Part shown: one piece after another, positions 1 through 64,000 of the stretch | Position numbering within the stretch: position 1 is the stretch's first letter | Layout: each line of letters starts with the position of its first letter | Assembly: GCF_036174265.1 (NCBI RefSeq) | Contig: NZ_CP108055.1 | Location: forward strand, 5,580,001-5,644,000 | Source of the DNA: Streptomyces sp. NBC_00285 | GTDB lineage: Bacteria > Actinomycetota > Actinomycetes > Streptomycetales > Streptomycetaceae | DNA length: 64,000 nt | Reading direction: 5' to 3' | Translations under genes and position numbers: made by a program | The notes under the pieces: model-generated | Database searches by the model: none | What the model was told of the DNA's origin: nothing | What the model saw: only the letters and a program-made list of their open reading frames with translations

Positions 1-258
1 GTTGCCCGCGTCCCACGCGGTGCGGAAGGCCGGGGTGCGCTCGAAGTCGTGCACGAAGGGCCGCAGCGGCTCGCCGACCTCGCCCTCCACGGCGTCCCGT
101 ACGGCCGGGTCGGCGGCGAGGGGCGCCATCGCGGTGACGTACCGGCCCGTGTCGGCGAGGCCGTACACCACCCAGGCCGCCAGCGCACCGAAGGGCACCA
201 GGAGACAGGCCAGGGCGATCAGTACGGCCGACAGGGCCGTCCTCAGTCGGGTGGACAC
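1..258 (-). CDS. Membrane protein, 3' end cut by window edge
   Basis: Reading leftwards from GTG 258, an open frame of 86 codons runs off the window. The start is supported by a GGAGG ribosome site about 5 nt upstream (near 263-268). The N-terminus is basic and then hydrophobic (roughly residues 5-30, with LSAVLIALACLLVPFGAL), followed by a hydrophilic stretch typical of an extracytoplasmic segment. It looks like a membrane-anchored protein with a large outer domain, but the family cannot be named from this fragment. It is divergent from the secreted SH3 protein at 450, so the 190 nt between them should hold both promoters. Confidence 0.7.
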   Translation of the reverse strand, partial: MSTRLRTALSAVLIALACLLVPFGALAAWVVYGLADTGRYVTAMAPLAADPAVRDAVEGEVGEPLRPFVHDFERTPAFRTAWDAGN

Positions 259-449
259 CCCTCCAGGCAAGGCCGCCCGGGGCCGGGGCGCGAGCGGCGC
301 GCGTACATCCGGGCGCACGCCGTCCGCCGAACGGGTGATGACCCCGCCGGGCCGTTGCCGGGCCCTTGCCGGAACCGGCTCCTCCGTTCTCCGGTGGAGG
401 GTTCACCCGAACGGGTGTCTCATGGATCTGGGGAAGAAGGAGGCCGATC

Positions 450-1007
450 ATGCGCACCACTACGGCCCTGCGGACCCTGGCCGTGGCCATGTCCACCGGC
501 GCGACGCTCGCCGTCACCGCGGTGGGCACGTTCGCTGCGGCAGCCCCGCCCACCTACGCCGACGGCCACGGTGGCCACGGTGGCGGCGGTCCGATCTGGG
601 GCACCATCGTGTCCCGCACCGCGCTCAACGTGCGGGCCGAGCCCACCACCCACTCCGTCGTCGTCGACCGGCTCTCACCGGGCAGTCAGGACCGCGTCGA
701 GTGCATGGTCCGCGGGCAGAGCGTCAACGGCAACCCGTACTGGTACTGGTTCACCGGCGCCCAGGGCTGGGTCAGCGCCGACTTCGTCGACACCGGCGGA
801 CGTCCCGTGCCGGCCTGTGCCGACCCGTGCCCGCAGTGGAAGAACGACAACTGGAGCAACGCCGACTGGAACGACCCGAGCTGGAACTCCGGTTCCGACT
901 CCTGGGCAGCCTCCGGCTCCGTCTCCTGGAGCGTTTCCGGCTCCTGGAGCTGGAGCGCGGCCGGATCCTCGTCGGACGTCTGGGACTGGATCCCGGGCGT
1001 CCGGTGA
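450..1007 (+). CDS. Secreted bacterial SH3-domain protein with Trp/Ser tail
   Basis: 185 aa. ATG 450 follows an AGAAGGAGG ribosome site (434-443), which rules out the longer frame from 366. Residues 1-37 form a Sec signal peptide (MRTTT start, cleavage probably after FAAAAPPTYA). After a Gly/His linker, residues about 52-115 resemble a bacterial SH3 (SH3b) domain: 'SRTALNVRAEPTTHS' is the usual opening and 'GWVSADFV' the usual closing strand. Such domains commonly bind cell-wall peptides. Cysteines in the domain (ECM, PACADPCP) may form disulfides. The last 60 residues are low complexity, rich in Trp, Ser and Asp, with repeated SW/SGS units. No anchor motif is present, so the protein is probably released or wall-associated. 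Confidence 0.8.
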   Translation: MRTTTALRTLAVAMSTGATLAVTAVGTFAAAAPPTYADGHGGHGGGGPIWGTIVSRTALNVRAEPTTHSVVVDRLSPGSQDRVECMVRGQSVNGNPYWYWFTGAQGWVSADFVDTGGRPVPACADPCPQWKNDNWSNADWNDPSWNSGSDSWAASGSVSWSVSGSWSWSAAGSSSDVWDWIPGVR

Positions 1008-1098
1008 GCGGAGGGATGAGGGATGAGGGAACGCGCGGACCCCGGCGGGCAGTCGGCCGGGGTCCACGTGTGTGCGCCGGGGTTCTCGCGGATCGGTC

Positions 1099-1536
1099 CT
1101 AGCGGATCCGGTTGCCCTCGCCGTCCTCGTGTGTGTAGTAGCGGTAGAAGAACACGAGGAACACTCCCGCCGTGACCGCGAGCCCCAGGGCAGTCGACCG
1201 CAGCACGCTCTCCCCGCTCTGGCTGTACAGGAACCCGACGGCCGCACCGGCGAACGCCGACTTGACCCCCGAGTGCAGCTCCCGCTTCAGCAGCGGAGCG
1301 AACGTGGCCACCGCGAGGCACAGCACGACGAACGCCAGCGCGGTCACGAAGCCGAACAGGATGTTCCAGCCGGTGATCGGCCCGCCGTCACGGCGGTTCG
1401 CCGCGGCCCAGTAGCCGTAGACGAGACCCAGCACGACGGGGACGCCGTAGCGGGCCGCCAGGTGGATCCTCGGGCTGAACACGTCGGGTGTGCGGGCCGG
1501 CCCGGTCAACGCGCCGACAGGTGCCGCATGAGCCAT
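1099..1536 (-). CDS. Small integral membrane protein, unknown function
   Basis: 145 aa. ATG 1536 is preceded by AGGAG about 8-10 nt upstream. Four hydrophobic segments are visible: VPVVLGLVYGYWAA, ITGWNILFGFVTALAFVVLCLAVA, SAFAGAAVGFLYS and ALGLAVTAGVFLVFFYRYY. The C-terminus is short and charged (HEDGEGNRIR). It resembles small Streptomyces membrane proteins of unknown role. Its 3' end faces the SH3 protein gene and its 5' end faces the gene at 1726. Confidence 0.75.
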   Translation of the reverse strand: MAHAAPVGALTGPARTPDVFSPRIHLAARYGVPVVLGLVYGYWAAANRRDGGPITGWNILFGFVTALAFVVLCLAVATFAPLLKRELHSGVKSAFAGAAVGFLYSQSGESVLRSTALGLAVTAGVFLVFFYRYYTHEDGEGNRIR

Positions 1537-1725
1537 GAGAGCACTCCTCTCTCTCCGCCCCCGACTACCAGAGCACACCTGGGCGCAGGCGCTGGCAAGT
1601 CGAATGACGGAGCACGTCCGACGAGCGGGCAGGAAAGGGACGTTTGCGGTCCCTGTAACTCCCCTTCGCAGCCGGAGCGGTTACCGTGCTGCGGTAAGTG
1701 ATCGACGGGGGATGGGGAGGGACCG

Positions 1726-2895
1726 ATGCCCGGGACCGTGCTGCTGCTCGCCGCCTCACCGGTGGGCAAGAGCTGTCTGGTGGACGCGGCGTCCGTCCTT
1801 CCCGTGCTCGCGGCCGTACCGCCCGCCGTGCTCTCCGGCACCGACACGGCCAACGTCGTCGAACTCGCCGACCCCCTGGAACCGCAGGCCGTCCTCACCC
1901 GGCTGCGCGCCGTCGCGGCGACCCCGGGGCCGCTCACCGTCTTCGTCGCCGGCCAGCTCGTCCTGGACCGCCGCCAGCACCTGCCCCACCTCGCGCTGGC
2001 CCGCACCACGCCGGCCACCGTCCGCTACACCGCGCTGCCCTGGCAGTGGATCCGCGAGGAGTTCCGGCTGCGGGCGCCGGGGACCACGACGCTCTTCCTC
2101 GACCTGCACGCCGACGCGGACGCCTGGGGATGGCTGCGGACACACACGCTCGACTCGGGGCGCAACAACGCGGTGCTCGGGCGGATCGCACCGCCGCCGT
2201 CGCGGCGTACGGTGGCGGCGCCGATGTACATGAGGACGCTCGCGACGATTCTGCGCAGCGGGTGGCGTCCGCCGGTCGAGCAGTTGCATCAGCAGGCGTT
2301 CGGGCGGCTGGGGCCGGACGCGTACGGGGACGTCGTGCTGTCGGTGCTGCCGGCTCCGGTGGCCGCCCCCGGGGGCTTCGCCTCCAGAGCGCCGTACCGG
2401 CCCGAACGGCCCCGCCCCCAGGCGCCGGCGGGGCCCGTGGTTCCGGCCAAGCCCGCCCAGCCGCCCCAGGTGGACCCCCACACCTACATCACCGCCGCCG
2501 TCCAGGCAGGCCGGCACCAGGACGCCGAAGCCGTCGCCGCCGCGCACGAGGAAGCCGCCGCACGCGCCCAGGGCCCCGCCTCCGAGCAGGCCCTGCACTG
2601 GTCCGAGGTCCGGGCGGATCTCGCGATGTTCGCGCGGGACTCGGCGCGCAGCTGCCGGATCTGGCTGACGGTGGCCGAGACCCGGCTGACCGCGGGGCAG
2701 GAGCCGGACTCGCCGACCGTGGAGAAGGCCGTCGACCGGGCCCACCACCAGTGGGGCCAGGTCCGTGACAAGACCCGGGCCCAGGAACTCGGCGCCCTGC
2801 TCGCGCAGTTGCGCGCCCGCGTCCCCGGCCGCCGCCCCGGCGCACTGGAGAACGTGCGCAGGCAGCTGCGGGAGTTGCAGGCGACGCCGTTCTAA
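1726..2895 (+). CDS. Conserved actinobacterial protein of unknown function
   Basis: 389 aa. ATG 1726 is preceded by GGGGAGGG. Residues 1-180 look like a compact alpha/beta domain: a hydrophobic first strand (MPGTVLLLAASPVGKS), 'LTVFVAGQLVL' and 'TTTLFLDLHADADAW'. 'SPVGKS' is not a full Walker A (no GxxxxGK[ST]), so nucleotide binding is not claimed. A Pro/Ala-rich linker (about 205-250) leads to a helical C-terminal part resembling TPR-like repeats (about 255-389). No signal peptide is seen, so it is probably cytoplasmic. Its stop codon overlaps the stop of the convergent amidohydrolase gene by 4 nt, leaving no room for a terminator. Confidence 0.65.
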   Translation: MPGTVLLLAASPVGKSCLVDAASVLPVLAAVPPAVLSGTDTANVVELADPLEPQAVLTRLRAVAATPGPLTVFVAGQLVLDRRQHLPHLALARTTPATVRYTALPWQWIREEFRLRAPGTTTLFLDLHADADAWGWLRTHTLDSGRNNAVLGRIAPPPSRRTVAAPMYMRTLATILRSGWRPPVEQLHQQAFGRLGPDAYGDVVLSVLPAPVAAPGGFASRAPYRPERPRPQAPAGPVVPAKPAQPPQVDPHTYITAAVQAGRHQDAEAVAAAHEEAAARAQGPASEQALHWSEVRADLAMFARDSARSCRIWLTVAETRLTAGQEPDSPTVEKAVDRAHHQWGQVRDKTRAQELGALLAQLRARVPGRRPGALENVRRQLRELQATPF

Positions 2896-4127
2896 CCGAG
2901 CATCGCCAGCGCGCCCGAGACGAGGGTGCGCACCCCCGGGGCGAGTGTCGACAGGTCGGGGGCGAACTGCGGGCTGTGGTTGCTGGGGACGGCGTCGAAC
3001 TTCTCCATCAGGTCCGCGCCCGGCGCGGCCTCCCAGACGTCGGCCGGGGTGGAGGTCACGAACCAGTAGGAGTAAGGGATTTCGCCGACCGCGAGCAGGG
3101 AGAAGTCCTCGCTGGCCATCGCCGGGCCGGAGTCGAAGACGGTGCCGGTGCCGAAGACCTCGCGGTGCACGGCGGCGACCCGGTGGTCGGTCTCCGGGTC
3201 GTTGACGGTGAGCGGGAACGTGCCGCCCGTCGTCACCTCAGGCTCGCGCGGGCAGCCCGCCGCAAGGCACTCCCCCTCGGCGATCCGGCGGATCGCGGCG
3301 AGCATCCGGCCTCGGACCGCCTCCGACTGGGTGCGCAGGTTCAGGGAGATGCGCGCGGTGGCGGGGATGATGTTCGCCGCCGTGCCCGCCTCGATGCGGC
3401 CCACGGTCAGGACGGCAGGATCGCTGGGCCTGATCTCCCGGCTGACGACCGTCTGGAGGCGCGTGACGATGTAGGCGGCCGTGACGACCGGGTCGACCGT
3501 CGTCTCGGGGCGCGAGCCGTGGCCGCCCCGGCCGTGCACCACGATCTCGACGTCCGTCGTCGCCGACATGATCAGTCCCGGCACGTGCGCGTACAGGCCC
3601 GCCGGGCCCGGTGTCACATGCTGGCCGAGCAGCACGTCCGGGCGGGGGAAACGGTCGTAGAGCCCGTCCGCGACCATCGCGGCGGCCCCGCCGCCGGCCT
3701 CCTCGGCGGGCTGGCCGACCAGGAGCAGCGTCCCGGACCAGGTGTCCCGTCCGTCCGCGAGCGCCTTCGCCGCGCCCGCCAGCCAGGTCACGTGCAGGTC
3801 GTGCCCGCAGGCGTGCATGACCCCGGGCGTCCCGGACGCGTACGGCAGTCCGGTCTGTTCCTGGACCGGCAGGGCGTCCATGTCGGCGCGGAGCAGGACC
3901 GTGGGTCCGTCGCCGTTGCGCAGGAGGCCCGCGACGCCGGTGCCGCCGATGCCCTCCGCGGTGTCGAAGCCGGCCGCCTTCAGGCGCTCCGCGAGCCGGG
4001 CGGCGGTGCGATGTTCCTGGAACGACAGTTCGGGGTGGCGGTGCAGGTCCCGGTAGAAGTCCTCCAGGGCGGGGACCGGGAGGTCCGCGGTGAGATCCAG
4101 GGCGGTGCGGGCGGCGGCAGAGGTCAT
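2892..4127 (-). CDS. M20-family amidohydrolase (N-acyl amino acid hydrolase type)
   Basis: 411 aa, the usual length for M20D amidohydrolases (hippurate/IAA-amino acid hydrolase class), which cleave N-acylated amino acids with a two-metal centre. Visible motifs are HRHPELSFQE near the N-terminus, RADMDALPVQ (80-89), the metal-binding HACGHD (105-110), GQPAEEAGGG and the lid-domain segment HGRGGHGSRP. The late 'MASEDFS' supplies a further metal ligand. No signal peptide is present, so it is cytosolic. The natural substrate cannot be told from sequence. The start ATG lies in an Ala-rich leader, so a slightly shorter N-terminus is possible. Confidence 0.9.
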   Translation of the reverse strand: MTSAAARTALDLTADLPVPALEDFYRDLHRHPELSFQEHRTAARLAERLKAAGFDTAEGIGGTGVAGLLRNGDGPTVLLRADMDALPVQEQTGLPYASGTPGVMHACGHDLHVTWLAGAAKALADGRDTWSGTLLLVGQPAEEAGGGAAAMVADGLYDRFPRPDVLLGQHVTPGPAGLYAHVPGLIMSATTDVEIVVHGRGGHGSRPETTVDPVVTAAYIVTRLQTVVSREIRPSDPAVLTVGRIEAGTAANIIPATARISLNLRTQSEAVRGRMLAAIRRIAEGECLAAGCPREPEVTTGGTFPLTVNDPETDHRVAAVHREVFGTGTVFDSGPAMASEDFSLLAVGEIPYSYWFVTSTPADVWEAAPGADLMEKFDAVPSNHSPQFAPDLSTLAPGVRTLVSGALAMLG

Positions 4128-4249
4128 GGACGTCAGCGTGTCACCCGTGCGGGTGTCTTCACCATGCCGGGAGCGGTGTCACGGGCACGGAGGGCGGCCG
4201 CCGACGCGAAGGGGGAGTGCGTCGGCGGCCGCGTCCGGGAGGTCCCGTG

Positions 4250-5026
4250 TCAGAACGCGGGGACCGCGGAAGGCCGGGCCTTGTTGATGTTGCTGAGGAA
4301 GTTCTTCCCGATCTGGAAGTTGGCGTGGCCCCAGTCGGTGTTGTTCAGCTTGCCCTGCAGGGTGCTGTTCAGCCCGCTGAAGTCGACCAGCGCGGGGGTG
4401 TCCCAGGAGCCGTTGCCCCAGGCCTCCGGGGTCTCGCCCCACTTGGCGAAGCGGAACGCGTGGGTGCTCGCACCGTCCTTGTGGTAGACGATCTCGACGT
4501 GGTTGCCGTTCATCGGCACCTCGCTGATCGGGTGGGTGCTGTAGCCGCCGTGCCGGGACGCGGCGAGGTAGCTGGGCTTCTCGTCGCCCTGCTTCTGGAA
4601 GACCACGGCGGACTCCCAGTCGTGGCGGTGGCCGAAGGCGTCGGCGCCGTTGAGAGTCTGGTCCTTCTCGAAGTACAGCGTGTACGCGTACGCGCACCAG
4701 CCGTTCCTGCACAGCGACTGCGCGTACGTGTTGGCCTTGCCGAGGTGATCGGAGCGGCAGCCACCGGTGATCGACCCACTGTTCTTGAGACCGCCGTTGA
4801 CGTTGCCGTTCGCATCGACGGCCGCCGCCGGGAAGCAGCTGTCCGAGTCGTAGTCGAAGTACGGCATGTACTTGTTCTGGAACGTGCTGCCGGTCCACGG
4901 GAGCGGGTTCAGGACGCCGGCGTTCGCGCTGCCGGTGAGGCCGACGGTGAGGGCGGCGACGCTGCCGGCGACGAGAGCGGCCCGGCCGAGACGGGACTTT
5001 CGGGTGCCCTTGAGTGCCTTGAACAT
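4250..5026 (-). CDS. NPP1/NLP-family secreted protein (necrosis-inducing type)
   Basis: 258 aa. ATG 5026 is followed by a long signal peptide with a basic n-region (MFKALKGTRKSRLGR) and a cleavage site near SANAG (residue 37). The mature protein carries the signature heptapeptide GHRHDWE (132-138) of necrosis- and ethylene-inducing-like proteins. In characterised cytolytic NLPs, residues of this motif coordinate the cation needed for binding plant sphingolipids. Four cysteines (64, 90, 106, 111) fit the four-Cys arrangement better than the two-Cys type. Other hallmarks are 'WCAYAYTLYFEKDQ', 'HDWESAVVF' and 'HVEIVYHKDG'. Not all family members are toxic, so activity is an inference. The gene is monocistronic and divergent from the STAND gene. 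Confidence 0.88.
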   Translation of the reverse strand: MFKALKGTRKSRLGRAALVAGSVAALTVGLTGSANAGVLNPLPWTGSTFQNKYMPYFDYDSDSCFPAAAVDANGNVNGGLKNSGSITGGCRSDHLGKANTYAQSLCRNGWCAYAYTLYFEKDQTLNGADAFGHRHDWESAVVFQKQGDEKPSYLAASRHGGYSTHPISEVPMNGNHVEIVYHKDGASTHAFRFAKWGETPEAWGNGSWDTPALVDFSGLNSTLQGKLNNTDWGHANFQIGKNFLSNINKARPSAVPAF

Positions 5027-5312
5027 GCGAGGTTTTCTCCAGTCACAAGCTGTGCCGGGGGGAATCCGGCGTGTGGGGTGCGGTGCGGAGCCGAGTGTGG
5101 TCCGGTGGGGCGTTGAACGGCACCCCGCTTCGTCAGATCAATCAATTCCGCCGCCGCCGACCTGGGGAAACGCGGACGCTGCGGAAAACCGACCATGTGC
5201 GGACACTTCCGCTCCACTTGCAGGAAACCCCCCTGCTTCCCGGCCTCTCGTAGGTTCATGGCGCCCGATGTCGCTTTCGCCGGGTGTGTCGGGTGTACGG
5301 AGGTGTGAGCGC

Positions 5313-7064
5313 ATGGGGCGTCCCGAGAGGCCGCTGGACCCGGGGACCGGTCCCGTCCAGCGGCTCGCGTACGAGTTGCGCGACCTGCGGAAGGCGGCGG
5401 GCGGTCCGTCGTACCGGGCGATGGCGCAGGGGGCGGGATTCTCGGCGACGACCCTGTCCCAGGCCGCCGCCGGCGAACGGCTGCCCTCGCTCGCCGTGGT
5501 CGAGGGGTACGTGCGCGCCTGCGGGGGCGACCCGAGCCAGTGGACGCCGCGCTGGAAGGAGGCGGAGGCGGAACTCGCCGGTGCCCCGTCCGGGCAGGCC
5601 ACGCGGGGACCGGCGCCCTATCGCGGCCTCGCCCGGTTCGAACCGGATCACCGGCACCTCTTCTTCGGCCGGGACCGGATGGTCGCCGAGGTCGCCGAAC
5701 TGGTCTGCGACCACCGGTTCGCCGCGCTGTCCGGCCCCTCCGGCAGCGGCAAGTCGTCCCTGCTGCGGGCCGGTCTGATCCCCCGGCTCCGGCAGGAGAT
5801 CGCCGAGCGCGGCCACCCCGCGGTGCTGCGGGTCCTCACACCGGGTCCGACCCCCGCCACCAGCCACGGCCACCTCCTCGCCCCGGCCAGGGGGGAGCCG
5901 GAGAGCTGGGTGGTGGTGGACCAGTTCGAGGAGGTCTTCACCCTGTGCCGCGATCCCCGGGAGCGCGCCCGCTTCGTCGACCTGCTGCTCACTGCCCGCG
6001 ACCCGGCGAGCCGGTTGCGCGTCCTGGTCGCCGTACGGGCCGACTTCCACGACCGCTGCGCCGAGCACCGCGGCCTCGCGGACGTCCTGCGCGGTGCCGG
6101 ACTGCCGCTCGGCCCGATGACGGCCCGGGAACTGCGGGAGGCGGTGGTGGGACCGGCCCAGGCGGTTGGGTGTCTCGTCGAACGGACGCTGACCGACCGC
6201 CTGGTGGACGAGATCCAGGGGGAGCCCGGCGGCCTGCCGATGCTCGCGCACGTCCTCCTGGAGACCTGGCGCCGCCGCAGGGGCCGCATGCTCACCCTCG
6301 CCGCGTACGAGTCCGCCGGCGGGGTGCGCGGCGCGATCGCGGCCAGTGCCGAGGAGATCTACGGCGCTCTGACACCGGCCCAGGCCCGCACCGCCCGCCA
6401 TCTGCTGCTGCGGATGGTCGTCCCCGGCGGCCAGGGCACCCCCGACACCCGCCGCCCGCTCGGCTGGGCCGAACTGGCCCAGTGGGCGGACCCGGACGTG
6501 CCGGCCGTCGTGGAGCGGCTGACCCGCGCCCGGCTGGTGACTGCGGGCGAGGACGGCGTCCAGCTCGCCCACGAGGCGCTCATCACCTGCTGGCCCCGGC
6601 TGCAGGGCTGGCTGGAGGAGGACCGCGAACGGCTGCGCCGGCACCGGACGCTCGCGGACGCGGCCCGCACCTGGCTGGACCACGACCGGTGCCCCGATGT
6701 CCTGTACCGGGGCACCGGGCTGTCCCGCGCCGAGGAGCTGTTCCCGGACCACCGGACCGATCCCGCGCTGACCGTGACCGAGCGGGCCTTCCTCGCCGCC
6801 GCCGTCCGTGCCCGCGAGACCGAACGCCGGGCCGCCGTCCGGGCCGGCCACAGACACCGCGTCCTGACGGCGTCCCTGTCTGCTCTGTCGGCCCTGCTGG
6901 CCGCCGCCCTGCTGTCGGAGTTCGCGGGCTGCTGCGAGCACGAGGACGACCGGCGCCCGTGCACCCGGAACGCGGCAGGCCGGGTCGCCGACCTCGCCGG
7001 GCCGACCCGGGCGCAGTGGCGGCCGTATCTGCCGCAGGTGCCGTACCGGCGCGGGTGCCGTTAA
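5313..7064 (+). CDS. HTH-nSTAND1 ATPase lacking WD40 repeats
   Basis: 583 aa. ATG 5313 is chosen because ACGGAGG lies just upstream; the frame is open further 5' but without a ribosome site. Residues about 12-75 form the XRE-like helix-turn-helix usual in these proteins (SYRAMAQGAGFSATTLSQAA). The nSTAND P-loop NTPase domain follows, with Walker A GPSGSGKS (141-148) and Walker B WVVVDQFEE (199-207). A winged-helix region ends with 'LAHEALITCWPRL'. One transmembrane segment (about 510-535) leads to a short Cys-rich tail (AGCCEHEDDRRPC). Full-length relatives normally continue into WD40 repeats that act as the sensor; here the frame stops and no repeat-coding sequence follows. It is probably a membrane-tethered signalling ATPase with unknown input. 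Confidence 0.82.
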   Translation: MGRPERPLDPGTGPVQRLAYELRDLRKAAGGPSYRAMAQGAGFSATTLSQAAAGERLPSLAVVEGYVRACGGDPSQWTPRWKEAEAELAGAPSGQATRGPAPYRGLARFEPDHRHLFFGRDRMVAEVAELVCDHRFAALSGPSGSGKSSLLRAGLIPRLRQEIAERGHPAVLRVLTPGPTPATSHGHLLAPARGEPESWVVVDQFEEVFTLCRDPRERARFVDLLLTARDPASRLRVLVAVRADFHDRCAEHRGLADVLRGAGLPLGPMTARELREAVVGPAQAVGCLVERTLTDRLVDEIQGEPGGLPMLAHVLLETWRRRRGRMLTLAAYESAGGVRGAIAASAEEIYGALTPAQARTARHLLLRMVVPGGQGTPDTRRPLGWAELAQWADPDVPAVVERLTRARLVTAGEDGVQLAHEALITCWPRLQGWLEEDRERLRRHRTLADAARTWLDHDRCPDVLYRGTGLSRAEELFPDHRTDPALTVTERAFLAAAVRARETERRAAVRAGHRHRVLTASLSALSALLAAALLSEFAGCCEHEDDRRPCTRNAAGRVADLAGPTRAQWRPYLPQVPYRRGCR

Positions 7065-7152
7065 CCCGTTCGGCCCAGTTCAGCGCGGCCCCGCGCGGGT
7101 GCCGCTGCTATCCACGAGGGAGGGGGAAGGCACCCACCGAAGGAAGGCCGGT

Positions 7153-7989
7153 ATGGCCAGCACCCTTTCCATCGACTTCACGCAGGGCCTCAACGACGCC
7201 TGGTCGAAAGTCGCCCAGTTCGTGCCGAAACTCGTCGCGTTCCTGATCATCCTGGCGATCGGCTGGTTCGTCTCCAAGCTGATCGCCCGCGTCCTGGACC
7301 GCGTCCTGCGCAAGGTCGGCTCCGAACGCCTCTCCGAACGCGCGGGCACCGCCAGGATGCTGCGGGACTCCGCGTACGACATGACGGGCATCGTCTGCCG
7401 GATCGTCTACTACGCGCTGATGCTGATCACCCTGCAGCTCGCGCTCGGCGTCTTCGGCTCGAACCCCGTCTCCACGATGATCAACTCCATCGTCGCCTGG
7501 CTGCCGCGGGCCATCGTGGCCGTGGTGCTGGTCGTGGTCGCGATGGCCATCGCCAACGCGGTCCGGGGCATCGTCGCGGGCGCCCTGTCGTCCGTCTCCT
7601 ACGGCCGTACGGTCGCCACCGTGATGTGGGCCTGCATTGTCGCGCTGGGCGTCATCGCAGCCCTCGGCCAGGCGGGCATCGCACGGGACGTCACCCGGCC
7701 GCTGCTGTACGCGGCGCTCGCCACGGTCGCGGGCATCCTGGTCGTCGGTGTCGGCGGCGGCATGATCCAGCCGATGCGGCAGCGCTGGGAGCGGGCCCTG
7801 ACCACGGTGGAGACCGAGTCCATGCGGGCCCGGGGCAGCATGGCCTCCTACCAGGCGGGCCGCGAGGACGCTCTGCGGAACCAGCCGGTCCAGGAGCGCA
7901 CGGACCTGCCGGGCCGCGGCACGGACATGCGGGGGCAGGGCGGGATGCCGGGCGGCGGCACCGACATGCGGGACCCCGACGGCATGTGA
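7153..7989 (+). CDS. Conserved TM-helix protein (MscS/CmpX-like)
   Basis: 278 aa. ATG 7153 follows GAAGGAAGG. It has the layout of the conserved TM-helix (PF05552-type) proteins related to small mechanosensitive channels: an N-terminal amphipathic segment (FTQGLNDAWSKVAQFVPKLVAF), then about five hydrophobic helices, with the repeated element 'IARVLDRVLRKVGSERLSERAG'. Gly-rich helices such as LATVAGILVVGVGGGM are typical. The C-terminal 60 residues are hydrophilic with imperfect repeats (GRGTDMRGQGGM, GGGTDMRDPDGM). No large cytoplasmic MscS beta-domain is seen, so gating by membrane tension is only a family inference. Confidence 0.78.
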   Translation: MASTLSIDFTQGLNDAWSKVAQFVPKLVAFLIILAIGWFVSKLIARVLDRVLRKVGSERLSERAGTARMLRDSAYDMTGIVCRIVYYALMLITLQLALGVFGSNPVSTMINSIVAWLPRAIVAVVLVVVAMAIANAVRGIVAGALSSVSYGRTVATVMWACIVALGVIAALGQAGIARDVTRPLLYAALATVAGILVVGVGGGMIQPMRQRWERALTTVETESMRARGSMASYQAGREDALRNQPVQERTDLPGRGTDMRGQGGMPGGGTDMRDPDGM

Positions 7990-8086
7990 TCCGGGGCGCG
8001 GCACTCCGGCCGGACTTGGGGGAACCTTTACCCGGGCCCGGCCGTTGCCGGGGTGAGATCACTCAACGAGTACCGAGGTGACGTCG

Positions 8087-8704
8087 ATGGCACTGTTCGA
8101 CCGGCTCAAGGACCAGGCCAAGAACCTGCAGCAGCAGGTCCAGGGCGGCCGCGGCACGACCGGTGGCCAGGGCGGCGCTGCGTCTCACGGTTCCCCGTAC
8201 GGAGCGACGCCCGCCGCCGGATCGCACGGCAGCGCTTCGCAGGGCAGCGGTTCGCGTGGCGGTTCGCGCGCCCAGCTCGTCGGGGTGCTCAAGACACAGC
8301 TGGGTTCCCTCAAGACCGAGCTGAAGAGCGGCGCGTACCGGGACGCCAGCATGGCGATGTGCGCGCTGGTCGCCGCCGCGGACGGCCAGGTGGACGGGTC
8401 CGAGATCCAGCAGATGGAGTCGCTGATCCTCGGCAACGAGGTGCTGCAGAACTTCCCGCCGGAGCAGCTGCGCACACGCTTCCACAAGCATGTGGACCAG
8501 CTCACCCGCAACTTCCCGCAGGGCAAGGCCGAGGCACTCCAGGACATCGCCAAGGCAGCCAAGAAGCCCACCGAGGCGCGTGCGGTGATCCAGACGGGCA
8601 TCGTCATCGCCGGCGCCGACGGCCACTTCTCCCAGGCGGAGCAGTCGGTCCTGCGCGAGGCTTGCGCGACCCTGGGCCTGTCGCCCGCGGAGTTCCAGCT
8701 CTGA
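8087..8704 (+). CDS. TerB-family tellurite-resistance-like protein
   Basis: 205 aa. ATG 8087 is preferred over GTG 8078 because the GAGG ribosome site (8075-8078) would overlap the latter. Residues 1-65 are a low-complexity Gln/Gly/Ser linker. Residues about 70-205 are an all-helical TerB domain: 'ASMAMCALVAAADGQVDGSEIQQMESLI' and its second half-repeat 'AVIQTGIVIAGADGHFSQAEQSVLREAC' both carry the acidic D-G-x-(V/F) turn thought to bind divalent metal. The domain is shared by phage-defence, stress and tellurite operons, but no other ter gene adjoins it. It is cytosolic and transcribed alone. Confidence 0.85.
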   Translation: MALFDRLKDQAKNLQQQVQGGRGTTGGQGGAASHGSPYGATPAAGSHGSASQGSGSRGGSRAQLVGVLKTQLGSLKTELKSGAYRDASMAMCALVAAADGQVDGSEIQQMESLILGNEVLQNFPPEQLRTRFHKHVDQLTRNFPQGKAEALQDIAKAAKKPTEARAVIQTGIVIAGADGHFSQAEQSVLREACATLGLSPAEFQL

Positions 8705-8714
8705 GGAGCTCCCG

Positions 8715-9014
8715 TCAGCCGAGCAGGTCGTGCCGCGTCACCAGCCAGCTGATGGCGGTGAGGCGGCACACCGCGTAGTCGTGCCCCACGGGCTCGCGCC
8801 AGTCGATCTCGCCGAGCGCGTCGAGGAAGCCGAGGGCGTAGTCGGCGAGGTCCTCGCGGTGCGGCGGCCGGGGGATCAGCCCGGGGTGGTTGGCTGCGAG
8901 CCGCTCCCGCAGCTCGGCCACATGCTGGTCCACGGCGGCCACGAAGGCGGGCTCGAACGCGAACTCCGCGAACCGCGGCGCGAACGAGCTGCTGATGCTG
9001 GCCAGGGGGGACAT
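8715..9014 (-). CDS. Small conserved protein (DUF6401-like)
   Basis: 99 aa. On its own strand the ATG is preceded by TACGGT plus six bases, so a -10 element at 9021-9026 would place the transcript start at the ATG; the transcript may be leaderless. The sequence 'FVAAVDQHVAELRERLAAN' followed by 'DLADYALGFLDAL' and 'VCRLTAISWLV' resembles the small Streptomyces DUF6401 group, although I recall that family only loosely. Nothing suggests export. The gene converges on terB with an 11-nt gap. Confidence 0.55.
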   Translation of the reverse strand: MSPLASISSSFAPRFAEFAFEPAFVAAVDQHVAELRERLAANHPGLIPRPPHREDLADYALGFLDALGEIDWREPVGHDYAVCRLTAISWLVTRHDLLG

Positions 9015-9211
9015 TCCTCCACCGTAGAGGCGGTTCGCGCGGTGGAGGAGACCTGCTGGGGATGGTTTCCGTCACAGGGAACGGGCCTGTGCGGGACCGT
9101 TCCGGGGGCGGGTCTTGAAGGCCGGGTCCGGGGGCTGGTCCCTGAGGTCGGGTCCGTGGGTCGGTTACCGGGCCTGGGCCTGTGGGTCGGTTCCCGGGGG
9201 CGGGGTCGGGG

Positions 9212-9418
9212 TCAGTCCGTGGTGTTCTCGGGTGTCCGGTGCGGCTGGGCCACCTGCCCGGTGTGATGTGGCGCGGATGCCTTCGCGGGGCCCGCGTTCG
9301 CCGCGAGGATCAGCGTGGCCACCGTCACGACCGCGGCAGCGAAACCCCTGGTGTAACGCGCGGTGGTGCTGGTGCGTTCGAGCACGGCGACCTCGCAGCG
9401 GTGACGGTGAGCAGCCAT
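9212..9418 (-). CDS. Small secreted peptide precursor (candidate signal)
   Basis: 68 aa. It starts at ATG 9418, divergent from the XRE-TPR regulator at 9509. A central hydrophobic stretch (GFAAAVVTVATLILAANAG) followed by PAKASAPH is a convincing Sec signal with cleavage near AKA-SAP. This leaves a mature peptide of about 20 residues rich in His, Pro, Thr and Asn. The ATG has no ribosome site; it lies 12 nt from a TAATAC -10-like box inside the shared palindrome. A tiny exported product beside a TPR regulator recalls peptide-pheromone pairs (RRNPP type), but the pairing is inference. It could instead be an unrelated secreted peptide or a spurious ORF. Confidence 0.45.
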   Translation of the reverse strand: MAAHRHRCEVAVLERTSTTARYTRGFAAAVVTVATLILAANAGPAKASAPHHTGQVAQPHRTPENTTD

Positions 9419-9430
9419 GGCGGTGGCAGC

Positions 9431-9460
9431 GTATTAAGCACGGTTAATACGCCGTTTAAC
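9431..9460. promoter_or_regulatory. Overlapping dyad operator between peptide gene and XRE-TPR gene
   Basis: In a GC-rich neighbourhood, GTATTAA (9431-9437) and TTAATAC (9444-9450) form a perfect 7-bp inverted repeat with a 6-bp spacer. A second dyad, GTTAA (9443-9447) and TTAAC (9456-9460), shares the middle half-site. TAATAC can serve as a -10 box in both directions. This is what an autoregulated divergent XRE promoter would look like. No protein-binding evidence exists here. Confidence 0.6.
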
Positions 9461-9508
9461 CTAGGGGTTGCGCGAGCCGAACGGCAAGAGGCGCTGGGGG
9501 AGTTGGCG

Positions 9509-10855
9509 ATGTCGGAGCGGGACGACCCGGGTGTCATCGGGCGACGGGTGCAGCAGCTCAGAGTCGAACGCGGGCTGACCCAGAAACAGTTGGCCGAGCC
9601 CGCCTACACACCCGCGTACATCTCCACCCTGGAGGCCGGCCGGGTGCGGCCCTCCGACGACGCGCTCCGGCATCTTGCCGACCGGCTCGGCGTCGGGTTC
9701 GAGGAGCTGGCGACCGGCCGCCCGGCCCGCCTCGTCACCGATCTGCGCCTGCGGCTCACCGAGGCCCAGCGCACCCTCGCCACCGGAGAGGCCGAGGAGT
9801 CCGCCGCGCAGTACAGCAGCCTCCTCGCCGAGGCCGACGCGCTCGACCTCGCCGACGTACGGGCCGCCGCCCTGCTGGGGCTCGGGGAGTGCGCCGTGGA
9901 GACGGGCGAACTCGGCGCCGCGCTGCGGTACTTCGAGCGGTCCGAACAGGCACTCGGCGACGACGTACCGCTGCCCGCCCGGGCCCCCGCCCTGCGCGGG
10001 CGCGCCGTGACCCACTACCTCACCGGTGAACTCCGCTACTCCGTCTACCTGTTGGAATCGACCATCGACGAACTCAACCGCGGTGGACTGCACGACCCCG
10101 ACGCCCTGCTCCTCCTCTATGCGAGCGTCATCGGCCCCTACATGGACATGGGCGCCCACGCCCGTGCCGCCCAGGCCGCTGAACTCGCCCTCGCGCTCGC
10201 CCCGCGCTCCGGCGACCCCGCCCTCGTCGCCCGGATGCACCGGTCCGTCGCCCGCACCCTGCTCGCCGAGGGCCGGGTCGCCGAGGCCGACGCCTCCCTC
10301 GCCAAGGCCGCCGAGCTCTACCGAAAGCTGCAGCTCCGCACCGAACTGGCCAACTGCCACTGGATGCGCGGCTACGTCTACGCCCAGAACGGCGAACTGG
10401 AGCGCGCCGAGACCGAGTTGAGGCAGGCCCTCACCATGCTCTCCGCCAAGCGGGCCGCCCTCTACTCCAGCCAGGTCGCCGTCGAACTGGCCGACGTCCT
10501 GCACCGGCGCGGCAGGTCCGACGAGGCCGCCGCCCTCCTGCACGACGTGCTCAGCGACTTCAGCCCCGAACGCGGCGCCCTGCACTCCGCCGCCGCCCAC
10601 CGCCTCCTCGGGATCATCGCCGAGGACGCCCGCGACACCGAGGCCGCCGAGGAGCACTACGTCCGCGCCCTGAGCCTCCTGGAGCGGGCCGGCGCCGCCG
10701 GTGACCTGGCCGACCTGTGCAGGCTGCTCGGCGATCTGCTCCGCCGTACGGGACGGGTGGAGGCGGCACTCGACGCGTACCGGACGGGCCTCGGGCACCG
10801 TACGGCCCCCGGCACCACCACCCTGGGACCCGCACCCGCACAGCCGCCTCTGTGA
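9509..10855 (+). CDS. XRE-family regulator with TPR domain
   Basis: 448 aa. ATG 9509 follows GGGGGAG at 9496-9502; the longer frame to 9182 crosses low-complexity DNA and the operator. Residues about 8-65 are a classical XRE helix-turn-helix (IGRRVQQLRVERGLTQKQLA, then 'AYISTLEAGRVRPSDDALRHLADRLGV'). The rest (about 80-440) is built of helical repeats with TPR spacing, for example 'AALLGLGECAVETGELGAALRYFERSEQAL' and 'AALYSSQVAVELADVLHRRGRSDEAAALLHDVL'. The XRE plus TPR plan is shared with peptide-sensing regulators and with many Streptomyces developmental regulators. The divergent small secreted peptide gene and the shared palindrome suggest it controls that gene and itself. Confidence 0.85.
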   Translation: MSERDDPGVIGRRVQQLRVERGLTQKQLAEPAYTPAYISTLEAGRVRPSDDALRHLADRLGVGFEELATGRPARLVTDLRLRLTEAQRTLATGEAEESAAQYSSLLAEADALDLADVRAAALLGLGECAVETGELGAALRYFERSEQALGDDVPLPARAPALRGRAVTHYLTGELRYSVYLLESTIDELNRGGLHDPDALLLLYASVIGPYMDMGAHARAAQAAELALALAPRSGDPALVARMHRSVARTLLAEGRVAEADASLAKAAELYRKLQLRTELANCHWMRGYVYAQNGELERAETELRQALTMLSAKRAALYSSQVAVELADVLHRRGRSDEAAALLHDVLSDFSPERGALHSAAAHRLLGIIAEDARDTEAAEEHYVRALSLLERAGAAGDLADLCRLLGDLLRRTGRVEAALDAYRTGLGHRTAPGTTTLGPAPAQPPL

Positions 10856-10924
10856 CGATTCCGGGCCTGCGCACAGGTATGTCCGGTTAGCCTGCGCGGG
10901 ACACCGGAGGGCGGGGCGGGGCAC

Positions 10925-11941
10925 GTGCAGAACCAGAGGACGGCGGTGGCCGACGGGCTGAGGCTCGTCGCGTTCGGTCTGCGGGTCCTCGTCCATGTCG
11001 TCCTCGGCGGGGCCGCGCTGCTCGCCGTCGTCACGGTCGCCTCGGTCCTCGGGCCGATGCTCGCCCTCGACCTCTACACCCCGCCCGTCGCCGCCTGGTG
11101 GACCGTCTTCACGGCGATCGCGGTGCAGGGTGTGCCCTTCCTCCTGCTCGGTACGGTCGTCTCCGCGGCGATCGGCGCGTTCGTCCCGGAGCGGGTCCTC
11201 ACCCGGCTCCTGCCGCGCAACCAGGCCCTCGCGGTGCCGTTGGCGGGCGCGGCGGGAGTCGTCCTGCCGGGCTGCGAGTGCGCGTCCGTGCCGGTGGCCG
11301 GGAGCCTGATGCGGCGCGGGGTCGCGCCGCCCGCCGCGCTCGCCTTCCTGCTCTCCGCGCCCGCGATCAATCCCGTGGTGCTGGTCGCGACCTCCATCGC
11401 CTTTCCCGGCCAGCCCAGGATGGTGCTGGGACGGCTGCTCGCCTCCCTCGCCGTGGCCGTGGTGATGGGCTGGCTGTGGGCCCGGTTCGGCCGGGAGGAG
11501 TGGCTGCGGCTGCCGAAACGGTCGACCGGGACGTCCGCCCGCGGCCTGCGCGCCTTCGGCGCCGGGCTCCAGCACGACTTCCTGCACGCGGGCGGCTTCC
11601 TGGTGCTCGGCGCGGCGGCCGCGGCCACCTTCAACCTCGTCGTGCCGCGCTCGATCCTCGACCTCTTCACCGGCTCGGCCTGGCTGTCGGTCCTGCTGCT
11701 GGCTGTCCTCGCGGTCGTGCTGTGCGTGTGCAGCGAGGCCGACGCGTTCGTGGCGGCGTCCCTGAGCGGCTTCTCGCCGACCGCGCGGCTGGCGTTCATG
11801 GTGGTGGGGCCGATGGTCGACCTGAAGCTGTTCGCCCTCCAGGCGGGGACCTTCGGGCGGGCCTTCGCCGTCCGGTTCTCGGCCGTGACCTGGGTGACCG
11901 CCGTGGCCGGCAGTTCGCTCGTCGGGTGGTGGCTGCTGTGA
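10925..11941 (+). CDS. DUF318/ArsP-like permease
   Basis: 338 aa with about eight hydrophobic helices. The signature 'LPGCECASVPVAGSLMRRGV' (GCECAS) and the repeat 'VCSEADAFVAASL' match the DUF318 permease family (Bacillus YcgR; ArsP-like). GTG 10925 is the chosen start, with GGAGGG/GGGGCGGGG upstream though not ideally spaced. The stop overlaps the next start (GTGA at 11938-11941), showing translational coupling to the TIGR03943 protein. The two form the YcgR/YcgQ-type pair, probably an inner-membrane metal or metalloid transport system. No Zur box was recognised upstream. Confidence 0.83.
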   Translation: MQNQRTAVADGLRLVAFGLRVLVHVVLGGAALLAVVTVASVLGPMLALDLYTPPVAAWWTVFTAIAVQGVPFLLLGTVVSAAIGAFVPERVLTRLLPRNQALAVPLAGAAGVVLPGCECASVPVAGSLMRRGVAPPAALAFLLSAPAINPVVLVATSIAFPGQPRMVLGRLLASLAVAVVMGWLWARFGREEWLRLPKRSTGTSARGLRAFGAGLQHDFLHAGGFLVLGAAAAATFNLVVPRSILDLFTGSAWLSVLLLAVLAVVLCVCSEADAFVAASLSGFSPTARLAFMVVGPMVDLKLFALQAGTFGRAFAVRFSAVTWVTAVAGSSLVGWWLL

Positions 11942-12690
11942 GGCGGTACGGCCCCTGTCTGCTCCTCGTCCTCGTCGGAGCGGCAGTACTGCGCATCTCG
12001 CTCCTCAGCGACCTGTATCTGCGGTACGTACAGGGGGCGTTGCGGCCGTACCTCGTGATGTCCGGGGTGCTGCTGGTGCTGTTGGGGACCGCTATGGCGG
12101 CGGTACGGCGAACGGGCCGCGAATTCCCCGAGGACGAGCACGAGCACGAGGAGGGACACGACGAACAGCACGAACACGGTCACAGCGCCGCCGGCCCCCG
12201 CATCGCCTGGCTGCTCACCCTGCCCGCCCTCGCGCTGCTCCTCTTCCCGCCGCCCGCGCTCGGCTCCTACAGCGCCGGGCGGGAGGCGGCGCAGCGGGCG
12301 GCCCAGGGCGTCGGGACCTTCCCGGCGCTGCCCGCCGGGGACCCCGTCGAGCTCACCGTCGGGGAGTTCGGCTCGCGGGCGGTCTACGACAGCGGGCGTT
12401 CACTGAAGGGCCGTACGGTCCGGATGACCGGGTTCGTGACCCACGGCGACGGCGGCACCTGGTACGTCACCCGGCTGGTCGTCACCTGCTGCGCCGCCGA
12501 CGCCACCACCGCCGAGGCCGAGATACGGGGCGCCGTGGACGGGGCCCCGCCGGTCGACACCTGGGTCACCGTCACCGGCACCTGGCACCCCGAGGGGAAG
12601 CTCGGCACCGACGCCGCCTGGCCGCCGGTCGTGGACGCGATCGCCGTACGGCAGGTGAAGGAGCCGGCGGATCCCTACGAGAAGCGCTGA
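11938..12690 (+). CDS. TIGR03943-family permease partner, His-rich loop
   Basis: 250 aa, starting at the GTG that overlaps the permease stop. Two N-terminal helices are followed by a strikingly acidic and His-rich loop (about residues 63-84, with HEHEEGHDEQHEHGH), a likely metal-binding segment. A further helix (IAWLLTLPALALLLFPPPALG) leads to an outer domain with conserved features of the YcgQ/TIGR03943 family: 'GRTVRMTGFV', 'YVTRLVVTCCAADA' and 'VTVTGTWHPEG'. The paired cysteines of TCCAADA are typical. It probably works with the upstream permease on a divalent metal; the substrate is not determined. Confidence 0.82.
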   Translation: MRRYGPCLLLVLVGAAVLRISLLSDLYLRYVQGALRPYLVMSGVLLVLLGTAMAAVRRTGREFPEDEHEHEEGHDEQHEHGHSAAGPRIAWLLTLPALALLLFPPPALGSYSAGREAAQRAAQGVGTFPALPAGDPVELTVGEFGSRAVYDSGRSLKGRTVRMTGFVTHGDGGTWYVTRLVVTCCAADATTAEAEIRGAVDGAPPVDTWVTVTGTWHPEGKLGTDAAWPPVVDAIAVRQVKEPADPYEKR

Positions 12691-12696
12691 GGTGGT

Positions 12697-12738
12697 GCCG
12701 GGGCGGCCGCCGTGCCGGTGGCCGACGACCGCCCCGGC
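12697..12738 (+). terminator. Candidate terminator hairpin after permease operon
   Basis: GCCGGGGCGG (12697-12706) pairs perfectly with CCGCCCCGGC (12729-12738) across a 22-nt loop, starting 7 nt after the stop codon. It has no U-tract, as is common in Streptomyces. Confidence 0.5.
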
Positions 12739-12742
12739 GAGG

Positions 12743-12764
12743 ACGCGCCGCTCCCTTGGCGCGT
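12743..12764 (+). terminator. Second candidate terminator hairpin
   Basis: ACGCGCC (12743-12749) and GGCGCGT (12758-12764) form a 7-bp perfect stem with an 8-nt loop and end in GTTCTCC. It may act in tandem with the preceding hairpin. Confidence 0.45.
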
Positions 12765-13035
12765 TCTCCTGGAAGGTCCCCGTCCCGCGCGGGGCATCGA
12801 CGGACGCCCCGGTCGGCGTCGCGGAACAGGGACGAAGCAGCTACGCCGCTCTGGGCACAGGGACGCCGTGGCGCGATCGAGGGGGGACGGGCGGGGACAT
12901 GGGCGGCTCCAGCACAGTTCGACGCTGTGCGGCCGCTGCCTGACCGTCGCCGTCAACAGTAAAGAACTCGTATGCGGTCTGTGAAGAGCGCATGGGGGTA
13001 CCTGGTGGTCCGGACCACCGAGGAAGGACGCCCTT

Positions 13036-13830
13036 GTGACGGACACACCCTCCGCGGCCCCGCCCGACGGGCCGGCACGCGGTGAGCAGACCCTGGCACG
13101 ACTGCAGCAACTGCAGCTGGAGGCCGACCGGCTGGACGACTTCCTGCGCGAGCTCGTACGGCTCGCCTCGACGTCACTGCCCACGCCGGTGTACTGCTCG
13201 ATCACTCTCAGGTCGGAGAACAGCGCCCACCCGTACACCGCGGCCGCCAGCCACCAACTGGTGGACCAGTTCGATCAGCGGCAGTACGACGAGGGCGACG
13301 GCCCGTGTCTGCGGACCCTGCGGACCGGCACCTCGCACCATGTCGACGACGTCGACGGGGAGGACCGCTTCGGCTCCTTCCCCGACATCGCCCGGGAGTA
13401 CGGCCTGCGCAGCATGCTCGCGCTGCCGCTGGCACCGCCCCGGCAACAGGTCGCCGGCGTGCTGAACATGTACTCCGCCGAACCGCACGGTTTCGACCTG
13501 TCGGTGCGTGAGCAGGCCGTCGTCTTCGCGGGGCACGCCTCGGGCGCGCTGGGCGTGGCCCTGAAGTTCGCGGGCCAGCTCCAGTTCAGCCTGGACCTGC
13601 AGAGCGCGATCGCCTCACGGACCGTCATCGACCAGGCTCTCGGCATCGTCATGGCCCGGGAGGGCTGCACCGCGGAGCGGGCGTTCGAGATCCTGACCAA
13701 GGCCTCCCAGCAGCGCAACGTGAAACTGCGCGACCTCGCCGGGGACCTCGTCCAGGGTGTCTCCGGGCAGCCGCCCTCCGTACGGCCGCTCTCCCCGCGC
13801 ACCTTCCCGCTGGCCGGCCAGGGCCACTAG
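13036..13830 (+). CDS. GAF and ANTAR domain protein
   Basis: 264 aa. GTG 13036 follows GAGGAAGGA. Residues about 45-175 form a GAF domain (DEGDGPCLRTLRTG, RSMLALPL, 'VAGVLNMYSAEPHGFD'). Residues about 185-245 form an ANTAR RNA-binding domain with the usual 'SRTVIDQALGIVMAREGC' helix and 'AFEILTKASQQRNVKLRDLA'. ANTAR proteins bind paired hairpins in nascent RNA and prevent termination, and the GAF domain supplies the input. It has no attached receiver domain. A second, minimal ANTAR protein follows 24 nt downstream, so the two are probably co-transcribed. Confidence 0.9.
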   Translation: MTDTPSAAPPDGPARGEQTLARLQQLQLEADRLDDFLRELVRLASTSLPTPVYCSITLRSENSAHPYTAAASHQLVDQFDQRQYDEGDGPCLRTLRTGTSHHVDDVDGEDRFGSFPDIAREYGLRSMLALPLAPPRQQVAGVLNMYSAEPHGFDLSVREQAVVFAGHASGALGVALKFAGQLQFSLDLQSAIASRTVIDQALGIVMAREGCTAERAFEILTKASQQRNVKLRDLAGDLVQGVSGQPPSVRPLSPRTFPLAGQGH

Positions 13831-13853
13831 GCATTTGACCCGGAGGGCGGCGG

Positions 13854-14123
13854 GTGGCCGGGCGGTGCCCATGGCCCGCCGAGGCCCGGCGCCCGCACGA
13901 CCTGCTCACCTCCCTGCAGGCCGCGGTCTCCGCGAAGGCGAGTGTCGAGCCGGCGAAGGGGCTGCTCGCGGAGTACGCGGGCGTCTCGTTCCCCGAGGCG
14001 CTGAAGCTGCTGCGCCGGCACGCGGAGAAGGAGCACCGGTCCCTGACGGCCGTCGCCCGCGCCCTGGCCGAGCGCAGCCTGGACCCCCGGGACGTACTGG
14101 AGGAGCAGCTGCGCCGGTCCTGA
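13854..14123 (+). CDS. Small stand-alone ANTAR-domain protein
   Basis: 89 aa. GTG 13854 follows CGGAGGG at 13841. Apart from about 16 N-terminal residues the whole protein is an ANTAR domain: 'SLQAAVSAKASVEPAKGLLAEYAGVSF' and 'EALKLLRRHAEKEHRSLTAVARALAE' align with the preceding gene's C-terminus and the family consensus (the canonical x-x-A-K-G-x-L-A core is intact). No sensor domain is present, so it may form mixed dimers with the GAF-ANTAR protein upstream. Its stop lies 4 nt from the stop of the convergent lipoprotein gene. Confidence 0.8.
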   Translation: MAGRCPWPAEARRPHDLLTSLQAAVSAKASVEPAKGLLAEYAGVSFPEALKLLRRHAEKEHRSLTAVARALAERSLDPRDVLEEQLRRS

Positions 14124-14127
14124 CCGG

Positions 14128-14922
14128 TCAGACCTGTACCCGGCCCTGCTTCCTGACCTCCGTCAGCCGCCGGGCCCCCAGCTCCACGGCGGCCTGCGTG
14201 GCGTCCGTCTGTACGTCGCCGAAGCCGCCGTTGGTCACGCTGATCGCGTCCTCCCCCACCCGGACGGCGGCGACCTCCAGGGTGAGCGTCACCGGTTCAC
14301 CGGCCGGGGACTGGCCGGTCAGCAGCAGCCCCAGCCCCTGCCGGGCGTCTCCCGCCTCCGGCAACGGCGCCTCCATCACCTGGACGCCCAGCACGGCCCC
14401 GGTGACCGTCGTGGCCGCGAACCGGGCGCACTTCTGCGGAAGGTCCTTCAGCCAGGCCAGCGTTCTGTCGATCTCGGCCGGGGGTCGGGCGAGCACCTGA
14501 TAGCGCAGCTGCGCCTCGTTCCACTGGTCGTCCAGTCCCACGACCGCGCGGGGCTGGGCATCGGCCCCGAACAGGTCGTCTGCGTACAGCGAGTCGAGCA
14601 GCCGCTGGCAGTCCGGCAGTTCCGTCTTCGCCTTCAGCACCCCGTCGTGCCAGGTGGCCGTGCCCTGGGTGGGGGTCCAGGGCTCCCCGAGATCCGCGTC
14701 CGTGATGAGGGCGGCCTGGGCCATGGCCTCGGTGAGGGTGGTGGAGGCGGCCGGTGAGGCTTTCGGGCTCGGGCTCTTGGACGGGGCCGCGCTGGTGGGC
14801 GGGGTGATCGGCGGCTTGGCCGCGGCCGGCGGCGTGGAGAGCGCGGAACAGCCGGTGGCGGCGAGGAGACCGGCGAGGGCGAGGACGCAGGCGGCGACGT
14901 GGGAGGCACGGGGCGGGGTCAT
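14128..14922 (-). CDS. Secreted lipoprotein, sensor-like outer domain
   Basis: 264 aa. ATG 14922 begins a lipoprotein signal peptide with lipobox LLAATGC (Cys about 25). A Pro/Ser/Lys-rich tether (about 30-60) follows, then an alpha/beta outer domain. Features such as 'DADLGEPWTPT', 'LPDCQRLLDSLYADD' and 'ALGVQVMEAPLPEAG'-like strands resemble PknH-type sensor domains of mycobacterial and Streptomyces lipoproteins. One pair of cysteines (in LPDCQRL and QKCARF) probably forms a disulfide. No ligand can be named. Confidence 0.78.
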   Translation of the reverse strand: MTPPRASHVAACVLALAGLLAATGCSALSTPPAAAKPPITPPTSAAPSKSPSPKASPAASTTLTEAMAQAALITDADLGEPWTPTQGTATWHDGVLKAKTELPDCQRLLDSLYADDLFGADAQPRAVVGLDDQWNEAQLRYQVLARPPAEIDRTLAWLKDLPQKCARFAATTVTGAVLGVQVMEAPLPEAGDARQGLGLLLTGQSPAGEPVTLTLEVAAVRVGEDAISVTNGGFGDVQTDATQAAVELGARRLTEVRKQGRVQV

Positions 14923-14980
14923 GTCTCCAAGTGACCACCGGGTTCGACGGGGTCACCAGCGGTCCGGGCCGTACGGGTTA

Positions 14981-15008
14981 CGCGGTGCGGTGCACGCGGT
15001 GCGGTGCA
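14981..15008. repeat. Perfect 14-bp tandem duplication
   Basis: CGCGGTGCGGTGCA occurs twice head to tail (14981-14994 and 14995-15008). It lies in non-coding DNA between the lipoprotein and the ThrRS leader. Confidence 0.8.
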
Positions 15009-15060
15009 CTGGTACGCCGTTCCCCGGTGAACCGCGTGCGGCCCGGCGAAACCCTGCGCC

Positions 15061-15137
15061 GCGGATCTGCGGGTGTGGCCGGTGGCCGTGCGTGTGCGGC
15101 GCGGATCTGTGGGTGTGGTCCGGCCGGTAACCGTGCG
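15061..15137. repeat. Imperfect direct repeat of about 35 bp with 40-bp period
   Basis: GCGGATCTGCGGGTGTGGCC (from 15061) recurs as GCGGATCTGTGGGTGTGGTC (from 15101). Both copies run into a GGCCGGT...CCGTGCG block. It looks like a local duplication in non-coding DNA just upstream of the ThrRS leader promoter. Confidence 0.65.
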
Positions 15138-15198
15138 CCCCGGACCCGGGCCGCGCGGTCCGGGCGAAAACCCTTCGCGCCGCCTCCGCGCCTCCCGC

Positions 15199-15204
15199 TA
15201 CCGT
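15199..15204 (+). promoter_or_regulatory. Candidate -10 box for leaderless leader-peptide transcript
   Basis: TACCGT ends 6 nt before the ATG of the Thr leader ORF, and no ribosome site precedes that ATG. This spacing puts the transcript start at the ATG. The -35 region (TTCGCG near 15174) is poor, so the promoter is tentative. Confidence 0.4.
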
Positions 15205-15210
15205 CCTCTC

Positions 15211-15273
15211 ATGCAGCGCGCCCAAGCAGTCCCGTCGATCACGACGACGCCGGAGCAGGTCCCGGTGCGCTGA
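15211..15273 (+). CDS. Threonine leader peptide of ThrRS paralogue
   Basis: 20-codon ORF (reads MQRAQAVPSI, then three Thr, then PEQVPVR) ending in TGA at 15271. Three consecutive ACG threonine codons occupy 15241-15249. A strong terminator hairpin begins 16 nt after the stop, and a threonyl-tRNA synthetase gene follows. This is the layout of ribosome-mediated attenuation, as known for Streptomyces trp and branched-chain amino acid leaders: shortage of charged tRNA-Thr would stall the ribosome on the ACG run and prevent termination. The leader is too short for automatic gene calling. Confidence 0.72.
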   Translation: MQRAQAVPSITTTPEQVPVR

Positions 15274-15288
15274 CCGCTGACGCAGTCC

Positions 15289-15318
15289 GAAGCCCCGGGG
15301 CGAGTGCCCCGGGGCTTC
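15289..15318 (+). terminator. Attenuator terminator upstream of ThrRS paralogue
   Basis: GAAGCCCCGGGG (15289-15300) and CCCCGGGGCTTC (15307-15318) form a perfect 12-bp stem with a 6-nt loop, 45 nt before the ThrRS start. A competing pairing is possible: GUCCCGG (15259-15265, inside the leader ORF just after the Thr codons) with CCGGGGC (15295-15301), 7 bp including one G-U. It would block this hairpin and could be the antiterminator. Confidence 0.75.
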
Positions 15319-15363
15319 GTCGTTCCCGCCGGTCCCTCGCCCCCCACCCCGAGGGAGACCCGC

Positions 15364-16584
15364 ATGTACGACCACCGCCGACTCGGCCGTGAGCTCGATC
15401 TGTTCGACACCGACCCGCTGATGGGCGCGGGGCTGCCGTACTGGCTGCCCGACGGGGCCGTCGTACGGCATGTCCTGGAGGAGTACGTCAGGGAGGCGGA
15501 GCGGGCCGCCGGGTATCGGCACGTGTATTCGCCGGTGCTCGGGAAGCGGGAGCTGTACGAGATCTCCGGGCACTGGGACCATTACAGCGAGGACATGTTC
15601 CCGCCGATGCGGCTGGGCGGCGAGGAGGTCGTCCTGCGGCCCAGTCTCTGCCCGCACCACGCCCTCATCTACCGGTCCAGGTCGCACAGTTATCGTGAAC
15701 TCCCGCTTCGGATGGCCGAGTTGGGCGGCATGTACCGGTCCGAGCCGTCGGGCGTCCTCGGCGGTCTCACCCGCGTCCGTTCCATCCAGCTCAACGACGC
15801 CCACATCTTCTGCACCCTGGAGCAGGCGGTCGAGGAGGCCCGCGCCGCCCTCGGCCTCATCCGCCGTGCCTACGACGACCTCGGCATCCGGGCGAGCCGC
15901 TACCGCCTCTCGCTCCCGGGCGACGGCGGCAAGTACGTGTCCGACCCGCACCTCTGGGACCGTGCCACCGCCCTCCTGAAGGAGGTCCTGGACGGCGTCG
16001 GCGTCGCGTACGAGTCGGCCGAGGGCGAGGCCGCCTTCTACGGCCCCAAGATCGACGTACAGATCACCGACCCCGCGGGCCGCGAGTCGACCCTGTCCAC
16101 CGTCCAGATCGACTTCCACCAGCCCGAACGCTTCGACCTCCACTACATCGGCCCCGACGGCGCCAAGCACCGCCCGGTCATGGTCCACCGCAGCGTCATC
16201 GGCAGCGTGGAGCGGCTGGTCGCGCATCTCGTCGAGGCGCACGGCGGCGCGTTCCCGGCGTGGCTCGCCCCGGTGCAGCTCGTCGTCCTGCCGGTGTCCG
16301 ACGCCCAGGAGGAACAGGCCCACGACGTCGTACGGCAGGCTCTCGCGCGCGGCATCCGGGCCGAACTCGCCGCTCCCGGCGACGGCACCCTCGCCGCCCG
16401 CATCCGCGCCGCGCGCCTGGTGCCGTACCAGGCGGTGATCGGCGAGCGGGAGGCCGACGCCGACTGCGCGGCCGTACGGCTGCGGGACGGCCGTAGGCCC
16501 GGAGCGGTGCCGGTCCACGACCTGCTGGACCGGATCGCCGCCAGGGACGGTGATCGCGGGGCCGAACTCTGGGCGGCTGCGTAA
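15364..16584 (+). CDS. thrS: Threonyl-tRNA synthetase paralogue without editing domain
   Basis: 406 aa, against roughly 650 for a full bacterial ThrRS. It begins directly in the class II catalytic core, so the N-terminal TGS and editing domains are absent. ATG 15364 follows GAGGGAG. Motif 2 reads MYRSEPSGVLGGLTRVR (123-139) and motif 3 HRSVIGSVERL (275-285). The zinc ligands Cys96 (SLCPHH), His147 (NDAHIF) and His275 are all kept, so it should activate threonine. GAFPAWLAPVQ (295-305) opens the anticodon-binding domain (about 305-400). It is probably a second, inducible ThrRS controlled by the Thr-rich leader upstream. Such paralogues can confer tolerance to ThrRS inhibitors, which is only inference here. 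The nucleoside hydrolase starts 39 nt downstream. Confidence 0.9.
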   Translation: MYDHRRLGRELDLFDTDPLMGAGLPYWLPDGAVVRHVLEEYVREAERAAGYRHVYSPVLGKRELYEISGHWDHYSEDMFPPMRLGGEEVVLRPSLCPHHALIYRSRSHSYRELPLRMAELGGMYRSEPSGVLGGLTRVRSIQLNDAHIFCTLEQAVEEARAALGLIRRAYDDLGIRASRYRLSLPGDGGKYVSDPHLWDRATALLKEVLDGVGVAYESAEGEAAFYGPKIDVQITDPAGRESTLSTVQIDFHQPERFDLHYIGPDGAKHRPVMVHRSVIGSVERLVAHLVEAHGGAFPAWLAPVQLVVLPVSDAQEEQAHDVVRQALARGIRAELAAPGDGTLAARIRAARLVPYQAVIGEREADADCAAVRLRDGRRPGAVPVHDLLDRIAARDGDRGAELWAAA

Positions 16585-16622
16585 GGTCGGTCCCGTACGC
16601 CAGTGACGAAAGGACTCACGCC

Positions 16623-17585
16623 GTGACCGGTCAGCCCATCCCGGTGATCATCGACTGCGACACCGGTGTCGACGACGCCCTGGCCCTGCTGTTCGCCGTA
16701 CGGCATCCCGGCATCGATCTGCGCGCGGTCACCTGTGTCGCCGGGAACACCGACGTCGACGGCGTGGTCCGCAACACGCTGACCGTCCTCGAGCAGGCCG
16801 GGGCCGGTGACATCCCGGTCGCCCGGGGCGCCGCGCGGCCGCTGATCGAGCCCGTGCGCACCGCGCAGCACGTGCACGGGCAGGACGGCATGGGCGACCT
16901 GGGGCTGCCCGCGCCGACCCGGGTGGCGGTGGACGTGGACGCGGTGACGCTGCTCAGGCGGGAGATCCTCGCCTCGCCGAGGCCGGTCACCCTGATCCCG
17001 ACCGCGCCGCTGACGAACATCGCCCTGCTGCTGCGCACTCACCCCGAAGTGGTGCGCAACATCGAGCGGATCGTGTTCATGGGCGGCGCGGTGGCCACCG
17101 GGAACGCCACGCCCGTCGCGGAGTTCAACGTCTGGCACGACCCCGAGGCGGCCGCCGTCCTGCTCACCGCGGGCGTGCCGATCACCATGTACGGCCTGGA
17201 CGTCTTCGAGCGGGTCATCGTCCCGGCGGCGGACGTCCAGCGGCTGCGCGCCAGTTCGGAACCCTCCCTCCGCATGGCGGGCGAACTCCTCGCCCACCGC
17301 GACCCGGCCACCTCCGGCGATCCCACCCCCACCGGCGGCCTCGGCGACGCGGGCGCGGTCTGCGCGGTCGTCGACCCCGGGGGCCTGAGCACCGAACTCC
17401 TCCCGGTGGAGGTCTCGTTGGCCCCCGGCCCGACCCGCGGCCAGACCGTCGTCGACCGCCGCCCGCGGCCCGGCGAGTCCGAGATCCACGGCGGCGAGCG
17501 CGAAGTCACCCTCGTGGACGTGGCGTTGGGCGTGGACGTGGACCGCTACGTGAAGCTGTGGCTGACGGCGGTGGAGGGGGTCTAG
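16623..17585 (+). CDS. Nucleoside hydrolase (IunH/RihA family)
   Basis: 320 aa. GTG 16623 begins 39 nt after the ThrRS gene. The N-terminal calcium-binding signature 'IDCDTGVDDALALLFA' (9-24) is intact, with 'VAGNTDVDGVVRNTL' and 'HGQDGMGDLG' following. The 'IVFMGGAVATGNATPVAEFNVWHDPEAA' region holds the ribose-binding Asn and the metal Asp ligands. It hydrolyses the N-glycosidic bond of ribonucleosides to base plus ribose for salvage. No signal peptide is present, so it is cytoplasmic. Specificity (purine or pyrimidine) cannot be read reliably. Confidence 0.9.
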   Translation: MTGQPIPVIIDCDTGVDDALALLFAVRHPGIDLRAVTCVAGNTDVDGVVRNTLTVLEQAGAGDIPVARGAARPLIEPVRTAQHVHGQDGMGDLGLPAPTRVAVDVDAVTLLRREILASPRPVTLIPTAPLTNIALLLRTHPEVVRNIERIVFMGGAVATGNATPVAEFNVWHDPEAAAVLLTAGVPITMYGLDVFERVIVPAADVQRLRASSEPSLRMAGELLAHRDPATSGDPTPTGGLGDAGAVCAVVDPGGLSTELLPVEVSLAPGPTRGQTVVDRRPRPGESEIHGGEREVTLVDVALGVDVDRYVKLWLTAVEGV

Positions 17586-17610
17586 CGGCGGCAGGGAGCG
17601 GCGTCGGGCG

Positions 17611-18720
17611 TCAGTCGGCCGTCGCCTCGGCGGCCCGTGGTGTCCACCGCTGCTCCACCTTCGCGAGCCGCCAGTAGCTGATCGCCGCCGCCCACACCAC
17701 CACGAACAGGCCGACGATGATGTAACCGACGTTGTCGAGGTCGATGTCGGCGATCCAGGTGGTGAGGGCGTCGCTGAGGTCGAACTTGTCGTGCAGGACG
17801 CCGACCAGCTCGATCGTGCCGATGAAGAACGCGACGGCGATGGACAGCCCGGTGATGGCGAGGTTGTAGAACACCTTGCGCACCGGGTTGGAGAACGCCC
17901 ACTGGTAGGCGAAGTTCATGAACGTGCCGTCGAGGGTGTCGAACAGGCTCATCCCGGCGGCGAACAGCAGCGGCAGGCAGAGGATCGCGTACCAGGGCAG
18001 CCCGGCCGCCGCCCCCGAGCCCGCCATCACCATCAGCGTGACCTCGGTGGCGGTGTCGAAGCCGAGCCCGAAGAGGAAGCCCAGCGGATACATCTGGCCG
18101 GGCCGGGTGATGGACTTGGTGAGCCGCCCGAGGATCCGGTTCATGAAGCCGCGCGAGTCGAGATGCTGCTCCAGCTCCTTCTCGTCGTACGTCCCCGCCC
18201 GCATCGCCCGGAAGACCTTCAGGATGCCCAGCAGGGCGACCAGGTTGAGGGCGGCGATGACGTAGAGGAACGAACCGGAGACCGTCGTACCGAGAAATCC
18301 CAGCACCTGGTGGGTACTTGAGCCCTCGTTCATGACCTTGCCGGCCAGCTGGGTGCCGCCGGCGATCAGTGCGGCGAGCAGGACCACGACACTGGAGTGC
18401 CCGAGCGCGAACCAGAACCCTCCCGACACCGGCCGTTTTCCGTCGGCCATCAGCTTGCGGGTGGTGTTGTCGATCGCGGCGATGTGGTCGGCGTCGAAGG
18501 CGTGCCGCATGCCGAGGGTGTAGGCGGTGATGCCGAGTCCGATGCCGAAGGCCTTGTCGCCCACCTCGTAGTGCTCCGGGACGACGAGCAGGAAGAGGAT
18601 GCCGAACGCTACGACGTGCAGGGCGGCGATCGCGGCCATCAGACCGACCGTCTTGACGGTGTCCTCGCGGCGCCAGCGGAAGGAGGCGGCGGCGCTCTCG
18701 GGCAGGGCAGGGTCGGTCAT
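17611..18720 (-). CDS. HoxN/NiCoT-family nickel/cobalt transporter
   Basis: 369 aa. ATG 18720 is preceded by GGAG 10 nt upstream, so the frame upstream of it is riboswitch DNA, not protein. Eight or so helices carry the NiCoT signature 'GMRHAFDADHIAAIDNTTRK' in helix II (RHAFDADHI), plus 'GFWFALGHSSVV', 'LGFLFGLGFDTATEV' and 'LFAAGMSLFDTLDGTFM', all diagnostic. It is a secondary importer of Ni2+/Co2+ in the cytoplasmic membrane. The B12 riboswitch upstream argues that cobalt for cobalamin synthesis is the physiological cargo. The convergent nucleoside hydrolase ends 26 nt away. Confidence 0.94.
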   Translation of the reverse strand: MTDPALPESAAASFRWRREDTVKTVGLMAAIAALHVVAFGILFLLVVPEHYEVGDKAFGIGLGITAYTLGMRHAFDADHIAAIDNTTRKLMADGKRPVSGGFWFALGHSSVVVLLAALIAGGTQLAGKVMNEGSSTHQVLGFLGTTVSGSFLYVIAALNLVALLGILKVFRAMRAGTYDEKELEQHLDSRGFMNRILGRLTKSITRPGQMYPLGFLFGLGFDTATEVTLMVMAGSGAAAGLPWYAILCLPLLFAAGMSLFDTLDGTFMNFAYQWAFSNPVRKVFYNLAITGLSIAVAFFIGTIELVGVLHDKFDLSDALTTWIADIDLDNVGYIIVGLFVVVWAAAISYWRLAKVEQRWTPRAAEATAD

Positions 18721-18762
18721 ACGGTGGTCACTCCAGCACCTCGTGGATGAACGCGTGAGCTG

Positions 18763-18952
18763 CCGTGGCCGGTCTCCTGGCTTACGGGTCGTACGTTTCC
18801 CTGCCCGCCTTCCCGGCCTCGTGCTGACGGCCAGTGGCTGTCCCGCGAGGGACATGGGAGGGGAACTCCCCGATCACAGTGGCGAGGGCCGCGCCGGTCT
18901 GGACCCCAGAGGGGTCGTCACCGGCTTCCCGAGCACCACGGCTCGACCACGG
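18763..18952 (-). promoter_or_regulatory. Cobalamin (AdoCbl) riboswitch controlling the Ni/Co transporter
   Basis: On the minus strand this leader shows the conserved blocks of a B12 riboswitch in order: GGGAAGCCGGTG, then a small hairpin (ACCCCTCTGGGGT), GACCGGCGCGG, the invariant CGCCACTGT, and the B12 box AAGCCAGGAGACCGGCC at 18784-18768. The ends can pair as P1 (CCGTGGTC near 18952-18945 with GGCCACGG at 18770-18763). It lies about 43 nt upstream of the transporter start, so ligand binding would reduce expression when cobalamin is plentiful. Confidence 0.93.
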
Positions 18953-18972
18953 TAGGGGTGCGAACCGTCTCC

Positions 18973-18996
18973 TGCATAGCTGCATAGTTGCGCAGG
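18973..18996. promoter_or_regulatory. Triple 8-bp repeat, candidate ArsR operator
   Basis: TGCATAGC, TGCATAGT and TGCGCAGG sit head to tail (18973-18996), with CTGC and GCAG at the outer edges. They lie between the riboswitch transcript and the divergent ArsR gene. The position suits an operator acting on both promoters. Confidence 0.45.
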
Positions 18997-19035
18997 TATG
19001 GAAGATCACACCGCCCGCCTGCGAGGATGACCCCC

Positions 19036-19383
19036 ATGCATCTCGTCCCGGCCGACCGCGCGGACCGCCGCACCATCGACGGACACCGGGTGTGCGACGC
19101 CATCGCCGCGATCGGTGACCCCGGCCATGTCCGCGCCTGGTCGGACCGGTTCGCCCTCCTGGCCGACCCCAACCGCCTCTCCCTGCTCCTCGCCCTGCAC
19201 CGGACCGGCCCCCTGGCCGTCTCCGACCTCGCGATCGCCACGGGCATGAACGACCCCGCCGTGTCCCAGGCACTGCGGCTGCTGCGGGCGGCCGGCGTGG
19301 TGGCGGGGGAGAAGGAGGGGCGGGTCGTGCGGTACTCGGTGGTGGACGAGGGGGTACGGGGGTTGCTGGAGCAGGTGTCCTGA
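19036..19383 (+). CDS. ArsR/SmtB-family regulator, probable metal sensor
   Basis: 115 aa. ATG 19036 is preferred over ATG 19027 because of its 9-nt spacing from GAGG. It is a winged helix: 'RFALLADPNRLSLLLALHRTGPLAVSDLAIATGMNDPAVSQALRLL' contains the recognition helix, followed by the wing 'AGVVAGEKEGRVVRYSV'. The N-terminal segment (MHLVP...DGHRVCDAI) carries His and Cys that could bind metal, as in NmtR/KmtR-type nickel/cobalt sensors, but the C-terminal His-rich arm of NmtR is missing. Being divergent from a Ni/Co importer with a repeat operator between them, it is most simply read as that importer's Ni/Co-responsive repressor. Confidence 0.85.
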   Translation: MHLVPADRADRRTIDGHRVCDAIAAIGDPGHVRAWSDRFALLADPNRLSLLLALHRTGPLAVSDLAIATGMNDPAVSQALRLLRAAGVVAGEKEGRVVRYSVVDEGVRGLLEQVS

Positions 19384-19575
19384 TCAGGCCTGTTCGCTGT
19401 GCAGCGAGCGCAGGAAGGGGCGCCAGGTTCCGGGGTTGAGGTGGAGGACCGGGCCGTCGGGGTGCTTGCTGTCACGGACGGCCACGGTGGCGGGTATGTT
19501 GCGGGCGACTTCGACGCACTCCTGGCCGGCGTTGCCGCCGCTGTGGCTGGACTTGACGAACTCGAAGTGCGGCAC
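19384..19575 (-). CDS. DUF397 protein, copy 1
   Basis: 63 aa. GTG 19575 is chosen because AAGGAG lies 8 nt upstream; GTG 19581 would be too close. It is a complete DUF397 domain: 'FVKSSHSGGNAGQECVEVA', 'VAVRDSKHPDGPVL', 'WRPFLRSL'. These small proteins pair with the adjacent XRE regulator in Streptomyces and modulate it. It is closely similar to copy 2 just upstream (about two thirds of positions identical), so the two arose by tandem duplication. The convergent ArsR gene ends at 19383, directly adjacent. Confidence 0.88.
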   Translation of the reverse strand: MPHFEFVKSSHSGGNAGQECVEVARNIPATVAVRDSKHPDGPVLHLNPGTWRPFLRSLHSEQA

Positions 19576-19610
19576 GCTCACAGCTCCTTGTGGCGGGTGG
19601 TGCGGGGTGA

Positions 19611-19802
19611 TCAGGCCCGTTCGCTGTGCAGGGAGTCCAGGAAGGGGCGCCAGGCGCCGGGCAGGACGAGGAGTACCGGGCCGTCGGGGTGCTTGGTGTC
19701 GCGGACGGCCACGGTGGTGGGTATGTTGCGGGCGACTTCGACGCACTCGCCGTGTGCGTCGCCGCTGCTGTAAGAGGACTTCCTGAAGTCGTAGTGGGAC
19801 AC
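19611..19802 (-). CDS. DUF397 protein, copy 2
   Basis: 63 aa. GTG 19802 lies 7 nt after the XRE stop, with AAGGAG inside the end of that gene, so translation is coupled. It has the domain features of copy 1: 'FRKSSYSSGDAHGECVEVA', 'VAVRDTKHPDGPVL', 'WRPFLDSL'. Genes 19802, 19575 and the XRE gene form one operon. Confidence 0.88.
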   Translation of the reverse strand: MSHYDFRKSSYSSGDAHGECVEVARNIPTTVAVRDTKHPDGPVLLVLPGAWRPFLDSLHSERA

Positions 19803-19808
19803 GGTGTC

Positions 19809-20690
19809 CTACATCTCCTTGCGGATGTCGTCGATGAGTCTCACGGAGTTGCTGTGCGCCAGCCCGAGCCGCGTGATGCGGTCGAAGGTCGCGTTGTGGT
19901 GTGCGGCATCAGTCTCGCTCTCCAACCAGACCTTCGTCGACGAAGTATCCACCTGTACGACGTCCAGAGCGCCGGGCTCGGCGAACGAGACGACGGTGAA
20001 GGCACAGGTCATCCCGGGGTGAGCCCCGGCGATGAACGGGACGACCTGGACACGCACGTTGGGCAGGTGCGCCGCCTCCAGCAGGTGTTCCAGTTGAGCC
20101 CGCATGACATCCCGGCCACCGACCAGTTGGCGCACGGCCCCCTCATGCAGCAACGCCCAGAGTTGTAGCGGGCGGTCGCCGCCCAGCCGTGCCTGACGGG
20201 CCATCCTCGCCTCGACGAAGGTCTCGATTTCGTCGAGATCGTCCCAGGACCCGTTCCCGACGGCGAGGGCGCGGGCGTAGTCAGGGGTCTGCAAGAGGCC
20301 GGGTACGAAGGCCAGTTGCCAGGTGCGGAGTTCCGTGGCGATGTCCTCCAGGGCCACGTACTCGATCTGCGCCGTCAGTTGCGGGTACTGGTTCCACCAG
20401 CCCCTGGCCTTGCGCCGTTCCCGGTCCGCCTTGGCCAGGGCGAGCAGTTTGCCGATAGCCGTTTCGTCGGTCTCGCCGTAGAGGTGGGACAGGGCCCTGA
20501 TGTCGGGATCACGCATCGGCACCTGCCCGCGCTCGATCTTCGCCACCTTCGTGACGGATGCCGTCAGTGCCTCGGCAGCGTGCGTCTGCCGAAGATCGCA
20601 GGCCTCACGCATCCTCAGCAGCTCACCACCGAGCCGTCGCCCGAGAACGGTTGTGACGGTCTTCCCGCGGTTGGGGTCCCTGCCTGCCAT
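19809..20690 (-). CDS. XRE regulator with DUF5753 domain
   Basis: 293 aa. ATG 20690 has AAGGGAG directly upstream; the longer frame to 20912 crosses promoter DNA. Residues about 12-75 are an XRE helix-turn-helix (LGRRLGGELLRMREACDLRQ, 'AAEALTASVTKVAKIERGQVPM'). Residues about 105-290 match DUF5753 (IEYVALEDIATELRTWQ, 'FVPGLLQTPDYARAL', 'LWALLHEGAVRQLVGG', 'VQVVPFIAGAHPGM'). This is the regulator of the classic DUF397/XRE/ATP-binding module of Streptomyces. Compare the collapsed relative at 49988-50449. Confidence 0.9.
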   Translation of the reverse strand: MAGRDPNRGKTVTTVLGRRLGGELLRMREACDLRQTHAAEALTASVTKVAKIERGQVPMRDPDIRALSHLYGETDETAIGKLLALAKADRERRKARGWWNQYPQLTAQIEYVALEDIATELRTWQLAFVPGLLQTPDYARALAVGNGSWDDLDEIETFVEARMARQARLGGDRPLQLWALLHEGAVRQLVGGRDVMRAQLEHLLEAAHLPNVRVQVVPFIAGAHPGMTCAFTVVSFAEPGALDVVQVDTSSTKVWLESETDAAHHNATFDRITRLGLAHSNSVRLIDDIRKEM

Positions 20691-20709
20691 GAGCTCCCTT
20701 TCGTCAACA

Positions 20710-20756
20710 CTGGCGTAGGCCAGCGATGTTTCTGCCCTGTTCGATTGCTGGCCAGC
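20710..20756. promoter_or_regulatory. Palindromes between XRE and ATP-binding genes
   Basis: CTGG-cgtagg-CCAG (20710-20723) and the perfect palindrome GCTGGCCAGC (20747-20756) share TGG/CCA half-sites and lie in the 184-nt divergent intergenic region. They are candidate binding sites for the XRE protein; no binding evidence exists. Confidence 0.35.
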
Positions 20757-20874
20757 TTCCTCAGAGGCTACCGTCAGTACTCGGTCGCCCACACAAAGAA
20801 ACCAGTTGGCGGAAGTGCACCGCGCTGCCCGCGCGGCGGAGCCACCCCGACGTCGCCACTCCCTGGAGGAATCC

Positions 20875-21312
20875 GTGACCGACTCCTGTCCTCCCCGGCC
20901 GCCCAAGTCCAACGACCGTCACGACGAGGTCAGTTACACCCCGTACCCGCGCAGCGTCCCCCTCGCTCGCAGACGCGTCGCTCGACTCGCCGTCGACTGG
21001 GGGCTACCGCACCTCGCCGGCGACGCCGCCCTGCTGGCAAGCGAGTTGTGCACGAACGCCCTGCTGCACGGCTGCCTGCGGGACCGCCTGTTCCGGGTCG
21101 AGACGTCCCTCACTGATACCGCGCTCAGGATCGCGGTGACCGATCCGCGAGGGGAACGCCTCCCGGGCGCCCGGCCGTCCGACCCCGACGACCAGTTCGG
21201 CCGGGGCCTGCTCATCGTCCGGATGCTGGCGGGGCGTTGGGCCGTGGAGACGCTGACCGTCGGCAAGACGGTGTGGGCGGAACTGGACATTCTGCAGAAG
21301 CGGGACGCGTAA
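20875..21312 (+). CDS. Anti-sigma-type ATP-binding protein (HATPase_c_2)
   Basis: 145 aa. GTG 20875 follows CTGGAGGA. It has the GHKL fold of RsbW/SpoIIAB relatives: 'LLASELCTNALLHG' (N box), 'LRIAVTDPRGERLPG' (G1) and 'FGRGLLIVRMLAGRW' (G2). Streptomyces has dozens of these, commonly divergent from XRE/DUF5753 genes as here. They may act as protein kinases on, or binders of, anti-anti-sigma factors. No sigma factor of the SigB group lies nearby. Confidence 0.87.
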   Translation: MTDSCPPRPPKSNDRHDEVSYTPYPRSVPLARRRVARLAVDWGLPHLAGDAALLASELCTNALLHGCLRDRLFRVETSLTDTALRIAVTDPRGERLPGARPSDPDDQFGRGLLIVRMLAGRWAVETLTVGKTVWAELDILQKRDA

Positions 21313-21459
21313 CCGTGTGGAGCAACGACTTTGCCATTCCTTTACAACCGACTCCTCCGCCGGCTCGTCTCTCCGCACGTTCCGTCACTCAGCCGTCCGG
21401 CCGGCCCGACCACCGGGCCGGGCCACTTTCCGGGCGGACCGACGAAAGAGAGCGATTCC

Positions 21460-21834
21460 ATGCGCCGTACCGTGCGCCGTACCGTCCTCAGCGCCGTGGC
21501 ACTCGCGGCCACCGCCGTACTGGCGGGCACCGCACCCGCGTTCGCCGACGGCGCGAGCCCGTCCGCGGCCCCCACCACCGCGCCGACCGAGGCCACCCAG
21601 GCACCGACCGACGAGGCCAGCACAGCGCCCAGCGAGGCCCCCACCACTGGCGCCAGCGTCGCCCCGTCCCAGGTCGCCGAGGTTCCGAACGGCGCACCCG
21701 ACACCGGGGTGACGCAGACGTCGTCGGACTCCGGAACGCCGGGAGCGCTGATCGGCGGAGGGGCTGCCGCCGCGTTCGCCGTGGCCGGCGCCGCGGTGAT
21801 CGTCGTACGCCGTCGGCGGGCGACCGGAGCGTGA
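21460..21834 (+). CDS. Exported C-terminally anchored protein, probable sortase F substrate
   Basis: 124 aa. ATG 21460 has GAAAGAGA upstream. A basic signal peptide (MRRTVRRTVL..., cleavage near AFADG at residue 30) is followed by a Pro/Thr/Ala/Glu-rich stalk. A C-terminal helix (about 95-115, ALIGGGAAAAFAVAGAAVIVV) and a polybasic tail (RRRRATGA) complete a wall-sorting-like layout. The classic LPxTG is absent; the nearest candidate is PDTG about 20 residues before the helix. Its stop overlaps the sortase gene's start region, so the two are an enzyme-substrate candidate pair. Confidence 0.78.
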   Translation: MRRTVRRTVLSAVALAATAVLAGTAPAFADGASPSAAPTTAPTEATQAPTDEASTAPSEAPTTGASVAPSQVAEVPNGAPDTGVTQTSSDSGTPGALIGGGAAAAFAVAGAAVIVVRRRRATGA

Positions 21835-21836
21835 CC

Positions 21837-22472
21837 GTGCTCTCCAGGCGCGCGTTCGGCACAGGGGCCGCGGCTGCCGCGGCCTCGCTGCTCGTGGGCT
21901 GTTCCTCCGACGCCGGGGGTGTACGGACGACGGGGATCGAGACTCCCGACGCCGCCGCGTCGCAGCCGACCGCCGGCAAGCACACCGCCGCGAAGTCTGT
22001 CCGGGCGGTGGGCCGTTCGGCCCCTGTCCGGCTCAGAGTCCCCGCCATCGGGGTCGACACCCCGGTCATGCGGCTGGGTCTGGCGTCCGACGGCACGGTG
22101 CAGGTCCCTCCGATCAGCGACCACGACCAGGCCGGCTGGTACGAGCACTCGCCGACGCCCGGCCAGACCGGCCCGTCGGTGATCCTCGGCCATGTCACGG
22201 TCGGCGCGTACGGGGACGGCGTCTTCCACGGCCTGTCGCGGCTGCGCCGGGGCGAGAAGATCGTGGCGCGTCTGGAGAACGGCACGGAGACGGAGTTCAC
22301 GGTCACCTCCGTGCGGACGGTGGCCAAGGCCGACTTCCCGACGGACGACGTCTACGGGAACGTGAGCCGGCCGGAGCTGCGGCTCATCACGTGCGGTGGC
22401 CCCAAGGACGAGGACGGCTACCTCGACAACGTGATCGTCTTCGCCGCGCTGACGTCGTCCACGAACCCGTGA
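21837..22472 (+). CDS. Class F sortase, Tat-type lipoprotein
   Basis: 211 aa from GTG 21837, which has GGAG 7 nt upstream; GTG 21831 would add two residues but leaves the ribosome site too close. The N-terminus combines a twin-arginine motif (SRRAF, 3-7) with a lipobox (LLVGC, Cys22), so it is probably exported folded and lipidated. The sortase core has the catalytic His119 (VILGHV), Cys186 (RLITCGG) and nearby arginines, with 'VPAIGVDTPVMRLGL' and 'GWYEHSPTPGQTGPSV' typical of class F. It is translationally coupled to the preceding exported protein. A second, paralogous pair is at 61399-62631. Confidence 0.88.
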   Translation: MLSRRAFGTGAAAAAASLLVGCSSDAGGVRTTGIETPDAAASQPTAGKHTAAKSVRAVGRSAPVRLRVPAIGVDTPVMRLGLASDGTVQVPPISDHDQAGWYEHSPTPGQTGPSVILGHVTVGAYGDGVFHGLSRLRRGEKIVARLENGTETEFTVTSVRTVAKADFPTDDVYGNVSRPELRLITCGGPKDEDGYLDNVIVFAALTSSTNP

Positions 22473-22488
22473 GCACACTGGAACACGA

Positions 22489-22532
22489 AGGACGGCGGGC
22501 CGCCGGAACGTACGCCGTCGGCCCGCCGTCCT
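22489..22532 (+). terminator. Strong terminator after sortase gene
   Basis: AGGACGGCGGGCCG (22489-22502) pairs perfectly with CGGCCCGCCGTCCT (22519-22532), a 14-bp stem. Its presence argues against starting the next gene at GTG 22469, whose frame runs through the hairpin. Confidence 0.75.
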
Positions 22533-22576
22533 CCCTCACGAGTGCCACGCCGGTGGCAACAGGCACATGGAGAGCG

Positions 22577-23074
22577 TTGAAACGGTCCCGCGAGAAAGCG
22601 GCGGCAGCGTCCGAGCTGTTCGCTGCCCTCTACCCGCGTCTGGCCGGCTGGTGCCGCCGCCTCGTCGACGACGACGAGACGGCCCACGAGATCGCCTCGG
22701 AGGCGTTCACGCGCCTGTGGGCCCGCTGGACGTCGGTGGAGGAGCCGCGCGGCTTCCTCTATGTGACGGCGGCGAACCTCGTCCGGGACCACTGGCGCAA
22801 GATGGAGCGCGAGCGAAGGGCCATGCGGCACGTGACCACGGAAGCCGCGCTGCGCACCCACACGGAGCCGTCGGACCCGTCCGTACGCCTCCTGGTCCAG
22901 TCGTTGCCGGAACGACTGCGTGTGCCGATCCTCCTCCACTACTACGCTGACATGCCCATTCGGGAAGTGTCCGCGCTGACCGAACGCAAGGAAGGAACCA
23001 TCAAGGCCGACCTCCACGCGGCCCGTGAACTACTCCGTGCCCACCTGAGGAAAAGTCTTGACCACACGCTTTGA
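22577..23074 (+). CDS. ECF-type RNA polymerase sigma factor
   Basis: 165 aa from TTG 22577 (GGAG at 22569). The frame is open to 22469 but crosses the terminator hairpin. Region 2: 'LFAALYPRLAGWCRRLVDDDETAHEIASEAFTRLWARW', then 'FLYVTAANLVRDHWRK'. Region 4: 'LPERLRVPILLHYYADMPIREVSALTERKEGTIKADLHAARELL'. The length and the two-domain plan fit ECF factors. The following membrane protein overlaps it by 17 nt and is the natural anti-sigma candidate. Confidence 0.88.
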   Translation: MKRSREKAAAASELFAALYPRLAGWCRRLVDDDETAHEIASEAFTRLWARWTSVEEPRGFLYVTAANLVRDHWRKMERERRAMRHVTTEAALRTHTEPSDPSVRLLVQSLPERLRVPILLHYYADMPIREVSALTERKEGTIKADLHAARELLRAHLRKSLDHTL

Positions 23075-23603
23075 CGACGACGCAGACCCGGAATTCGACC
23101 CCACCACCGCGGACCACGACCCCGACGACCCTCTGTTGATTCTCCTCGGGCCCGCGTCCGCCCCCGCCTACCTGGGCGCTCCCCCGGGCCGCTACGAGGA
23201 GATCCGCCGCACCGCGACCCGCCGTCGCCGCACCCGCGTGGCGGCCGGAGTGGGCGTGGCCTGCACCATCGCCGCCCTCATCGTCCTCCCCCTCAACCTG
23301 ACGTCAGCGCAGAGCCCCCGCTCCCCGACGGTCCCCCAGGCCCCGCCGCCCGCGAGCAGCTCGGTGACGCCCCCCGTCGACCGCTCGCCGTCACCCGGCA
23401 CACCGCAGCCGTCCGAACCCGCCACCAGCGACCCCGCCGGCCCCGACGAAGTTCCCTCCGGGACGACCTCCGTCCCGAGCCGAATGCCCCGCACCACGGC
23501 CGGCGAGTCTCGGGCGCCCACGACCACGGCTACGACAGAGCCGACTACGGCGGACATCATGCCGTCGGCGAGTGTGGCGCAGGACAGCACCATGGCGCCG
23601 TAG
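23058..23603 (+). CDS. Single-pass membrane protein, possible anti-sigma partner
   Basis: 181 aa. TTG 23058 follows GAGGAAAAG and overlaps the sigma gene's end. Layout: an acidic cytoplasmic N-terminus (about 1-55, rich in Asp), basic RRTATRRRRTR, one transmembrane helix (VAAGVGVACTIAALIVLPLNL, about 61-81) and a Pro/Ser/Thr-rich outer tail. There is no recognisable zinc-binding anti-sigma domain, so the assignment rests on the operon and topology. Confidence 0.7.
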   Translation: MTTRFDDDADPEFDPTTADHDPDDPLLILLGPASAPAYLGAPPGRYEEIRRTATRRRRTRVAAGVGVACTIAALIVLPLNLTSAQSPRSPTVPQAPPPASSSVTPPVDRSPSPGTPQPSEPATSDPAGPDEVPSGTTSVPSRMPRTTAGESRAPTTTATTEPTTADIMPSASVAQDSTMAP

Positions 23604-23705
23604 CGGCCAGGCCGAAGAAAGCAGCGTCAAAGAACAAGGCGGGCAGGACGTCAAAGCCGATCCCGAGCGCAACAGTCTGTCTGTGTCCGTTGAGACCGCG
23701 ACAGC

Positions 23706-23752
23706 GTTTCGGGCCGGTCGAGCGGAAAATTCCCGCTCGACCGGCCCGAAAC
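23706..23752. terminator. 20-bp perfect bidirectional terminator
   Basis: GTTTCGGGCCGGTCGAGCGG (23706-23725) pairs exactly with its complement at 23733-23752 across a 7-nt loop (AAAATTC). It is flanked by A/T on both sides and serves the convergent sigma operon (+) and the peptidoglycan-binding protein gene (-). Confidence 0.85.
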
Positions 23753-23768
23753 TATATGCAGATGTGGC

Positions 23769-24221
23769 TCAGCAGCCCGTGGCGTTGTAATTCCAGAACG
23801 CGGCCCTGGTCTGCGGTCCGGCGATCCCGTCGGGGGTTCCGGCGTTGTAGCCGACGTTGTTCAGGAACTTCTGGAGCGCTGTGATCGTGTTGGGCCCGAC
23901 GGCTCCGTCGACGGTACCGGCGTTGTAGCCCCAGGCGTTGAGCAGCCGCTGTGCTGCCTTCCAGCTGTTGGTGCCCAGCTGTCCGTCCTCGGTACCGGCG
24001 TTGAAGCCCCAGGCGTTCAGGCAGCTCTGCCAGTTCTTGGCCCGGGCCGTGTCCAGGCCGAGGTTGTTCACCGCGAGGATGGAGACGCGCGCGCTGCCGG
24101 CCGTGGACTGGGTGGCCTGCTGAGGAGCCGCCACGCTCGCACTCGCACCCGCGAGACCTCCGGCTGCAATGCCGACGACGGCAGTCGCGGTGACGAGAGC
24201 CCTGGCCAGAGAAGATCGCAT
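23769..24221 (-). CDS. Secreted peptidoglycan-binding protein
   Basis: 150 aa. ATG 24221 with GGAAAGAGAG upstream. A signal peptide ends near SVAAP (residue 32). The mature protein has two full and one partial peptidoglycan-binding-domain repeats: 'LNAWGFNAGTEDGQLGTNSWKAAQ', 'LNAWGYNAGTVDGAVGPNTITALQ', 'LNNVGYNAGTPDGIAGPQTRAAF'. No catalytic domain is attached. Two cysteines (in WQSCLN and at the C-terminal end) may form a disulfide. The upstream 290 nt is notably AT-rich for this genome and probably holds its promoter. Confidence 0.85.
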   Translation of the reverse strand: MRSSLARALVTATAVVGIAAGGLAGASASVAAPQQATQSTAGSARVSILAVNNLGLDTARAKNWQSCLNAWGFNAGTEDGQLGTNSWKAAQRLLNAWGYNAGTVDGAVGPNTITALQKFLNNVGYNAGTPDGIAGPQTRAAFWNYNATGC

Positions 24222-24460
24222 TGTTCTCTCTTTCCTATCGACATGAGGAAGTGACGCGAACGACCGCGCCGGCCGTCCGCACCGACCCGAGCGTGCCAGG
24301 AGCACACACCCAAAATCTCGCGAAAATACGCCCCACTTTTTCGTATGACCAAATCCCGGCCATATTTCAGACGTGTTCTGCGGTGGGATTCCGCCAAGGG
24401 TTCTGTGAATTCCGGCCGATACGGTCGTCGGCGCGATCGGGTACGCCCGGGTGACGGCCC

Positions 24461-24489
24461 GGCGCCGGAACGGGACGCGTTCCGGCGCC
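24461..24489 (-). terminator. Terminator after GNAT/ThiF operon
   Basis: GGCGCCGGAACG (24461-24472) and CGTTCCGGCGCC (24478-24489) form a perfect 12-bp stem with a 5-nt loop, 23 nt past the GNAT stop codon. Confidence 0.75.
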
Positions 24490-24511
24490 TCATCACTCGG
24501 GTGACCGTGGC

Positions 24512-25117
24512 TCAGGCCGGCAGGAGGCCGTGGCTGTCGGCGAGGACGGCCCGTTCCGCGGGGGTGGCCGAGGCGCGCCATTCCGGGGCCAGGGCGGCGT
24601 ACGTGGTGACGTCGTGCCACTGGCCCTGGGTGTGGAACAGCTGCCGCAGGGTGGCCTCGGGGCGCAGGCCGGCGGCGAGCATCAGGTCACGCATGCGGGC
24701 GTGGTCGGCGCGGTGGCCGGCCCAGATGCGGTGCAGGCCCAGGGGACCGAAGCCGTACGCCATCAGGAGCCGTCCGGCCTCGTGGCCGTGGCCGCGCACG
24801 GGTGCGTCGGGCAGCAGGACGAGTCCGGTGAGCATGGCGTTGCTGCCGTAGTCCTCGACCAGCAGCCCCATGGTGCCGACCATGGTGTCGTCACCCGGCG
24901 CGCAGACAGCGAGGGTGTGCTTGCGGCGCGGGTGGGCGTAGGGCTGGGCCAGGCACTGGGCGAAGGCGTCCTGTGCCTGGCGGGCGTCCATGCGGTCGAG
25001 GCCGAGGTAGCGGGTCAGCACGCGGTGGGTGTAGACGCGCTCGAAGGGCGCGAGGTCGGTGGCCCGCAGTTCACGCAACCACAGGTGCTCGCCGTGCAGT
25101 TCGGGCAGATGTGTCAT
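24512..25117 (-). CDS. GNAT N-acetyltransferase
   Basis: 201 aa. RimJ-type GNAT layout: 'LRELRATDLAPFERVY' at the start, the beta-strand 'MVGTMGLLVEDYG', the acetyl-CoA loop near 'VRGHGHEAGRLLMAYGF', then 'LHRIWAGHRADHARMRDLMLAAGLRPEATLRQ'. The start ATG overlaps the ThiF-like gene's stop by 4 nt (ATGA), so the two are translationally coupled. Partner and substrate are unknown; the ThiF-like neighbour hints at a shared small-molecule or peptide modification. Confidence 0.85.
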   Translation of the reverse strand: MTHLPELHGEHLWLRELRATDLAPFERVYTHRVLTRYLGLDRMDARQAQDAFAQCLAQPYAHPRRKHTLAVCAPGDDTMVGTMGLLVEDYGSNAMLTGLVLLPDAPVRGHGHEAGRLLMAYGFGPLGLHRIWAGHRADHARMRDLMLAAGLRPEATLRQLFHTQGQWHDVTTYAALAPEWRASATPAERAVLADSHGLLPA

Positions 25118-26283
25118 GACATGGCTCCGGCCGGGGCCGCCCGCTCGGCGGCGACGAGGGCTTCGAGGTCGACGTAGTAGCGTCCTGACGGCACCGGGGC
25201 GCCCAACAGGATCCGTCGGGCGGTGTCGGTGACCAGGGCCCCGCCGAGCGCGACACCGCTCGCCAGCTGCGGCCAGCTCGACAGCGTGCGGCCGATCCGG
25301 CCCAGGGCGTCGGTCATGGCCGGGCTGAGGCGGCTCTCGTCCACGATCCGCAGCAGGACGTCGAGCGACCCGGCGGGGTCGAGGCCGCGGACGTCGTGGG
25401 CGGTGAGGCCGTCGGCCCGGCCGTGGAAGAGAGGCCGGTCCGGTTCCTCGTCGAAGCGCTCCACGTCCAGCAGGCCACGGTCGTTGGCGTCCATCAGCAC
25501 CGGGACGCGGCGGGCGCGGGCGTGCTCACGGGCGGCGAACTTCGCCCAGAGAGTGTCGCACTCCTCGACGAGCAGGTTGAGCCCGGTGCCGGGAGCGGTG
25601 CCGAAGAACGCCTCGATGGTCTCCTCGGTCACGCCCGAGCGGTGGATCTCGATGTCGAGATAGGGGTCGATCTCGTACATCTGACGTGCGCACAGGACGG
25701 TCTTCTCCACGCCCAGGTCGTGGACACCGGCCCGCAGCCGGTTGAGGTTCGACAGCCCCAACCGGTCGAAGTCCGCCAGGCGGAACGATCCTCCTACGCC
25801 TTCCATGGCGCAGGTGAGCGCCGCGCTGTTGCCCACGGACAGGCCGAGCACGCCGATACGCCGGCCGAGCAGCGCCTGTTGTTGGACCCGGGTGATCTTG
25901 TCCCGGTTGCGGTCGGTGCGGACCAGTCGGAACTCCTCGGCCGGCAGGACGTGCACCAGCCGTGCCGACCACGGGTACCAGACCCAGGTGCCGTAGCGGT
26001 TGCGCGGGGCGCCGGCCAGGATCTCCGTGATGGCGGCCGCCATGCTCCGCTCCTGCGGCGGCAGCCCCGGCCGCGTGCAGCGCGCCAGTTCTTCCAGCTG
26101 GTCGTCGATGCGGTCATGGACTTCCCGTACGGCACCCGACTCCAGCAACGCGGCGAGAGCCGCTGCTCCGTCGGCATCCGCCGGGTTCAGGAGAACGGGC
26201 CGGAAGGCGTCCTGCGGGGCAGTGGACGAGACGGCGGCGGGGAACGCGGGTGAGGTATCTGTGCGGATATCTGAATCGATCAC
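25114..26283 (-). CDS. ThiF/E1-like adenylyltransferase
   Basis: 389 aa. A 125-residue N-terminal extension precedes a Rossmann adenylation domain: 'IGVLGLSVGNSAALTCAMEGVG' (nucleotide loop), 'FRLADFDRLGLSNLNRLRAG' (the xNLNR element with the arginine contacting ATP), 'VEEC' and 'VLMDANDRG'. Such proteins adenylate a C-terminal carboxylate of a carrier protein or peptide. The CxxC zinc pair and an obvious catalytic Cys of true E1 enzymes are not seen. The arrangement recalls Rv1355c/MoeY-type proteins, without their nitroreductase part. It is followed by the coupled GNAT gene. Confidence 0.83.
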   Translation of the reverse strand: MIDSDIRTDTSPAFPAAVSSTAPQDAFRPVLLNPADADGAAALAALLESGAVREVHDRIDDQLEELARCTRPGLPPQERSMAAAITEILAGAPRNRYGTWVWYPWSARLVHVLPAEEFRLVRTDRNRDKITRVQQQALLGRRIGVLGLSVGNSAALTCAMEGVGGSFRLADFDRLGLSNLNRLRAGVHDLGVEKTVLCARQMYEIDPYLDIEIHRSGVTEETIEAFFGTAPGTGLNLLVEECDTLWAKFAAREHARARRVPVLMDANDRGLLDVERFDEEPDRPLFHGRADGLTAHDVRGLDPAGSLDVLLRIVDESRLSPAMTDALGRIGRTLSSWPQLASGVALGGALVTDTARRILLGAPVPSGRYYVDLEALVAAERAAPAGAMS

Positions 26284-26393
26284 GAGGCGGGAAGGTAGCA
26301 GCCGAATGATCTTGGAAAGCCCTTGTCACACGGGAGGGCGCATTCGAATTGATGCGCGGGAGGGGAGGCGTGCTGAATGCGGGGCCGAGGGCG

Positions 26394-26618
26394 TCAACCG
26401 CTCGTTTCCGGGCCCCACTGGTCGGGGCCGACTCCTCGCCAGTCGATCCACGGTGAGTCCGCCACCTCCGACGGGTCGATCTCCAGTCCGGCCCGGCGGA
26501 GGAACTCGGCCACGTCGGCCGCGTTGTGGGCCAGGCCGAGGATCTCGCCGTCCACGCGGACGCGTCGGCCGCCCGTGGGTGACGGGGGAAGCACGATCAC
26601 GCGAATCGGTCCGGACAT
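26394..26618 (-). CDS. Small conserved hypothetical protein
   Basis: 74 aa from ATG 26618 (GAAGG just upstream). It begins MSGPIRVIVLPPSPTGGRRV and continues 'VDGEILGLAHNAADVAEFLRRAGLEIDP', with a Trp-rich end (WIDWRGVGPDQWG). Codon bias is good and the sequence looks globular, but I do not recognise the family. Confidence 0.55.
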   Translation of the reverse strand: MSGPIRVIVLPPSPTGGRRVRVDGEILGLAHNAADVAEFLRRAGLEIDPSEVADSPWIDWRGVGPDQWGPETSG

Positions 26619-26788
26619 GCCTTCAGGGTCGTCCTGGGCATCCGGTCCCGCATTCCGGCCCGTCATCGGCGCGGCCCGGAACGGTCGGCTCGCGGGGTGG
26701 GCCGCGGGCGTGGTCCTCGGGTGGGCCGCAGGTGGGCGGTACTACTCCGTTCCTGTGGTGGCCGGGTGAGGTGGGCGGGGAGCGATCG

Positions 26789-26808
26789 CATGACTGAATT
26801 CAATCATG
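26789..26808. promoter_or_regulatory. AT-rich 20-bp palindrome
   Basis: CATGACTGAATTCAATCATG is palindromic except for one symmetric C/A mismatch, centred on TGAATTCA. It stands out in GC-rich DNA and resembles a dimeric repressor site; the regulator is unknown. Confidence 0.45.
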
Positions 26809-26846
26809 TGTTCGATTTATGAGGCCATGGCCGACCCGCACGTGTG

Positions 26847-26886
26847 ACTCGCAGCGATAGTTGGCCACTCGCAGTGCTACTTGGCC
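26847..26886. repeat. Tandem 20-bp direct repeat, possible IS end remnant
   Basis: ACTCGCAGCGATAGTTGGCC (26847-26866) and ACTCGCAGTGCTACTTGGCC (26867-26886) agree at 17 of 20 positions and follow TGTG. Multiple 20-bp repeats just inside a TGT end are typical of IS21-family termini. No transposase lies here, so this would be a solo end. Confidence 0.4.
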
Positions 26887-26968
26887 CTGTCCTGTCCATC
26901 CGGCCCGCACCGAATGATCCGAACCACGTCAGTTGGCCCCGGCGGGGCTGGGCTTGTTGGCACAGCGC

Positions 26969-26999
26969 TTGACCCTCACGTGACGTCAGGCCGCATAGT
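26969..26999 (+). promoter_or_regulatory. MerR-type promoter with 19-bp spacer
   Basis: TTGACC (26969-26974) and CATAGT (26994-26999) are separated by 19 bp, the lengthened spacer typical of MerR-controlled promoters. The spacer holds the dyad CCTCACGTGACGTCAGG. Transcription would start at about 27006-27007, at GTG 27007 or 15 nt before ATG 27022. Confidence 0.75.
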
Positions 27000-27021
27000 C
27001 GGCGGCGTGGAGGAACACCTG

Positions 27022-28119
27022 ATGGTGGGACGCGTGGCCGACCTTGCCGGCGTGACCGTCCGCACGTTGCATCACTACGACGAGATCGGCCTCGTGCAGC
27101 CGTCCGCGCGGACGGCTGCCGGGTACCGGGTCTACTCGGCGGGAGACGTGGAGCGGCTGAGGGAGGTGCTGGTTTACCGGCGGCTGGGTTTCACGCTGCG
27201 GGAGGTCGCCGATCTGGTTGGCGACCCGTCCATCGATACGGTCGCGCACCTGCGCCGGATGCGCGGTCTGCTGCTGGAACAGCGCGACCGTGCCGACGCC
27301 ATGGGGGCCGCCATCGACAGGGAACTGGAGGCGCGGGCGATGGGGATGAAGATGACGCCGGAGCAACAGCTGGGAATGGTCGGCGCGCGGTTGTACGACA
27401 CCATCGGGAGTGCATACACCGCGACGCGGCACACGGAGCCGCGGATCGCCGAACAGGTCTGGGACGCGCTGGGCGACGCGCGAACGGTGTTGAACGTCGG
27501 CGCCGGTACCGGTTCCTACGAGCCGCCGGGTCGCGAGGTCACCGCGGTGGAGCCGTCGGCGGTCATGCGGGCACAGCGTCCCGCGGGCGCGGCGCTGTGT
27601 GTGGCAGCCGCCGCGGAGAACCTGCCGTTCGAGGACCAGTCCTTCGACGCCGCGATGGCCTTCAGCACCGTTCATCACTGGCAGGACCCGGTCGCGGGCC
27701 TGCGCGAGATGCGGCGCGTGGCCCGGCGCGTGGTGGTGTTCACCTTCGACGCCAGTGAATTCGGATGGCGTCGCCGGTTCTGGCTCACCCGCGACTACCT
27801 GCCCGAGGCCGCCGGCCTTGTCGCGGGCTGGTCGCTGGCCGGGCTGGCCGACGCGATCGGGGCCCGCACAGAGCCGGTGCTCATCCCGTGGGACTGCGCC
27901 GACGGCTTTCTCGAAGCCTACTGGCGCAGGCCCGAGGCTTACCTGGACGATCACGTGCGCCGCGCGGTGTCGCTATGGACCAGGGTCGGGCCGGAAGCCG
28001 AGCAGCGGGCAGTCCGTGACCTCCGCGATGACCTCGCCTCAGGCAGCTGGGCGGAGCGCAACCGCGAACTCATCGACCTGGACGCGGCGGAACTCGGCCT
28101 GCGCCTGCTCGTTGCCTGA
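27022..28119 (+). CDS. MerR-family regulator fused to SAM methyltransferase
   Basis: 365 aa. ATG 27022 has GGAGGA 8 nt upstream. A leaderless start at GTG 27007 (five more residues) is also possible. Residues 1-70 are a MerR winged helix: 'VGRVADLAGVTVRTLHHYDEIGLVQPS', 'GYRVYSAGDVERL', 'GFTLREVADLV'. Residues about 75-125 form the usual dimerisation helix, then a class I methyltransferase replaces the normal effector domain: VLNVGAGTGSYE (motif I, about 156-167), 'AVEPSAVMRAQRP', 'ENLPFEDQSFDAAMAFSTVHHW' and 'LREMRRVARRVVVFTF'. A MerR-methyltransferase fusion suggests a product-sensing or self-modifying regulator. It probably controls its own promoter. Confidence 0.88.
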   Translation: MVGRVADLAGVTVRTLHHYDEIGLVQPSARTAAGYRVYSAGDVERLREVLVYRRLGFTLREVADLVGDPSIDTVAHLRRMRGLLLEQRDRADAMGAAIDRELEARAMGMKMTPEQQLGMVGARLYDTIGSAYTATRHTEPRIAEQVWDALGDARTVLNVGAGTGSYEPPGREVTAVEPSAVMRAQRPAGAALCVAAAAENLPFEDQSFDAAMAFSTVHHWQDPVAGLREMRRVARRVVVFTFDASEFGWRRRFWLTRDYLPEAAGLVAGWSLAGLADAIGARTEPVLIPWDCADGFLEAYWRRPEAYLDDHVRRAVSLWTRVGPEAEQRAVRDLRDDLASGSWAERNRELIDLDAAELGLRLLVA

Positions 28120-28203
28120 GACGCCTGTCTCTGCAGCTCCGAAACGACGTCGAGGCCGCAGTGGCCAACTACCGCTGAAAGCCACAGCACGGACTCGGAC
28201 GCC

Positions 28204-28243
28204 GAAGAGGCCGCCCCACCGTGGACGGTGGGACGGCCTCTTC
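28204..28243. terminator. Bidirectional terminator between MerR-MTase and LAETG genes
   Basis: GAAGAGGCCGCCCCACC (28204-28220) pairs with GGTGGGACGGCCTCTTC (28227-28243), 17 positions with one mismatch and a 6-nt loop. It sits between convergent genes. Confidence 0.8.
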
Positions 28244-28286
28244 AGGAAATGCTCAGCGAGCATCAGCGATGCTCAGCCAGTGTTCG

Positions 28287-29231
28287 TCAGGCGCGCGAAG
28301 CCTTGCGCCGACGCGTGGCCAGGACGATGCCCGCGCCGCCCGCGAGGAGGACCGCAGCGCCGCCCGCGATCAGCGGGGTGTTGCTGCTGGCGCCGGTCTC
28401 GGCGAGGTTGTCACCGCCGCCACCGTTCGGGGTGGGGGCCGCGGGGGACGTCGTGGACTCCGAGGCGGACGGGGTCGGGGACTCCGTCGACGGGGTCTCG
28501 GAGGCGGGGGGCGTGCTCTCGGAGGCCGGAGGCGTCGACTCGGACGCCGGCGGGGTCGACTCCGAGGCCGGCGGAGTGGACTCCTCCGCGGGCGGGGTCG
28601 CCGGAGGCGTGGTCTGCGTGGTCGTGCAGTCCTTCGTGCCGCCGTTCCAGGCCGCGATCAGCTTGTCCTTGATGACCGGGTGGTCCGGGCCCTTGGGGAG
28701 GTCGCCGTGCGTGAAGCCGTCGTTGGCGTCGAGCTTGCCGTCGAACTTCGTGTTGCCGCGGTAGAGGTCGACCTGCCCGTAGCAGCCCGCGTCGGGGATC
28801 GCGACGTCGAGGGTGTCGACGGAGCCCGCCTTGACGGTCACGGTGTCGAAGTCGTGGAAGACCTGCTCGCCGGAGGTGGCGAACGTCGGGCCGTGCGCGA
28901 GGTAGGACGCCAGTGAGGCGGTGCAGGTGGACGCGTCGCCCGCGGCACGGACCTTGACGTGGACCTTGCCGTCGTCGCCCGGCTTCAGGTTCTGGTCGTC
29001 GACCTTCACCGAGGCGTAGAAGTTCTTGCCGTCGAGCGAGAACTCACAGCGGTCGGTCTCGGTCTTCGAGCCCGCGCCCGTACCGGGCTTGTAGTGCCCG
29101 CCGTCCCCCCAGCCCTTGCCGCCGGGGCAGTCGGACGCCGAGGCGACAGAGGCGAGGGCAGCGGAGAAGGCGAGCGTCGCGGCGCCCGTCCCCAGCAGGC
29201 GCCGCATGGTGACACGTCTCGCTATGGACAT
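28287..29231 (-). CDS. LAETG-anchored surface protein with STPPASE repeats
   Basis: 314 aa. ATG 29231 (ATG 29207 is a possible alternative). A signal peptide (MSIARRVTMRRLLG..., cleavage near ASASD) is followed by a Cys-containing beta-rich domain (about 35-200; strands such as 'FYASVKVDDQNLKPGDDGKVHVKV'). Next come tandem ESTPPAS/ASETPST repeats (about 210-255), then LAETG, a hydrophobic helix and RRRKASRA. LAxTG is the recognition motif of Streptomyces class E sortases, so the protein is covalently linked to peptidoglycan. No class E sortase lies in this window. Confidence 0.85.
   Translation of the reverse strand: MSIARRVTMRRLLGTGAATLAFSAALASVASASDCPGGKGWGDGGHYKPGTGAGSKTETDRCEFSLDGKNFYASVKVDDQNLKPGDDGKVHVKVRAAGDASTCTASLASYLAHGPTFATSGEQVFHDFDTVTVKAGSVDTLDVAIPDAGCYGQVDLYRGNTKFDGKLDANDGFTHGDLPKGPDHPVIKDKLIAAWNGGTKDCTTTQTTPPATPPAEESTPPASESTPPASESTPPASESTPPASETPSTESPTPSASESTTSPAAPTPNGGGGDNLAETGASSNTPLIAGGAAVLLAGGAGIVLATRRRKASRA
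28508..28590. repeat. Tandem coding repeat in LAETG protein stalk
   Basis: About four imperfect copies of a 21-24-bp unit encoding the Pro/Ser/Glu stalk (S-T-P-P-A-S-E). This is a likely site of length variation. Confidence 0.6.
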
Positions 29232-29520
29232 ACGTATCCCGTCAGGATGAGAGTAAGTGGTCTCAGAAACACTGGGCCCATTGGTCACATGCGCCACAGT
29301 GTCCGCACATCGTGGATCGCCTTGCTTAACCCTGTCAACCTGCGGTGATACAACGCGGGTTCAATGACCATCACAATTTCAACACACTAGGAGTGATCCA
29401 CTCCGCAAAAGCCCCAGGTTCGCTTTTCCGACGAGTTGGACAGATTCCCATTTGTCGCTCGTATTCGCCGTTCATGCTCGTCGCTCGCACCAGAACCGCA
29501 CGTATTTCGGAGGAGCCCGC

Positions 29521-31194
29521 GTGACCGCCCGCACCACCACGCCCGTCCCCTCGCCCGACCTCTCCAGCAACGACCCGAACTGGTGGCGGCAGGCCGTCGT
29601 CTACCAGGTCTATCCCCGCAGCTTCGCGGACGCCGACGGTGACGGCCTCGGGGACGTCAGGGGCGTCACCCAGCGCCTCACACACCTGGCCGCGCTCGGC
29701 GCGGACGCCCTGTGGCTGAGCCCGTTCTACCCTTCCGAACTCGCCGACGGCGGCTACGACGTCGCCGACTACCGGGACGTGGACCCGCGCCTCGGCACCC
29801 TCGACGACTTCGACGCCATGGTCGCCGAGGCCCACCGGCTCGGACTGAAGGTGGTCGTCGACCTCGTCCCCAACCACACCTCCCACCAGCACGTATGGTT
29901 CCAGGAGGCCCTCGCCGCCGGCCCCGGCTCGGCCGCCCGGCGACGCTACGTCTTCCGCGACGGCAAGGGCGCGCACGGCGAACTGCCGCCCACCGACTGG
30001 CAGTCCGTCTTCGGCGGCAGCGCCTGGCGGCGGGTGCCGGACGGGCAGTGGTACCTGCATCTGTTCGCCCCCGAGCAGCCCGACCTCGACTGGTCGAACG
30101 ACGAGGTCCGCGAGGACTTCCGCACCACCCTGCGCTTCTGGTGCGACCGCGGGGTCGACGGATTCCGCGTGGACGTGGCCCACGCCCTGGTCAAGGACCT
30201 CGGCGAACCGCTGCGCGACCTCGGCAGCCCTGAACTCAGCGGGGACCGGGCCCTCGCCTCGATGGCACCCGGCACCCACCCCTTCTTCGACCGCGACGAG
30301 GTCCACGAGATCTACCGCGACTGGCGCACGATCCTCGACTCGTACACCCCGCCCCGTACGGCCGTCGCCGAGGCCTGGGTGCCGGGCCCGCGCCGCGCGC
30401 TGTACGCCCGCGCGGACGAACTCGGCCAGGCCTTCAACTTCGAGTACCTGCAGACTCCCTGGGACGCGGCCGAGCTGCGCCAGGTCATCGCCGACTCCCT
30501 CGTCACCGCGCGCGCGGCTCATGCCTCGGCCACCTGGGTGCTCTCCAACCACGACGTCGTACGGCACGCCTCCCGCCTCGTGCTCCCGCCGGGCACCGAC
30601 GAGAACGCCTGGCTGCTGTCCGGCGGCCACGCGCCCGCCGTGGACGCGCACCGGGGCCTACGACGCGCTCGCGCCGCCACGCTGCTCATGCTGGCCCTCC
30701 CGGGATCGTCGTACGTCTACCAAGGCGAGGAACTCGGCCTGCCCGAGGCTGCCGAGCTGCCCTTCGCGGTGCTTCAGGACCCGATCTGGGAACAGACCGG
30801 ACATGTGCGCAAGGGGCGCGACGGGTGCCGGGTGCCGTTGCCGTGGACGACGACGGGGCCGTCGTACGGCTTCGGGGCGGGCGGTGCGTGGCTGCCGCAG
30901 CCGGAGTGGTTCGCGCGGTACGCCGTCGAGGCCCAGGACGGCGTCGAGGGCTCCACGCTGGAGCTCTACCGCACCGCCCTGCGCCTGCGCCGCAAGCTCC
31001 TCCAGGGGGAGGAGCTGACCTGGACGGACACCGGTCCGGCCGACGTGCTGGACTTCGCCCGGCACGAGGGCTGGCGGTGCGTCACCAACCTGTCGAACGC
31101 CGCTGTCCCGCTCCCGGCGGGCGAGGTGCTGCTGACCAGCAGCCCGTTGGAGGACGGGCTGCTGGGGCCGGACACCACGGCCTGGCTGGGCTAG
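29521..31194 (+). CDS. GH13 alpha-glucosidase/oligo-1,6-glucosidase family
   Basis: 557 aa. GTG 29521 follows TTCGGAGGAG. 'WWRQAVVYQVYPRSFADADGDGLGDVRG' is the typical opening of GH13 glucosidases. The four conserved regions are present: I 'VVDLVPNH', II 'GVDGFRVDVAHAL' (catalytic Asp), III 'TAVAEAW' (catalytic Glu) and IV 'WVLSNHD'. 'QGEELGLPEA' is also typical. No signal peptide is seen, so it acts on imported maltose- or isomaltose-type oligosaccharides in the cytoplasm. It is not linked to malEFG-type transporter genes here. Its end abuts the convergent DUF4142 gene with no gap. Confidence 0.9.
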   Translation: MTARTTTPVPSPDLSSNDPNWWRQAVVYQVYPRSFADADGDGLGDVRGVTQRLTHLAALGADALWLSPFYPSELADGGYDVADYRDVDPRLGTLDDFDAMVAEAHRLGLKVVVDLVPNHTSHQHVWFQEALAAGPGSAARRRYVFRDGKGAHGELPPTDWQSVFGGSAWRRVPDGQWYLHLFAPEQPDLDWSNDEVREDFRTTLRFWCDRGVDGFRVDVAHALVKDLGEPLRDLGSPELSGDRALASMAPGTHPFFDRDEVHEIYRDWRTILDSYTPPRTAVAEAWVPGPRRALYARADELGQAFNFEYLQTPWDAAELRQVIADSLVTARAAHASATWVLSNHDVVRHASRLVLPPGTDENAWLLSGGHAPAVDAHRGLRRARAATLLMLALPGSSYVYQGEELGLPEAAELPFAVLQDPIWEQTGHVRKGRDGCRVPLPWTTTGPSYGFGAGGAWLPQPEWFARYAVEAQDGVEGSTLELYRTALRLRRKLLQGEELTWTDTGPADVLDFARHEGWRCVTNLSNAAVPLPAGEVLLTSSPLEDGLLGPDTTAWLG

Positions 31195-31977
31195 CTATCC
31201 CACGGTCGGGGTCGGGGTGACGCCCGTGCTCGGCACGGAGCCGCTGGAGGCGTCACCCGGGAGCGCGACCGTTGTGGAGGTCGGGTTCGGCGGCGGGGTG
31301 AGCACGATCATCGGCTCGCCGGGCTGCGGTGCCGGGGGGGTCAGGTCGACCGCGGGCAGCTTCGGCGGGGTGGTCTGCATGAACAGAGCCTGGTCGAAGT
31401 TGACGAAGCCGGTCTTCTCCATGACCGTGATGTGGTCCAGGACCGTGTCGTTGGCCTGGTCGGCCAGCGCGCGCACCAGCGAGTTCTTGGTGGTGGAGCG
31501 GACCTTGGCGATCGTGTTGAAGATCGAACCGTGCGTCACGCGCAGGATGTTGGCGAAGTTCGAGTCGAACTGCTGCCCGGAGCTCGAATCGATCGTGTTC
31601 ACGAAACCCACCTGCTGAGGGCTCGCCACGTTCGGGAGGGTGATGTTGAGCATCGCGGCGACCTTGCGGTCGGTGGTGTCCAGCGCCGCGTGACCGTCGA
31701 TGAGGTGCTCACCCGCGGTCTTGACCGCCGGGGTCGTGCCCTTCTGGAGGGCGATCTTCCCCAGCGGGTACTCCCAGAGGCCTGCCGCCCGGACCTTGAC
31801 GACGAAGTCACGGTCGAGTTCGGTCAGCGGACCCCACTGGGTCTGCGCGATGATTCTGTCCTGAGCGGTGGCCGCCTGGCTGACGCCAAGCATCGACGGG
31901 TACGCGAGCGCGCCCAGTGTCAATGTGAGGGCTCCGCCCACAAACAGCGTTCCCATCGCGTTGCGCGAGAGTGGCAC
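31195..31977 (-). CDS. DUF4142 exported protein
   Basis: 260 aa. GTG 31977 is preceded by AGGAGG at 5-6 nt. An N-terminal hydrophobic segment (MGTLFVGGALTLTLGALAY) acts as signal or anchor. Residues about 40-190 are a four-helix, ferritin-like DUF4142 domain: 'LTELDRDFVVKVRAAGLWEYPLGKIAL', 'AGEHLIDGHAALD', 'NILRVTHGSIFNTIAKVR', 'ANDTVLDHITVMEKTGFV'. The tail is Pro/Thr-rich. The role of the family is unknown. No wall-sorting motif is present. Confidence 0.82.
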   Translation of the reverse strand: MPLSRNAMGTLFVGGALTLTLGALAYPSMLGVSQAATAQDRIIAQTQWGPLTELDRDFVVKVRAAGLWEYPLGKIALQKGTTPAVKTAGEHLIDGHAALDTTDRKVAAMLNITLPNVASPQQVGFVNTIDSSSGQQFDSNFANILRVTHGSIFNTIAKVRSTTKNSLVRALADQANDTVLDHITVMEKTGFVNFDQALFMQTTPPKLPAVDLTPPAPQPGEPMIVLTPPPNPTSTTVALPGDASSGSVPSTGVTPTPTVG

Positions 31978-32297
31978 CGTGCCTCCTGCCCGGTCGGGGA
32001 TCCCCGCCGGGAGGCGGGTCGGACGCACATGAGTACGGACGCGGGGGCGCCGGTGTTCATCACGTACGAGACGTGGTCACCCGAGGCCGTGGTCAGGAGG
32101 GGGCGCGATCACGACCGGACCGGGCGGGCGACCGGAGGGGCCCGCCGCATGGGCAACGGGCGACCGGGCAGGGTGAGTCCGTGGCACCCGCACGGGTCCT
32201 CCCCCCCCGGCCGTTGACCGGCCGTTGACCGGTTCGCGGGGAAGTCCTGGGCAAATCGCGGGAGAGACCTTACGCACCCCGGACCTAGATTCGCCGC
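31978..32297. other. Gap of 320 nt: palindrome, tandem repeat, leaderless promoter
   Basis: It holds the palindrome CGGGGATCCCCG (31995-32006), an 11-bp tandem repeat GGCCGTTGACC (32209-32219 and 32220-32230) and the promoter of the DUF6445 gene. A 62-codon frame from ATG 32029 starts plausibly (MSTDAGAPVFITYE) but degenerates and has a poorly spaced ribosome site, so it is not called. Confidence 0.5.
32286..32291 (+). promoter_or_regulatory. -10 box for leaderless DUF6445 transcript
   Basis: TAGATT lies 6 nt before ATG 32298, which has no ribosome site. The transcript would start at the ATG. No clear -35 was found. Confidence 0.4.
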
Positions 32298-32978
32298 ATG
32301 TCCATGCCACAGCGGTCGCAACGGCCTCTTCCCGTCCTCCCCTACCGCAAGCCCACCAAGGGCCGCGACTACTGGGTGATCGACGACGTGCTCCCGGACG
32401 TCGACGCCGTACGGGAACGCTGTCTCGCGAAGGACGACTGGGTGAAGGGGTATCCGTACACCTCGGAGACCTGGCCCGGACTGCGGACCATGCCGGGTCT
32501 CGAACCCGCCGAACTCGGGCGCGTGGAGCGGCTGGTGAAGAAGGCGACCGGGGCGAAGGAACTGTGGGTGCAGCAGGCGCCCGGCGGCGGCACCCTCAAC
32601 CACAACTGCGTCCAGGTCGTCGGGGAGGGCGAGAGCGAGCCCCGCCCGCACACCGACTCGCGGGCGCTGTGCCGGTACGCCGCCGTGCTGTATCTCAACC
32701 CCGGTGTCCCCAAGGACTGCGGCACCAGCTTCTACCGCCAGTCCCTGCCCGGCGGCGGACTCGGCGGCAACGTCGTACAGGCCCCGCACAACAACCTCGT
32801 CGAGGCCCTCGGCACCCGGTTCGTCGCGCCCGACGCCTTCGAGGAGGACATCCGGGTGCCGCACCGGTACAACCGGCTGCTCCTCTACAACGCCAACCTC
32901 CTGCACAGCGCCACCGGGTACTCCGGCAGCACGCTGGAGGAGAAGCGGATGACGGCCGTCTTCTTCTGGATGGCGTGA
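32298..32978 (+). CDS. DUF6445 protein, 2OG-Fe(II) oxygenase-like
   Basis: 226 aa. It opens 'PVLPYRKPTKGRDYWVIDDVLPDVDAVR' and continues 'NCVQVVGEGESEPRPHTDSR' (HxD pair), 'YAAVLYLNPGVPKDCGTSFYRQ' and 'LLLYNANLLHSATGYSG' (distal His). The spacing HxD...H is that of Fe(II)/2-oxoglutarate or related jelly-roll oxygenases. A C-terminal Arg for 2OG binding (EEKRMTAVFFW) is present. The substrate is unknown. Cytosolic; probably leaderless. Confidence 0.78.
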   Translation: MSMPQRSQRPLPVLPYRKPTKGRDYWVIDDVLPDVDAVRERCLAKDDWVKGYPYTSETWPGLRTMPGLEPAELGRVERLVKKATGAKELWVQQAPGGGTLNHNCVQVVGEGESEPRPHTDSRALCRYAAVLYLNPGVPKDCGTSFYRQSLPGGGLGGNVVQAPHNNLVEALGTRFVAPDAFEEDIRVPHRYNRLLLYNANLLHSATGYSGSTLEEKRMTAVFFWMA

Positions 32979-33097
32979 CCCGGTACCGGCCGGGCGAGCG
33001 GATCTGATCCCCGGACGGAATTCACGCTGAGCGGTCGCACGACTACGTTGCGCTGAGCGGCCGGTGCCGGCGGAGTGGCCCGGGTCCTCGGGGACCG

Positions 33098-33469
33098 TCA
33101 CACGTGGCCGAGGCCGCCGCTGCCGAAGCCGCCGCTGGAACCGGGCAGCCAGCGTTTGCGGTGCTGGTCCTTTCCTCGTCTGCTTCCCGAGTGATGGAGC
33201 TGGTACGGCATCAGCCGTTCCCGCCCGTCGACGGGGGCAGACAGCTCGTCCGGCTCCCGCATCTCCCGGATCTCGCGGATCGGGCCGCTCTCCGGAAGCC
33301 GCGGCTGCTCCTGGCTGAGCGGCCGTGGAAGCTCCCGGTCCTGGACCCGCATGCCGAACAGCACGGCCCACACCAGTGCGCCGGCGATGAACAGCCCACC
33401 TGCGAAGGCGGCGATCACGTCGAGTACGTCGCTGGACGTGGCCGCCAGGACAAACGTCGCCGTACTCAT
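33098..33469 (-). CDS. DUF6479 membrane protein
   Basis: 123 aa. ATG 33469 starts 7 nt after the DUF5519 stop, with GGGGA just upstream, so it is the second gene of an operon. A short outer N-terminus, one transmembrane helix (VLDVIAAFAGGLFIAGALVWAVLFG) and a charged cytoplasmic tail (RVQDRELPRPLSQEQP..., ending Gly-rich) fit the Streptomyces DUF6479 family. Function unknown. Confidence 0.8.
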   Translation of the reverse strand: MSTATFVLAATSSDVLDVIAAFAGGLFIAGALVWAVLFGMRVQDRELPRPLSQEQPRLPESGPIREIREMREPDELSAPVDGRERLMPYQLHHSGSRRGKDQHRKRWLPGSSGGFGSGGLGHV

Positions 33470-33476
33470 AGTCCGA

Positions 33477-33875
33477 TTATCCCCGAATCGACCCGATCGG
33501 GGCGTCCCGGGGCACCACCGTCACCCGGTGGAAGTTGCACTCGGCCGGGCCGGCGGGCGTGAGAGCCGCCTGGTGGGTCTTGAGAGCCATGCTGACCAGG
33601 CTCATCAGCAGGTCGACGTCGGTCTCGCAGTCGAGGTGGACGGTGACCCACCCGGACCCCGGTATCAGACGGACCGCGGTCGACTCCTGGAGGTCGTCGT
33701 GGAATCTGCGGATCGCCGGTTCGGTGAGATGCAGATCCACGTCCCGGCCCGGGTGGAAGTGCACGATCTCGCTGCGTACGGAGCGCAGTGCCAGCCCCGC
33801 TCCGCAGCTGGGCATGCCCACGTAGAGGTCGGACCACGTTTCCAGGCGCTCCAGGGCACGCTCGGCCAGAGTCAT
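33477..33875 (-). CDS. Luciferase-domain/DUF5519 protein
   Basis: 132 aa. Features: 'LERLETWSDLYVGMPSCGAGLALR' and 'EIVHFHPGRDVDLHLTEPAIRRFHDDL', then 'VHLDCETDVDLLMSLVSMALK'. The HFHPGRDVDLHL segment is typical of the small DUF5519 (luciferase-like) proteins. The enzymatic role is unproven. Operon with the DUF6479 gene. Confidence 0.75.
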   Translation of the reverse strand: MTLAERALERLETWSDLYVGMPSCGAGLALRSVRSEIVHFHPGRDVDLHLTEPAIRRFHDDLQESTAVRLIPGSGWVTVHLDCETDVDLLMSLVSMALKTHQAALTPAGPAECNFHRVTVVPRDAPIGSIRG

Positions 33876-34045
33876 GCGTCCATCGTCGCCTGCTCACCGC
33901 GTCGCAACCAGGGGTTGAGGGAAACGTAACCGGGGCGTGAGGTGTCGCGTGGGCCACAAGTGACGGCCCGGTGCACGGACTTCCCCGTGATGCGGGAGTT
34001 CGTCGCGCCCTGTTCTGTTGCGCCCCGCTCGTGGCCGGGGTCCCT

Positions 34046-34825
34046 TCACGCGGTCTTTCCGCGCACCGCCCAGGCGCGCGCCCAGAGGAAGATCGAACCG
34101 TCGGAGGCGGTGGGGACGGCCGCCCGCAGAGCCTCACGCAGGTCGTCGCGGTCGGCGAGGCCGAGGGCGGCGACGTAGCGGGGGGCGGGGCCCTGACCTG
34201 CCAGGAACGGCCCCCACAGGTCGGCGAAGTCGGTGAAGGCAATGGGGATCTCGATCGCGCGCACGAGCACGTCGGCGAGTCCCGCGCCCGTCCACAGGTC
34301 GTGCAGCGGCTGTGGACGGCAGTCGGGGAACCGGCGGCCCTCGTCCAGCTCCGCGGCGGCCGGGTCGAGCGCGGTGGCGGTGTCCCAGAAGTGGCGCAGC
34401 AGGCTCATCCGGTCCGCGTAGTCCCACACGTACGCGGCGACCAGACCGCCGTCCGGACGGACCGCGCGGGCCATCCCGGCGACGGCGGCCGCGGGGTCGG
34501 ACAGGAAGTTCAGGGTCAGCCCGCTGACCGCCACGTCGAAGGCGCCGTCCCGGACGGGCAGCGCCATGGCATCCGCCACGGCCGTGGCCCGGGCCGCCCG
34601 TACGAAGCTCTCGGAACGGTCGCAGCCCACGATCCGGTCGGGCCGGCAACGCTCACCCACCACCGCCGACAGCACACCGGTGCCGCATCCCACGTCCAGC
34701 CACCGCAGTCCGGCCGGGCGGCCGAGCCAGGCCGTGAACTCGCGCGCGACCACCCGGCTCCAACGGCCCATGTACCGGTCGTAGGCCGCGCCGGACGCCC
34801 ACACGTCGTTTCCCTGTTCGTCCAT
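34046..34825 (-). CDS. SAM-dependent methyltransferase (Methyltransf_11 type)
   Basis: 259 aa from ATG 34825 (MDEQGNDVW...). Class I fold: 'LRWLDVGCGTGVLSAVV' (motif I), 'IVGCDRSESFVRAAR', 'VRDGAFDVAVSGLTLNFL' and 'AVRPDGGLVAAYVWDY'. The last resembles trans-aconitate/UbiE-like small-molecule methyltransferases. The C-terminal helical part probably forms the substrate lid. No neighbour suggests a pathway. Confidence 0.85.
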   Translation of the reverse strand: MDEQGNDVWASGAAYDRYMGRWSRVVAREFTAWLGRPAGLRWLDVGCGTGVLSAVVGERCRPDRIVGCDRSESFVRAARATAVADAMALPVRDGAFDVAVSGLTLNFLSDPAAAVAGMARAVRPDGGLVAAYVWDYADRMSLLRHFWDTATALDPAAAELDEGRRFPDCRPQPLHDLWTGAGLADVLVRAIEIPIAFTDFADLWGPFLAGQGPAPRYVAALGLADRDDLREALRAAVPTASDGSIFLWARAWAVRGKTA

Positions 34826-34911
34826 GACCCCCACGATCCTCGCCCGACCGCATTTCTTCACGGCTTCTCCATGGGGCTCGGCGGGGATTCGCGCGGCGGA
34901 CGCCGAACCCC

Positions 34912-34955
34912 GCGGGGGTCCCACGGGGGCCGCCCCCACCTCGCGGGACCCCCGC
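34912..34955. repeat. Long nested hairpin in spacer
   Basis: GCGGGGGTCCC (34912-34922) and GGGACCCCCGC (34945-34955) form a perfect 11-bp stem enclosing a second GGGGG/CCCCC stem. It lies between divergent genes, so it is more likely regulatory or structural than a terminator. Confidence 0.5.
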
Positions 34956-35073
34956 AACCCGCCTCCACCCCACCCGTGATCCCACCCGAGATCCCCACGG
35001 GCCCCCCACGTGAACCGATCGGAGGGTTCGCGACGATGAGGGGGTGACGTGATCCTTTTGAAGGGGGACCCCC

Positions 35074-35724
35074 GTGGATGAGAACGCTGTCCTGCCTGTT
35101 CTGCGAACCGTGCGCGGGTCCGCCCAGCTCGCGGTCGTGGGGCTCGGACTCGCCGGTGCCGCCTGGGTGTTGCGGGCCGTGTGGCATGTCCGGCTTGCCG
35201 TGGCGGGGGAGCCCGCCGGCGGGCTGCCGGACCAGGGCGAGGGCCGGCACCGGCCGCTGAACGCCCTGGAGAACGGCTACCACCTGGTCAGCGCCGCCGG
35301 GGACCTGCTCACACTGCTGTGCGCGGCCCTGTTCATCGGCTGGGTGTGGCGGATGCGGGACAACGCGCGAGCCCTGTCCGGCGAACCGCCGCGCTATGCC
35401 GGCATCTGGGTCTACGCCTCCTGGATCGTGCCGCTCGCCAACCTGTGGATCCCGCGCGGCATCGTCGTCGACATCCACCGCAAGAGCGCCCCGGACCGCA
35501 AGCTGCCCGTCATCGTGAACGTGTGGTGGGCGCTGTGGCTGGTCGGCATGGTCACCGGGCTCGGCCTGACCTACCGGGGCGGCGCGGACGACGTCATCGC
35601 CCGCGCCTACCACGGTGTGGGCTCCCTGCTCTTCGCCGACCTCGCCGTCATCGGCGCGGCCGTCGCCGGGATCCTCATGGTGCGCGCCCTGACCGCCGTA
35701 CAACTTGTGCACATCGATGACTAG
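35074..35724 (+). CDS. DUF4328 integral membrane protein
   Basis: 216 aa. GTG 35074 follows GAAGGGGGA. Four to five helices: 'LAVVGLGLAGAAWVLRAVWH', 'LLTLLCAALFIGWVWRMRDNA', 'YASWIVPLANLWIPRGIVVDI' (the hallmark of DUF4328), 'VNVWWALWLVGMVTGLGL' and 'SLLFADLAVIGAAVAGILMV'. Function unknown. Confidence 0.85.
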   Translation: MDENAVLPVLRTVRGSAQLAVVGLGLAGAAWVLRAVWHVRLAVAGEPAGGLPDQGEGRHRPLNALENGYHLVSAAGDLLTLLCAALFIGWVWRMRDNARALSGEPPRYAGIWVYASWIVPLANLWIPRGIVVDIHRKSAPDRKLPVIVNVWWALWLVGMVTGLGLTYRGGADDVIARAYHGVGSLLFADLAVIGAAVAGILMVRALTAVQLVHIDD

Positions 35725-35835
35725 TTGCGTGTGCCGCGTGGTGATCCGTTGAAGGAAACGGTCAGGTCGTTTGATCGGGATTGAGGGCACTTACTGTTGC
35801 GCCTACGTGACAGCCCCCCCACCCCCAGGATCGTC

Positions 35836-36930
35836 ATGCGTCGCCTCCCCTCCGTCATGGCCGTCTGTGTGTCGGCCCTCCTGCTCACCTCCTGCGGAGT
35901 CGGCAGCAGCGACACCGCAGTGAGTCCCAAGAAGGGCGACGACATCACGCTGGGTCTGCTGCTCCCCGACCGGGACACCAGCCGCTTCGACAGGTTCGAC
36001 TTCCCCCTCATCAAGAAGGAGGTCGCGACCCTCACCCACGGCAAGGGCAAGGTCACTTACGCCAACGCCGAGGCGAGCGCGAAGCAGCAGAGCCGGCAGT
36101 TCCTGCAGATGGTCGCCGACAAGGTGGACGTGATCCTGGTGGACGCGGTCGACGCCAAGGCGATCGGGTCCGACGTCCAGAAGGCGAAGGACGCCGGCAT
36201 CCCCGTCATCGCCTACGACCGGCTCGCCCAGGGCCCGATCGACGCCTACGTCTCGCACGACAACGAGCTCGTCGGCGAGGTGCAGGGCCGTGCCGTCGTC
36301 GAAGCGCTCGGCGACAAGGCCGAGACCAGCAAGATCGTCATGATGAACGGCTCGGTCGCCGACCCCAACACCGCCCTGTTCGAGAAGGGCGCGCTGAGCG
36401 AGCTCACCGGCAAGGTCGTCATCGCCAAGCAGTACGACACCCCGGAGTGGCTGCCGTCGGTCGCCAAGGCCCACATGAAGGAGGCGATCGCCGCCCTCGG
36501 GCTGAACAACATCGCCGCCGTCTACTCGGCCAACGACGACATGGCGGGCGCGGTCATCGACGAGCTCAAGGCGGCGGGGGCCACGAAGATCCCGCCGGTG
36601 ACCGGGCAGGACGCGAGCCTCGCGGCGGTGCAGCGGGTCGTGTCGGGCGATCAGTACATGACCGTGTACAAGTCGTTCCTGCTGGAGGCGACCAACGCCG
36701 CCCAGATCGCGGTGTACAAGGTCCAGGGTCGCGGTCTCCAGTTCGACGCGCTCATCCGCGACAAGGTCGACAGCCCCACCCAGAAGGACATCCCGTCGAT
36801 GCTGGTGCCGGTGGTCGCCCTCACCAGGGACAACATCCGGCAGACGGTGATCAAGGACGACGTCTACACGGTGAAGCAGATCTGCACCGCCCAGTACGCG
36901 GCGGACTGCGCGGCCATCGGGCTGAAGTAG
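35836..36930 (+). CDS. Sugar-binding lipoprotein (xylose/ribose type), orphan
   Basis: 364 aa. ATG 35836 after CCAGGA. Lipobox LLLTSC (Cys about 20). It has the periplasmic-binding-protein fold of the XylF/RbsB group: 'ITLGLLLPDRDTSRFDRFDFPLIKKE', 'DVILVDAVDAKAIGSDVQKAKDAGIPVIAYDRLAQGP' (typical hinge), 'GRAVVEALG', 'VYSANDDMAGAVIDELKAAG' and 'VTGQDASLAAVQRVV'. Two C-terminal cysteines (ICTAQYAADCAA) may pair. No permease or ATPase gene adjoins it, so it either feeds a distant transporter or acts as an extracellular sensor subunit. A histidine kinase/regulator pair follows 360 nt downstream. Confidence 0.88.
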   Translation: MRRLPSVMAVCVSALLLTSCGVGSSDTAVSPKKGDDITLGLLLPDRDTSRFDRFDFPLIKKEVATLTHGKGKVTYANAEASAKQQSRQFLQMVADKVDVILVDAVDAKAIGSDVQKAKDAGIPVIAYDRLAQGPIDAYVSHDNELVGEVQGRAVVEALGDKAETSKIVMMNGSVADPNTALFEKGALSELTGKVVIAKQYDTPEWLPSVAKAHMKEAIAALGLNNIAAVYSANDDMAGAVIDELKAAGATKIPPVTGQDASLAAVQRVVSGDQYMTVYKSFLLEATNAAQIAVYKVQGRGLQFDALIRDKVDSPTQKDIPSMLVPVVALTRDNIRQTVIKDDVYTVKQICTAQYAADCAAIGLK

Positions 36931-36945
36931 ACCCGGCCCGGCTGC

Positions 36946-37104
36946 TCACACGCCGGTACGCAGCCGCCGTACGGCGAGGACGGTGGCCGACAGCGCGGTG
37001 ACCGTGCCGAAGGCCAGGTGGACGGTGGTGTCGGCCGCGGTGAACGACGCCACAGCGTTGCCCAGCACGCTGAGGACAAGCAGGGGCCAGAGCAGAAGGT
37101 TCAC
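36946..37104 (-). CDS. Small two-helix membrane protein
   Basis: 52 aa from GTG 37104, which has AGGAGG 5 nt upstream; the longer frame lacks a ribosome site. Two hydrophobic segments (LLLWPLLVLSVLGNAVASF and LAFGTVTALSATVLAV) with a basic end (RRLRTGV). Function unknown. Divergent from the histidine kinase. Confidence 0.6.
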   Translation of the reverse strand: MNLLLWPLLVLSVLGNAVASFTAADTTVHLAFGTVTALSATVLAVRRLRTGV

Positions 37105-37292
37105 GGTTCCTCCAGGGACGTGGGTGGTCTCGACACCGATGACGCTACGGGCGGGCACCCGCCCCCGCCGATCCAGCGGTCCGCCCGTTCCGGGGTACAG
37201 CAGGCTGTACTTTCCGGCTGCCGGTGGCTGAACGAACTCCCTTTCGACATAAGGTCGTTGTCTTCCGGACGGATCAGCCAGAGGGGACCGGG

Positions 37293-38498
37293 ATGGCCAC
37301 CGCCGACGTCAAACGCCTGGTCGTGGGGACCGCGATGACCGCGGCCGCCGCGCTCGGACAGCTCGTCTCCGGACTCGGTACGGCCGTCCTCGCGCCGTTC
37401 GTGCTGCTGTGGCTGGTGCTGGCACCCGGCGGGGTGGGCGTGCTGCACTCGCTGGCCGGCGTGGAACGCGCCCGGCTCGCCCGCTGGGGCCCCGAGGTCG
37501 TCGCCCCCGAGCCGCCGCCCACGCGACTGCGGGCCGCCCTCGCCGACCCCACGACCCGACGCGAACTGCGCTGGCTGGTCCGGCACCTGGCCGTGGGCCT
37601 GCCGCTGGGGATGCTCGGCTTCCTGCTGCCCCTGGTCGCCGTACGGGACACGGCCTTCCCGCTGTACTGGCGGTTCGCCCCGGAGAACGCGACCGCCACC
37701 TCCATCGGCGTCGGCAACGCGCACTCCTGGCCGGACGCCCTCGCGGTGACCCTGCTCGGCGTGGGCTGGATCGCCATCATCCTGGGGCTCGCGCCCGGCA
37801 TGGCACGGCTCCAGGCGGAACCCGGGCGCCGGCTCCTGTCGGCCGGTCCCGACGCCGATCTCTCCCTGCGCATCGCGGAGTTGACCGCCACCCGGGCCGG
37901 CGCGCTGGACGCCCACGCCACCGAACTGCGGCGCATCGAGCGCGCGTTGCACGACGGCACCCAGAACCGGATCGTCACGGTGACCGTGCTGCTCGGGGCG
38001 GCCCGCCGCATGGTCGCCCGCGACCCGGCCGGCGCCGACGAACTCCTGGAGCGGGCCCAGTCGGCCGCCGAGCAGGCGCTGGCCGAGCTGCGGACCGTCT
38101 CCCGCAGCATCCTGCCACCGGTGCTCGCGGACCGGGGGCTGGCGGGGGCGCTCACGGGGCTCGCGGCGGAGAGCGCGGTGCCGTGTTCGGTCGACGTCGA
38201 GATGTCCCGGCGGTGCGCGGCCTCGGTCGAGGCGACCGCGTACTTCGTGGTGGCCGAGGCGTTGACGAACATCGTCAAGCACAGCGGGGCGGAACAGGCC
38301 GGCGTCACGGTCCGGGCCGCCGGTGACCGGCTGGTGCTGACCGTCTCCGACGACGGCCGCGGCGGCGCCGACGAGCACGGCGGCTCCGGCCTCACCGGCA
38401 TCCGCCACCGCGTCGCCGCCCACGACGGCACCCTCCGCCTGACCAGCCCCACGGGCGGCCCGACGGTGGTGGAGGTGGAGCTACCGTGCGGCGCGTGA
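37293..38498 (+). CDS. Sensor histidine kinase, NarL-system type
   Basis: 401 aa. ATG 37293 after AGAGGGGACC. Four N-terminal transmembrane helices in two pairs, with a short outer loop (DTAFPLYWRFAPENATAT) between the third and fourth. HisKA_3 dimerisation box 'IERALHDGTQNRIVTVTVLLG' (phospho-accepting His followed by DGTQ). The HATPase domain has 'FVVAEALTNIVKHSGA' (N box) and 'VSDDGRGGADEHGGSGLTGI' (G boxes). Paired with the LuxR-type regulator that begins 131 nt downstream. Confidence 0.93.
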   Translation: MATADVKRLVVGTAMTAAAALGQLVSGLGTAVLAPFVLLWLVLAPGGVGVLHSLAGVERARLARWGPEVVAPEPPPTRLRAALADPTTRRELRWLVRHLAVGLPLGMLGFLLPLVAVRDTAFPLYWRFAPENATATSIGVGNAHSWPDALAVTLLGVGWIAIILGLAPGMARLQAEPGRRLLSAGPDADLSLRIAELTATRAGALDAHATELRRIERALHDGTQNRIVTVTVLLGAARRMVARDPAGADELLERAQSAAEQALAELRTVSRSILPPVLADRGLAGALTGLAAESAVPCSVDVEMSRRCAASVEATAYFVVAEALTNIVKHSGAEQAGVTVRAAGDRLVLTVSDDGRGGADEHGGSGLTGIRHRVAAHDGTLRLTSPTGGPTVVEVELPCGA

Positions 38499-38628
38499 CC
38501 GACCGCGGCCGCCGCCCGGTTGCCGTGCGGTGCCTGACCCGGTTCGGGGGCGGCCGGGTGGCCGTTGTCCGGGCCATCCGTCCGATGTTCCCTTTGGGCG
38601 GCCCGATGACCCTGGAGGCGGACCTGCC

Positions 38629-39288
38629 ATGCGGATCGTGATCGCCGAGGACGACCCCCTGCTGCGCGAGGGCCTCGCCCTGCTCCTGCGTGCCGAGGGC
38701 ATGGACGTGGTCGCCACGGCCGACAACGCCGACGACGCCCTCGACGCCATCGAGGCGCACAAGCCCGACGTCGCCATCCTCGACGTCCGGATGCCGCCCA
38801 CGCACACCGACGAGGGCGTCCGCGCCGCCGTCGAGGCCCGGCGGCGCAGGCCCGATCTCGCGGTGCTCGTGCTGTCCGCCTACGTCGAGCAGAGCTTCGC
38901 GACCGAGCTGCTGACCGGCGGGGTCGGCAAGCTGGGCTATCTGCTCAAGGAACGGGTCGGCCGGGTCGAGGAGTTCCTCGACGCACTGCGCCGGGTGGCG
39001 GACGGCGGGACCGCCATCGACCCCGAGGTCGTCGCCCAGCTCTTCTCACGGTCCCGCCAGGACACCCGGCTGGAACGGCTCAGCCCGCGCGAGAAGGACG
39101 TACTCGCCCTGATGGCCGAGGGGCTCGGCAACAGTGCCGTCGCGGAGCGGCTGTTCGTGACCGACGGGGCCGTTCACAAGCACATCCGGAGCATCTTCGC
39201 GAAGCTGGACCTGGCCCCGACGGACCAGACGGACCGGCGGGTGGCGGCCGTGCTCCGCTACCTGGAGGACGCGCGCCGACGGCCCTGA
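38629..39288 (+). CDS. NarL/LuxR-family response regulator
   Basis: 219 aa. ATG 38629 with GGAGG 11 nt upstream. Receiver: 'MRIVIAEDDPLLREGLALLL' (acidic pair), 'VAILDVRMPP' (phospho-acceptor Asp), 'VLSAY', and the conserved Lys in 'LLKERV'. LuxR-type HTH at the C-terminus: 'LSPREKDVLALMAEGLGNSAVAERLFVTDGAVHKHIRSIFAKL'. Partner of the upstream kinase; targets unknown, perhaps the neighbouring CPBP protease gene. Confidence 0.94.
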   Translation: MRIVIAEDDPLLREGLALLLRAEGMDVVATADNADDALDAIEAHKPDVAILDVRMPPTHTDEGVRAAVEARRRRPDLAVLVLSAYVEQSFATELLTGGVGKLGYLLKERVGRVEEFLDALRRVADGGTAIDPEVVAQLFSRSRQDTRLERLSPREKDVLALMAEGLGNSAVAERLFVTDGAVHKHIRSIFAKLDLAPTDQTDRRVAAVLRYLEDARRRP

Positions 39289-39403
39289 GGAGGTCCCGGG
39301 TAGTGCCTGCTGTACCGGCAGTCGGGGTGTGCGCGGCAATGATCCGAGGGCCCGGCGCTGGTGTGCTGGACGCATCACATCAGCCCCTCGGAAGGGACCC
39401 GCG

Positions 39404-40318
39404 GTGAGCGTCCAAGCCCCCGTCAGCATCGAAACCCGACCGGCTCCGCAAGCGGGCACGGGCCTGCTCGGCAGCATCCGCCGGCGCCCCCTGACCTGGT
39501 TCTTCAGCCTGGCCTTCGCGTTGAGCTGGGCCGTCTGGACGCCCTACGTCCTCTCCGAGAACGGCCTCGGCGTCTGGCACTTCACCTTCCCCGGCGGCCG
39601 CGCGGCCAGCCAGCTCACCGGCGTCCTGCCCGGCGCCTACCTCGGCCCGATCGCCTCGGCGCTCCTCGTCACCTGCGTCACGGAGGGACGGGCGGGGCTC
39701 AGGGTCTGGCGGCGCCGGATGCTGAAGTTCAAGGTCAGCTGGCGCTGGTACCTGGTGGTGCTGGCGTCGGTGCCGGCCGCGCTGACCCTGGCCGTGATGG
39801 CGCTGTCCGACAGCGATCCCGTACTGCCGTCCGCGATGATCTTCGCCGCGTATCTCCCGGGCCTGCTCGTCCAGTTGATCACCACGGGTCTCGCGGAGGA
39901 GCCCGGCTGGCGCGAGTTCGCCATGCCGCGGATGCAGCGCCGCTACGGCCCCCTGAACGCGACCCTCTTCGTCGGCGTGCTGTGGGGCTGCTGGCACCTG
40001 CCGCTGTTCCTGACGGAGTGGGGCGGCGGACCGCACGTGGCGTGGACGGTGCCGGTGGAGTTCATCGCGATGACCATCACCTTCAGCTGCGTGATGACCT
40101 GGGTGTTCAACAAGTCCGGCGAGAGCATGCCGCTGGTCATGCTGCTGCACTGCGGCGTCAACAACTTCTTCTCGATGGCCTCGTCGGACATGTTCCCCAA
40201 GCTGTCCCAGAGCGAGGGCACCCACGCGCTGCTGCTCGCCACGACGACGGCGGCCCTGATCCTGCTGGCGGTGACGCGCGGCCGGCTGGGCCTGCCCAAG
40301 GGGCGACCCGCGGTCTGA
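39404..40318 (+). CDS. CPBP-family intramembrane metalloprotease
   Basis: 304 aa. GTG 39404 after GGAAGGGACC. About eight helices. The ABI/CPBP motifs are 'GLAEEPGWREFAMPRM' (EExxxR variant EEPGWR), 'GVLWGCWHLPLFLTE' (His) and 'MLLHCGVNNFF' (His-x-x-x-Asn). These residues form the metal site in CAAX-type proteases. Substrates may be signal peptides or sensors. Downstream of the two-component pair. Confidence 0.9.
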   Translation: MSVQAPVSIETRPAPQAGTGLLGSIRRRPLTWFFSLAFALSWAVWTPYVLSENGLGVWHFTFPGGRAASQLTGVLPGAYLGPIASALLVTCVTEGRAGLRVWRRRMLKFKVSWRWYLVVLASVPAALTLAVMALSDSDPVLPSAMIFAAYLPGLLVQLITTGLAEEPGWREFAMPRMQRRYGPLNATLFVGVLWGCWHLPLFLTEWGGGPHVAWTVPVEFIAMTITFSCVMTWVFNKSGESMPLVMLLHCGVNNFFSMASSDMFPKLSQSEGTHALLLATTTAALILLAVTRGRLGLPKGRPAV

Positions 40319-40382
40319 CGTATCCGGCCGGACTCGAAACCCGACCCGACCGACCCGACCCCACCGCACCGCATCGCACACC

Positions 40383-40424
40383 AACGGGCTCCCGGCGCCT
40401 CCCTCGCCGCTCCGGGAGCCCGTT
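40383..40424. terminator. Bidirectional terminator between convergent genes
   Basis: AACGGGCTCCCGG (40383-40395) pairs perfectly with CCGGGAGCCCGTT (40412-40424), a 13-bp stem with a 16-nt loop. Confidence 0.75.
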
Positions 40425-40456
40425 CCGCTGCGCCCCCGCGCCGACGGCCCGCCCGG

Positions 40457-40807
40457 TTACCGTTCCGACCCGTTGGCGAACTGCAGGGAGATATGCCGCA
40501 GGACCTCCGCGGCGGAGGTGTCGGTGCGGCCCTCGTCGTGGACCTCGGCCAGCTGCACGAAGGCGAACGAGAAGCAGTTGGCGATGCTCGCGATGGCAGG
40601 CCCCAGCTCCTCGACGACGGCGTCCGCCGCCGCGTGGCCACTGGCGTCCGCGGGGAGGTGGATCCGTGGCAGGGTCTCCACGAGCAGCGCGGAGATGGCT
40701 CCCGTCAACGAGGCCTGCCGATCGGGGTGTTCACGGACCTGCCGCCGCATCTCAAGGGCCTCGGTGAGGATTCCGACGACGTTCTGCATGATCTCGCGCT
40801 GCTCCAT
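40457..40807 (-). CDS. Small conserved hypothetical protein
   Basis: 116 aa, predicted all-helical: 'MEQREIMQNVVGILTEALEMRRQV' and 'VEELGPAIASIANCFSFAFVQLAEVHDEG'. No signal peptide. Family not recognised. Divergent from the ECF sigma gene with a 120-nt spacer. Confidence 0.6.
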   Translation of the reverse strand: MEQREIMQNVVGILTEALEMRRQVREHPDRQASLTGAISALLVETLPRIHLPADASGHAAADAVVEELGPAIASIANCFSFAFVQLAEVHDEGRTDTSAAEVLRHISLQFANGSER

Positions 40808-40927
40808 GCGCGCAGCCTAGAGCGTGGACGCCGAAGCCGGTGCCGGTGCCTGTGCCGCAGTTGGCGTATGTGGAGTGTGTGGCGCAGGACACAGGAACTC
40901 GGGGTAGGGGTGCGGAGCGTTACTGGT

Positions 40928-41557
40928 GTGAAGGAAACAGAACCAGCGGAACCGGAGCGGGCGCGGATACGGGCCGGGGACCGGGCGGCGTTCGGGGAGC
41001 TGTACGACCGTCATGCGCGGGCGGTGTACAACCACGCGCTGCGGCTGACCGGGAACTGGGCGGAGGCCGAGGAGGCGATGTCCGAGACCTTCCTCGCCGC
41101 CTGGCGCACCCGGGAGACGGTCGAGCCGGAGGGCGGTTCGCTCAGGCCCTGGCTGCTCGGCATCGCCACGCACAAGGCGCACAACGCCAACCGGGGCCTG
41201 CGCAGACGGCTCGCGTTCCTGGCCCGCAGCCCCGAGCCCCGTCCTGTCGAGGACTTCGCCGAGGAGAGCGCCGGCCGGATCGACGACGCACGGCGGCTCG
41301 CGGTCGTGCACCGGGCGCTCGGGCAGCTCAAGCGCCAGGACCGTGAGGTCTTCGCGCTGTGCGTGTCGGCGGGCCTCGACTACCAGCAGGCCGCGGAGGC
41401 GCTCGGCGTGCCCGTCGGCACCGTGCGGTCCCGGCTGTCACGGGCCCGGGCCCGGCTGGCCCGGCTGAGCGCGCAGGTGGAACCGCCCCCGGCCCACGGA
41501 GAGATGGAGAGTGAGGCCGCGCTCGCGGCCCTGTTCCTGCGGGAGGAGACCCGATGA
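40928..41557 (+). CDS. ECF RNA polymerase sigma factor
   Basis: 209 aa from GTG 40928 (GGAG about 10 nt upstream). Region 2: 'FGELYDRHARAVYNHALRLTGNWAEAEEAMSETFLAAWR'. Linker 'PWLLGIATHKAHNANRGLRRR'. Region 4: 'ALGQLKRQDREVFALCVSAGLDYQQAAEALGVPVGTVRSRLSRARARL'. It overlaps the CU044_5270 gene by 4 nt (ATGA), a standard pairing for this ECF group. Confidence 0.92.
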   Translation: MKETEPAEPERARIRAGDRAAFGELYDRHARAVYNHALRLTGNWAEAEEAMSETFLAAWRTRETVEPEGGSLRPWLLGIATHKAHNANRGLRRRLAFLARSPEPRPVEDFAEESAGRIDDARRLAVVHRALGQLKRQDREVFALCVSAGLDYQQAAEALGVPVGTVRSRLSRARARLARLSAQVEPPPAHGEMESEAALAALFLREETR

Positions 41558-42597
41558 GTGAGGCCGAGGAACTGCTGTCGACCCCGGCGGAGTGGGACCT
41601 CCCCGCGGAGCGCCACCGCCATTTCAAGGACGTACTGATGCACCGGATCGACCAGGACCAGACCCCTGCGGGACGCACCGGGTCCCCCACCCCCGGACGG
41701 GCCTCCGGACGGGCCTCCGTACGGCGTCGGCTCGCGCGCCCCGCCGTCCTGGTGCCCCTCGCCTCCGTGGCCCTCGCGGGCGCACTGCTCGTGACCCTCT
41801 CCGTGGACGGCCGTGGCGGGTCGACCGCGGCCTCCCCGTCGGCGGGCGTCACCGGTGCCTCCGGCACGCTCAACCGGATCGCCACGGCCGCCATGGCGAG
41901 CGACGCGACTCCGGTGCGGGACGACCAGTTCGTGTACGTGCGGACGCTGGACCGTGAGAACACGGGCACCTTCACCGGTCCCATCCGGCTCGGCGCCCTG
42001 CACACCGAGGAGCGCTGGACCGCCCAGGACCCCGGTCCCCTCCGGATCACCGGGTGGCTCAAGGCCACCGGCAAGGACGCGATCATGCCGGGACAGGTGA
42101 TCCCCGTCGAGTCGCCGGATCCCCGGCCGGTGGGCGTCGACCGTCCGACGTACCGGTGGCTGGCCTCGCTGCCCACCGACCCCGACGCCCTGCTCGCCCG
42201 GCTCGGCAAGGAGGCCAGGCCGGTCGAGGGCGAGTCGCGGGACCAGGCGGTCTTCTCCCTGATCGGCGACCTGATCAGCGGCACGATCATGCCGCCGGCC
42301 AACGCCGCCGCGTTCTACGAGGCGGCCGCGAAGCTGCCCGGCGTACGGGAGATCCCCGACGCCGTCGACGCCGCCGGCCGGCACGGCATCGCCATCACCC
42401 TCGACGACACCGGCTTCGCGACCCGCGACGAGTGGATCTTCGACAAGAAGACCCTGGTCCTGCTCGGTGCCCGCTTCTACGTCACCGACCCGGACCGGGG
42501 GATCACGACCGAGACCCTGGCCGGCACCAGCGCCGTCATGGAGAGGGCGGTCGTCGACAAGAAGGCCGAGGTGCCCGCACGGGCGGTGTCCCGCTGA
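41554..42597 (+). CDS. CU044_5270-family membrane protein, sigma partner
   Basis: 347 aa. The cytoplasmic N-terminus 'STPAEWDLPAERHRHFKDVLMHRID' is diagnostic of CU044_5270 proteins. One transmembrane helix (LARPAVLVPLASVALAGALLVTL, about 58-80) and a large outer domain (about 95-347: 'FVYVRTLDRENTG', 'IMPPANAAAFYEAAAKLPGV', 'LLGARFYVTD') follow. It probably senses an envelope signal and restrains the overlapping ECF factor, though the family has no characterised anti-sigma fold. Confidence 0.87.
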   Translation: MSEAEELLSTPAEWDLPAERHRHFKDVLMHRIDQDQTPAGRTGSPTPGRASGRASVRRRLARPAVLVPLASVALAGALLVTLSVDGRGGSTAASPSAGVTGASGTLNRIATAAMASDATPVRDDQFVYVRTLDRENTGTFTGPIRLGALHTEERWTAQDPGPLRITGWLKATGKDAIMPGQVIPVESPDPRPVGVDRPTYRWLASLPTDPDALLARLGKEARPVEGESRDQAVFSLIGDLISGTIMPPANAAAFYEAAAKLPGVREIPDAVDAAGRHGIAITLDDTGFATRDEWIFDKKTLVLLGARFYVTDPDRGITTETLAGTSAVMERAVVDKKAEVPARAVSR

Positions 42598-42633
42598 CGT
42601 TCCGCTGATGACCCTTGGAGCACACTTGGGGGC

Positions 42634-42951
42634 ATGAGCATCGTCAAGATCAACGTACTCACGGTCCCCGAGGAGCAGCGCGAGACGCTGGAGAAGCGGT
42701 TCGCGTCTCGCGCGGGGAGCGTCGAGAACTCGGACGGATTCGAGTGGTTCGAGCTGCTGCGTCCCGTCGAGGGCACCGACACCTACCTCGTCTACACGCG
42801 CTGGCGCGGCGAGGAGGACTTCCAGAAGTGGATGTCCGGGATGTCGCAGTCCTCGCACGGGGGTGGCGAGCAGAACCGCCCCAAGCCCGCCTCCTCCGGC
42901 TCGACACTGTGGACCTTCGAGGTCGTCCAGCAGGCCGCGCCGAAGCAGTGA
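42634..42951 (+). CDS. ABM-fold monooxygenase (antibiotic biosynthesis/heme-degrading type)
   Basis: 105 aa. Ferredoxin-like ABM domain: 'MSIVKINVLTVPEEQRETLEKRFASRAGSVENSDGFEWFELLRP' then 'YLVYTRWRGEEDFQKWMSG' and 'LWTFEVVQ'. The WFELLRP...TRW pattern is shared by IsdG/MhuD-like heme monooxygenases of actinobacteria as well as polyketide monooxygenases. The heme-binding His is not certain (SSHGGGE is a candidate). Single gene. Confidence 0.82.
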   Translation: MSIVKINVLTVPEEQRETLEKRFASRAGSVENSDGFEWFELLRPVEGTDTYLVYTRWRGEEDFQKWMSGMSQSSHGGGEQNRPKPASSGSTLWTFEVVQQAAPKQ

Positions 42952-42958
42952 CGGCGAA

Positions 42959-43017
42959 GGGACCCCGGGCACTGATCGCGGATCACTGATCCCTGATCAC
43001 GCAGTGCCCGGGGTCCC
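42959..43017. terminator. 16-bp bidirectional terminator
   Basis: GGGACCCCGGGCACTG (42959-42974) pairs perfectly with CAGTGCCCGGGGTCCC (43002-43017). The loop contains a further GATC-rich mini-hairpin. It separates convergent genes. Confidence 0.82.
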
Positions 43018-43026
43018 CGCGGTGCC

Positions 43027-44598
43027 CTACAGCGTGACCTGCTTGCCGCCGAAGGTCACGACCAGGCTGCCGTCGGAGGCGTAGGACCAGCCGAGGGCGC
43101 CCGAGTAGGTGGAGCAGCGGGAGCCGTTGGTGCCGGACCAGAACTGGTTGGAGCTGTCGGCGTCACCGACGAACCGGTCGTTGGCTCCGCTGGTGCACGA
43201 GGTGTTGGAGCGGAAGACCGAGGTGCCGGTCTCGAAGTTGAAGTTGCGCTCGGTGTTGGCGATGGAGACGTTGCTGGTGATGGTCATGGAGCCGGGGTTG
43301 CTGTTGTAGGTGAACCCGTGGTGGCCGTTGCCGTAGGCGATGCTGTGCCGCACCACGTGGTTGACCGCGATGCTGTCGCCGCCGAGCTTGTAGCCGTTGC
43401 GGTCGCCGTTGCCGGACTGCGAGCCGTCGCTGAGCGTGCCGTTGCCGTACGACAGGGAGTACTCGATGGTCACCGGGCCGATCGCGCCGGTGTCGGTCTT
43501 GGTGTAGAGGTCCCAGCCGTCGTCGATGTTGTTGTGCGAGACGGCATACCGGAAGACGTTCCCGGTGCCGGTGGTGAGCTTCGCGGCGAAGCCGTCGGCG
43601 TCCTCGCCGTCGGAGTCGGCGTTGTCGTGCGACTCGGCGCTCAGGATCAGGTTGTTGGCGGGCCACTGGCTCGCCGGGGTGGAGGAGGCCATCCGGCCCA
43701 GCTGGAGGCCGGTGTCACGGTTGAAGCGGGTCACCGTGCGCTCGATGACGTTGTTGCTGCCGCCGACGTAGATGCCGTTGTCCCCGGCTCGCTCGACGAC
43801 GAGGCCGTAGATCTTCCAGTAGTTGGCGTTGAGCTGGATGCCGCGGTTGGTGGAACTCTCGCTCTGCGCCGAGAAGTTGAGCACCGGAGTCTCGCCCGGG
43901 TAGGCGGAGAGCGTGGTGCGGGCGGCGGCGGTGCCGTTGGCGCCGGCCGGGATGGTCACCGTCGAGGAGTAGGCGTACGTCCCGCCGCGCACGTAGATCG
44001 TGCCGCCCGCGGAGATACGGCTGATCGCCGAGGTGAGGGTGGTGGGCGCGGTCACCGTGCCGGCCGCGCTGTCGGTGCCGCTCGGTGACACGTACAGGGC
44101 GGTGCTGGACGGCGGGGTGGTCGTGCCGGACGTCTCGGCGTCCAGGTAGTCGGTGTTGGGCAGGCCGTTCGCGCTGGTCGGGTTGAGCCGGATGGTGTTG
44201 CTGCCCGCGTTCACGGGCACGGTGAGCGTCTTCGTGGTCCAGCCGGTCCAGGTGCCGGTGGACTCGAAGGATGCCGAGGAGACCGTCGTGCCGTTCACGA
44301 TGATGTCCGCGGGGCGGGCGGTGGTGGTGCCGTTGGCGAAGCGGACGCTGAGGGTCGCCGTGCCCGATGCGGGTGTGGACACGGTGAACTGGGCGTACGC
44401 GCCGGTGGCGTTGGTGCCGTTGCAGAATCCGCTGCCTGAGTAGCCGGCGTACTCGGTCTCGACGGCTCCGGTGCAGACGGCGGGGGCTGTTTCGGCCTCG
44501 TAGCGGGTGGTGGCTGCCTGGGCCGTGGTCGTGCCGGAGAGTGCGACGAGCGTGCCGGCGATGAGGCCGACGGAGGTGATGAGGGGTCTCAGGTGCAT
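43027..44598 (-). CDS. Secreted PL9 pectate lyase with N-terminal CBM
   Basis: 523 aa. ATG 44598 with GGAGACG upstream. Signal peptide to about residue 30 (AQAA). Residues about 30-165 are a CBM6/35-type carbohydrate-binding module ('YEAETAPAVCTG', 'YAQFTVSTPASGTATLSVRFANG', 'NTIRLNPTSANGLPNTDYL'). After a Thr/Pro linker comes a right-handed beta-helix of family PL9: 'LYVSPSGTDSAAGT', 'NADSDGEDADGFAAKLTTGTGN' (calcium-binding Asp cluster), 'DDGWDLYTK' and 'RNGYKLGGDSIAVNHVV' (Lys of the active site in NGYKLGG). It cleaves polygalacturonate by beta-elimination outside the cell. A LacI-like operator lies upstream. Confidence 0.92.
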   Translation of the reverse strand: MHLRPLITSVGLIAGTLVALSGTTTAQAATTRYEAETAPAVCTGAVETEYAGYSGSGFCNGTNATGAYAQFTVSTPASGTATLSVRFANGTTTARPADIIVNGTTVSSASFESTGTWTGWTTKTLTVPVNAGSNTIRLNPTSANGLPNTDYLDAETSGTTTPPSSTALYVSPSGTDSAAGTVTAPTTLTSAISRISAGGTIYVRGGTYAYSSTVTIPAGANGTAAARTTLSAYPGETPVLNFSAQSESSTNRGIQLNANYWKIYGLVVERAGDNGIYVGGSNNVIERTVTRFNRDTGLQLGRMASSTPASQWPANNLILSAESHDNADSDGEDADGFAAKLTTGTGNVFRYAVSHNNIDDGWDLYTKTDTGAIGPVTIEYSLSYGNGTLSDGSQSGNGDRNGYKLGGDSIAVNHVVRHSIAYGNGHHGFTYNSNPGSMTITSNVSIANTERNFNFETGTSVFRSNTSCTSGANDRFVGDADSSNQFWSGTNGSRCSTYSGALGWSYASDGSLVVTFGGKQVTL

Positions 44599-44645
44599 CG
44601 TTCGTCTCCATGGTGTGCGGTGACGGGGGCACGTATTCTTCGGAC

Positions 44646-44659
44646 GGTAAGCGCTTGCC
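44646..44659. promoter_or_regulatory. LacI-type operator candidate upstream of pectate lyase
   Basis: GGTAAGCGCTTGCC is a 14-bp near-palindrome centred on AAGCGCTT, 48 nt before the lyase start. LacI-family repressors of Streptomyces sugar genes bind related GCGC-centred dyads. The repressor is not in this window. Confidence 0.5.
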
Positions 44660-44735
44660 ATGGCCGCGTCAACGGTTGCGTATGTGATCGTTGTTCACAC
44701 ATAGGAATCGCGTAGGTATTGGATACGGTGGCGGC

Positions 44736-45374
44736 ATGACCCTCTTCGTGAAGATCTGCGGCCTGCGCACCGAGCGGGACGTCGACACGGCCGTCGAGGC
44801 CGGCGCCGACGCCATCGGGTTCGTCTTCTCCGACAGCCCGCGCCGCATCGACCCCGTCACCGCGGCACGGCTGGCCGCCCGGGTCCCGGAGAGCGTCCTG
44901 ACGGTGGGCGTGTTCCGCCGCGAACCCCTGGAGTACGTACGGTCCGTGGCCGCCGGGTCCGGCATCGGGGCCGTCCAGCTGCACGGCCCCGAGGACCGCG
45001 CCTACTACGACGAACTCTCCGTCGGCGGCTGGACGTTGATCCGCGCGGCCGCCTTCGGCGACTCCGTGCCGCGCTGCGGTGAACTGGGCGAGGACATGCT
45101 GCTCCTCGACGCCCCGGTGCCGGGCTCCGGCACGGCGTGGGACTGGTCGAGCAAGCAGGTCGCCGCGGCGGGGGAGAGGTGGCTCCTCGCCGGAGGCCTC
45201 ACGCCGGAGAACGTACGCGAGGCCGTCGACGTCACCCGCCCCTGGGGCGTCGACGTGTCCAGCGGCGTGGAGGCCAGCCGCGGCGTCAAGGACCCGGCCC
45301 TGATCACAGCGTTCGTCGAGGCGGCCCGCGCGAGGGCGGACGCGGGAGCGCCCGCCGTCGGTCCGGTGGACTGA
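44736..45374 (+). CDS. trpF: Stand-alone phosphoribosylanthranilate isomerase
   Basis: 212 aa. ATG 44736 lies 6 nt after a TACGGT -10 box (44724-44729) with no good ribosome site, so it may be leaderless. TIM barrel of TrpF: 'FVKICGLRTERDVDTAVEAGADAIGFVF' (general-base Cys8), 'SPRRIDPVTAARLA', 'GAVQLHG', 'LLLDAPVPGSG' (general-acid Asp) and 'LAGGLTPENV', then 'WGVDVSSGVEASRGVKDPALI'. It isomerises N-(5'-phosphoribosyl)anthranilate in tryptophan synthesis. Streptomyces normally lacks trpF because PriA (HisA/TrpF bifunctional) does this step. No other trp gene is adjacent. Confidence 0.92.
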   Translation: MTLFVKICGLRTERDVDTAVEAGADAIGFVFSDSPRRIDPVTAARLAARVPESVLTVGVFRREPLEYVRSVAAGSGIGAVQLHGPEDRAYYDELSVGGWTLIRAAAFGDSVPRCGELGEDMLLLDAPVPGSGTAWDWSSKQVAAAGERWLLAGGLTPENVREAVDVTRPWGVDVSSGVEASRGVKDPALITAFVEAARARADAGAPAVGPVD

Positions 45375-45460
45375 CGACGGGCGCTCACGGGATCAGGGGC
45401 GCGGGGAACTGCGCGACCAGCCACGACGGCGCAGCGGACGGGAGACGACCCGTCGTGGCA

Positions 45461-48403
45461 CTACTTCCCCTTCACGGGGACGAAAGCCAACGCGTCCCAG
45501 GCGATCGACGCGTCCCCCGTGCCGTCCGCCGTAGCCGAGCTCAGTGAGACGCTCGGGGTGCCCTTGAACTCGTACGACCCCAGCGACACCCAGGCGTTCT
45601 TCCCGCCGGTGTCCTGGGAGACCGTCTTCTCCACGACCGTGCCGTCACCGAGGTCGATGCGGTACTTGGCCGACGGCGTGTTCGCCTCGTGGTCGGGCAG
45701 GTGCACCATGACCTCCGCAGAGCCGGTGACCTTGCGGTCCGGCGTCCAGGTGCCGGTGACCACCGAGTCGGTGAAGCTCGGCGCCCGGGTGTGGGTGAGC
45801 CAGAAGTGGCCGCCGAACCCCGCGCCCAGCTGATGGAAGTCGATCTTCGACGGGTAGACGGTCGCGCCGTTCTGCTGCGCCGACCCGAAGGTGAACGTCA
45901 GCGTGCCCCGGCTGCTCCAATTGCGCCGGCCCCCGCAGGGGTTGGCGGATCCGACCCGGAACTTCACCGTGTTCGGCACGTCGTCCACGATCAGCGCGTT
46001 CGCCGGGAGGGTGGACGTGCAGGCGGCCGGGTGGGGTGCGGTGACCTTCGGTTCGGGGTCGCCGGCCCGGTACTTCAGCACCTCGGTGCCGCAGGTGGCC
46101 GTGCAGTCCGTCCAGCTCACCGGCTGGTTCCACCAGCACTTGAAGTCGTCCCGCTGGCAGGGGCCCTCGGGCTGCGTCGACCCCTCGACCTTGTGCGGCT
46201 TGGTGATGTCGCAGTCGTTGACCGTGGGCGCGCAGAACGTGTCGTGCGCCGGTTCGGCGGCCGGCGCTCCGGCGGGCCAGTCGCCGACGGTGAAGGACTT
46301 CACGGTCGCCCCGGTCGCCGGGTCGGTCTTCTGCTGGGAGTACGCGGCCCAGCCGAGGACCCGCTCCGGGTACGTCCACTGGTTGGGGTTGCGGGCGTCG
46401 TCGTAGCCGGACGCGAGGAACATCTTCCGGTCGGCCGGGTAGAGGCCGTTGGCCGGGTTGTTGAACCAGCCGAGACCCCACGGCGCGCTCGCGTCCGTCG
46501 AACTGGGCAGGTTGAGACCGCTGTTGTAGGCCCAGAGCGCGAGCCACCAGTTCTCCAGGTACTTCGGGTCACCGCCGTTGACGAGCAGGCCCCGGTCGTA
46601 CAGCTGGTTCCACTTGTCCTGGAGGATCTGCAGACCGGCGGCGATGTTGGCCGCGTAGTCCACGGTGATCGCGTGCTGCTGCTCCGCGGTGTACGTGGTG
46701 TCCGTCTTCGCCATGCCGCTGGTCACCTGGGAGATGCCGTAACCGCAGTCCGCCGCCGCCCAGTTGACGGTGTGGACGCTGCCGGCGTTGCCGTAGTAGC
46801 CGCCCTGGACGAAGTTGCCGCTCTCGCCCGCGGCCGCCCGGGAGCTGGCCTGGAGCAGGTTGGACTCCTGGGAGAGCACCCCGAGCATGATCTGCGCGGG
46901 CACCCGGCCGCCGCCCTTGAGCGCGGTGGAGGGGAACAGGCTCTGCGGGGTGTACGAGGTGAGCTCGCTGCCGTTCCAGCCGCTGCGGCGGCGCACGTCG
47001 AGCTTGCCCTGCACGGCGAGGTCCGTCGCCCACTCGGCCTGCGCGTTCGAGGGCTGGAGCGACTGGAGCTTCGGGTCGTTGCGGGTGACGGCGCAGGCGC
47101 GGTCGGGGTCGGTGGTGACGGCCGACGGGTCGTCGTCCGAGGCGGCGGCGGTGGCGCTCGGCGCGCTGACGCTGTCGGTGTGCACGCCGTCCGACAGGGC
47201 CGGGGACTGCTCGGCGCCCTGGGCCGCGGCCTTGGGCCGGACCGTGAAGTCGACGGTGGTGTCGCTGCCCGGCAGGACCGCGCCGATGCCGACGGGCTGG
47301 GCGCCGGTCGCGGCGGCCTTCTTGCCGCCGGACGCCTCGGAGCCGTTGCCGACGGAGGTCAGCGCCAGGTCACCGGTGGTGGACACCTCGGCGGAGGCCG
47401 GCACGTCCAGGGTCTGCCAGCTCTTCGGGAGCGCCTTTACGGCGTCCTCGGCGTCGCTGCCGGTCAGGAAGACCCGGCCGCCGTTGCCGCGGACCGCGAG
47501 GGCGCCGAGCGTGCCGGAGCCGAGGAGCTTGTCGGAGCCCGCGGAGGTGACGCGGCGAACCTGCACCTTCTTGCCGTCGGGGACCTGGTAGGCGAGCCCG
47601 CTGTGCGCGTCCGGGACCAGCCGGAAGGGCGTACCGCCGGTCCTGGCCAGCGTGTTGGTGGCGCCCTTGGCGTCCACCGAGACCACGGAGTCGCCGGAGA
47701 CCGCCGCGATCTTCTCGCCGAAGGGCACGGCGGAGGTCAGCTGACCGGGCACGGTCTGCTGACGTACCAGCTTCGCCCGCGCGGTGTCGACGGTGAGCAG
47801 TTCGGTGTCGCCGCCCTCGGGCCGGGTCAGGACGGCCTGTTCGCCGTCGCCGCAGCCGGGGTTGAAGTAGGCCAGCGAGACCAGTTCGGGCAGCTTGGTC
47901 ACCCGGCCGTCGGCCAGGTCGACGACGGCCGCGAACGCGCCCTGCTGGAAGCCCTGTTGGTCGTTGACGGCCTGCCGGGGCGCGTACACCACGACGGCAC
48001 GGTCGCCGGACCCGGTCACACAGGTCTGGCCGATCCACTGGTCGGTGTCGATGCCCGGCTCGGACAGGGTGGCCGCGGTGTGCCACTTGTAGGCGTCCGC
48101 CGCGTCGGCGACCAGCACGTGCAGTCCGGTGCCGTCGCCGTCGTAGGTGACGATGCGGTCGCCGGACTTCTGCCAGCCGGAGGGCAGTCGAGAGGTGTCG
48201 GTGATGTGGTCAGCCGCCGGAGCGGCCGTCGGGTCGGCGGGATCGGTCAGGGCCGCCGAGGCCAGCGGGGCGATGAGCGCGAGTGAGAGCACGGACATCG
48301 CGCCGGCTGCCGCTATACGGCCACGCCGGCTTTTCGGCACACGCCAACGGTGTCTGCCGCCGGGATTGTCACGGAAAGTGCGCAAGGAATTCCGTCCGGT
48401 CAT
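45461..48403 (-). CDS. Large secreted protein: beta-propeller-like, lysozyme-like and C-terminal Ig-like parts
   Basis: 980 aa. ATG 48403 has no clear ribosome site, but N-terminal basic sequence (KSRRGRIAAAG) and the helix 'MSVLSLALIAPLASAAL' form a signal peptide. Residues about 65-350 contain short beta-strand repeats with hydrophobic/Gly spacing resembling a propeller ('RIVTYDGDGTGLHVLVADAADA', 'KIAAVSGDSVVSVD'). Residues about 500-680 resemble a lysozyme/transglycosylase-like domain: 'MLGVLSQESNLLQASS' (candidate catalytic Glu), 'CGYGISQVTSGM' and 'WWLALWAYNSGL'. A Cys-rich segment (about 735-800) and a beta-sandwich C-terminus follow. The likely role is peptidoglycan remodelling outside the cell, with activity unproven. 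Confidence 0.75.
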   Translation of the reverse strand: MTGRNSLRTFRDNPGGRHRWRVPKSRRGRIAAAGAMSVLSLALIAPLASAALTDPADPTAAPAADHITDTSRLPSGWQKSGDRIVTYDGDGTGLHVLVADAADAYKWHTAATLSEPGIDTDQWIGQTCVTGSGDRAVVVYAPRQAVNDQQGFQQGAFAAVVDLADGRVTKLPELVSLAYFNPGCGDGEQAVLTRPEGGDTELLTVDTARAKLVRQQTVPGQLTSAVPFGEKIAAVSGDSVVSVDAKGATNTLARTGGTPFRLVPDAHSGLAYQVPDGKKVQVRRVTSAGSDKLLGSGTLGALAVRGNGGRVFLTGSDAEDAVKALPKSWQTLDVPASAEVSTTGDLALTSVGNGSEASGGKKAAATGAQPVGIGAVLPGSDTTVDFTVRPKAAAQGAEQSPALSDGVHTDSVSAPSATAAASDDDPSAVTTDPDRACAVTRNDPKLQSLQPSNAQAEWATDLAVQGKLDVRRRSGWNGSELTSYTPQSLFPSTALKGGGRVPAQIMLGVLSQESNLLQASSRAAAGESGNFVQGGYYGNAGSVHTVNWAAADCGYGISQVTSGMAKTDTTYTAEQQHAITVDYAANIAAGLQILQDKWNQLYDRGLLVNGGDPKYLENWWLALWAYNSGLNLPSSTDASAPWGLGWFNNPANGLYPADRKMFLASGYDDARNPNQWTYPERVLGWAAYSQQKTDPATGATVKSFTVGDWPAGAPAAEPAHDTFCAPTVNDCDITKPHKVEGSTQPEGPCQRDDFKCWWNQPVSWTDCTATCGTEVLKYRAGDPEPKVTAPHPAACTSTLPANALIVDDVPNTVKFRVGSANPCGGRRNWSSRGTLTFTFGSAQQNGATVYPSKIDFHQLGAGFGGHFWLTHTRAPSFTDSVVTGTWTPDRKVTGSAEVMVHLPDHEANTPSAKYRIDLGDGTVVEKTVSQDTGGKNAWVSLGSYEFKGTPSVSLSSATADGTGDASIAWDALAFVPVKGK

Positions 48404-48608
48404 TCAAGGGATGAAAGGTGGGGTACCGGCTCCGACGCTCCCCCAGGCCGGTGACGCGGAAGCTATCAGTCCGCTATGGCCGCAATGGGTGCCGTGGGTG
48501 ATCTACCGGGGGGTATCCACGAAATATCCACGAGAATTCGCCAACGATTTTGCCTTTGCCGCAGTCCCCTTGAATGACATCCCCCACGCACGACAAGGAA
48601 CAGCGAAC

Positions 48609-49103
48609 GTGTTGATGAACAGCACTCGTCTCAAGGTGGCTCTCGTGGCCGCGGCCATGACCCTCGCGGGTCTGGCGGCGGCCGGTCCGGCTGCTGCGGC
48701 CCCTGCGCCGGCAGCCGTACGGGCCCAGCAGGCCGCCGCACCCGTCGACTTCGCGGACCTGCCCGCCACCGCCCTCGTCCCCGACGGCGCGCGACACGAG
48801 GTCACCGTCACCTACCGCAACGACACCGCGGCGGACCTGACCGTCGCCCCGCAACTCCTGGTCGAGTCACCGGACTCGGGCCCCTTCCTCGCCCCGTCGG
48901 ACGTCACGGTCGAGCAGCGCACCGCGCACGGCTGCTGGCGGACCGTGGAGACCGCGAGCCAGACCGGCACGCTCTTCACCGACCTGACGAACGCTCAGCG
49001 CACCCTGCACCCGGGCGAGACGCTGACCCAGGTCTACCGGATCACGGTCACGAACCCCGCGGCCGGGGGGACCGTGCAGCCGAGGGTCGCGCTGTACGGC
49101 TGA
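48609..49103 (+). CDS. Secreted Ig-like protein, unknown function
   Basis: 164 aa. GTG 48609 with AAGGAA 9-10 nt upstream (ATG 48615 is the in-frame alternative). Signal peptide with cleavage near AAAAP (about residue 33). The mature part looks like one immunoglobulin-type beta-sandwich ('HEVTVTYRNDTAADLTVAPQLLV', 'LHPGETLTQVYRITVTNPA'), with a single Cys. Divergent from the large secreted protein; the shared 205-nt spacer is AT-richer than average. Confidence 0.7.
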   Translation: MLMNSTRLKVALVAAAMTLAGLAAAGPAAAAPAPAAVRAQQAAAPVDFADLPATALVPDGARHEVTVTYRNDTAADLTVAPQLLVESPDSGPFLAPSDVTVEQRTAHGCWRTVETASQTGTLFTDLTNAQRTLHPGETLTQVYRITVTNPAAGGTVQPRVALYG

Positions 49104-49234
49104 TCCCACTGGGGCGGACGCCGGTGACGCGTCCCGAGAAGAGGGCCGTCACCGGCGCCCGCCCGGCCAGGCACCCGTTCGCGCTTGGAGAAGGGCCCAC
49201 GAGAGCACGTCTCCGCCGTAGGTAGTGTGCGGAA

Positions 49235-49777
49235 ATGACAAGAAGTGAGCGGCTCGCGGACCAGTTGGACTGGTACTGGGACAAGAACCTGCGGCCGCGG
49301 CTGCACGGTCTCACCGATGAGGAGTACTTCTGGGAGCCGGTACCCGGCTGCTGGAGCATCCGTCCACGTGACACGTCGGCAGGTTCGGGGCAATGGACGA
49401 TGGACTTCGCGTCCCCCGACCCGGTTCCGGCGCCGGTGACCACGATTGCCTGGCGGCTGGCCCACATCATCGTCTCGTGCCTGGGCTATCGGGTCGGATG
49501 GTATTTCGGCGGCCCGGACGTCGACTCCGGGACATTCGCCTACGCGGGCACCGCCGACGAGGCGCTGAAACAGCTCGATGAGACGTACGGCAGATGGAAC
49601 GCGGGGGTCCGCGAACTCTCGGACGCCGACCTGGAGAATCCGCCCACGGTGGGCCCCGAGCGGTTCCCCATGGAGAACCGGGTCCTGCACGTCAACAGAG
49701 AGCTGATCCATCACGGCGCCGAGATCTCCCTGCTGCGCGACCTCTACCGCGGGCAGGCCGGAGCCGTCTTTCGGTAA
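49235..49777 (+). CDS. DinB-like (DinB_2) protein
   Basis: 180 aa. ATG 49235 lies 6 nt after TAGTGT (49223-49228), so probably leaderless. Four-helix DinB fold: 'QLDWYWDKNLRPRLHGLTDEEYFWEP' (helix 1), 'IAWRLAHIIVSCLGYRV' (metal His), 'LKQLDETYGRWNAGV' and 'NRELIHHGAEISLLRDLY' (second metal His pair). This fold is shared with mycothiol- and bacillithiol-dependent thiol transferases, so a detoxification role is possible. Substrate unknown. Confidence 0.85.
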   Translation: MTRSERLADQLDWYWDKNLRPRLHGLTDEEYFWEPVPGCWSIRPRDTSAGSGQWTMDFASPDPVPAPVTTIAWRLAHIIVSCLGYRVGWYFGGPDVDSGTFAYAGTADEALKQLDETYGRWNAGVRELSDADLENPPTVGPERFPMENRVLHVNRELIHHGAEISLLRDLYRGQAGAVFR

Positions 49778-49800
49778 CCGGTGGCTGCACCGACTTGCGC

Positions 49801-49977
49801 TCAGCGCCCCGCCGTGTGCGACAGGAACTCCGCCCAGGTGGTGGGGTGGAGGGTGAGGTGGGGGCCGGCGGGGGTCTTGGAGTCGCGGACGTGGGTCGCG
49901 GTGGGGGTCGTGGCTATCTCGACGCAGGCGGAACCTTCCTCGCTGTACGTCGACTTCTGCCAGGTCGGGTCGGACAT
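49801..49977 (-). CDS. DUF397 protein, survivor of a collapsed module
   Basis: 58 aa; ATG 49977 to TGA 49801. It begins M-S-D-P-T-W-Q-K-S-T-Y-S and continues 'EEGSACVEIATTPTATHVRDSKTPAGP', ending 'WAEFLSHTAGR'. It is a complete DUF397 domain, shorter than the usual gene-calling cut-off. Its partner XRE regulator survives only as a 3' fragment 10 nt upstream, so the protein is orphaned and its promoter is uncertain. Confidence 0.8.
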   Translation of the reverse strand: MSDPTWQKSTYSEEGSACVEIATTPTATHVRDSKTPAGPHLTLHPTTWAEFLSHTAGR

Positions 49978-49987
49978 GGTTCGCCTC

Positions 49988-50143
49988 TCAGATGTCTTGG
50001 GTTATGCGGCGGACGAGGTCCCGTGAGGGTCCGGGCTTCAGAGCGACGGCCTCCATGCGGTCCAGGACGAGCCGGTACATCTCCAATCGTCCTGCCCCGT
50101 CGATGAGTTCGCTGCCGTGTGCGGTGTCCACCTCGACGGTGTC
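49988..50143 (-). pseudogene. 3' remnant of XRE/DUF5753 regulator
   Basis: The frame ending at 49988 reads 'LDTVEVDTAHGSELIDGAG' then 'YRLVLDRMEAVALKPGPSRDLVRRITQDI'. This matches only the last 50 or so residues of a DUF5753 protein (compare the intact copy, which ends ...VVQVDTSST...LIDDIRKEM). The helix-turn-helix and most of DUF5753 are gone. The 5' side runs directly into the antisense of an ATP-binding protein gene, so it is a deletion product. Confidence 0.75.
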
Positions 50144-50449
50144 GAGCTGTTGACCTCGGAACTGGTCACGAACGCCTACCTGCACACGAACGGGACCGCC
50201 TCCCTCCGGATCACCGCTCTCGGCGACGGACGCCTGCGGGTCGGGGTGTGGGACAGCCACCCCCGCGTCCCCGCCCCATTCGGCACGCCGCCAGGGGATC
50301 GCGTCCCGCTCGCGCCGGCGGATGCCGAGGACGGGCGAGGGCTGCGGCTCGTGCAGGAGTACGCCGACAGTTGGGGTGGCTGGTCGCTCGGGGACGGGGA
50401 GTTCGACCGCCGCGCCGGGAAGCTGCTGTGGTTCGAGGTGGGCGGGTGA
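50117..50449 (+). pseudogene. 5'-truncated anti-sigma-type ATP-binding protein
   Basis: The frame from GTG 50117 reads 'VELLTSELVTNAYLHTNG' (N box), 'LRVGVWDSHPRVPAPFGTPP' (G1) and 'EDGRGLRLVQEYADSWGGW' (G2) to TGA 50449, so the ATP site is intact. About 45 N-terminal residues found in the intact relative (20875-21312) are missing, and no ribosome site precedes the GTG. Its 5' end overlaps the XRE remnant on the other strand. Expression is doubtful; a residual small ATP-binding protein cannot be excluded. Confidence 0.7.
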
Positions 50450-50479
50450 TCACGCGGGTCGCGAAGTGCCGCCGGAGCC

Positions 50480-50521
50480 ACGACCGCCCCCGCCCGCGAA
50501 GGAGCGGGCAGGGGCGGTCGT
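50480..50521. terminator. Terminator between ATPase remnant and TAP peptidase
   Basis: ACGACCGCCCCCGCCCGC (50480-50497) and GCGGGCAGGGGCGGTCGT (50504-50521) form an 18-position stem with one mismatch and a 6-nt loop, 20 nt downstream of the peptidase stop on the minus strand. Confidence 0.8.
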
Positions 50522-50541
50522 CCCTGAAGGGGTTCGGAGGG

Positions 50542-52155
50542 TCAGTTCAGGCTGCCGATCCGGTCGACCCGCTCGTTGACGCCGTTGCGCAGTTCGCTCA
50601 GCGTCGTGCCCGGCGGAGCCACCGTCGGCTCCGTGGACGGCGGCTGGGTCTCGTCCGCGCAACTCGCGCCGCGGGCCGGGACCTTCAGGTCCACCAGGTA
50701 GTTCGTGATCGCGTCGGACGCGCAGACGCTGCGGCCGAAGGCGGTGTGCCCCTCGGCCTTGAAGGTGAGCAGACGGCCGTTGTCGAGCTCACGGGAGAGG
50801 GCCACCGCGTCCTGGTACGGGGTGTCCGGGTCACCGGTGTTGCCGATGACGAGGATCGGCGCGGAACCCTTCGCGCGGAACGAGCCGCCGTAGCGGCTGG
50901 TGTGCTCGCCCTTCCACTGGACGCACGCGGTGGCGTGCTGGTGGTCGTAGGTCGGCGGGCCGTAGGCCATGGCCGGGCCCAGCAGCGGGGCCAGCTCGGC
51001 GTTGGTCGTGACCTGGCGCTTCAGCAGGGCCGGGTCGGTCGGGTACTTCTTGTCGACGCACTCGACGACGACGTTCGGGTTGAGGAAGTCGAAGCTGGCC
51101 GGGGACGGCGGCCGCAGCAGGAACGACGTGTTGTCGCGCAGCTGCGCCTTGCGCAGGGCCTCACCGAAGGACGGCCAGATGACCTTGCCCTCGTTGATGT
51201 TGAACATCAGCCGGTACACGAGGGTGTAGCCGTTCGCCTGGCCGCCGTTGGCCGTGGGCACCGGGTTGGCGTCCAGGTCGGCCTTCAGCTTCTCGAACGC
51301 CCCGCGCGGGTCGCCGTCGCCGAAACCGCAGGTCGCCTGGTCGGCCTTGCACCAGTCGAGGAAGCGGCCCATCGCACCGTCCAGGGCGAGGTACTGCGGC
51401 CGGTCGTAGGCGTAGGGCTTGCTGGTGTAGTGCTCCGGGTCGTACGCCCCGTCCAGCGCCAGCGCACGGACCCGCTTCGGGAACATCGCCGCGTAGACCG
51501 TACCGATGTAGGAGCCGAACGACCGGCCGTAGTAGGTCAGTTGCTGCTCGCCGAGGGCCTGCCGCAGCAGGTCGATGTCCCGGGCCACGTACTGGGTGCC
51601 GACGTACGGCAGCAGGTCGCCCGCGTTGGTCTGACAGGCCTGGTCGAAGTCGGCGGCCTGCTTCACCGCCGGCTCGTAGGCGTCCGGGCCGGGTACGCCC
51701 TTGGCCGCGGTGATGGCCTTCGTGTACGTCGGGTCGTCCCAGCACACGACCTGGGAGCTGCGGCCCACGCCGCGCACGTCGTAGCCGAAGACGTCGAAGT
51801 CGTCGCGCAGGGCGGCCGGCAGGTCGTCGTAGTTGTTGCGCACGAAGTCGACGCCGGAGTTGCCGGGGCCGCCGGGCTGCAGGAAGAGCGTGCCCTTGCG
51901 CTTGGAGGGGTCGGCCGCGTGCTTGCGTATGACGGCCAGGGTGATGGTCTTGCCCTGCGGGTCCCGGTAGTCCAGGGGCACTTGGGCGTTGGCGCACTCG
52001 AAGCCGCCCTGGCAGTCGGACCAGGACAGGGTGGGCACGGGCGGCGACTTGGGTGCTGACGTGGGCTGTTGAGCGGCCCACACCTGCGGCGCGGTCAGGG
52101 CCACGGTGAGGGCGGTCACCGCGGCGGCGGTGAATCTGAGGCGTCCGGATGTCAC
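50542..52155 (-). CDS. Secreted tripeptidyl aminopeptidase-like alpha/beta hydrolase
   Basis: 537 aa. GTG 52155 after GGGGGA. Signal peptide to about residue 27 (VWAAQ). Alpha/beta hydrolase with oxyanion loop 'LFLQPGGPGNSGVDF', 'VFGYDVRGVGRSS', nucleophile elbow 'YYGRSFGSYIG' (Ser), acid 'LVIGNTGDPDTPYQ' (Asp) and 'FKAEGHTAFG' (His). The C-terminal TAP-like domain is complete. Such Streptomyces enzymes (Slp/TAP group) remove N-terminal tripeptides from secreted proteins. Four or more cysteines suggest disulfides. It is divergent from the MMPL transporter. Confidence 0.92.
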   Translation of the reverse strand: MTSGRLRFTAAAVTALTVALTAPQVWAAQQPTSAPKSPPVPTLSWSDCQGGFECANAQVPLDYRDPQGKTITLAVIRKHAADPSKRKGTLFLQPGGPGNSGVDFVRNNYDDLPAALRDDFDVFGYDVRGVGRSSQVVCWDDPTYTKAITAAKGVPGPDAYEPAVKQAADFDQACQTNAGDLLPYVGTQYVARDIDLLRQALGEQQLTYYGRSFGSYIGTVYAAMFPKRVRALALDGAYDPEHYTSKPYAYDRPQYLALDGAMGRFLDWCKADQATCGFGDGDPRGAFEKLKADLDANPVPTANGGQANGYTLVYRLMFNINEGKVIWPSFGEALRKAQLRDNTSFLLRPPSPASFDFLNPNVVVECVDKKYPTDPALLKRQVTTNAELAPLLGPAMAYGPPTYDHQHATACVQWKGEHTSRYGGSFRAKGSAPILVIGNTGDPDTPYQDAVALSRELDNGRLLTFKAEGHTAFGRSVCASDAITNYLVDLKVPARGASCADETQPPSTEPTVAPPGTTLSELRNGVNERVDRIGSLN

Positions 52156-52439
52156 AGGATGTTCCCCCTTGGTCGGATGGTTCACAGCGAACCCACAGAT
52201 GAAGATGAGTTCGGGGATTCTCCAGTTCCCGGGGGAACGGAACACCGTCGGGCGCCGGCCCGGGACGTTCTCCACGGGATCTCCCCACCACCCGGCGGTA
52301 GTCCCGCAGGCGTACCTGTGAACGGCCGCGTACTGCGTTCCGAGTACCGGGGATTGTCGGCAGGCGCACGACGACAGCGGGGCTCTCGTCCCGCGAGCCT
52401 TGGTGGACCGTTCGGCACCAGATGTGGAGACCCCCCACC

Positions 52440-54650
52440 GTGGCTACTTTCCTCTACCGCATGGGCCGCCTGGCCTTCCGGCGACGCTGGTACGTCGCCC
52501 TGGTGTGGGCGGCGGTCCTGGCCGCCGTCGGGCTGGGCGCCCTGAAGGCGCCCGGCGCCACCGACGAGGGGTTCGCGATGCCGGGCATCGAGTCCCAGAA
52601 GGCGTTCGACCTGATGGAGCAGCGCTTCCCGGGCGCCACCGCCGACGGCGCCACCGCCCGGATCGTCTTCGTCGCGCCGACCGGTGAGAAGGTCACCGCG
52701 GCCGAGAACAGGAAGGCCGTCGAGAGCACCGTCGCCGGACTCTCCGACGGCTCGCAGGTCGCGGGCGCCGTCGACCCGTTCCAGGCGAAGGCCGTGAGCG
52801 GGGACGGCAGGACGGCGTACGCCACCGTCACCTACAAGGTCGCCGCGAACGACCTCACCGACGACAGCAAGGCGCAACTGGAGAAGGCGATCGAGGATGC
52901 CCGGGGGAGCGGGCTGACCGTCGACGCCGGCGGCACCGCGATGAACGACGGCGGTGGTGCGGGCGGTGCGGCCGAGGTGATCGGTGTCGCCATCGCCGCG
53001 GTCGTCCTCCTCGTCACCTTCGGCTCCCTGGCCGCCGCCGGGCTGCCGCTGCTGACCGCGATCATCGGGGTCGGCGTCAGCATGGCCTCGATCCTCGCCC
53101 TCGCCGACGCCCTCGGCCTGTCCACCACGACCGGCACCCTCGCGATGATGCTGGGCCTGGCCGTGGGCATCGACTACGCCCTGTTCGTCGTCTCCCGGTA
53201 CCGGGAGGAACGCGCCAAGGGCAGGGCACCCCAGGAGGCGACCGCCCTCGCGGTCGGCACGGCCGGCTCCGCGGTGGTCTTCGCCGGACTCACCGTCGTC
53301 ATCGCGCTGGCCGGGCTCGCCGTGGTCGGCATCCCGATGCTCACCAAGATGGGCCTGGCCGCCGCGGGCGCGGTCGTCGTCGCCGTACTGATCGCGCTCA
53401 CGCTCGTCCCGGCGCTCCTCGGCTTCTGGCCGAACGCGGTACTGCGCCGCAAGGACCGCAAGCAGGCCCGGCCCGACAAGGAGCCCGAGGACAACGGCGG
53501 CACCCGCTGGGCCCGGTTCGTGCTGCGCCGCCCGCTGCCCGTGCTGATCCTCGGCGTGGTCGGCCTCGGCGCCCTCGCCCTGCCGATGACCTCCCTCCAG
53601 CTGGGCATGCCCGGCGACGAGGCCAAGCCGACCTCCACCACCGAACGCCGGGCCTACGACGCGCTCGCCGAGGGTTTCGGACCGGGCTTCAACGGCCCGC
53701 TGACCGTCGTGGTGGACGCGAAGGGCGACGACGACGCGAAGGCAGCGGCGGCGGCGATCTCGAAGGACATCGGCGCGACGAAGGGTGTCGTGTCCGTGTC
53801 CCCGGCCCGCTTCAACGAGGCAGGCGACACCGCCGTCTTCTCCGTCGTGCCGTCCACCGCGCCGACCGCCGAGAAGACCAAGGACCTGGTCACCACGATC
53901 CGCGGCGAGCGCCCCGGCATCGAGTCCGAGACCGGCGCGACCTACGAGGTCACCGGCACCACCGCGCTCAACATCGACATCTCCGGGAAGGTGCAGTCCG
54001 CGCTGGTGCCGTACCTGATCGTCGTGATGGGCCTGGCGATCGTGCTGCTCCTCGTCGTCTTCCGGTCCCTGCTGGTCCCGCTGAAGGCGGCCCTCGGCTT
54101 CCTGCTCTCCGTCCTGGCCTCCCTCGGCACGGTCGTCGTGGTCTTCCAGGAGGGACACGGCGCCTCACTGCTGGGCGTGGAGACCACCGGGCCGATCATG
54201 AGCCTGATGCCGATCTTCCTGGTGGGCATCGTCTTCGGCCTCGCCATGGACTACGAGGTCTTCCTCGTCTCCCGGATGCGTGAGGCGTACGTCCACGGCG
54301 AGACGCCCGACCAGGCCGTGACGTCCGGATTCCGGCACAGCGCCCGGGTGGTCGTGGCCGCCGCGCTGATCATGATCGCGGTGTTCGCCGGGTTCATCGG
54401 CGAGAGCGAGTCCATGATCAAGATGATCGGGTTCGGGCTCGCGACCGCCGTGCTGCTCGACGCCTTCGTCGTCCGGATGGCCATCGTGCCCGCCGTGCTC
54501 GCCCTGCTCGGAGCCAGGGCCTGGTGGCTGCCGGCCTGGCTGGACCGGATCCTGCCCCGGGTGGACGTCGAGGGCGAGGCGCTCACCAGGACCGCCGACA
54601 CCCCCGAACCCGAGCCGGCCCCCACCGACCAGGAGGCGGCGCGCGTCTGA
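52440..54650 (+). CDS. MMPL/RND-family transporter
   Basis: 736 aa from GTG 52440 (GGAGA at 52426). It has the MMPL plan: TM1 (WYVALVWAAVLAAVGLGAL), an outer porter domain, TM2-6 with 'TLAMMLGLAVGIDYALFVVSRYREE' (Asp-Tyr pair of the proton relay), then the second half repeated: outer domain, 'VMGLAIVLLLVVFRSLLVPLKAALG', 'FGLAMDYEVFLVSRMREAYVHGETPDQAV'. Such transporters export lipids, siderophores or drugs. No TetR regulator is adjacent. Confidence 0.93.
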   Translation: MATFLYRMGRLAFRRRWYVALVWAAVLAAVGLGALKAPGATDEGFAMPGIESQKAFDLMEQRFPGATADGATARIVFVAPTGEKVTAAENRKAVESTVAGLSDGSQVAGAVDPFQAKAVSGDGRTAYATVTYKVAANDLTDDSKAQLEKAIEDARGSGLTVDAGGTAMNDGGGAGGAAEVIGVAIAAVVLLVTFGSLAAAGLPLLTAIIGVGVSMASILALADALGLSTTTGTLAMMLGLAVGIDYALFVVSRYREERAKGRAPQEATALAVGTAGSAVVFAGLTVVIALAGLAVVGIPMLTKMGLAAAGAVVVAVLIALTLVPALLGFWPNAVLRRKDRKQARPDKEPEDNGGTRWARFVLRRPLPVLILGVVGLGALALPMTSLQLGMPGDEAKPTSTTERRAYDALAEGFGPGFNGPLTVVVDAKGDDDAKAAAAAISKDIGATKGVVSVSPARFNEAGDTAVFSVVPSTAPTAEKTKDLVTTIRGERPGIESETGATYEVTGTTALNIDISGKVQSALVPYLIVVMGLAIVLLLVVFRSLLVPLKAALGFLLSVLASLGTVVVVFQEGHGASLLGVETTGPIMSLMPIFLVGIVFGLAMDYEVFLVSRMREAYVHGETPDQAVTSGFRHSARVVVAAALIMIAVFAGFIGESESMIKMIGFGLATAVLLDAFVVRMAIVPAVLALLGARAWWLPAWLDRILPRVDVEGEALTRTADTPEPEPAPTDQEAARV

Positions 54651-54687
54651 GGCCGTGGGCGTCCGCTCCCACCTCCCCCCCCCAGCA

Positions 54688-54721
54688 GGGGCCGCCCGTG
54701 TCGTACGGCACGGGCGGCCCC
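54688..54721 (+). terminator. Terminator after MMPL gene
   Basis: GGGGCCGCCCGTG (54688-54700) and CACGGGCGGCCCC (54709-54721) form a perfect 13-bp stem with an 8-nt loop, 38 nt past the MMPL stop. Confidence 0.78.
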
Positions 54722-54765
54722 GCTCGCTCACCATGGAGCCCTGAGCCCACCCACCGGAGAACACG

Positions 54766-55992
54766 ATGACCACGAGCATGGAGCGGCGCTACGCGGACCG
54801 CCTGGAGGAGTTCTCGGACCGTCATCCCTTCCTCGTCGACCTGGCACTGGTCCTGACGCTGATGGGTTCCGCGACGCTCGGCGCCTCCCTCACGCTGCCC
54901 GGGGCCGTACCGCCGGACGATGACAGACTGGCCGTGGTCCTCATGGGCGTGTCCTGCCTCGCTCTGCTCGGGCACCGCACCCACCCGCGCGCCGCCGTCG
55001 CGGTCAACGGGGTCTGCGCCGCGATCGTGATCGTGCAGGGATACCTCCTCACGCCCCTGCTGCTGAGTCCCGTCATGGCGTCGCTGTACTGGCTGGCCAC
55101 CCTCGCCGAGCGCCCCACCATCCGCCGCTACGGCTTCACGACCATGGGGGTGCTGACGCTCGCCGCGGCCTTCTCCGACTCCATGGACCACGTGTCGCTG
55201 CTCCTCAGGACCATCGGGCCCGTCTTCTGGCTGCTGCTCCCGCTGGCCGCCGGCACCATGACCCGGCTGCGGCGGGCCTACCTCGCGGCCACCCGGGCCC
55301 GCGCCGAACACGCCGAGCGCACCCGGGAGGAGGAGGCGCGGCTCCGGGTCACCGAGGAACGCATGCGGATCGCCCGGGAGTTGCACGACGTCGTGGCCCA
55401 CCACCTGGCCCTCGCCAACGCCCAGGCCGGTACCGCCGAACACCTCGCGCTCGTCAACCCCCGTCAGACGAAGGAGATCCTGCACGACCTCACCGGTACG
55501 ACCTCCTCCGCACTGCGCGAACTCAAGGCCACGCTCGGCCTGTTGCGGCAGACCGGCGACGAGGGCGCCCCGCTGGAACCGGCCCCCGGCCTCGCCCGGC
55601 TGCCCGAACTGGTCTCCTCGTGCGCCTCCGCGGGGATCGAGGTCACCGTCACCACGAAGGGGGAGCCGCAGCCCCTTTCCCCGGGCGTGGACCTGACCGC
55701 CTTCCGGATCGTGCAGGAGGCGCTCACCAACGTCACCAAGCACGCGGCCACCCAGACCGCGCACGTCGGCTTCGCCTACGCCAGCAACCGCCTCCTCATC
55801 ACGGTCACCGACGAGGGCCCGCCCACCGCACCCGCCCCCGAGCCCCGGAAGGGTTTCGGCCTCATGGGCATGCGGGAACGCGCCGAGTCCGTCGGCGGCG
55901 AACTGCGGGCGGGACCGCGCCCGCAGGGCGGCTTCGAGGTGAGCACGGCACTGCCGTTGCAGCCGTCGGTGAGCGGGGAGCGGGCGGTCTGA
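54766..55992 (+). CDS. Sensor histidine kinase, orphan
   Basis: 408 aa. ATG 54766 with CCGGAGA upstream. About five helices in residues 20-175, with little outer loop, suggesting membrane-signal sensing. HisKA_3: 'RMRIARELHDVVAHHLALANAQAGTAEHL' (phospho-accepting His). HATPase: 'FRIVQEALTNVTKHAAT' and 'DEGPPTAPAPEPRKGFGLMGMRERA'. No response-regulator gene is within reach; the next gene is an inositol monophosphatase-like protein. The cognate regulator must be elsewhere. Confidence 0.9.
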   Translation: MTTSMERRYADRLEEFSDRHPFLVDLALVLTLMGSATLGASLTLPGAVPPDDDRLAVVLMGVSCLALLGHRTHPRAAVAVNGVCAAIVIVQGYLLTPLLLSPVMASLYWLATLAERPTIRRYGFTTMGVLTLAAAFSDSMDHVSLLLRTIGPVFWLLLPLAAGTMTRLRRAYLAATRARAEHAERTREEEARLRVTEERMRIARELHDVVAHHLALANAQAGTAEHLALVNPRQTKEILHDLTGTTSSALRELKATLGLLRQTGDEGAPLEPAPGLARLPELVSSCASAGIEVTVTTKGEPQPLSPGVDLTAFRIVQEALTNVTKHAATQTAHVGFAYASNRLLITVTDEGPPTAPAPEPRKGFGLMGMRERAESVGGELRAGPRPQGGFEVSTALPLQPSVSGERAV

Positions 55993-56148
55993 GGAGCGGG
56001 GCTCCGCGGCAGGACCGCAGGTGTCACCCCGGGTTCACCGGGACGTCGCCGCGTGCCGGGTCCCGTGTCCGGCGGGCTGGTTTCCTGGGGTGTGGACTTC
56101 CGGTGGACGCGATCACCGGCAACGACGTGGAGGGACGGGTGACGAGCT

Positions 56149-56943
56149 GTGGCCGACGTGGATCTCGACCGGGCACTGGAGGTCGCGACGGAGCTCGCGG
56201 CATGGGCGTCGGAGGCGATCAGGCGCCCGCGCGACCCGGATGCCGAGGTGCGGGAGAAGGACGGCCCCGCGGACATCGTGACCGCCACCGACGAAGCGGT
56301 GGAGACACACGTCCGCGAGGTGCTGGGGCGGGCCTTTCCCGGCCACGGCATCGTGGGCGAGGAGTACGGCACCACGGAGGGCTCCGCGGGCGCCCCGCAC
56401 TGGGTGATCGATCCGGTCGACGGCACCACCAACTACGCACACGGGCTGGGCTGGTGCTCCTTCTCGCTGGGCCTGGCCGCCGCCGACGGCACCCCGCTGC
56501 TCGGTGTGGTGGCGGACCCGTGGCGCGGCGAGACGTTCACCGCGGTCCGGGGCGGGGGCGCGCACCTGAACGGCACCCGGGTCCACGCGGCCGCCCACAC
56601 CACCCTCACCGGCCATGTCTTCCTCACCGAGTGGGCGGCCCACGCCCACTGGCCCGGCATGGACGCCCTCCTCACCGAACTGGCCGACCGGCACTGCACG
56701 GTCCGCGTGATGGGCTCCACCGCGCTCTCGCTGGCCCAGGTCGCGGCGGGCCGGGCCACCGCGGCGGCGATCGGCGGCTTCCACGCGGTCGACGGACTCC
56801 CCGCCCTGCTGATCGCACAGGAGGCCGGGGCGGTGGCGCTGCCCGAACTCCCGTACCACAACCAGCCGTTGCTGCTCGTGGCACCCGGCGCCGCCGAGGA
56901 GACGGCCGAGCTCTGGCACCGGTCGGGAGCCGCGGCCGGTTGA
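56149..56943 (+). CDS. Inositol monophosphatase-family protein, altered C-terminal motif
   Basis: 264 aa; GTG 56149. 'ADIVTATDEAVETHVRE' and 'HGIVGEEYGTTEG' are followed by the metal motif 'VIDPVDGTTNYAHGL'. The usual second motif WDxAAG is degraded to 'HAVDGLPALLIAQEAGA': the tryptophan is replaced, although an acidic residue remains. 'MGSTALSLAQVAAGRATAA' matches. Substrates in this family include inositol phosphate, histidinol phosphate, fructose bisphosphate and PAP. The missing Trp makes the substrate unclear. The ribosome site (GGAGGGA) is a little far (about 14 nt). Confidence 0.85.
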   Translation: MADVDLDRALEVATELAAWASEAIRRPRDPDAEVREKDGPADIVTATDEAVETHVREVLGRAFPGHGIVGEEYGTTEGSAGAPHWVIDPVDGTTNYAHGLGWCSFSLGLAAADGTPLLGVVADPWRGETFTAVRGGGAHLNGTRVHAAAHTTLTGHVFLTEWAAHAHWPGMDALLTELADRHCTVRVMGSTALSLAQVAAGRATAAAIGGFHAVDGLPALLIAQEAGAVALPELPYHNQPLLLVAPGAAEETAELWHRSGAAAG

Positions 56944-57062
56944 CGCCCGCCCGGTCGGGACCTGGCCAGGAGATAACCGTTAAGGAGGCATCAACGGGCT
57001 GCTCAGAGCACATACTTCAGCATGCGGGAAGGTCCCGGGGCGTGGTGAGGGGGAGCGGCTAG

Positions 57063-57593
57063 ATGCATGCCGGTGGTGCGGGTCTTGGCAAGGTCCAGGT
57101 GCGGCTGAAGTGGGATCCGAGTGCCTACGGAGAGCCGGCCCGGCATCTCGACATCGTCGCCGCGACCTACGCGGTGGGCGACCCGTACGGGCGGCCGGAG
57201 TACGTCGTGCACACCGAGAGCCGCTCGCCGGACGGCACCATCACCATGACCCGGCACAGCGAGACCGGCCTCGGCCTCGGGTACGTCGAGATCATGGAGC
57301 TGGAGTTCGCGCGCATGCCGTCGGCGTACGGGCTGGTGGTGGTCGGCGTCGCCATCCACCAGAACAGCGGCCTCCGCACCTTCGGCGACCTCTCCCACAC
57401 CGGGGTGCTCGTGGTCGAGGGCTACCGCAGTCTGATGACCGACGACTTCGCGGGCGTCGCCGACGCCACCGCCGCGACGATCGCGGAGTTCGTCCGGGAC
57501 GGGTCCGGCGCGTGGCACCTCAGGGAACTGATCCGGGGGTTCGACAGCGCCCCGACGGCGTTCATGGCGGAGATGGGCAGAGAGCGGGGGTGA
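57063..57593 (+). CDS. TerD-family calcium-binding stress protein
   Basis: 176 aa. ATG 57063 after GGGGGAGCGG. TerD fold: 'VQVRLKWDPSAYGEPARHLDIVAATY', 'HTESRSPDGTITMTRHSETG', 'YVEIMELEFARMPSAYGLVVVGVAIHQNSGLRTFGDL' and 'GSGAWHLRELIRGFDS'. The acidic loop and SPDGT element are the calcium-binding features, although one canonical Asp is replaced. Found alone here; TerB is at 8087, far away. Confidence 0.82.
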   Translation: MHAGGAGLGKVQVRLKWDPSAYGEPARHLDIVAATYAVGDPYGRPEYVVHTESRSPDGTITMTRHSETGLGLGYVEIMELEFARMPSAYGLVVVGVAIHQNSGLRTFGDLSHTGVLVVEGYRSLMTDDFAGVADATAATIAEFVRDGSGAWHLRELIRGFDSAPTAFMAEMGRERG

Positions 57594-57645
57594 GGGGGGC
57601 CCGAAGCCGACCCGTCACTCCCTGCCCTCTGACTCCCTCCCGCCG

Positions 57646-59004
57646 TCAGGCCGACGGGTTGAGGACGACCTCGGCCGAGTTGTTCCTGACCTTCGGGTCG
57701 AAGGCGAAGGACGCGCTGCCGTCGTACGGCCGGACGACGACCCGGCCCGTGGCGTCCGGGACGACTTGGTCGACACGGAGTTCGAACGGGAAGCGGACCT
57801 TCAGGTCGGGCTTGGTCCAGGTCGGCAGGGTGCAGACGTAGTGGGGGATCGCCGGGGCGTCGGCGGCCGGTGCGGCGCTGTGGCAGGTGCTGGGCACCGA
57901 GGTGGCGGTGGTGCCCGGCGGCAGGAAGTAGTCGATCGCGGGGACCGGGTCACCGGAGGCGACGTCGGCGACCCAGGCGGGCCCGCGGTTGACGAAGCGG
58001 AAACCGGCGGTGACGGTGTCGCCCACCGCAGCGCTCACCTTGGTGCCGTGCACGGCGAAGTCCGCGGTGTTGGCGGCGTCGATGTGCCAGGCGCGGCCGT
58101 TGTCCGAGGTGTCGAGGTCGGCGACGTCGCCGCCGGGCTCGACCTCGTAGTCGAACCGCTCGTGCAGCGCGTGGCCGGTCACGGCGAGCCGCAGCGGCTC
58201 GGGCAGCTCCACGGTGGCGCCGGGCGCGACGTCGGTGTCGAAGGAGCAGGTCACGTACGTCATCGCCGCGTACTGGGCGTCGTCGACGTCCGGTCCGGTG
58301 TAGGTGCACTGCGGGTAGCGGGTGGTGACGTCGAGGCCGTACGTCGCCCACAGCTTCACGGTGAAGCCGTGGGCCGTCTCGTTGCCGGTGTTCGTGACGG
58401 AGAACGGCACGGTGAGGCCGGTGCCGGGCGCGACGCCGGTGACGTCCGGCGTGCCGGCGATGCCGAGATCCGGGCCGGAGCCGACAGTGACGAAGGTCTC
58501 AGCGGAGTACTCGGGGGCGGTGAGCGTGCCGTCGGGGCCGCCGGTGGCCGTGGCCGAGTACTCGATCGCGCCCTGTGCGCCCGCGGCGGCGCCGGCCGCG
58601 GCCCGCAGCTTCAGCTGCACCTGCGGGCTGTAGCGGATCGGCACGTCACCGGTGTCGCACACGGCGACGGTGCCGGCGTCGTCCGGCGTGCAGGTGGCGG
58701 GCCAGGCGACCTCGGCCACGCCCGCGAGCCCGGAGACGTCGACGGTCAGGCGTCCGTCGGTCACGGCGTAGTCGCTGTTGTAGTGCTGGAGCCCGAGCGC
58801 CATCGACCGGTACTGCGCCGCACCGCCGCCGTCGGGGGCCAGGACGACCGCCTGCTCGTACGGCGCCTGGATCTCCAGTTGATCGCTCGGCGCCGAGTCG
58901 TCGGCGAACGCGACCCCGCTCCCGAGCCCGGCGACGACCAGCGCCCCCACGACTGCGGCACACGCCCCGCGACGCGTCGCGCGCCGAACGGAGACAGAAC
59001 TCAT
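57646..59004 (-). CDS. Large secreted protein with DUF11/CARDB-like domains
   Basis: 452 aa. ATG 59004; signal peptide ends near VAFADD (about 35). The body is a series of beta-sandwich domains: '[32 protein letters not shown]' and '[32 protein letters not shown]' have the 'NTGN/NRGP' turns of CARDB/DUF11 repeats. Several Cys pairs occur. No LPxTG or C-terminal helix is present, so it is released or bound non-covalently. Function unknown. Confidence 0.78.
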
Positions 59005-59256
59005 GACAACCCCACATGGGACAGAAGGACCCCGGAACGGTGATCCGGCACCGGGCGGGGGTTGGACGAGACGCCGGGGCGGAAAGTTGTAGGTGAGGGG
59101 CCTGCGGGGCGTGATTCTTACCGACTTCTAGATCAACTGGGCGGGGTTTTCGGCCCGGAACCAGCCGATGTCACGGCGCCCGTGACCAAATGGTGTCCGT
59201 ACCTGGTCTTGGACAGGCGGCGCGGGCGGGGCGGTCGTAGGAGCATACTGAGAAGG

Positions 59257-59478
59257 ATGACAAAGCCTGCTGCACCGAAGCGCCATTTGGCCACCAGTCC
59301 CTTCAAAGCACCGGTCGCACCCGCTCCCAAGCACTTCGAGGTGGGCGACCAGGTCACGCACGACATGTACGGTCTCGGCCGGGTGATCGGCGTCGAGGAC
59401 GGAATCGCTGTACTCGTGGATTTCGGCTCGTCGCAGATGCGGATCCCGAGTCCGTACTCGAAGATGACCAAGCTGTAA
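59257..59478 (+). CDS. Small UvrD/PcrA-Tudor-like protein
   Basis: 73 aa. ATG 59257 lies 7 nt after CATACT (59244-59249) and AGAAGG abuts it, so the transcript may be leaderless. Residues about 27-73 (HFEVGDQVTHDMYGLGRVIGV..., 'VLVDFGSSQMRIPSPYSKMTKL') look like the C-terminal Tudor-type domain of UvrD/PcrA helicases ('GDxVxHDxxGxGxV', 'VDFG...K..L'), a domain that binds RNA polymerase. No helicase is attached. It might modulate RNA polymerase or repair coupling. A long in-frame ORF follows the stop. Confidence 0.75.
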   Translation: MTKPAAPKRHLATSPFKAPVAPAPKHFEVGDQVTHDMYGLGRVIGVEDGIAVLVDFGSSQMRIPSPYSKMTKL

Positions 59479-59496
59479 AAGAAAGGAACACCTCTC

Positions 59497-59688
59497 ATCG
59501 ATCTGACCTCGCTGTTCTCCGCCCCGGAAGGGCAAATCCGCTGCTCCCCCGCAGCGCTGCCGCCTCCGACGACGAACCCCTTCCAGGCCCCGGACTTCGG
59601 GGAGGACGAGAACGGGACCTACCCGTTCGAGGACGACCAGGGGAGCGCCGCCCCAGGCATGCCCGCGACGCGGTCCGAAGCGGCCTGA
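59497..59688 (+). CDS. In-frame ORF after TAA stop, possible AUC start
   Basis: 64 codons with about 90% G/C at third positions: IDLTSLFSAPEGQ..., 'TTNPFQAPDFGEDENG', 'YPFEDDQGSAAPG'. It is in the same frame as the Tudor-like gene, whose TAA is at 59476-59478. There is no ATG/GTG/TTG start at its head; ATC 59497 sits 9 nt after AAAGGA, and CTG 59503 is the other choice. It could be an AUC-initiated small acidic protein, stop-codon readthrough of the upstream gene, or a decayed gene. Composition says it is or recently was translated. Confidence 0.45.
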   Translation: MDLTSLFSAPEGQIRCSPAALPPPTTNPFQAPDFGEDENGTYPFEDDQGSAAPGMPATRSEAA

Positions 59689-59718
59689 CGCCCACCACCG
59701 GGACGACCGTACGGACGA

Positions 59719-59746
59719 AGGGCCGCACCCGGCCGGGTGCGGCCCT
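59719..59746 (+). terminator. Terminator after Tudor-like/in-frame ORF
   Basis: AGGGCCGCACCC (59719-59730) and GGGTGCGGCCCT (59735-59746) form a perfect 12-bp stem with a GGCC loop, 31 nt after the second ORF's stop. This places both ORFs on one transcript. Confidence 0.8.
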
Positions 59747-59840
59747 CGCCATGACCTGAACCGGCCGTCGACAGCGCCACCGTGACCACTCCGGGCGCAC
59801 CGGCCCGCTTCACCCCTTCTCCTCCCTCTCCCTGTGTGCG

Positions 59841-59871
59841 GGCTGTGGATCTGCTCCGATCCGCCACAGCC
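59841..59871. repeat. Bulged hairpin upstream of acyltransferase gene
   Basis: GGCTGTGGAT (59841-59850) pairs with ATCCGCCACAGCC (59859-59871) apart from bulged bases. Role unknown; possible operator or leader structure. Confidence 0.35.
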
Positions 59872-59959
59872 GACGCCCAGAGACGCATGCGAGCGTGATT
59901 TCCGGACAGGCGCACCGGGATTACTCGAACCAGCGGGCAGGTGAGAAGAGATCTCTTTC

Positions 59960-61219
59960 GTGGCGAAGGCACCGGACGCGACGGACTCGACAGACTTGAC
60001 GGACTCGATGGCCTTGGCGGACACCGAGCGGGAAAGAGCGGACACGGCGGTCGGCGTCCGCAGAGCCGCAGCCCCGGTCGCACCACGTGCGAGCCGGGGT
60101 TTTCCGTCCGCGGTGGCCCGCAGCGGGCGGGTCGGCGGTCTCGACGGACTGCGGACGCTCGCGGTCGCGCTGGTCATCGTCCACCACGTGGAGCCCGACG
60201 TGCTGCCGGGCGGCGCGGTCGCCGTCGACGTCTTCTTCACCATCAGCGGCTTCGTCATCACCCGGCTGCTGCTCGCCGAGTACGTCCGTCGCGGCGGCAT
60301 CTCCCTCATGTCCTTCTATCGGCGCCGCTGGCTGCGGCTCGTCCCCGCACTGCTGGCTCTGTGCGCGGTCTGCGCGGTACTGGGCATGACGACCTCGCTG
60401 TGGGGCTTCGACGGCTCCCTGCAGGCCGCGGGCCTGTCGGCGACCTTCCTCACCAACGTCGTACGGGCCATGGAGTCCGGCCCCTACTCCGACCTCACCA
60501 GCCCGCTCGCGCACACCTGGTCGCTGGGCGTGGAGGAGCAGTTCTACCTGCTGTGGCCGCTCGCCCTGTTCTTCCTCCTACGACGGTTCCGGGCCCGTAC
60601 GGTCCTGCTCTGCACCGCGGCGTTGTGCGTGCTGCCGCTGCTGTGGCGCTGCGTCCTGTGGAACCCCGAGGCGGCCCACCGCATCTACAACGGCACCGAC
60701 ACCCGCGCCGACCAGCTGCTGGCCGGCGCCCTGATCGCCGTAGCACTGGCACGGCTGCGGGCCGACGACCCCCGCCTCGCACTCCTGCGCACCTGGGCGG
60801 GCCGGCTCGCGTGGCCGGCCCTCGCCCTGCTGGGGCTCGTGGCCTGGCAGGTACCGGTGACCGAGGACCTCGGCATCTGGACGGCCGCGTGGTACACGAT
60901 CGGGTTCCTCGCGGTGGCGGCCCTGTCCGCCACACTGGTCGCGGCGCTCGAACTGCGCCCCGAGGACCGGCTCTCCCGGCTGCTGGCCCTGGCCCCGCTC
61001 GCCTGGGTGGGCCGCAACCTGAGCTACGGCATCTATCTGTGGCACTACCCGGTCGTACGGCTGCTCGCCTCCCTCGGCATGAAGGAGGGCCGACTGGCGA
61101 CCACGGTGGTCCTCACCCTGCTGATGGCACTGCTGTCCTACTACGCCATCGAGAAACCCTTCCTGCGAAGGGCACACACGGCGAGGGCACCCCGGCCGGT
61201 ACTGGCGGCGGCCATGTAG
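59960..61219 (+). CDS. Acyltransferase 3 family membrane protein
   Basis: 419 aa. GTG 59960 with GAGAAGAGA upstream. A hydrophilic N-terminus of about 60 residues precedes ten or so helices. Motifs: 'GGLDGLRTLAVALVIVHHVEPDVLPGG' (catalytic-type His pair), 'VDVFFTISGFVITRLLLAEY', 'FYRRRWLRLVPALL' (Arg cluster), 'LAHTWSLGVEEQFYLLWP' and 'LSYGIYLWHYPVVRLL'. It is an OafA/YrhL-like enzyme that moves acyl groups across the membrane onto cell-surface sugars or antibiotics. Acceptor unknown. Confidence 0.92.
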   Translation: MAKAPDATDSTDLTDSMALADTERERADTAVGVRRAAAPVAPRASRGFPSAVARSGRVGGLDGLRTLAVALVIVHHVEPDVLPGGAVAVDVFFTISGFVITRLLLAEYVRRGGISLMSFYRRRWLRLVPALLALCAVCAVLGMTTSLWGFDGSLQAAGLSATFLTNVVRAMESGPYSDLTSPLAHTWSLGVEEQFYLLWPLALFFLLRRFRARTVLLCTAALCVLPLLWRCVLWNPEAAHRIYNGTDTRADQLLAGALIAVALARLRADDPRLALLRTWAGRLAWPALALLGLVAWQVPVTEDLGIWTAAWYTIGFLAVAALSATLVAALELRPEDRLSRLLALAPLAWVGRNLSYGIYLWHYPVVRLLASLGMKEGRLATTVVLTLLMALLSYYAIEKPFLRRAHTARAPRPVLAAAM

Positions 61220-61398
61220 GAGACCGGGGCCACCTTCACCCTGCGGTTGCCGGTGGGGTCCGCCACCGACCCTGATCGGATGACTACGGCGCTCTGACAG
61301 GTTCCTCACAAGTGGCCGTCAGGGTGGGGTCATGCCCGGAACCTGGTGCGGATCGGCAACCAGGAACGACCAAGCCGGGCTGGAACTGGAGCCCTTAC

Positions 61399-61803
61399 AT
61401 GTCCCGCCGTCTCACCCTGCGCCCGCTGAGCACTCTTCGCATCGCCGTCCTGACCGGCGTCGCGGCCGGCGCGCTGCTCGTCCCGGCCACCGCGGCCTTC
61501 GCCACCGACCCGACTCCGACGCCGAGCGCGACCGCCGCGACCTCGGCCGACAAGGAGGCCCTGGCGAAGAAGAAGGCCGAGGACGCCAGGACGCTCAAGG
61601 AGGCCGAGGCCCGGAAGGCCATGGAAGCCCAGAAGACCGGACGCAAGGGCTACCCGCGTGGCGGTGTCGCCGCGGGCGAGGCCCCCGCCCAGGACGACAA
61701 CAACACCGGCACCCTCATCGGCTCGGCCACGGGCGCGCTGCTGCTCGCGGGCGCCGGCACCTACGTACTGCGCCGCCGCACCACCGCCCGCCGCGAAGGC
61801 TGA
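61399..61803 (+). CDS. Exported C-terminally anchored protein, second sortase F partner
   Basis: 134 aa. ATG 61399 with ACTGGAG upstream. Signal peptide (MSRRLTLRPLSTLR..., cleavage near AFATD, about 36), a Lys/Glu/Ala-rich helical stretch (about 50-85), then 'DNNTGTLIGSATGALLLAGAGTYVLRRR', a hydrophobic helix with basic tail. It has no LPxTG; NTG sits just before the helix, as TG-x-LIG does in the partner at 21460. The sortase gene follows at 61987. Confidence 0.75.
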   Translation: MSRRLTLRPLSTLRIAVLTGVAAGALLVPATAAFATDPTPTPSATAATSADKEALAKKKAEDARTLKEAEARKAMEAQKTGRKGYPRGGVAAGEAPAQDDNNTGTLIGSATGALLLAGAGTYVLRRRTTARREG

Positions 61804-61986
61804 CCCGGCAGCACGACCTCTCGTACGAAACGGTGGCGCCGCCCTTCACCAGGCGGCGTCCTGTGCGTTCCCCGAACCCCTGGGGCCTGTCGTCGGATTC
61901 CCGCCCGGCACGCCGAGAGCACGCACCCACCCGGACGATGGGAACGTGACGACAGCCCTGGCACCCACCCTGTTCTGGAGCTCGCG

Positions 61987-62631
61987 TTGCCCCCTGCACC
62001 CCGTCCGGCCCCGTCCCGGAGCCGTCTTGCCGTCGCCCTGCTCGCGACCGTCGCCCTGCTCGTCCTCATCACCGCGCTCACCGGCTGCTCGTCCACCCCG
62101 GACCCGACGGTCCAGGTGGCCCCCAGCGCCGCCGGCACCGTCTCCCCGGGCGCCCCGGAGCCCGAGCGGCCGACGGCCCCAAACGCTCCGGTCGCCCCTG
62201 CCGAGGTCGCCGTCCCTTCCGTGGGGATCACCAGTTCGCTGATGAAGCTGGGCCTCAACACGGACGGGACGGTGGAGGTCCCGCCGGCCGAGAAGGGGAT
62301 GACCGCCGGTTGGTACACCGGCGGTGCCGTGCCCGGTGAGGTCGGCGCGGCCGTCATCATCGGCCACAACGACACCCGCTTCGGCAAGGCCGTCTTCCAC
62401 GACCTCAAGAAGATCACCAAGGGTGCGGACATCACCGTCACCGACATGACGGGAGAAGCCGTCCACTTCACCGTCACGGCCACGGAGAGTGTCGGCAAGA
62501 CCGCCTTCCCCACGGAGAAGGTCTACGGCCCGACCCGGGACCGCGCCCTGCGGCTCATCACGTGCGACGGCGACTTCGACGCCCAGGGGCACCCGGTGAA
62601 CAACCTCATCGTGTACGCGACGCGGAGCTGA
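61987..62631 (+). CDS. Class F sortase (second copy), lipoprotein
   Basis: 214 aa. TTG 61987 with CTGGAG 8 nt upstream. N-terminal helix with lipobox LTGC (Cys34). Sortase core: 'VPSVGITSSLMKLGLNTDGTVEVPP', 'GWYTGGAVPGEVGAAVIIGHND' (His) and 'RDRALRLITCDGDFD' (Cys, with Arg before it). Closely similar to the copy at 21837, but Sec- rather than Tat-type at the N-terminus. Downstream of its candidate substrate by 183 nt. Confidence 0.88.
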   Translation: MPPAPRPAPSRSRLAVALLATVALLVLITALTGCSSTPDPTVQVAPSAAGTVSPGAPEPERPTAPNAPVAPAEVAVPSVGITSSLMKLGLNTDGTVEVPPAEKGMTAGWYTGGAVPGEVGAAVIIGHNDTRFGKAVFHDLKKITKGADITVTDMTGEAVHFTVTATESVGKTAFPTEKVYGPTRDRALRLITCDGDFDAQGHPVNNLIVYATRS

Positions 62632-62961
62632 GGGAGCGTACGGGAGGGGCGGGTCGGGCCGGATTCGTCCTGCCGCCACGAGTGACGTCCGGACACTCCC
62701 TGCCTGAAGTCTCAGGTAATTGCCATGAGTTGCTCGATTGCATACGCCAACTGTCTCTCCAGCGCCTAAGGGCCTGTAAGGAATCAACACGTTGCTTCAC
62801 GGTCACGGCCGGCTTGACGGCAGGCGCCGGGGCCGGCGGGGCGCCTTCGCGTCTCGCCGGCCCCGGAACGATGGCCCGTGGATCGGGAATCCTCCCGCTG
62901 TCTCAGAACACCGGAGTCGTGCCGAGCAGTCGGCACCCGCCGCCGAGCAGCAGAACCGCCC
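62632..62961. other. Gap of 330 nt with terminator, no gene recognised
   Basis: The left half (62640-62790) is AT-richer than average, without codon bias. The terminator at 62827-62866 serves the convergent flanking genes. No RNA gene was recognised. Confidence 0.5.
62827..62866. terminator. Terminator between sortase and DUF3533-like genes
   Basis: CCGGGGCCGGCG (62827-62838) pairs perfectly with CGCCGGCCCCGG (62855-62866), a 12-bp stem with a 16-nt loop. Confidence 0.72.
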
Positions 62962-64000
62962 TCAGAGAGCCGGCGACGGCTCCGGCGCCGCCGAAGCCCC
63001 GTCGGTGACCCGTTCCTCGCGCCACCAGGAAGCCCCCCAGGCCAACACGGCCCCGCCCACCGCGTACGCGCCCAGCACCCACAGTGCCGAAGTCGTCGCG
63101 TGGGCCGAGAAGTACACCGTGTTGCGGACCAGGGTCGTGCCGGCGCCCGGGGGAAGGGCCTGGCCGATCGCGCTCCAGAAGGCAGGGAGCAGGGGGGCCG
63201 GGTAGACGCCGCCCGAGCTCGGGTTGCCGAGGACCACGAAGAGGAGGACGACGACACCGGTGCCGAGCAGGCCCAGCAGGGTCTGCAGGGCCAGGGCCGT
63301 TGCCGCCGAGGCCATGACGGTGAGGGCGCCGATCGCGCTCAGCGCCCAGAAGTGGCCGCCCAGGGCGTCGAAGACCGGGCCCACGATCACCGCGCCCGCG
63401 ATGCCCGAGACCACGGCGTAGAGGACCAGGACCGCCAGCCGGATCAGGGTGCGGTGACGGTTGGTCGGCCTGGAGCCCGCCGCCATGCCCATGATCGTCG
63501 CGGTGAGGTAGCCGCCGATCACCCAGCCCAGGACGAGGTAGAAGGACGTCATGCCGCGGCCGTCGCCGGCGTTGGGGGAGCGGATGTCCGTCACCGTGAT
63601 CTGGCGTTTCTGCGACGCCTCGATCTTCTGGGCGATCTGGGTGGCCGTCTGGGAGACCGACGGGCCGCCCGCCGAGGCGACGAGGAGGGTGTCCTTGGTG
63701 CCGGCGGCGTTGAAGAGGAAGGCTGTGTCCGTGCGCCGGGTCAGGACCCACTCGCGGGCAACAGCCGTACTGGACACCGCGGTTGCCTTCACCGGGTCGC
63801 CGTCCAGCGCGTTCAGTTTCGCGACGATCTTCGCGGACACCTGCTGCGGGGCTGCCACTGCCACCGGGATGCGGTGGGGGGTGGGGGAGTGGAAGGCGCC
63901 CACGTACGACACGACGAAAGCCAGTTGTACGAGGAGGCCGCCCAGGACGAGTCCGAAGGCCCGGAAGGTCACGGCGTCCTTGAACTCCGCTGCGAAACCG
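62962..64000 (-). CDS. Membrane protein, DUF3533/YhgE-Pip-like, 5' end cut
   Basis: At least 336 aa. GTG 63972 has AAGGA 4-5 nt upstream and could be the start. However, the frame stays open to the window edge and reads a plausible cytoplasmic tail (GFAAEFKDAV...), so the gene probably begins outside. Topology: TM1 (AFGLVLGGLLVQLAFVVSYVGAF), an outer domain of about 110 residues ('HRIPVAVAAPQQVSAKIVAKLNALDGDPV', 'SQTATQIAQKIEA'), then five or six helices. This is the ABC-2/YhgE-like plan of DUF3533 proteins. Function unknown. Confidence 0.75.
   Translation of the reverse strand, partial: GFAAEFKDAVTFRAFGLVLGGLLVQLAFVVSYVGAFHSPTPHRIPVAVAAPQQVSAKIVAKLNALDGDPVKATAVSSTAVAREWVLTRRTDTAFLFNAAGTKDTLLVASAGGPSVSQTATQIAQKIEASQKRQITVTDIRSPNAGDGRGMTSFYLVLGWVIGGYLTATIMGMAAGSRPTNRHRTLIRLAVLVLYAVVSGIAGAVIVGPVFDALGGHFWALSAIGALTVMASAATALALQTLLGLLGTGVVVLLFVVLGNPSSGGVYPAPLLPAFWSAIGQALPPGAGTTLVRNTVYFSAHATTSALWVLGAYAVGGAVLAWGASWWREERVTDGASAAPEPSPAL

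Follow-up and report, generated by a model that had tools for sequence, protein, structure and literature searches.

A conserved threonine-codon leader, probably a ribosome-mediated attenuator, precedes a second threonyl-tRNA synthetase gene in Streptomyces and other actinobacteria

In the thr operon of Escherichia coli, an operon for biosynthesis, ribosome stalling on the threonine codons of the thrL leader controls a terminator. The thr operon is counted among the attenuated operons, its leader contains eight ACC codons, and selective charging of the threonine isoacceptors has been verified (PMC1183508). A study from 2005 on Streptomyces attenuators, among them those of trpS and leuS, reported no conserved threonine structure (PMC1262725). 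A leader named thrL was published in 2021 upstream of the threonyl-tRNA ligase gene thrS (SLIV_19410) of Streptomyces lividans, where it is described as leaderless and termination is left unclear (PMC8079986); a sequence-only reading of the DNA studied here had named no described threonine leader of an actinomycete synthetase, and the novelty which this implies is not supported in view of that publication. Table 4 of the same source lists further synthetase leaders, namely alaL before alaS and trpL2 before trpS. As for promoter control, S. coelicolor thrS2 appears in Table 1 of PMC7157823 among the synthetase genes activated by WblC, alaS2 and trpS are also listed there as activated, and the WblC box is given as GAAAWY, 3 nt above the -35 element. 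The product of SCO3778 has been named a threonyl-tRNA synthetase (PMC10771440).

We analysed a stretch of 64,000 nt from Streptomyces sp. NBC_00285 (the window), in which a short reading frame precedes a gene for a second threonyl-tRNA synthetase (thrS2, encoding ThrRS2; Table 1). We estimate at roughly 0.85 the probability that positions 15211-15318 form a ribosome-mediated transcription attenuator of this gene, orthologous to S. lividans thrL, judging from sequence comparison. The leader has its ATG at 15211 and its TGA at 15271-15273, with 20 codons and three consecutive ACG codons exactly where they had been read before, and it combines a putatively translated short frame with a run of regulatory codons. 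The T-box covariance model gave no match in the window at the Rfam gathering threshold, where a cobalamin riboswitch was the sole match, and we rejected a T-box or other Rfam family as the identity of the leader. That riboswitch (18750-18955, minus strand, 85.3 bits) lies at the start of the gene at 17611-18855, which presumably encodes a nickel/cobalt transporter. The housekeeping thrS gene of the same genome has no such leader in the 401 upstream bases read, nor by pattern in 700, and a covariance-model search of the genome returned one strong match, the window leader itself, together with two weak ones (E 0.07 and 0.17), one of which is the palindromic hairpin itself on the opposite strand.

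Table 1 Positions of the leader, its promoter, its RNA pairing regions and thrS2 in the window.
Feature	Positions	Strand	Basis
WblC/WhiB7-type box GAAAAC, lying 33 nt above the first -10 base	15166..15171	+	GAAAWY consensus match
-10 element TACCGT, 12 nt above the ATG of the leader	15199..15204	+	sequence and comparison
Leader ORF thrL, MQRAQAVPSITTTPEQVPVR followed by stop	15211..15273	+	ORF/sequence reading and conservation
5' arm AGCGCGCC, predicted partner GGUGCGCU (15264-15271) when the ribosome is absent	15215..15222	+	fold
Control codons ACG ACG ACG (Thr)	15241..15249	+	sequence and conservation
Region 1, CGCCGG, partner region 2 (15262-15267)	15248..15253	+	fold and comparison
Region 2, GUCCCGGUG; 15259-15265 is the antiterminator 5' arm	15259..15267	+	fold and comparison
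Region 3, CCGGGGC, antiterminator 3' arm and part of the terminator 5' arm	15295..15301	+	fold and comparison
Terminator-like hairpin (3:4), 13 bp, loop GAGU, followed by a weak U tract	15289..15318	+	fold and covariation
Putative ribosome-binding site of thrS2, GAGGGAGA	15351..15358	+	sequence
ThrRS2 (thrS2), catalytic core and anticodon domain, no N-terminal editing domain	15364..16584	+	Pfam/equivalog match

A short ThrRS of near full length (ThrRS2, at least 63% identity) was found in 97 of 199 Streptomyces genomes, so that about half of the genus lacks it, and 93 of these 97 genomes have a leader with three ACG codons, three have one with two and one has none. Together with 80 named loci, one of them from Streptacidiphilus (L080), this gave 180 loci with matches and 171 distinct upstream regions, L002 and L003 having been excluded beforehand. 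The leader is not a chance finding: an in-frame ACGACGACG leader with three ACG codons is present in 165 of these 171 regions. Two Thr codons are found in L100, L117 and L123, the leader is lost and the hairpin kept in L126, a natural decay variant, and neither is present at two second ThrRS2-like copies, L180 (genome G094, a fragment) and L181 (genome G014, a paralogue of 56% identity). The peptide of L123 is exactly that of S. lividans thrL, MKRVRPFLETTPGFVPAR, and precedes a ThrRS2 of 79% identity; from this peptide identity we take the two leaders to be orthologous. The alignment of upstream regions of orthologous short ThrRS genes, which had been proposed as a check, thus returned a conserved run of Thr codons and a covarying hairpin.

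The -10 element lies 12 nt before the ATG, and transcription should therefore start at or near the first leader codon. In the Streptomyces set a TANNNT element precedes the leader start by 12 or 13 nt at 160 of 165 loci, the other five having no -10 element or too little upstream sequence, and at all 39 loci of other families, where the search picked among in-frame starts to fit. A strict GAAAWY box is found in 77 of the 160 promoters (shuffled mean 0.25, maximum 4) and a relaxed one in 129, mostly 32-33 nt above the -10 element among the matches. In the other loci the strict box occurs in 11 of 39 (0.07 when shuffled), so it is absent from most of them, and the relaxed box in 20 of 39. In the window strain, where the box stands at this fixed distance above the -10 element, we find a putative WblC-type promoter of thrS2. 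If the S. lividans genes behind alaL and trpL2 correspond to the WblC-activated alaS2 and trpS, an attenuator combined with WblC control may be a common design of spare synthetases.

For the analysis of RNA structure, L092 and L121 were dropped as they had no ribosome-site match, which left 163 leaders, 107 of them non-redundant; alignment A1 holds 96 of these 107 and alignment A2 holds 42 of 47. The wide alignment A3 (84 sequences) consists of 75 selected sequences minus L062, whose leader had been displaced by a false match, plus ten additions, namely L049, L217-L220, L223, L259 and L260, which the hairpin filter had set aside, and L051 and L130, which had been redundant. In L049, a natural decay variant, the hairpin loop and one arm copy are lost and the palindrome remains. 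Across A3, the 19 pairs of 1:2 and 3:4 are formed in 92.3% of cells and two-sided changes affect nine pairs, all in the terminator (9 of its 13), with 41 such cells against 10.2 in shuffles (0 of 500 reaching this); the 96 Streptomyces sequences show six covarying pairs and 14 cells against 3.5 (0 of 500). A control with partners shifted by one column still gave up to 34 cells and eight pairs, which the palindromic nature of the CCCCGGGG arms may explain. The sequence-only reading had described a perfect 12-bp terminator at this place: the stem is indeed perfect and closed by a GAGT tetraloop, its length being 13 bp instead.

The alternative pairing of 15259-15265 with 15295-15301, also proposed earlier, is real: it has seven pairs, one of them G-U, and folding 15256-15302 gives it as the best structure, although 13 of 200 shuffles of that segment fold equally well. 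The energy of this fold is unremarkable, as 13, 19, 55, 43 and 13 of 200 shuffles equal it in the five sequences tried; it amounts to -22.3 kcal/mol in the window against -33.7 kcal/mol for the terminator alone; the whole leader folds better than 200 of 200 shuffles (z -3.34). When the segment between the edge of a ribosome stalled at the first Thr codon and region 3 is folded, the five core antiterminator pairs appear in 106 of 107 non-redundant leaders and four of them in the remaining one. No two-sided change was seen in the antiterminator, which is formed in 96.0% of cells against a shuffle mean of 96.3%, and because it is nearly invariant covariation cannot prove it. In silico, mutually exclusive 1:2, 2:3 and 3:4 pairings are present and placed so that stalling would free region 2, the 2:3 pairing without covariation and not above shuffles, and the attenuator reading is upheld in its Thr-codon leader, covarying hairpin and conserved antiterminator but not in antiterminator covariation. 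With region 4 present, the terminator is predicted at -42.2 kcal/mol against -28.2 for the antiterminator, an advantage of 14 kcal/mol, and the switch must therefore be kinetic. Furthermore, all eight pairs between the 5' arm AGCGCGCC and GGCGCGCU can form in 141 of the 163 leaders, against 2% in shuffles, and this pairing would sequester region 2 in the absence of a ribosome. In the fold of 15241-15285 the CG dinucleotides of the ACG run are base-paired, and RNA structure may be part of the reason why the leader uses ACG.

Of an intrinsic terminator, the stable hairpin is present and the U tract is poor, with a mean of 2.1 T in the 8 nt past the stem. This weak tract is what one would expect if the hairpin did not terminate and control acted on translation of thrS2, for example by a hairpin over its ribosome-binding site, near which a CUCGC...GCGAG motif is common by eye; yet pairing of that site averaged 0.766 against 0.743 in shuffles (p=0.04, 106 sequences), which is hardly above control, and we consider translational control unlikely. 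The hairpin at the ribosome-binding site was rejected as a second switch on the same figures. In L142, L127 and related loci CUCGC:GCGAG is replaced by CUUGC:GCAAG or CUUGC:GCAGG, a possible compensatory change.

We return to transcription attenuation, for which we infer the stalling, the structural switch and termination itself as follows. The WblC/WhiB7-type promoter would start the transcript at the leader ATG. While the Thr-tRNA that reads ACG is charged, the ribosome would reach the UGA just past region 2 and, standing at the stop (15271-15273), cover region 2, so that the 3:4 hairpin would form and transcription would end. If charged Thr-tRNA became short, through threonine starvation or inhibition of ThrRS, the ribosome would stall on the ACG run; with its A site on 15241-15249 it would lie over region 1 (15248-15253) and leave 15259 onward free or nearly so, whereupon regions 2 and 3 would pair and transcription proceed into thrS2. 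This geometry is taken from the usual footprints of ribosomes.

Outside Streptomyces, the covariance model matched 47 of 296 genomes of the class, in 16 of 114 genera, and 48 of these 296 have a ThrRS2; model searches of more than 40 genomes ran with stricter filters, which lose weak matches. Model match and ThrRS2 occur together in 44 of the 48 ThrRS2 genomes, the leader ending 32-364 bases before the ThrRS2 match, and a leader is present in 46 of the 48, two of them (G388 and G397, both diverged) recognised by eye. The ThrRS2 genes of G341 and G480, which had no model match, lie at contig ends, that of G480 starting 55 bases into its contig. In G429 the leader MARVFWSTTTPGISRRLSLAR followed by stop (L228, 990-1098) precedes a full-length thrS and ThrRS2 was not found in the genome; in G422 (L261) the leader lies about 117 bases from a contig end and no ThrRS was found. 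Two model matches without a ThrRS, L184 and L229 (G375), were judged to be chance and rejected. In the phylum sample seven of 396 genomes matched, five of Streptomyces together with G522 and G819. G522 belongs to another class and has a ThrRS2 of 76% identity, which may be contamination; in G819, with a ThrRS of 46% identity, the sequences of regions 2 and 3 are CUCCGG and CCGGAG, so that the antiterminator is kept with other letters.

This conservation bears on a different reading of the threonine run, as a stall site that senses drugs such as chloramphenicol or oxazolidinones and reports antibiotics instead of Thr-tRNA charging, in the manner of whiB7 or erm-type leaders. These drugs arrest ribosomes that have Thr, Ser or Ala in the position preceding the P site. 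The WblC-type promoter and the place of thrS2 in the WblC regulon would fit such a sensor, as would the context-specific action of chloramphenicol and linezolid (PMC13410324). However, Ala or Ser would serve it equally well, yet 165 of the 168 leaders in the Streptomyces set have three Thr codons. Thr codons are also found at 39 of 39 other loci, the run being ACGACGACG in 38 and ACCACGACG in one (the pattern asked for Thr and all listed loci fitted), single losses of Thr go to Ala, Met and Glu, and in the set of model-match loci examined for it the downstream gene is a ThrRS everywhere but at L184 and L229 (chance) and L186 (contig end). We give drug sensing a slim chance.

ThrRS2 has 406 residues, and its Pfam domains are the class II core and the anticodon-binding domain only, which bears out the earlier statement that the synthetase lacks the editing domain. 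The window protein (P0001) scores 452.6 bits against the ThrRS equivalog (cut-off 383.65), and the same genome encodes a full-length housekeeping ThrRS, 43% identical to ThrRS2 over the core. The Cys/His/His residues which we take to be the active-site zinc ligands are present in 212 of 212 ThrRS2 sequences, as expected of an editing-deficient second ThrRS. At the site of human L567 (E. coli L489) ThrRS2 has Q in 207 of 212 sequences, and at the sites of A592 and M411 it has S in 205 and 206 of them, respectively; the housekeeping enzyme of the window genome has L, A and M at these three sites, and the contact residues S386, G387, H388, F539 and Y540 are unchanged in all 212, this mapping of the borrelidin site being our own, from the alignment. 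Changes at E. coli H309 or L489 raise the Ki of borrelidin 300- to 1,000-fold, and the producer's own ThrRS differs at the equivalents of human H391, F539, Q566 and L567 (PMC4389257); borrelidin in turn raises ribosome stops at threonine codons (PMC13410324). These residue differences suggest that ThrRS2 may tolerate borrelidin, and, with thrS2 listed as WblC-activated, they would be compatible with the inducible resistance role put forward in the sequence-only reading. A nucleoside hydrolase-like gene (16623-17585) begins 38 bases after the ThrRS2 gene, and the two are possibly co-transcribed; among the 80 named loci, the flanking sequence analysed contains a homologue of it in 74.

What is new here is that the Thr codons of the leader are ACG while ThrRS2 is nearly free of ACG, an avoidance of which we found no report in the open-access literature. 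ACG accounts for 0.6% of 2018 Thr codons in distinct ThrRS2 sequences, and 245 of 256 ThrRS2 loci contain none (the 219-locus and 256-locus sets hold some genes twice, and codon totals come from distinct sequences only); the window gene has eight Thr codons, all ACC. By comparison, ACG makes up 34% of 2333 Thr codons in the neighbouring nucleoside hydrolase, 36% of 1925 in a neighbouring lipoprotein gene, 30% of 978 in 36 coding-like ORFs of the window and 24% of 789 pooled codons in 29 housekeeping thrS genes that have no such leader, with a range of 4% to 45%. The fraction is 0.005 in genome family f1, 0.015 in f17, 0 in f18 and 0.015 in f19, and the counts for single genes from f37, f58 and f54 are 0 of 4, 0 of 10 and 1 of 12. 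L180 and L181, the copies with no leader, each contain ACG and together hold five of the nine ACG codons of the whole f1 set, one being a fragment and the other distant, and L126, where the leader is lost, has none among eight Thr codons. The full-length thrS behind the leader of G429 has no ACG among 23 Thr codons (24 in another count), the lowest of 30 such genes, and differs from 11 related controls (52 of 290) at p of about 0.02, a single case; the housekeeping thrS of G471, which has no leader, has 1 of 27.

A highly expressed gene might show the same avoidance through general codon optimisation alone, as ACC is the major Thr codon of these genomes and six of the 29 housekeeping thrS genes are also low, at 4% to 10% ACG. 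Nevertheless, the other codon families of the same ThrRS2 genes are ordinary (GCG 38%, CCG 58%, GTG 44%), and in the ThrRS2 alignment the median share of GCG over 25 conserved Ala columns is 37%, with none below 2%, against two ACG codons in total in 17 Thr columns, so that optimisation seems an improbable cause. A functional leader peptide, conserved for its sequence as the near-constant TTTP(E/D)xVPAR of the Streptomyces set might imply, is very improbable and was rejected, since the leaders vary in the loop that joins regions 1 and 2, both arms being near-fixed at every codon position, L067 and L145 are frameshifted with the RNA kept and the peptide end changed, and the distant L227, L228 and L259 have different peptide ends.

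The codon partition fits a sensor of tRNA-Thr(CGU) combined with a gene exempt from the starved codon, an isoacceptor logic which we infer. The tRNA-Thr genes of the genome are two GGU, one CGU and one UGU (74 tRNA places, 72 typed). ThrRS2 is also poor in threonine, with 8 among its 406 residues where the housekeeping core has 18 among 401, and as its reading frame avoids ACG, tRNA-Thr(GGU) should continue to support its translation. We would give even odds to a codon-partitioned emergency circuit in which the sensor reads ACG (tRNA-Thr CGU) and ThrRS2, Thr-poor and written almost only with ACC and ACT (tRNA-Thr GGU), can be made when ACG decoding fails, the WblC promoter arming the system under antibiotic stress and the attenuator releasing a borrelidin-tolerant spare ThrRS only if Thr-tRNA is short. 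WhiB7-type antibiotic stress would thereby be linked to a tRNA-charging check on a spare synthetase.

The attenuator of E. coli thr controls biosynthesis, whereas the window leader precedes a synthetase. The closest relative is thrL of S. lividans TK24 (PMC8079986, Table 4), which shares the leaderless start, the Thr codons and the hairpin, has two Thr codons where the window leader has three, and is presented in the available text of that account with no antiterminator, cross-species comparison, promoter box or codon analysis; we found neither a comparative account of the leader nor a link between thrL and WblC in the open-access literature. Comparative evidence thus points to a genuine Thr-codon attenuator that is conserved, of which one member had been published and whose codon partition is unreported. 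What had been one annotated leader becomes an element shared by several families of actinobacteria and open to a clear test. The WblC/WhiB7 regulon resembles the present case in listing thrS2 as an activated synthetase gene and in its GAAAWY box, but concerns the promoter, and the available text makes no mention of a Thr attenuator (PMC7157823). The trpS and leuS attenuators of Streptomyces are likewise leader-peptide controls of synthetases in the same genus, for other amino acids (PMC1262725). Finally, the E. coli thr attenuator uses ACC codons and the window leader ACG, the opposite choice, and the opposite codon preferences of sensor and target make this a natural case of the selective-charging idea (PMC1183508), in which one can test whether attenuators report a single tRNA isoacceptor.
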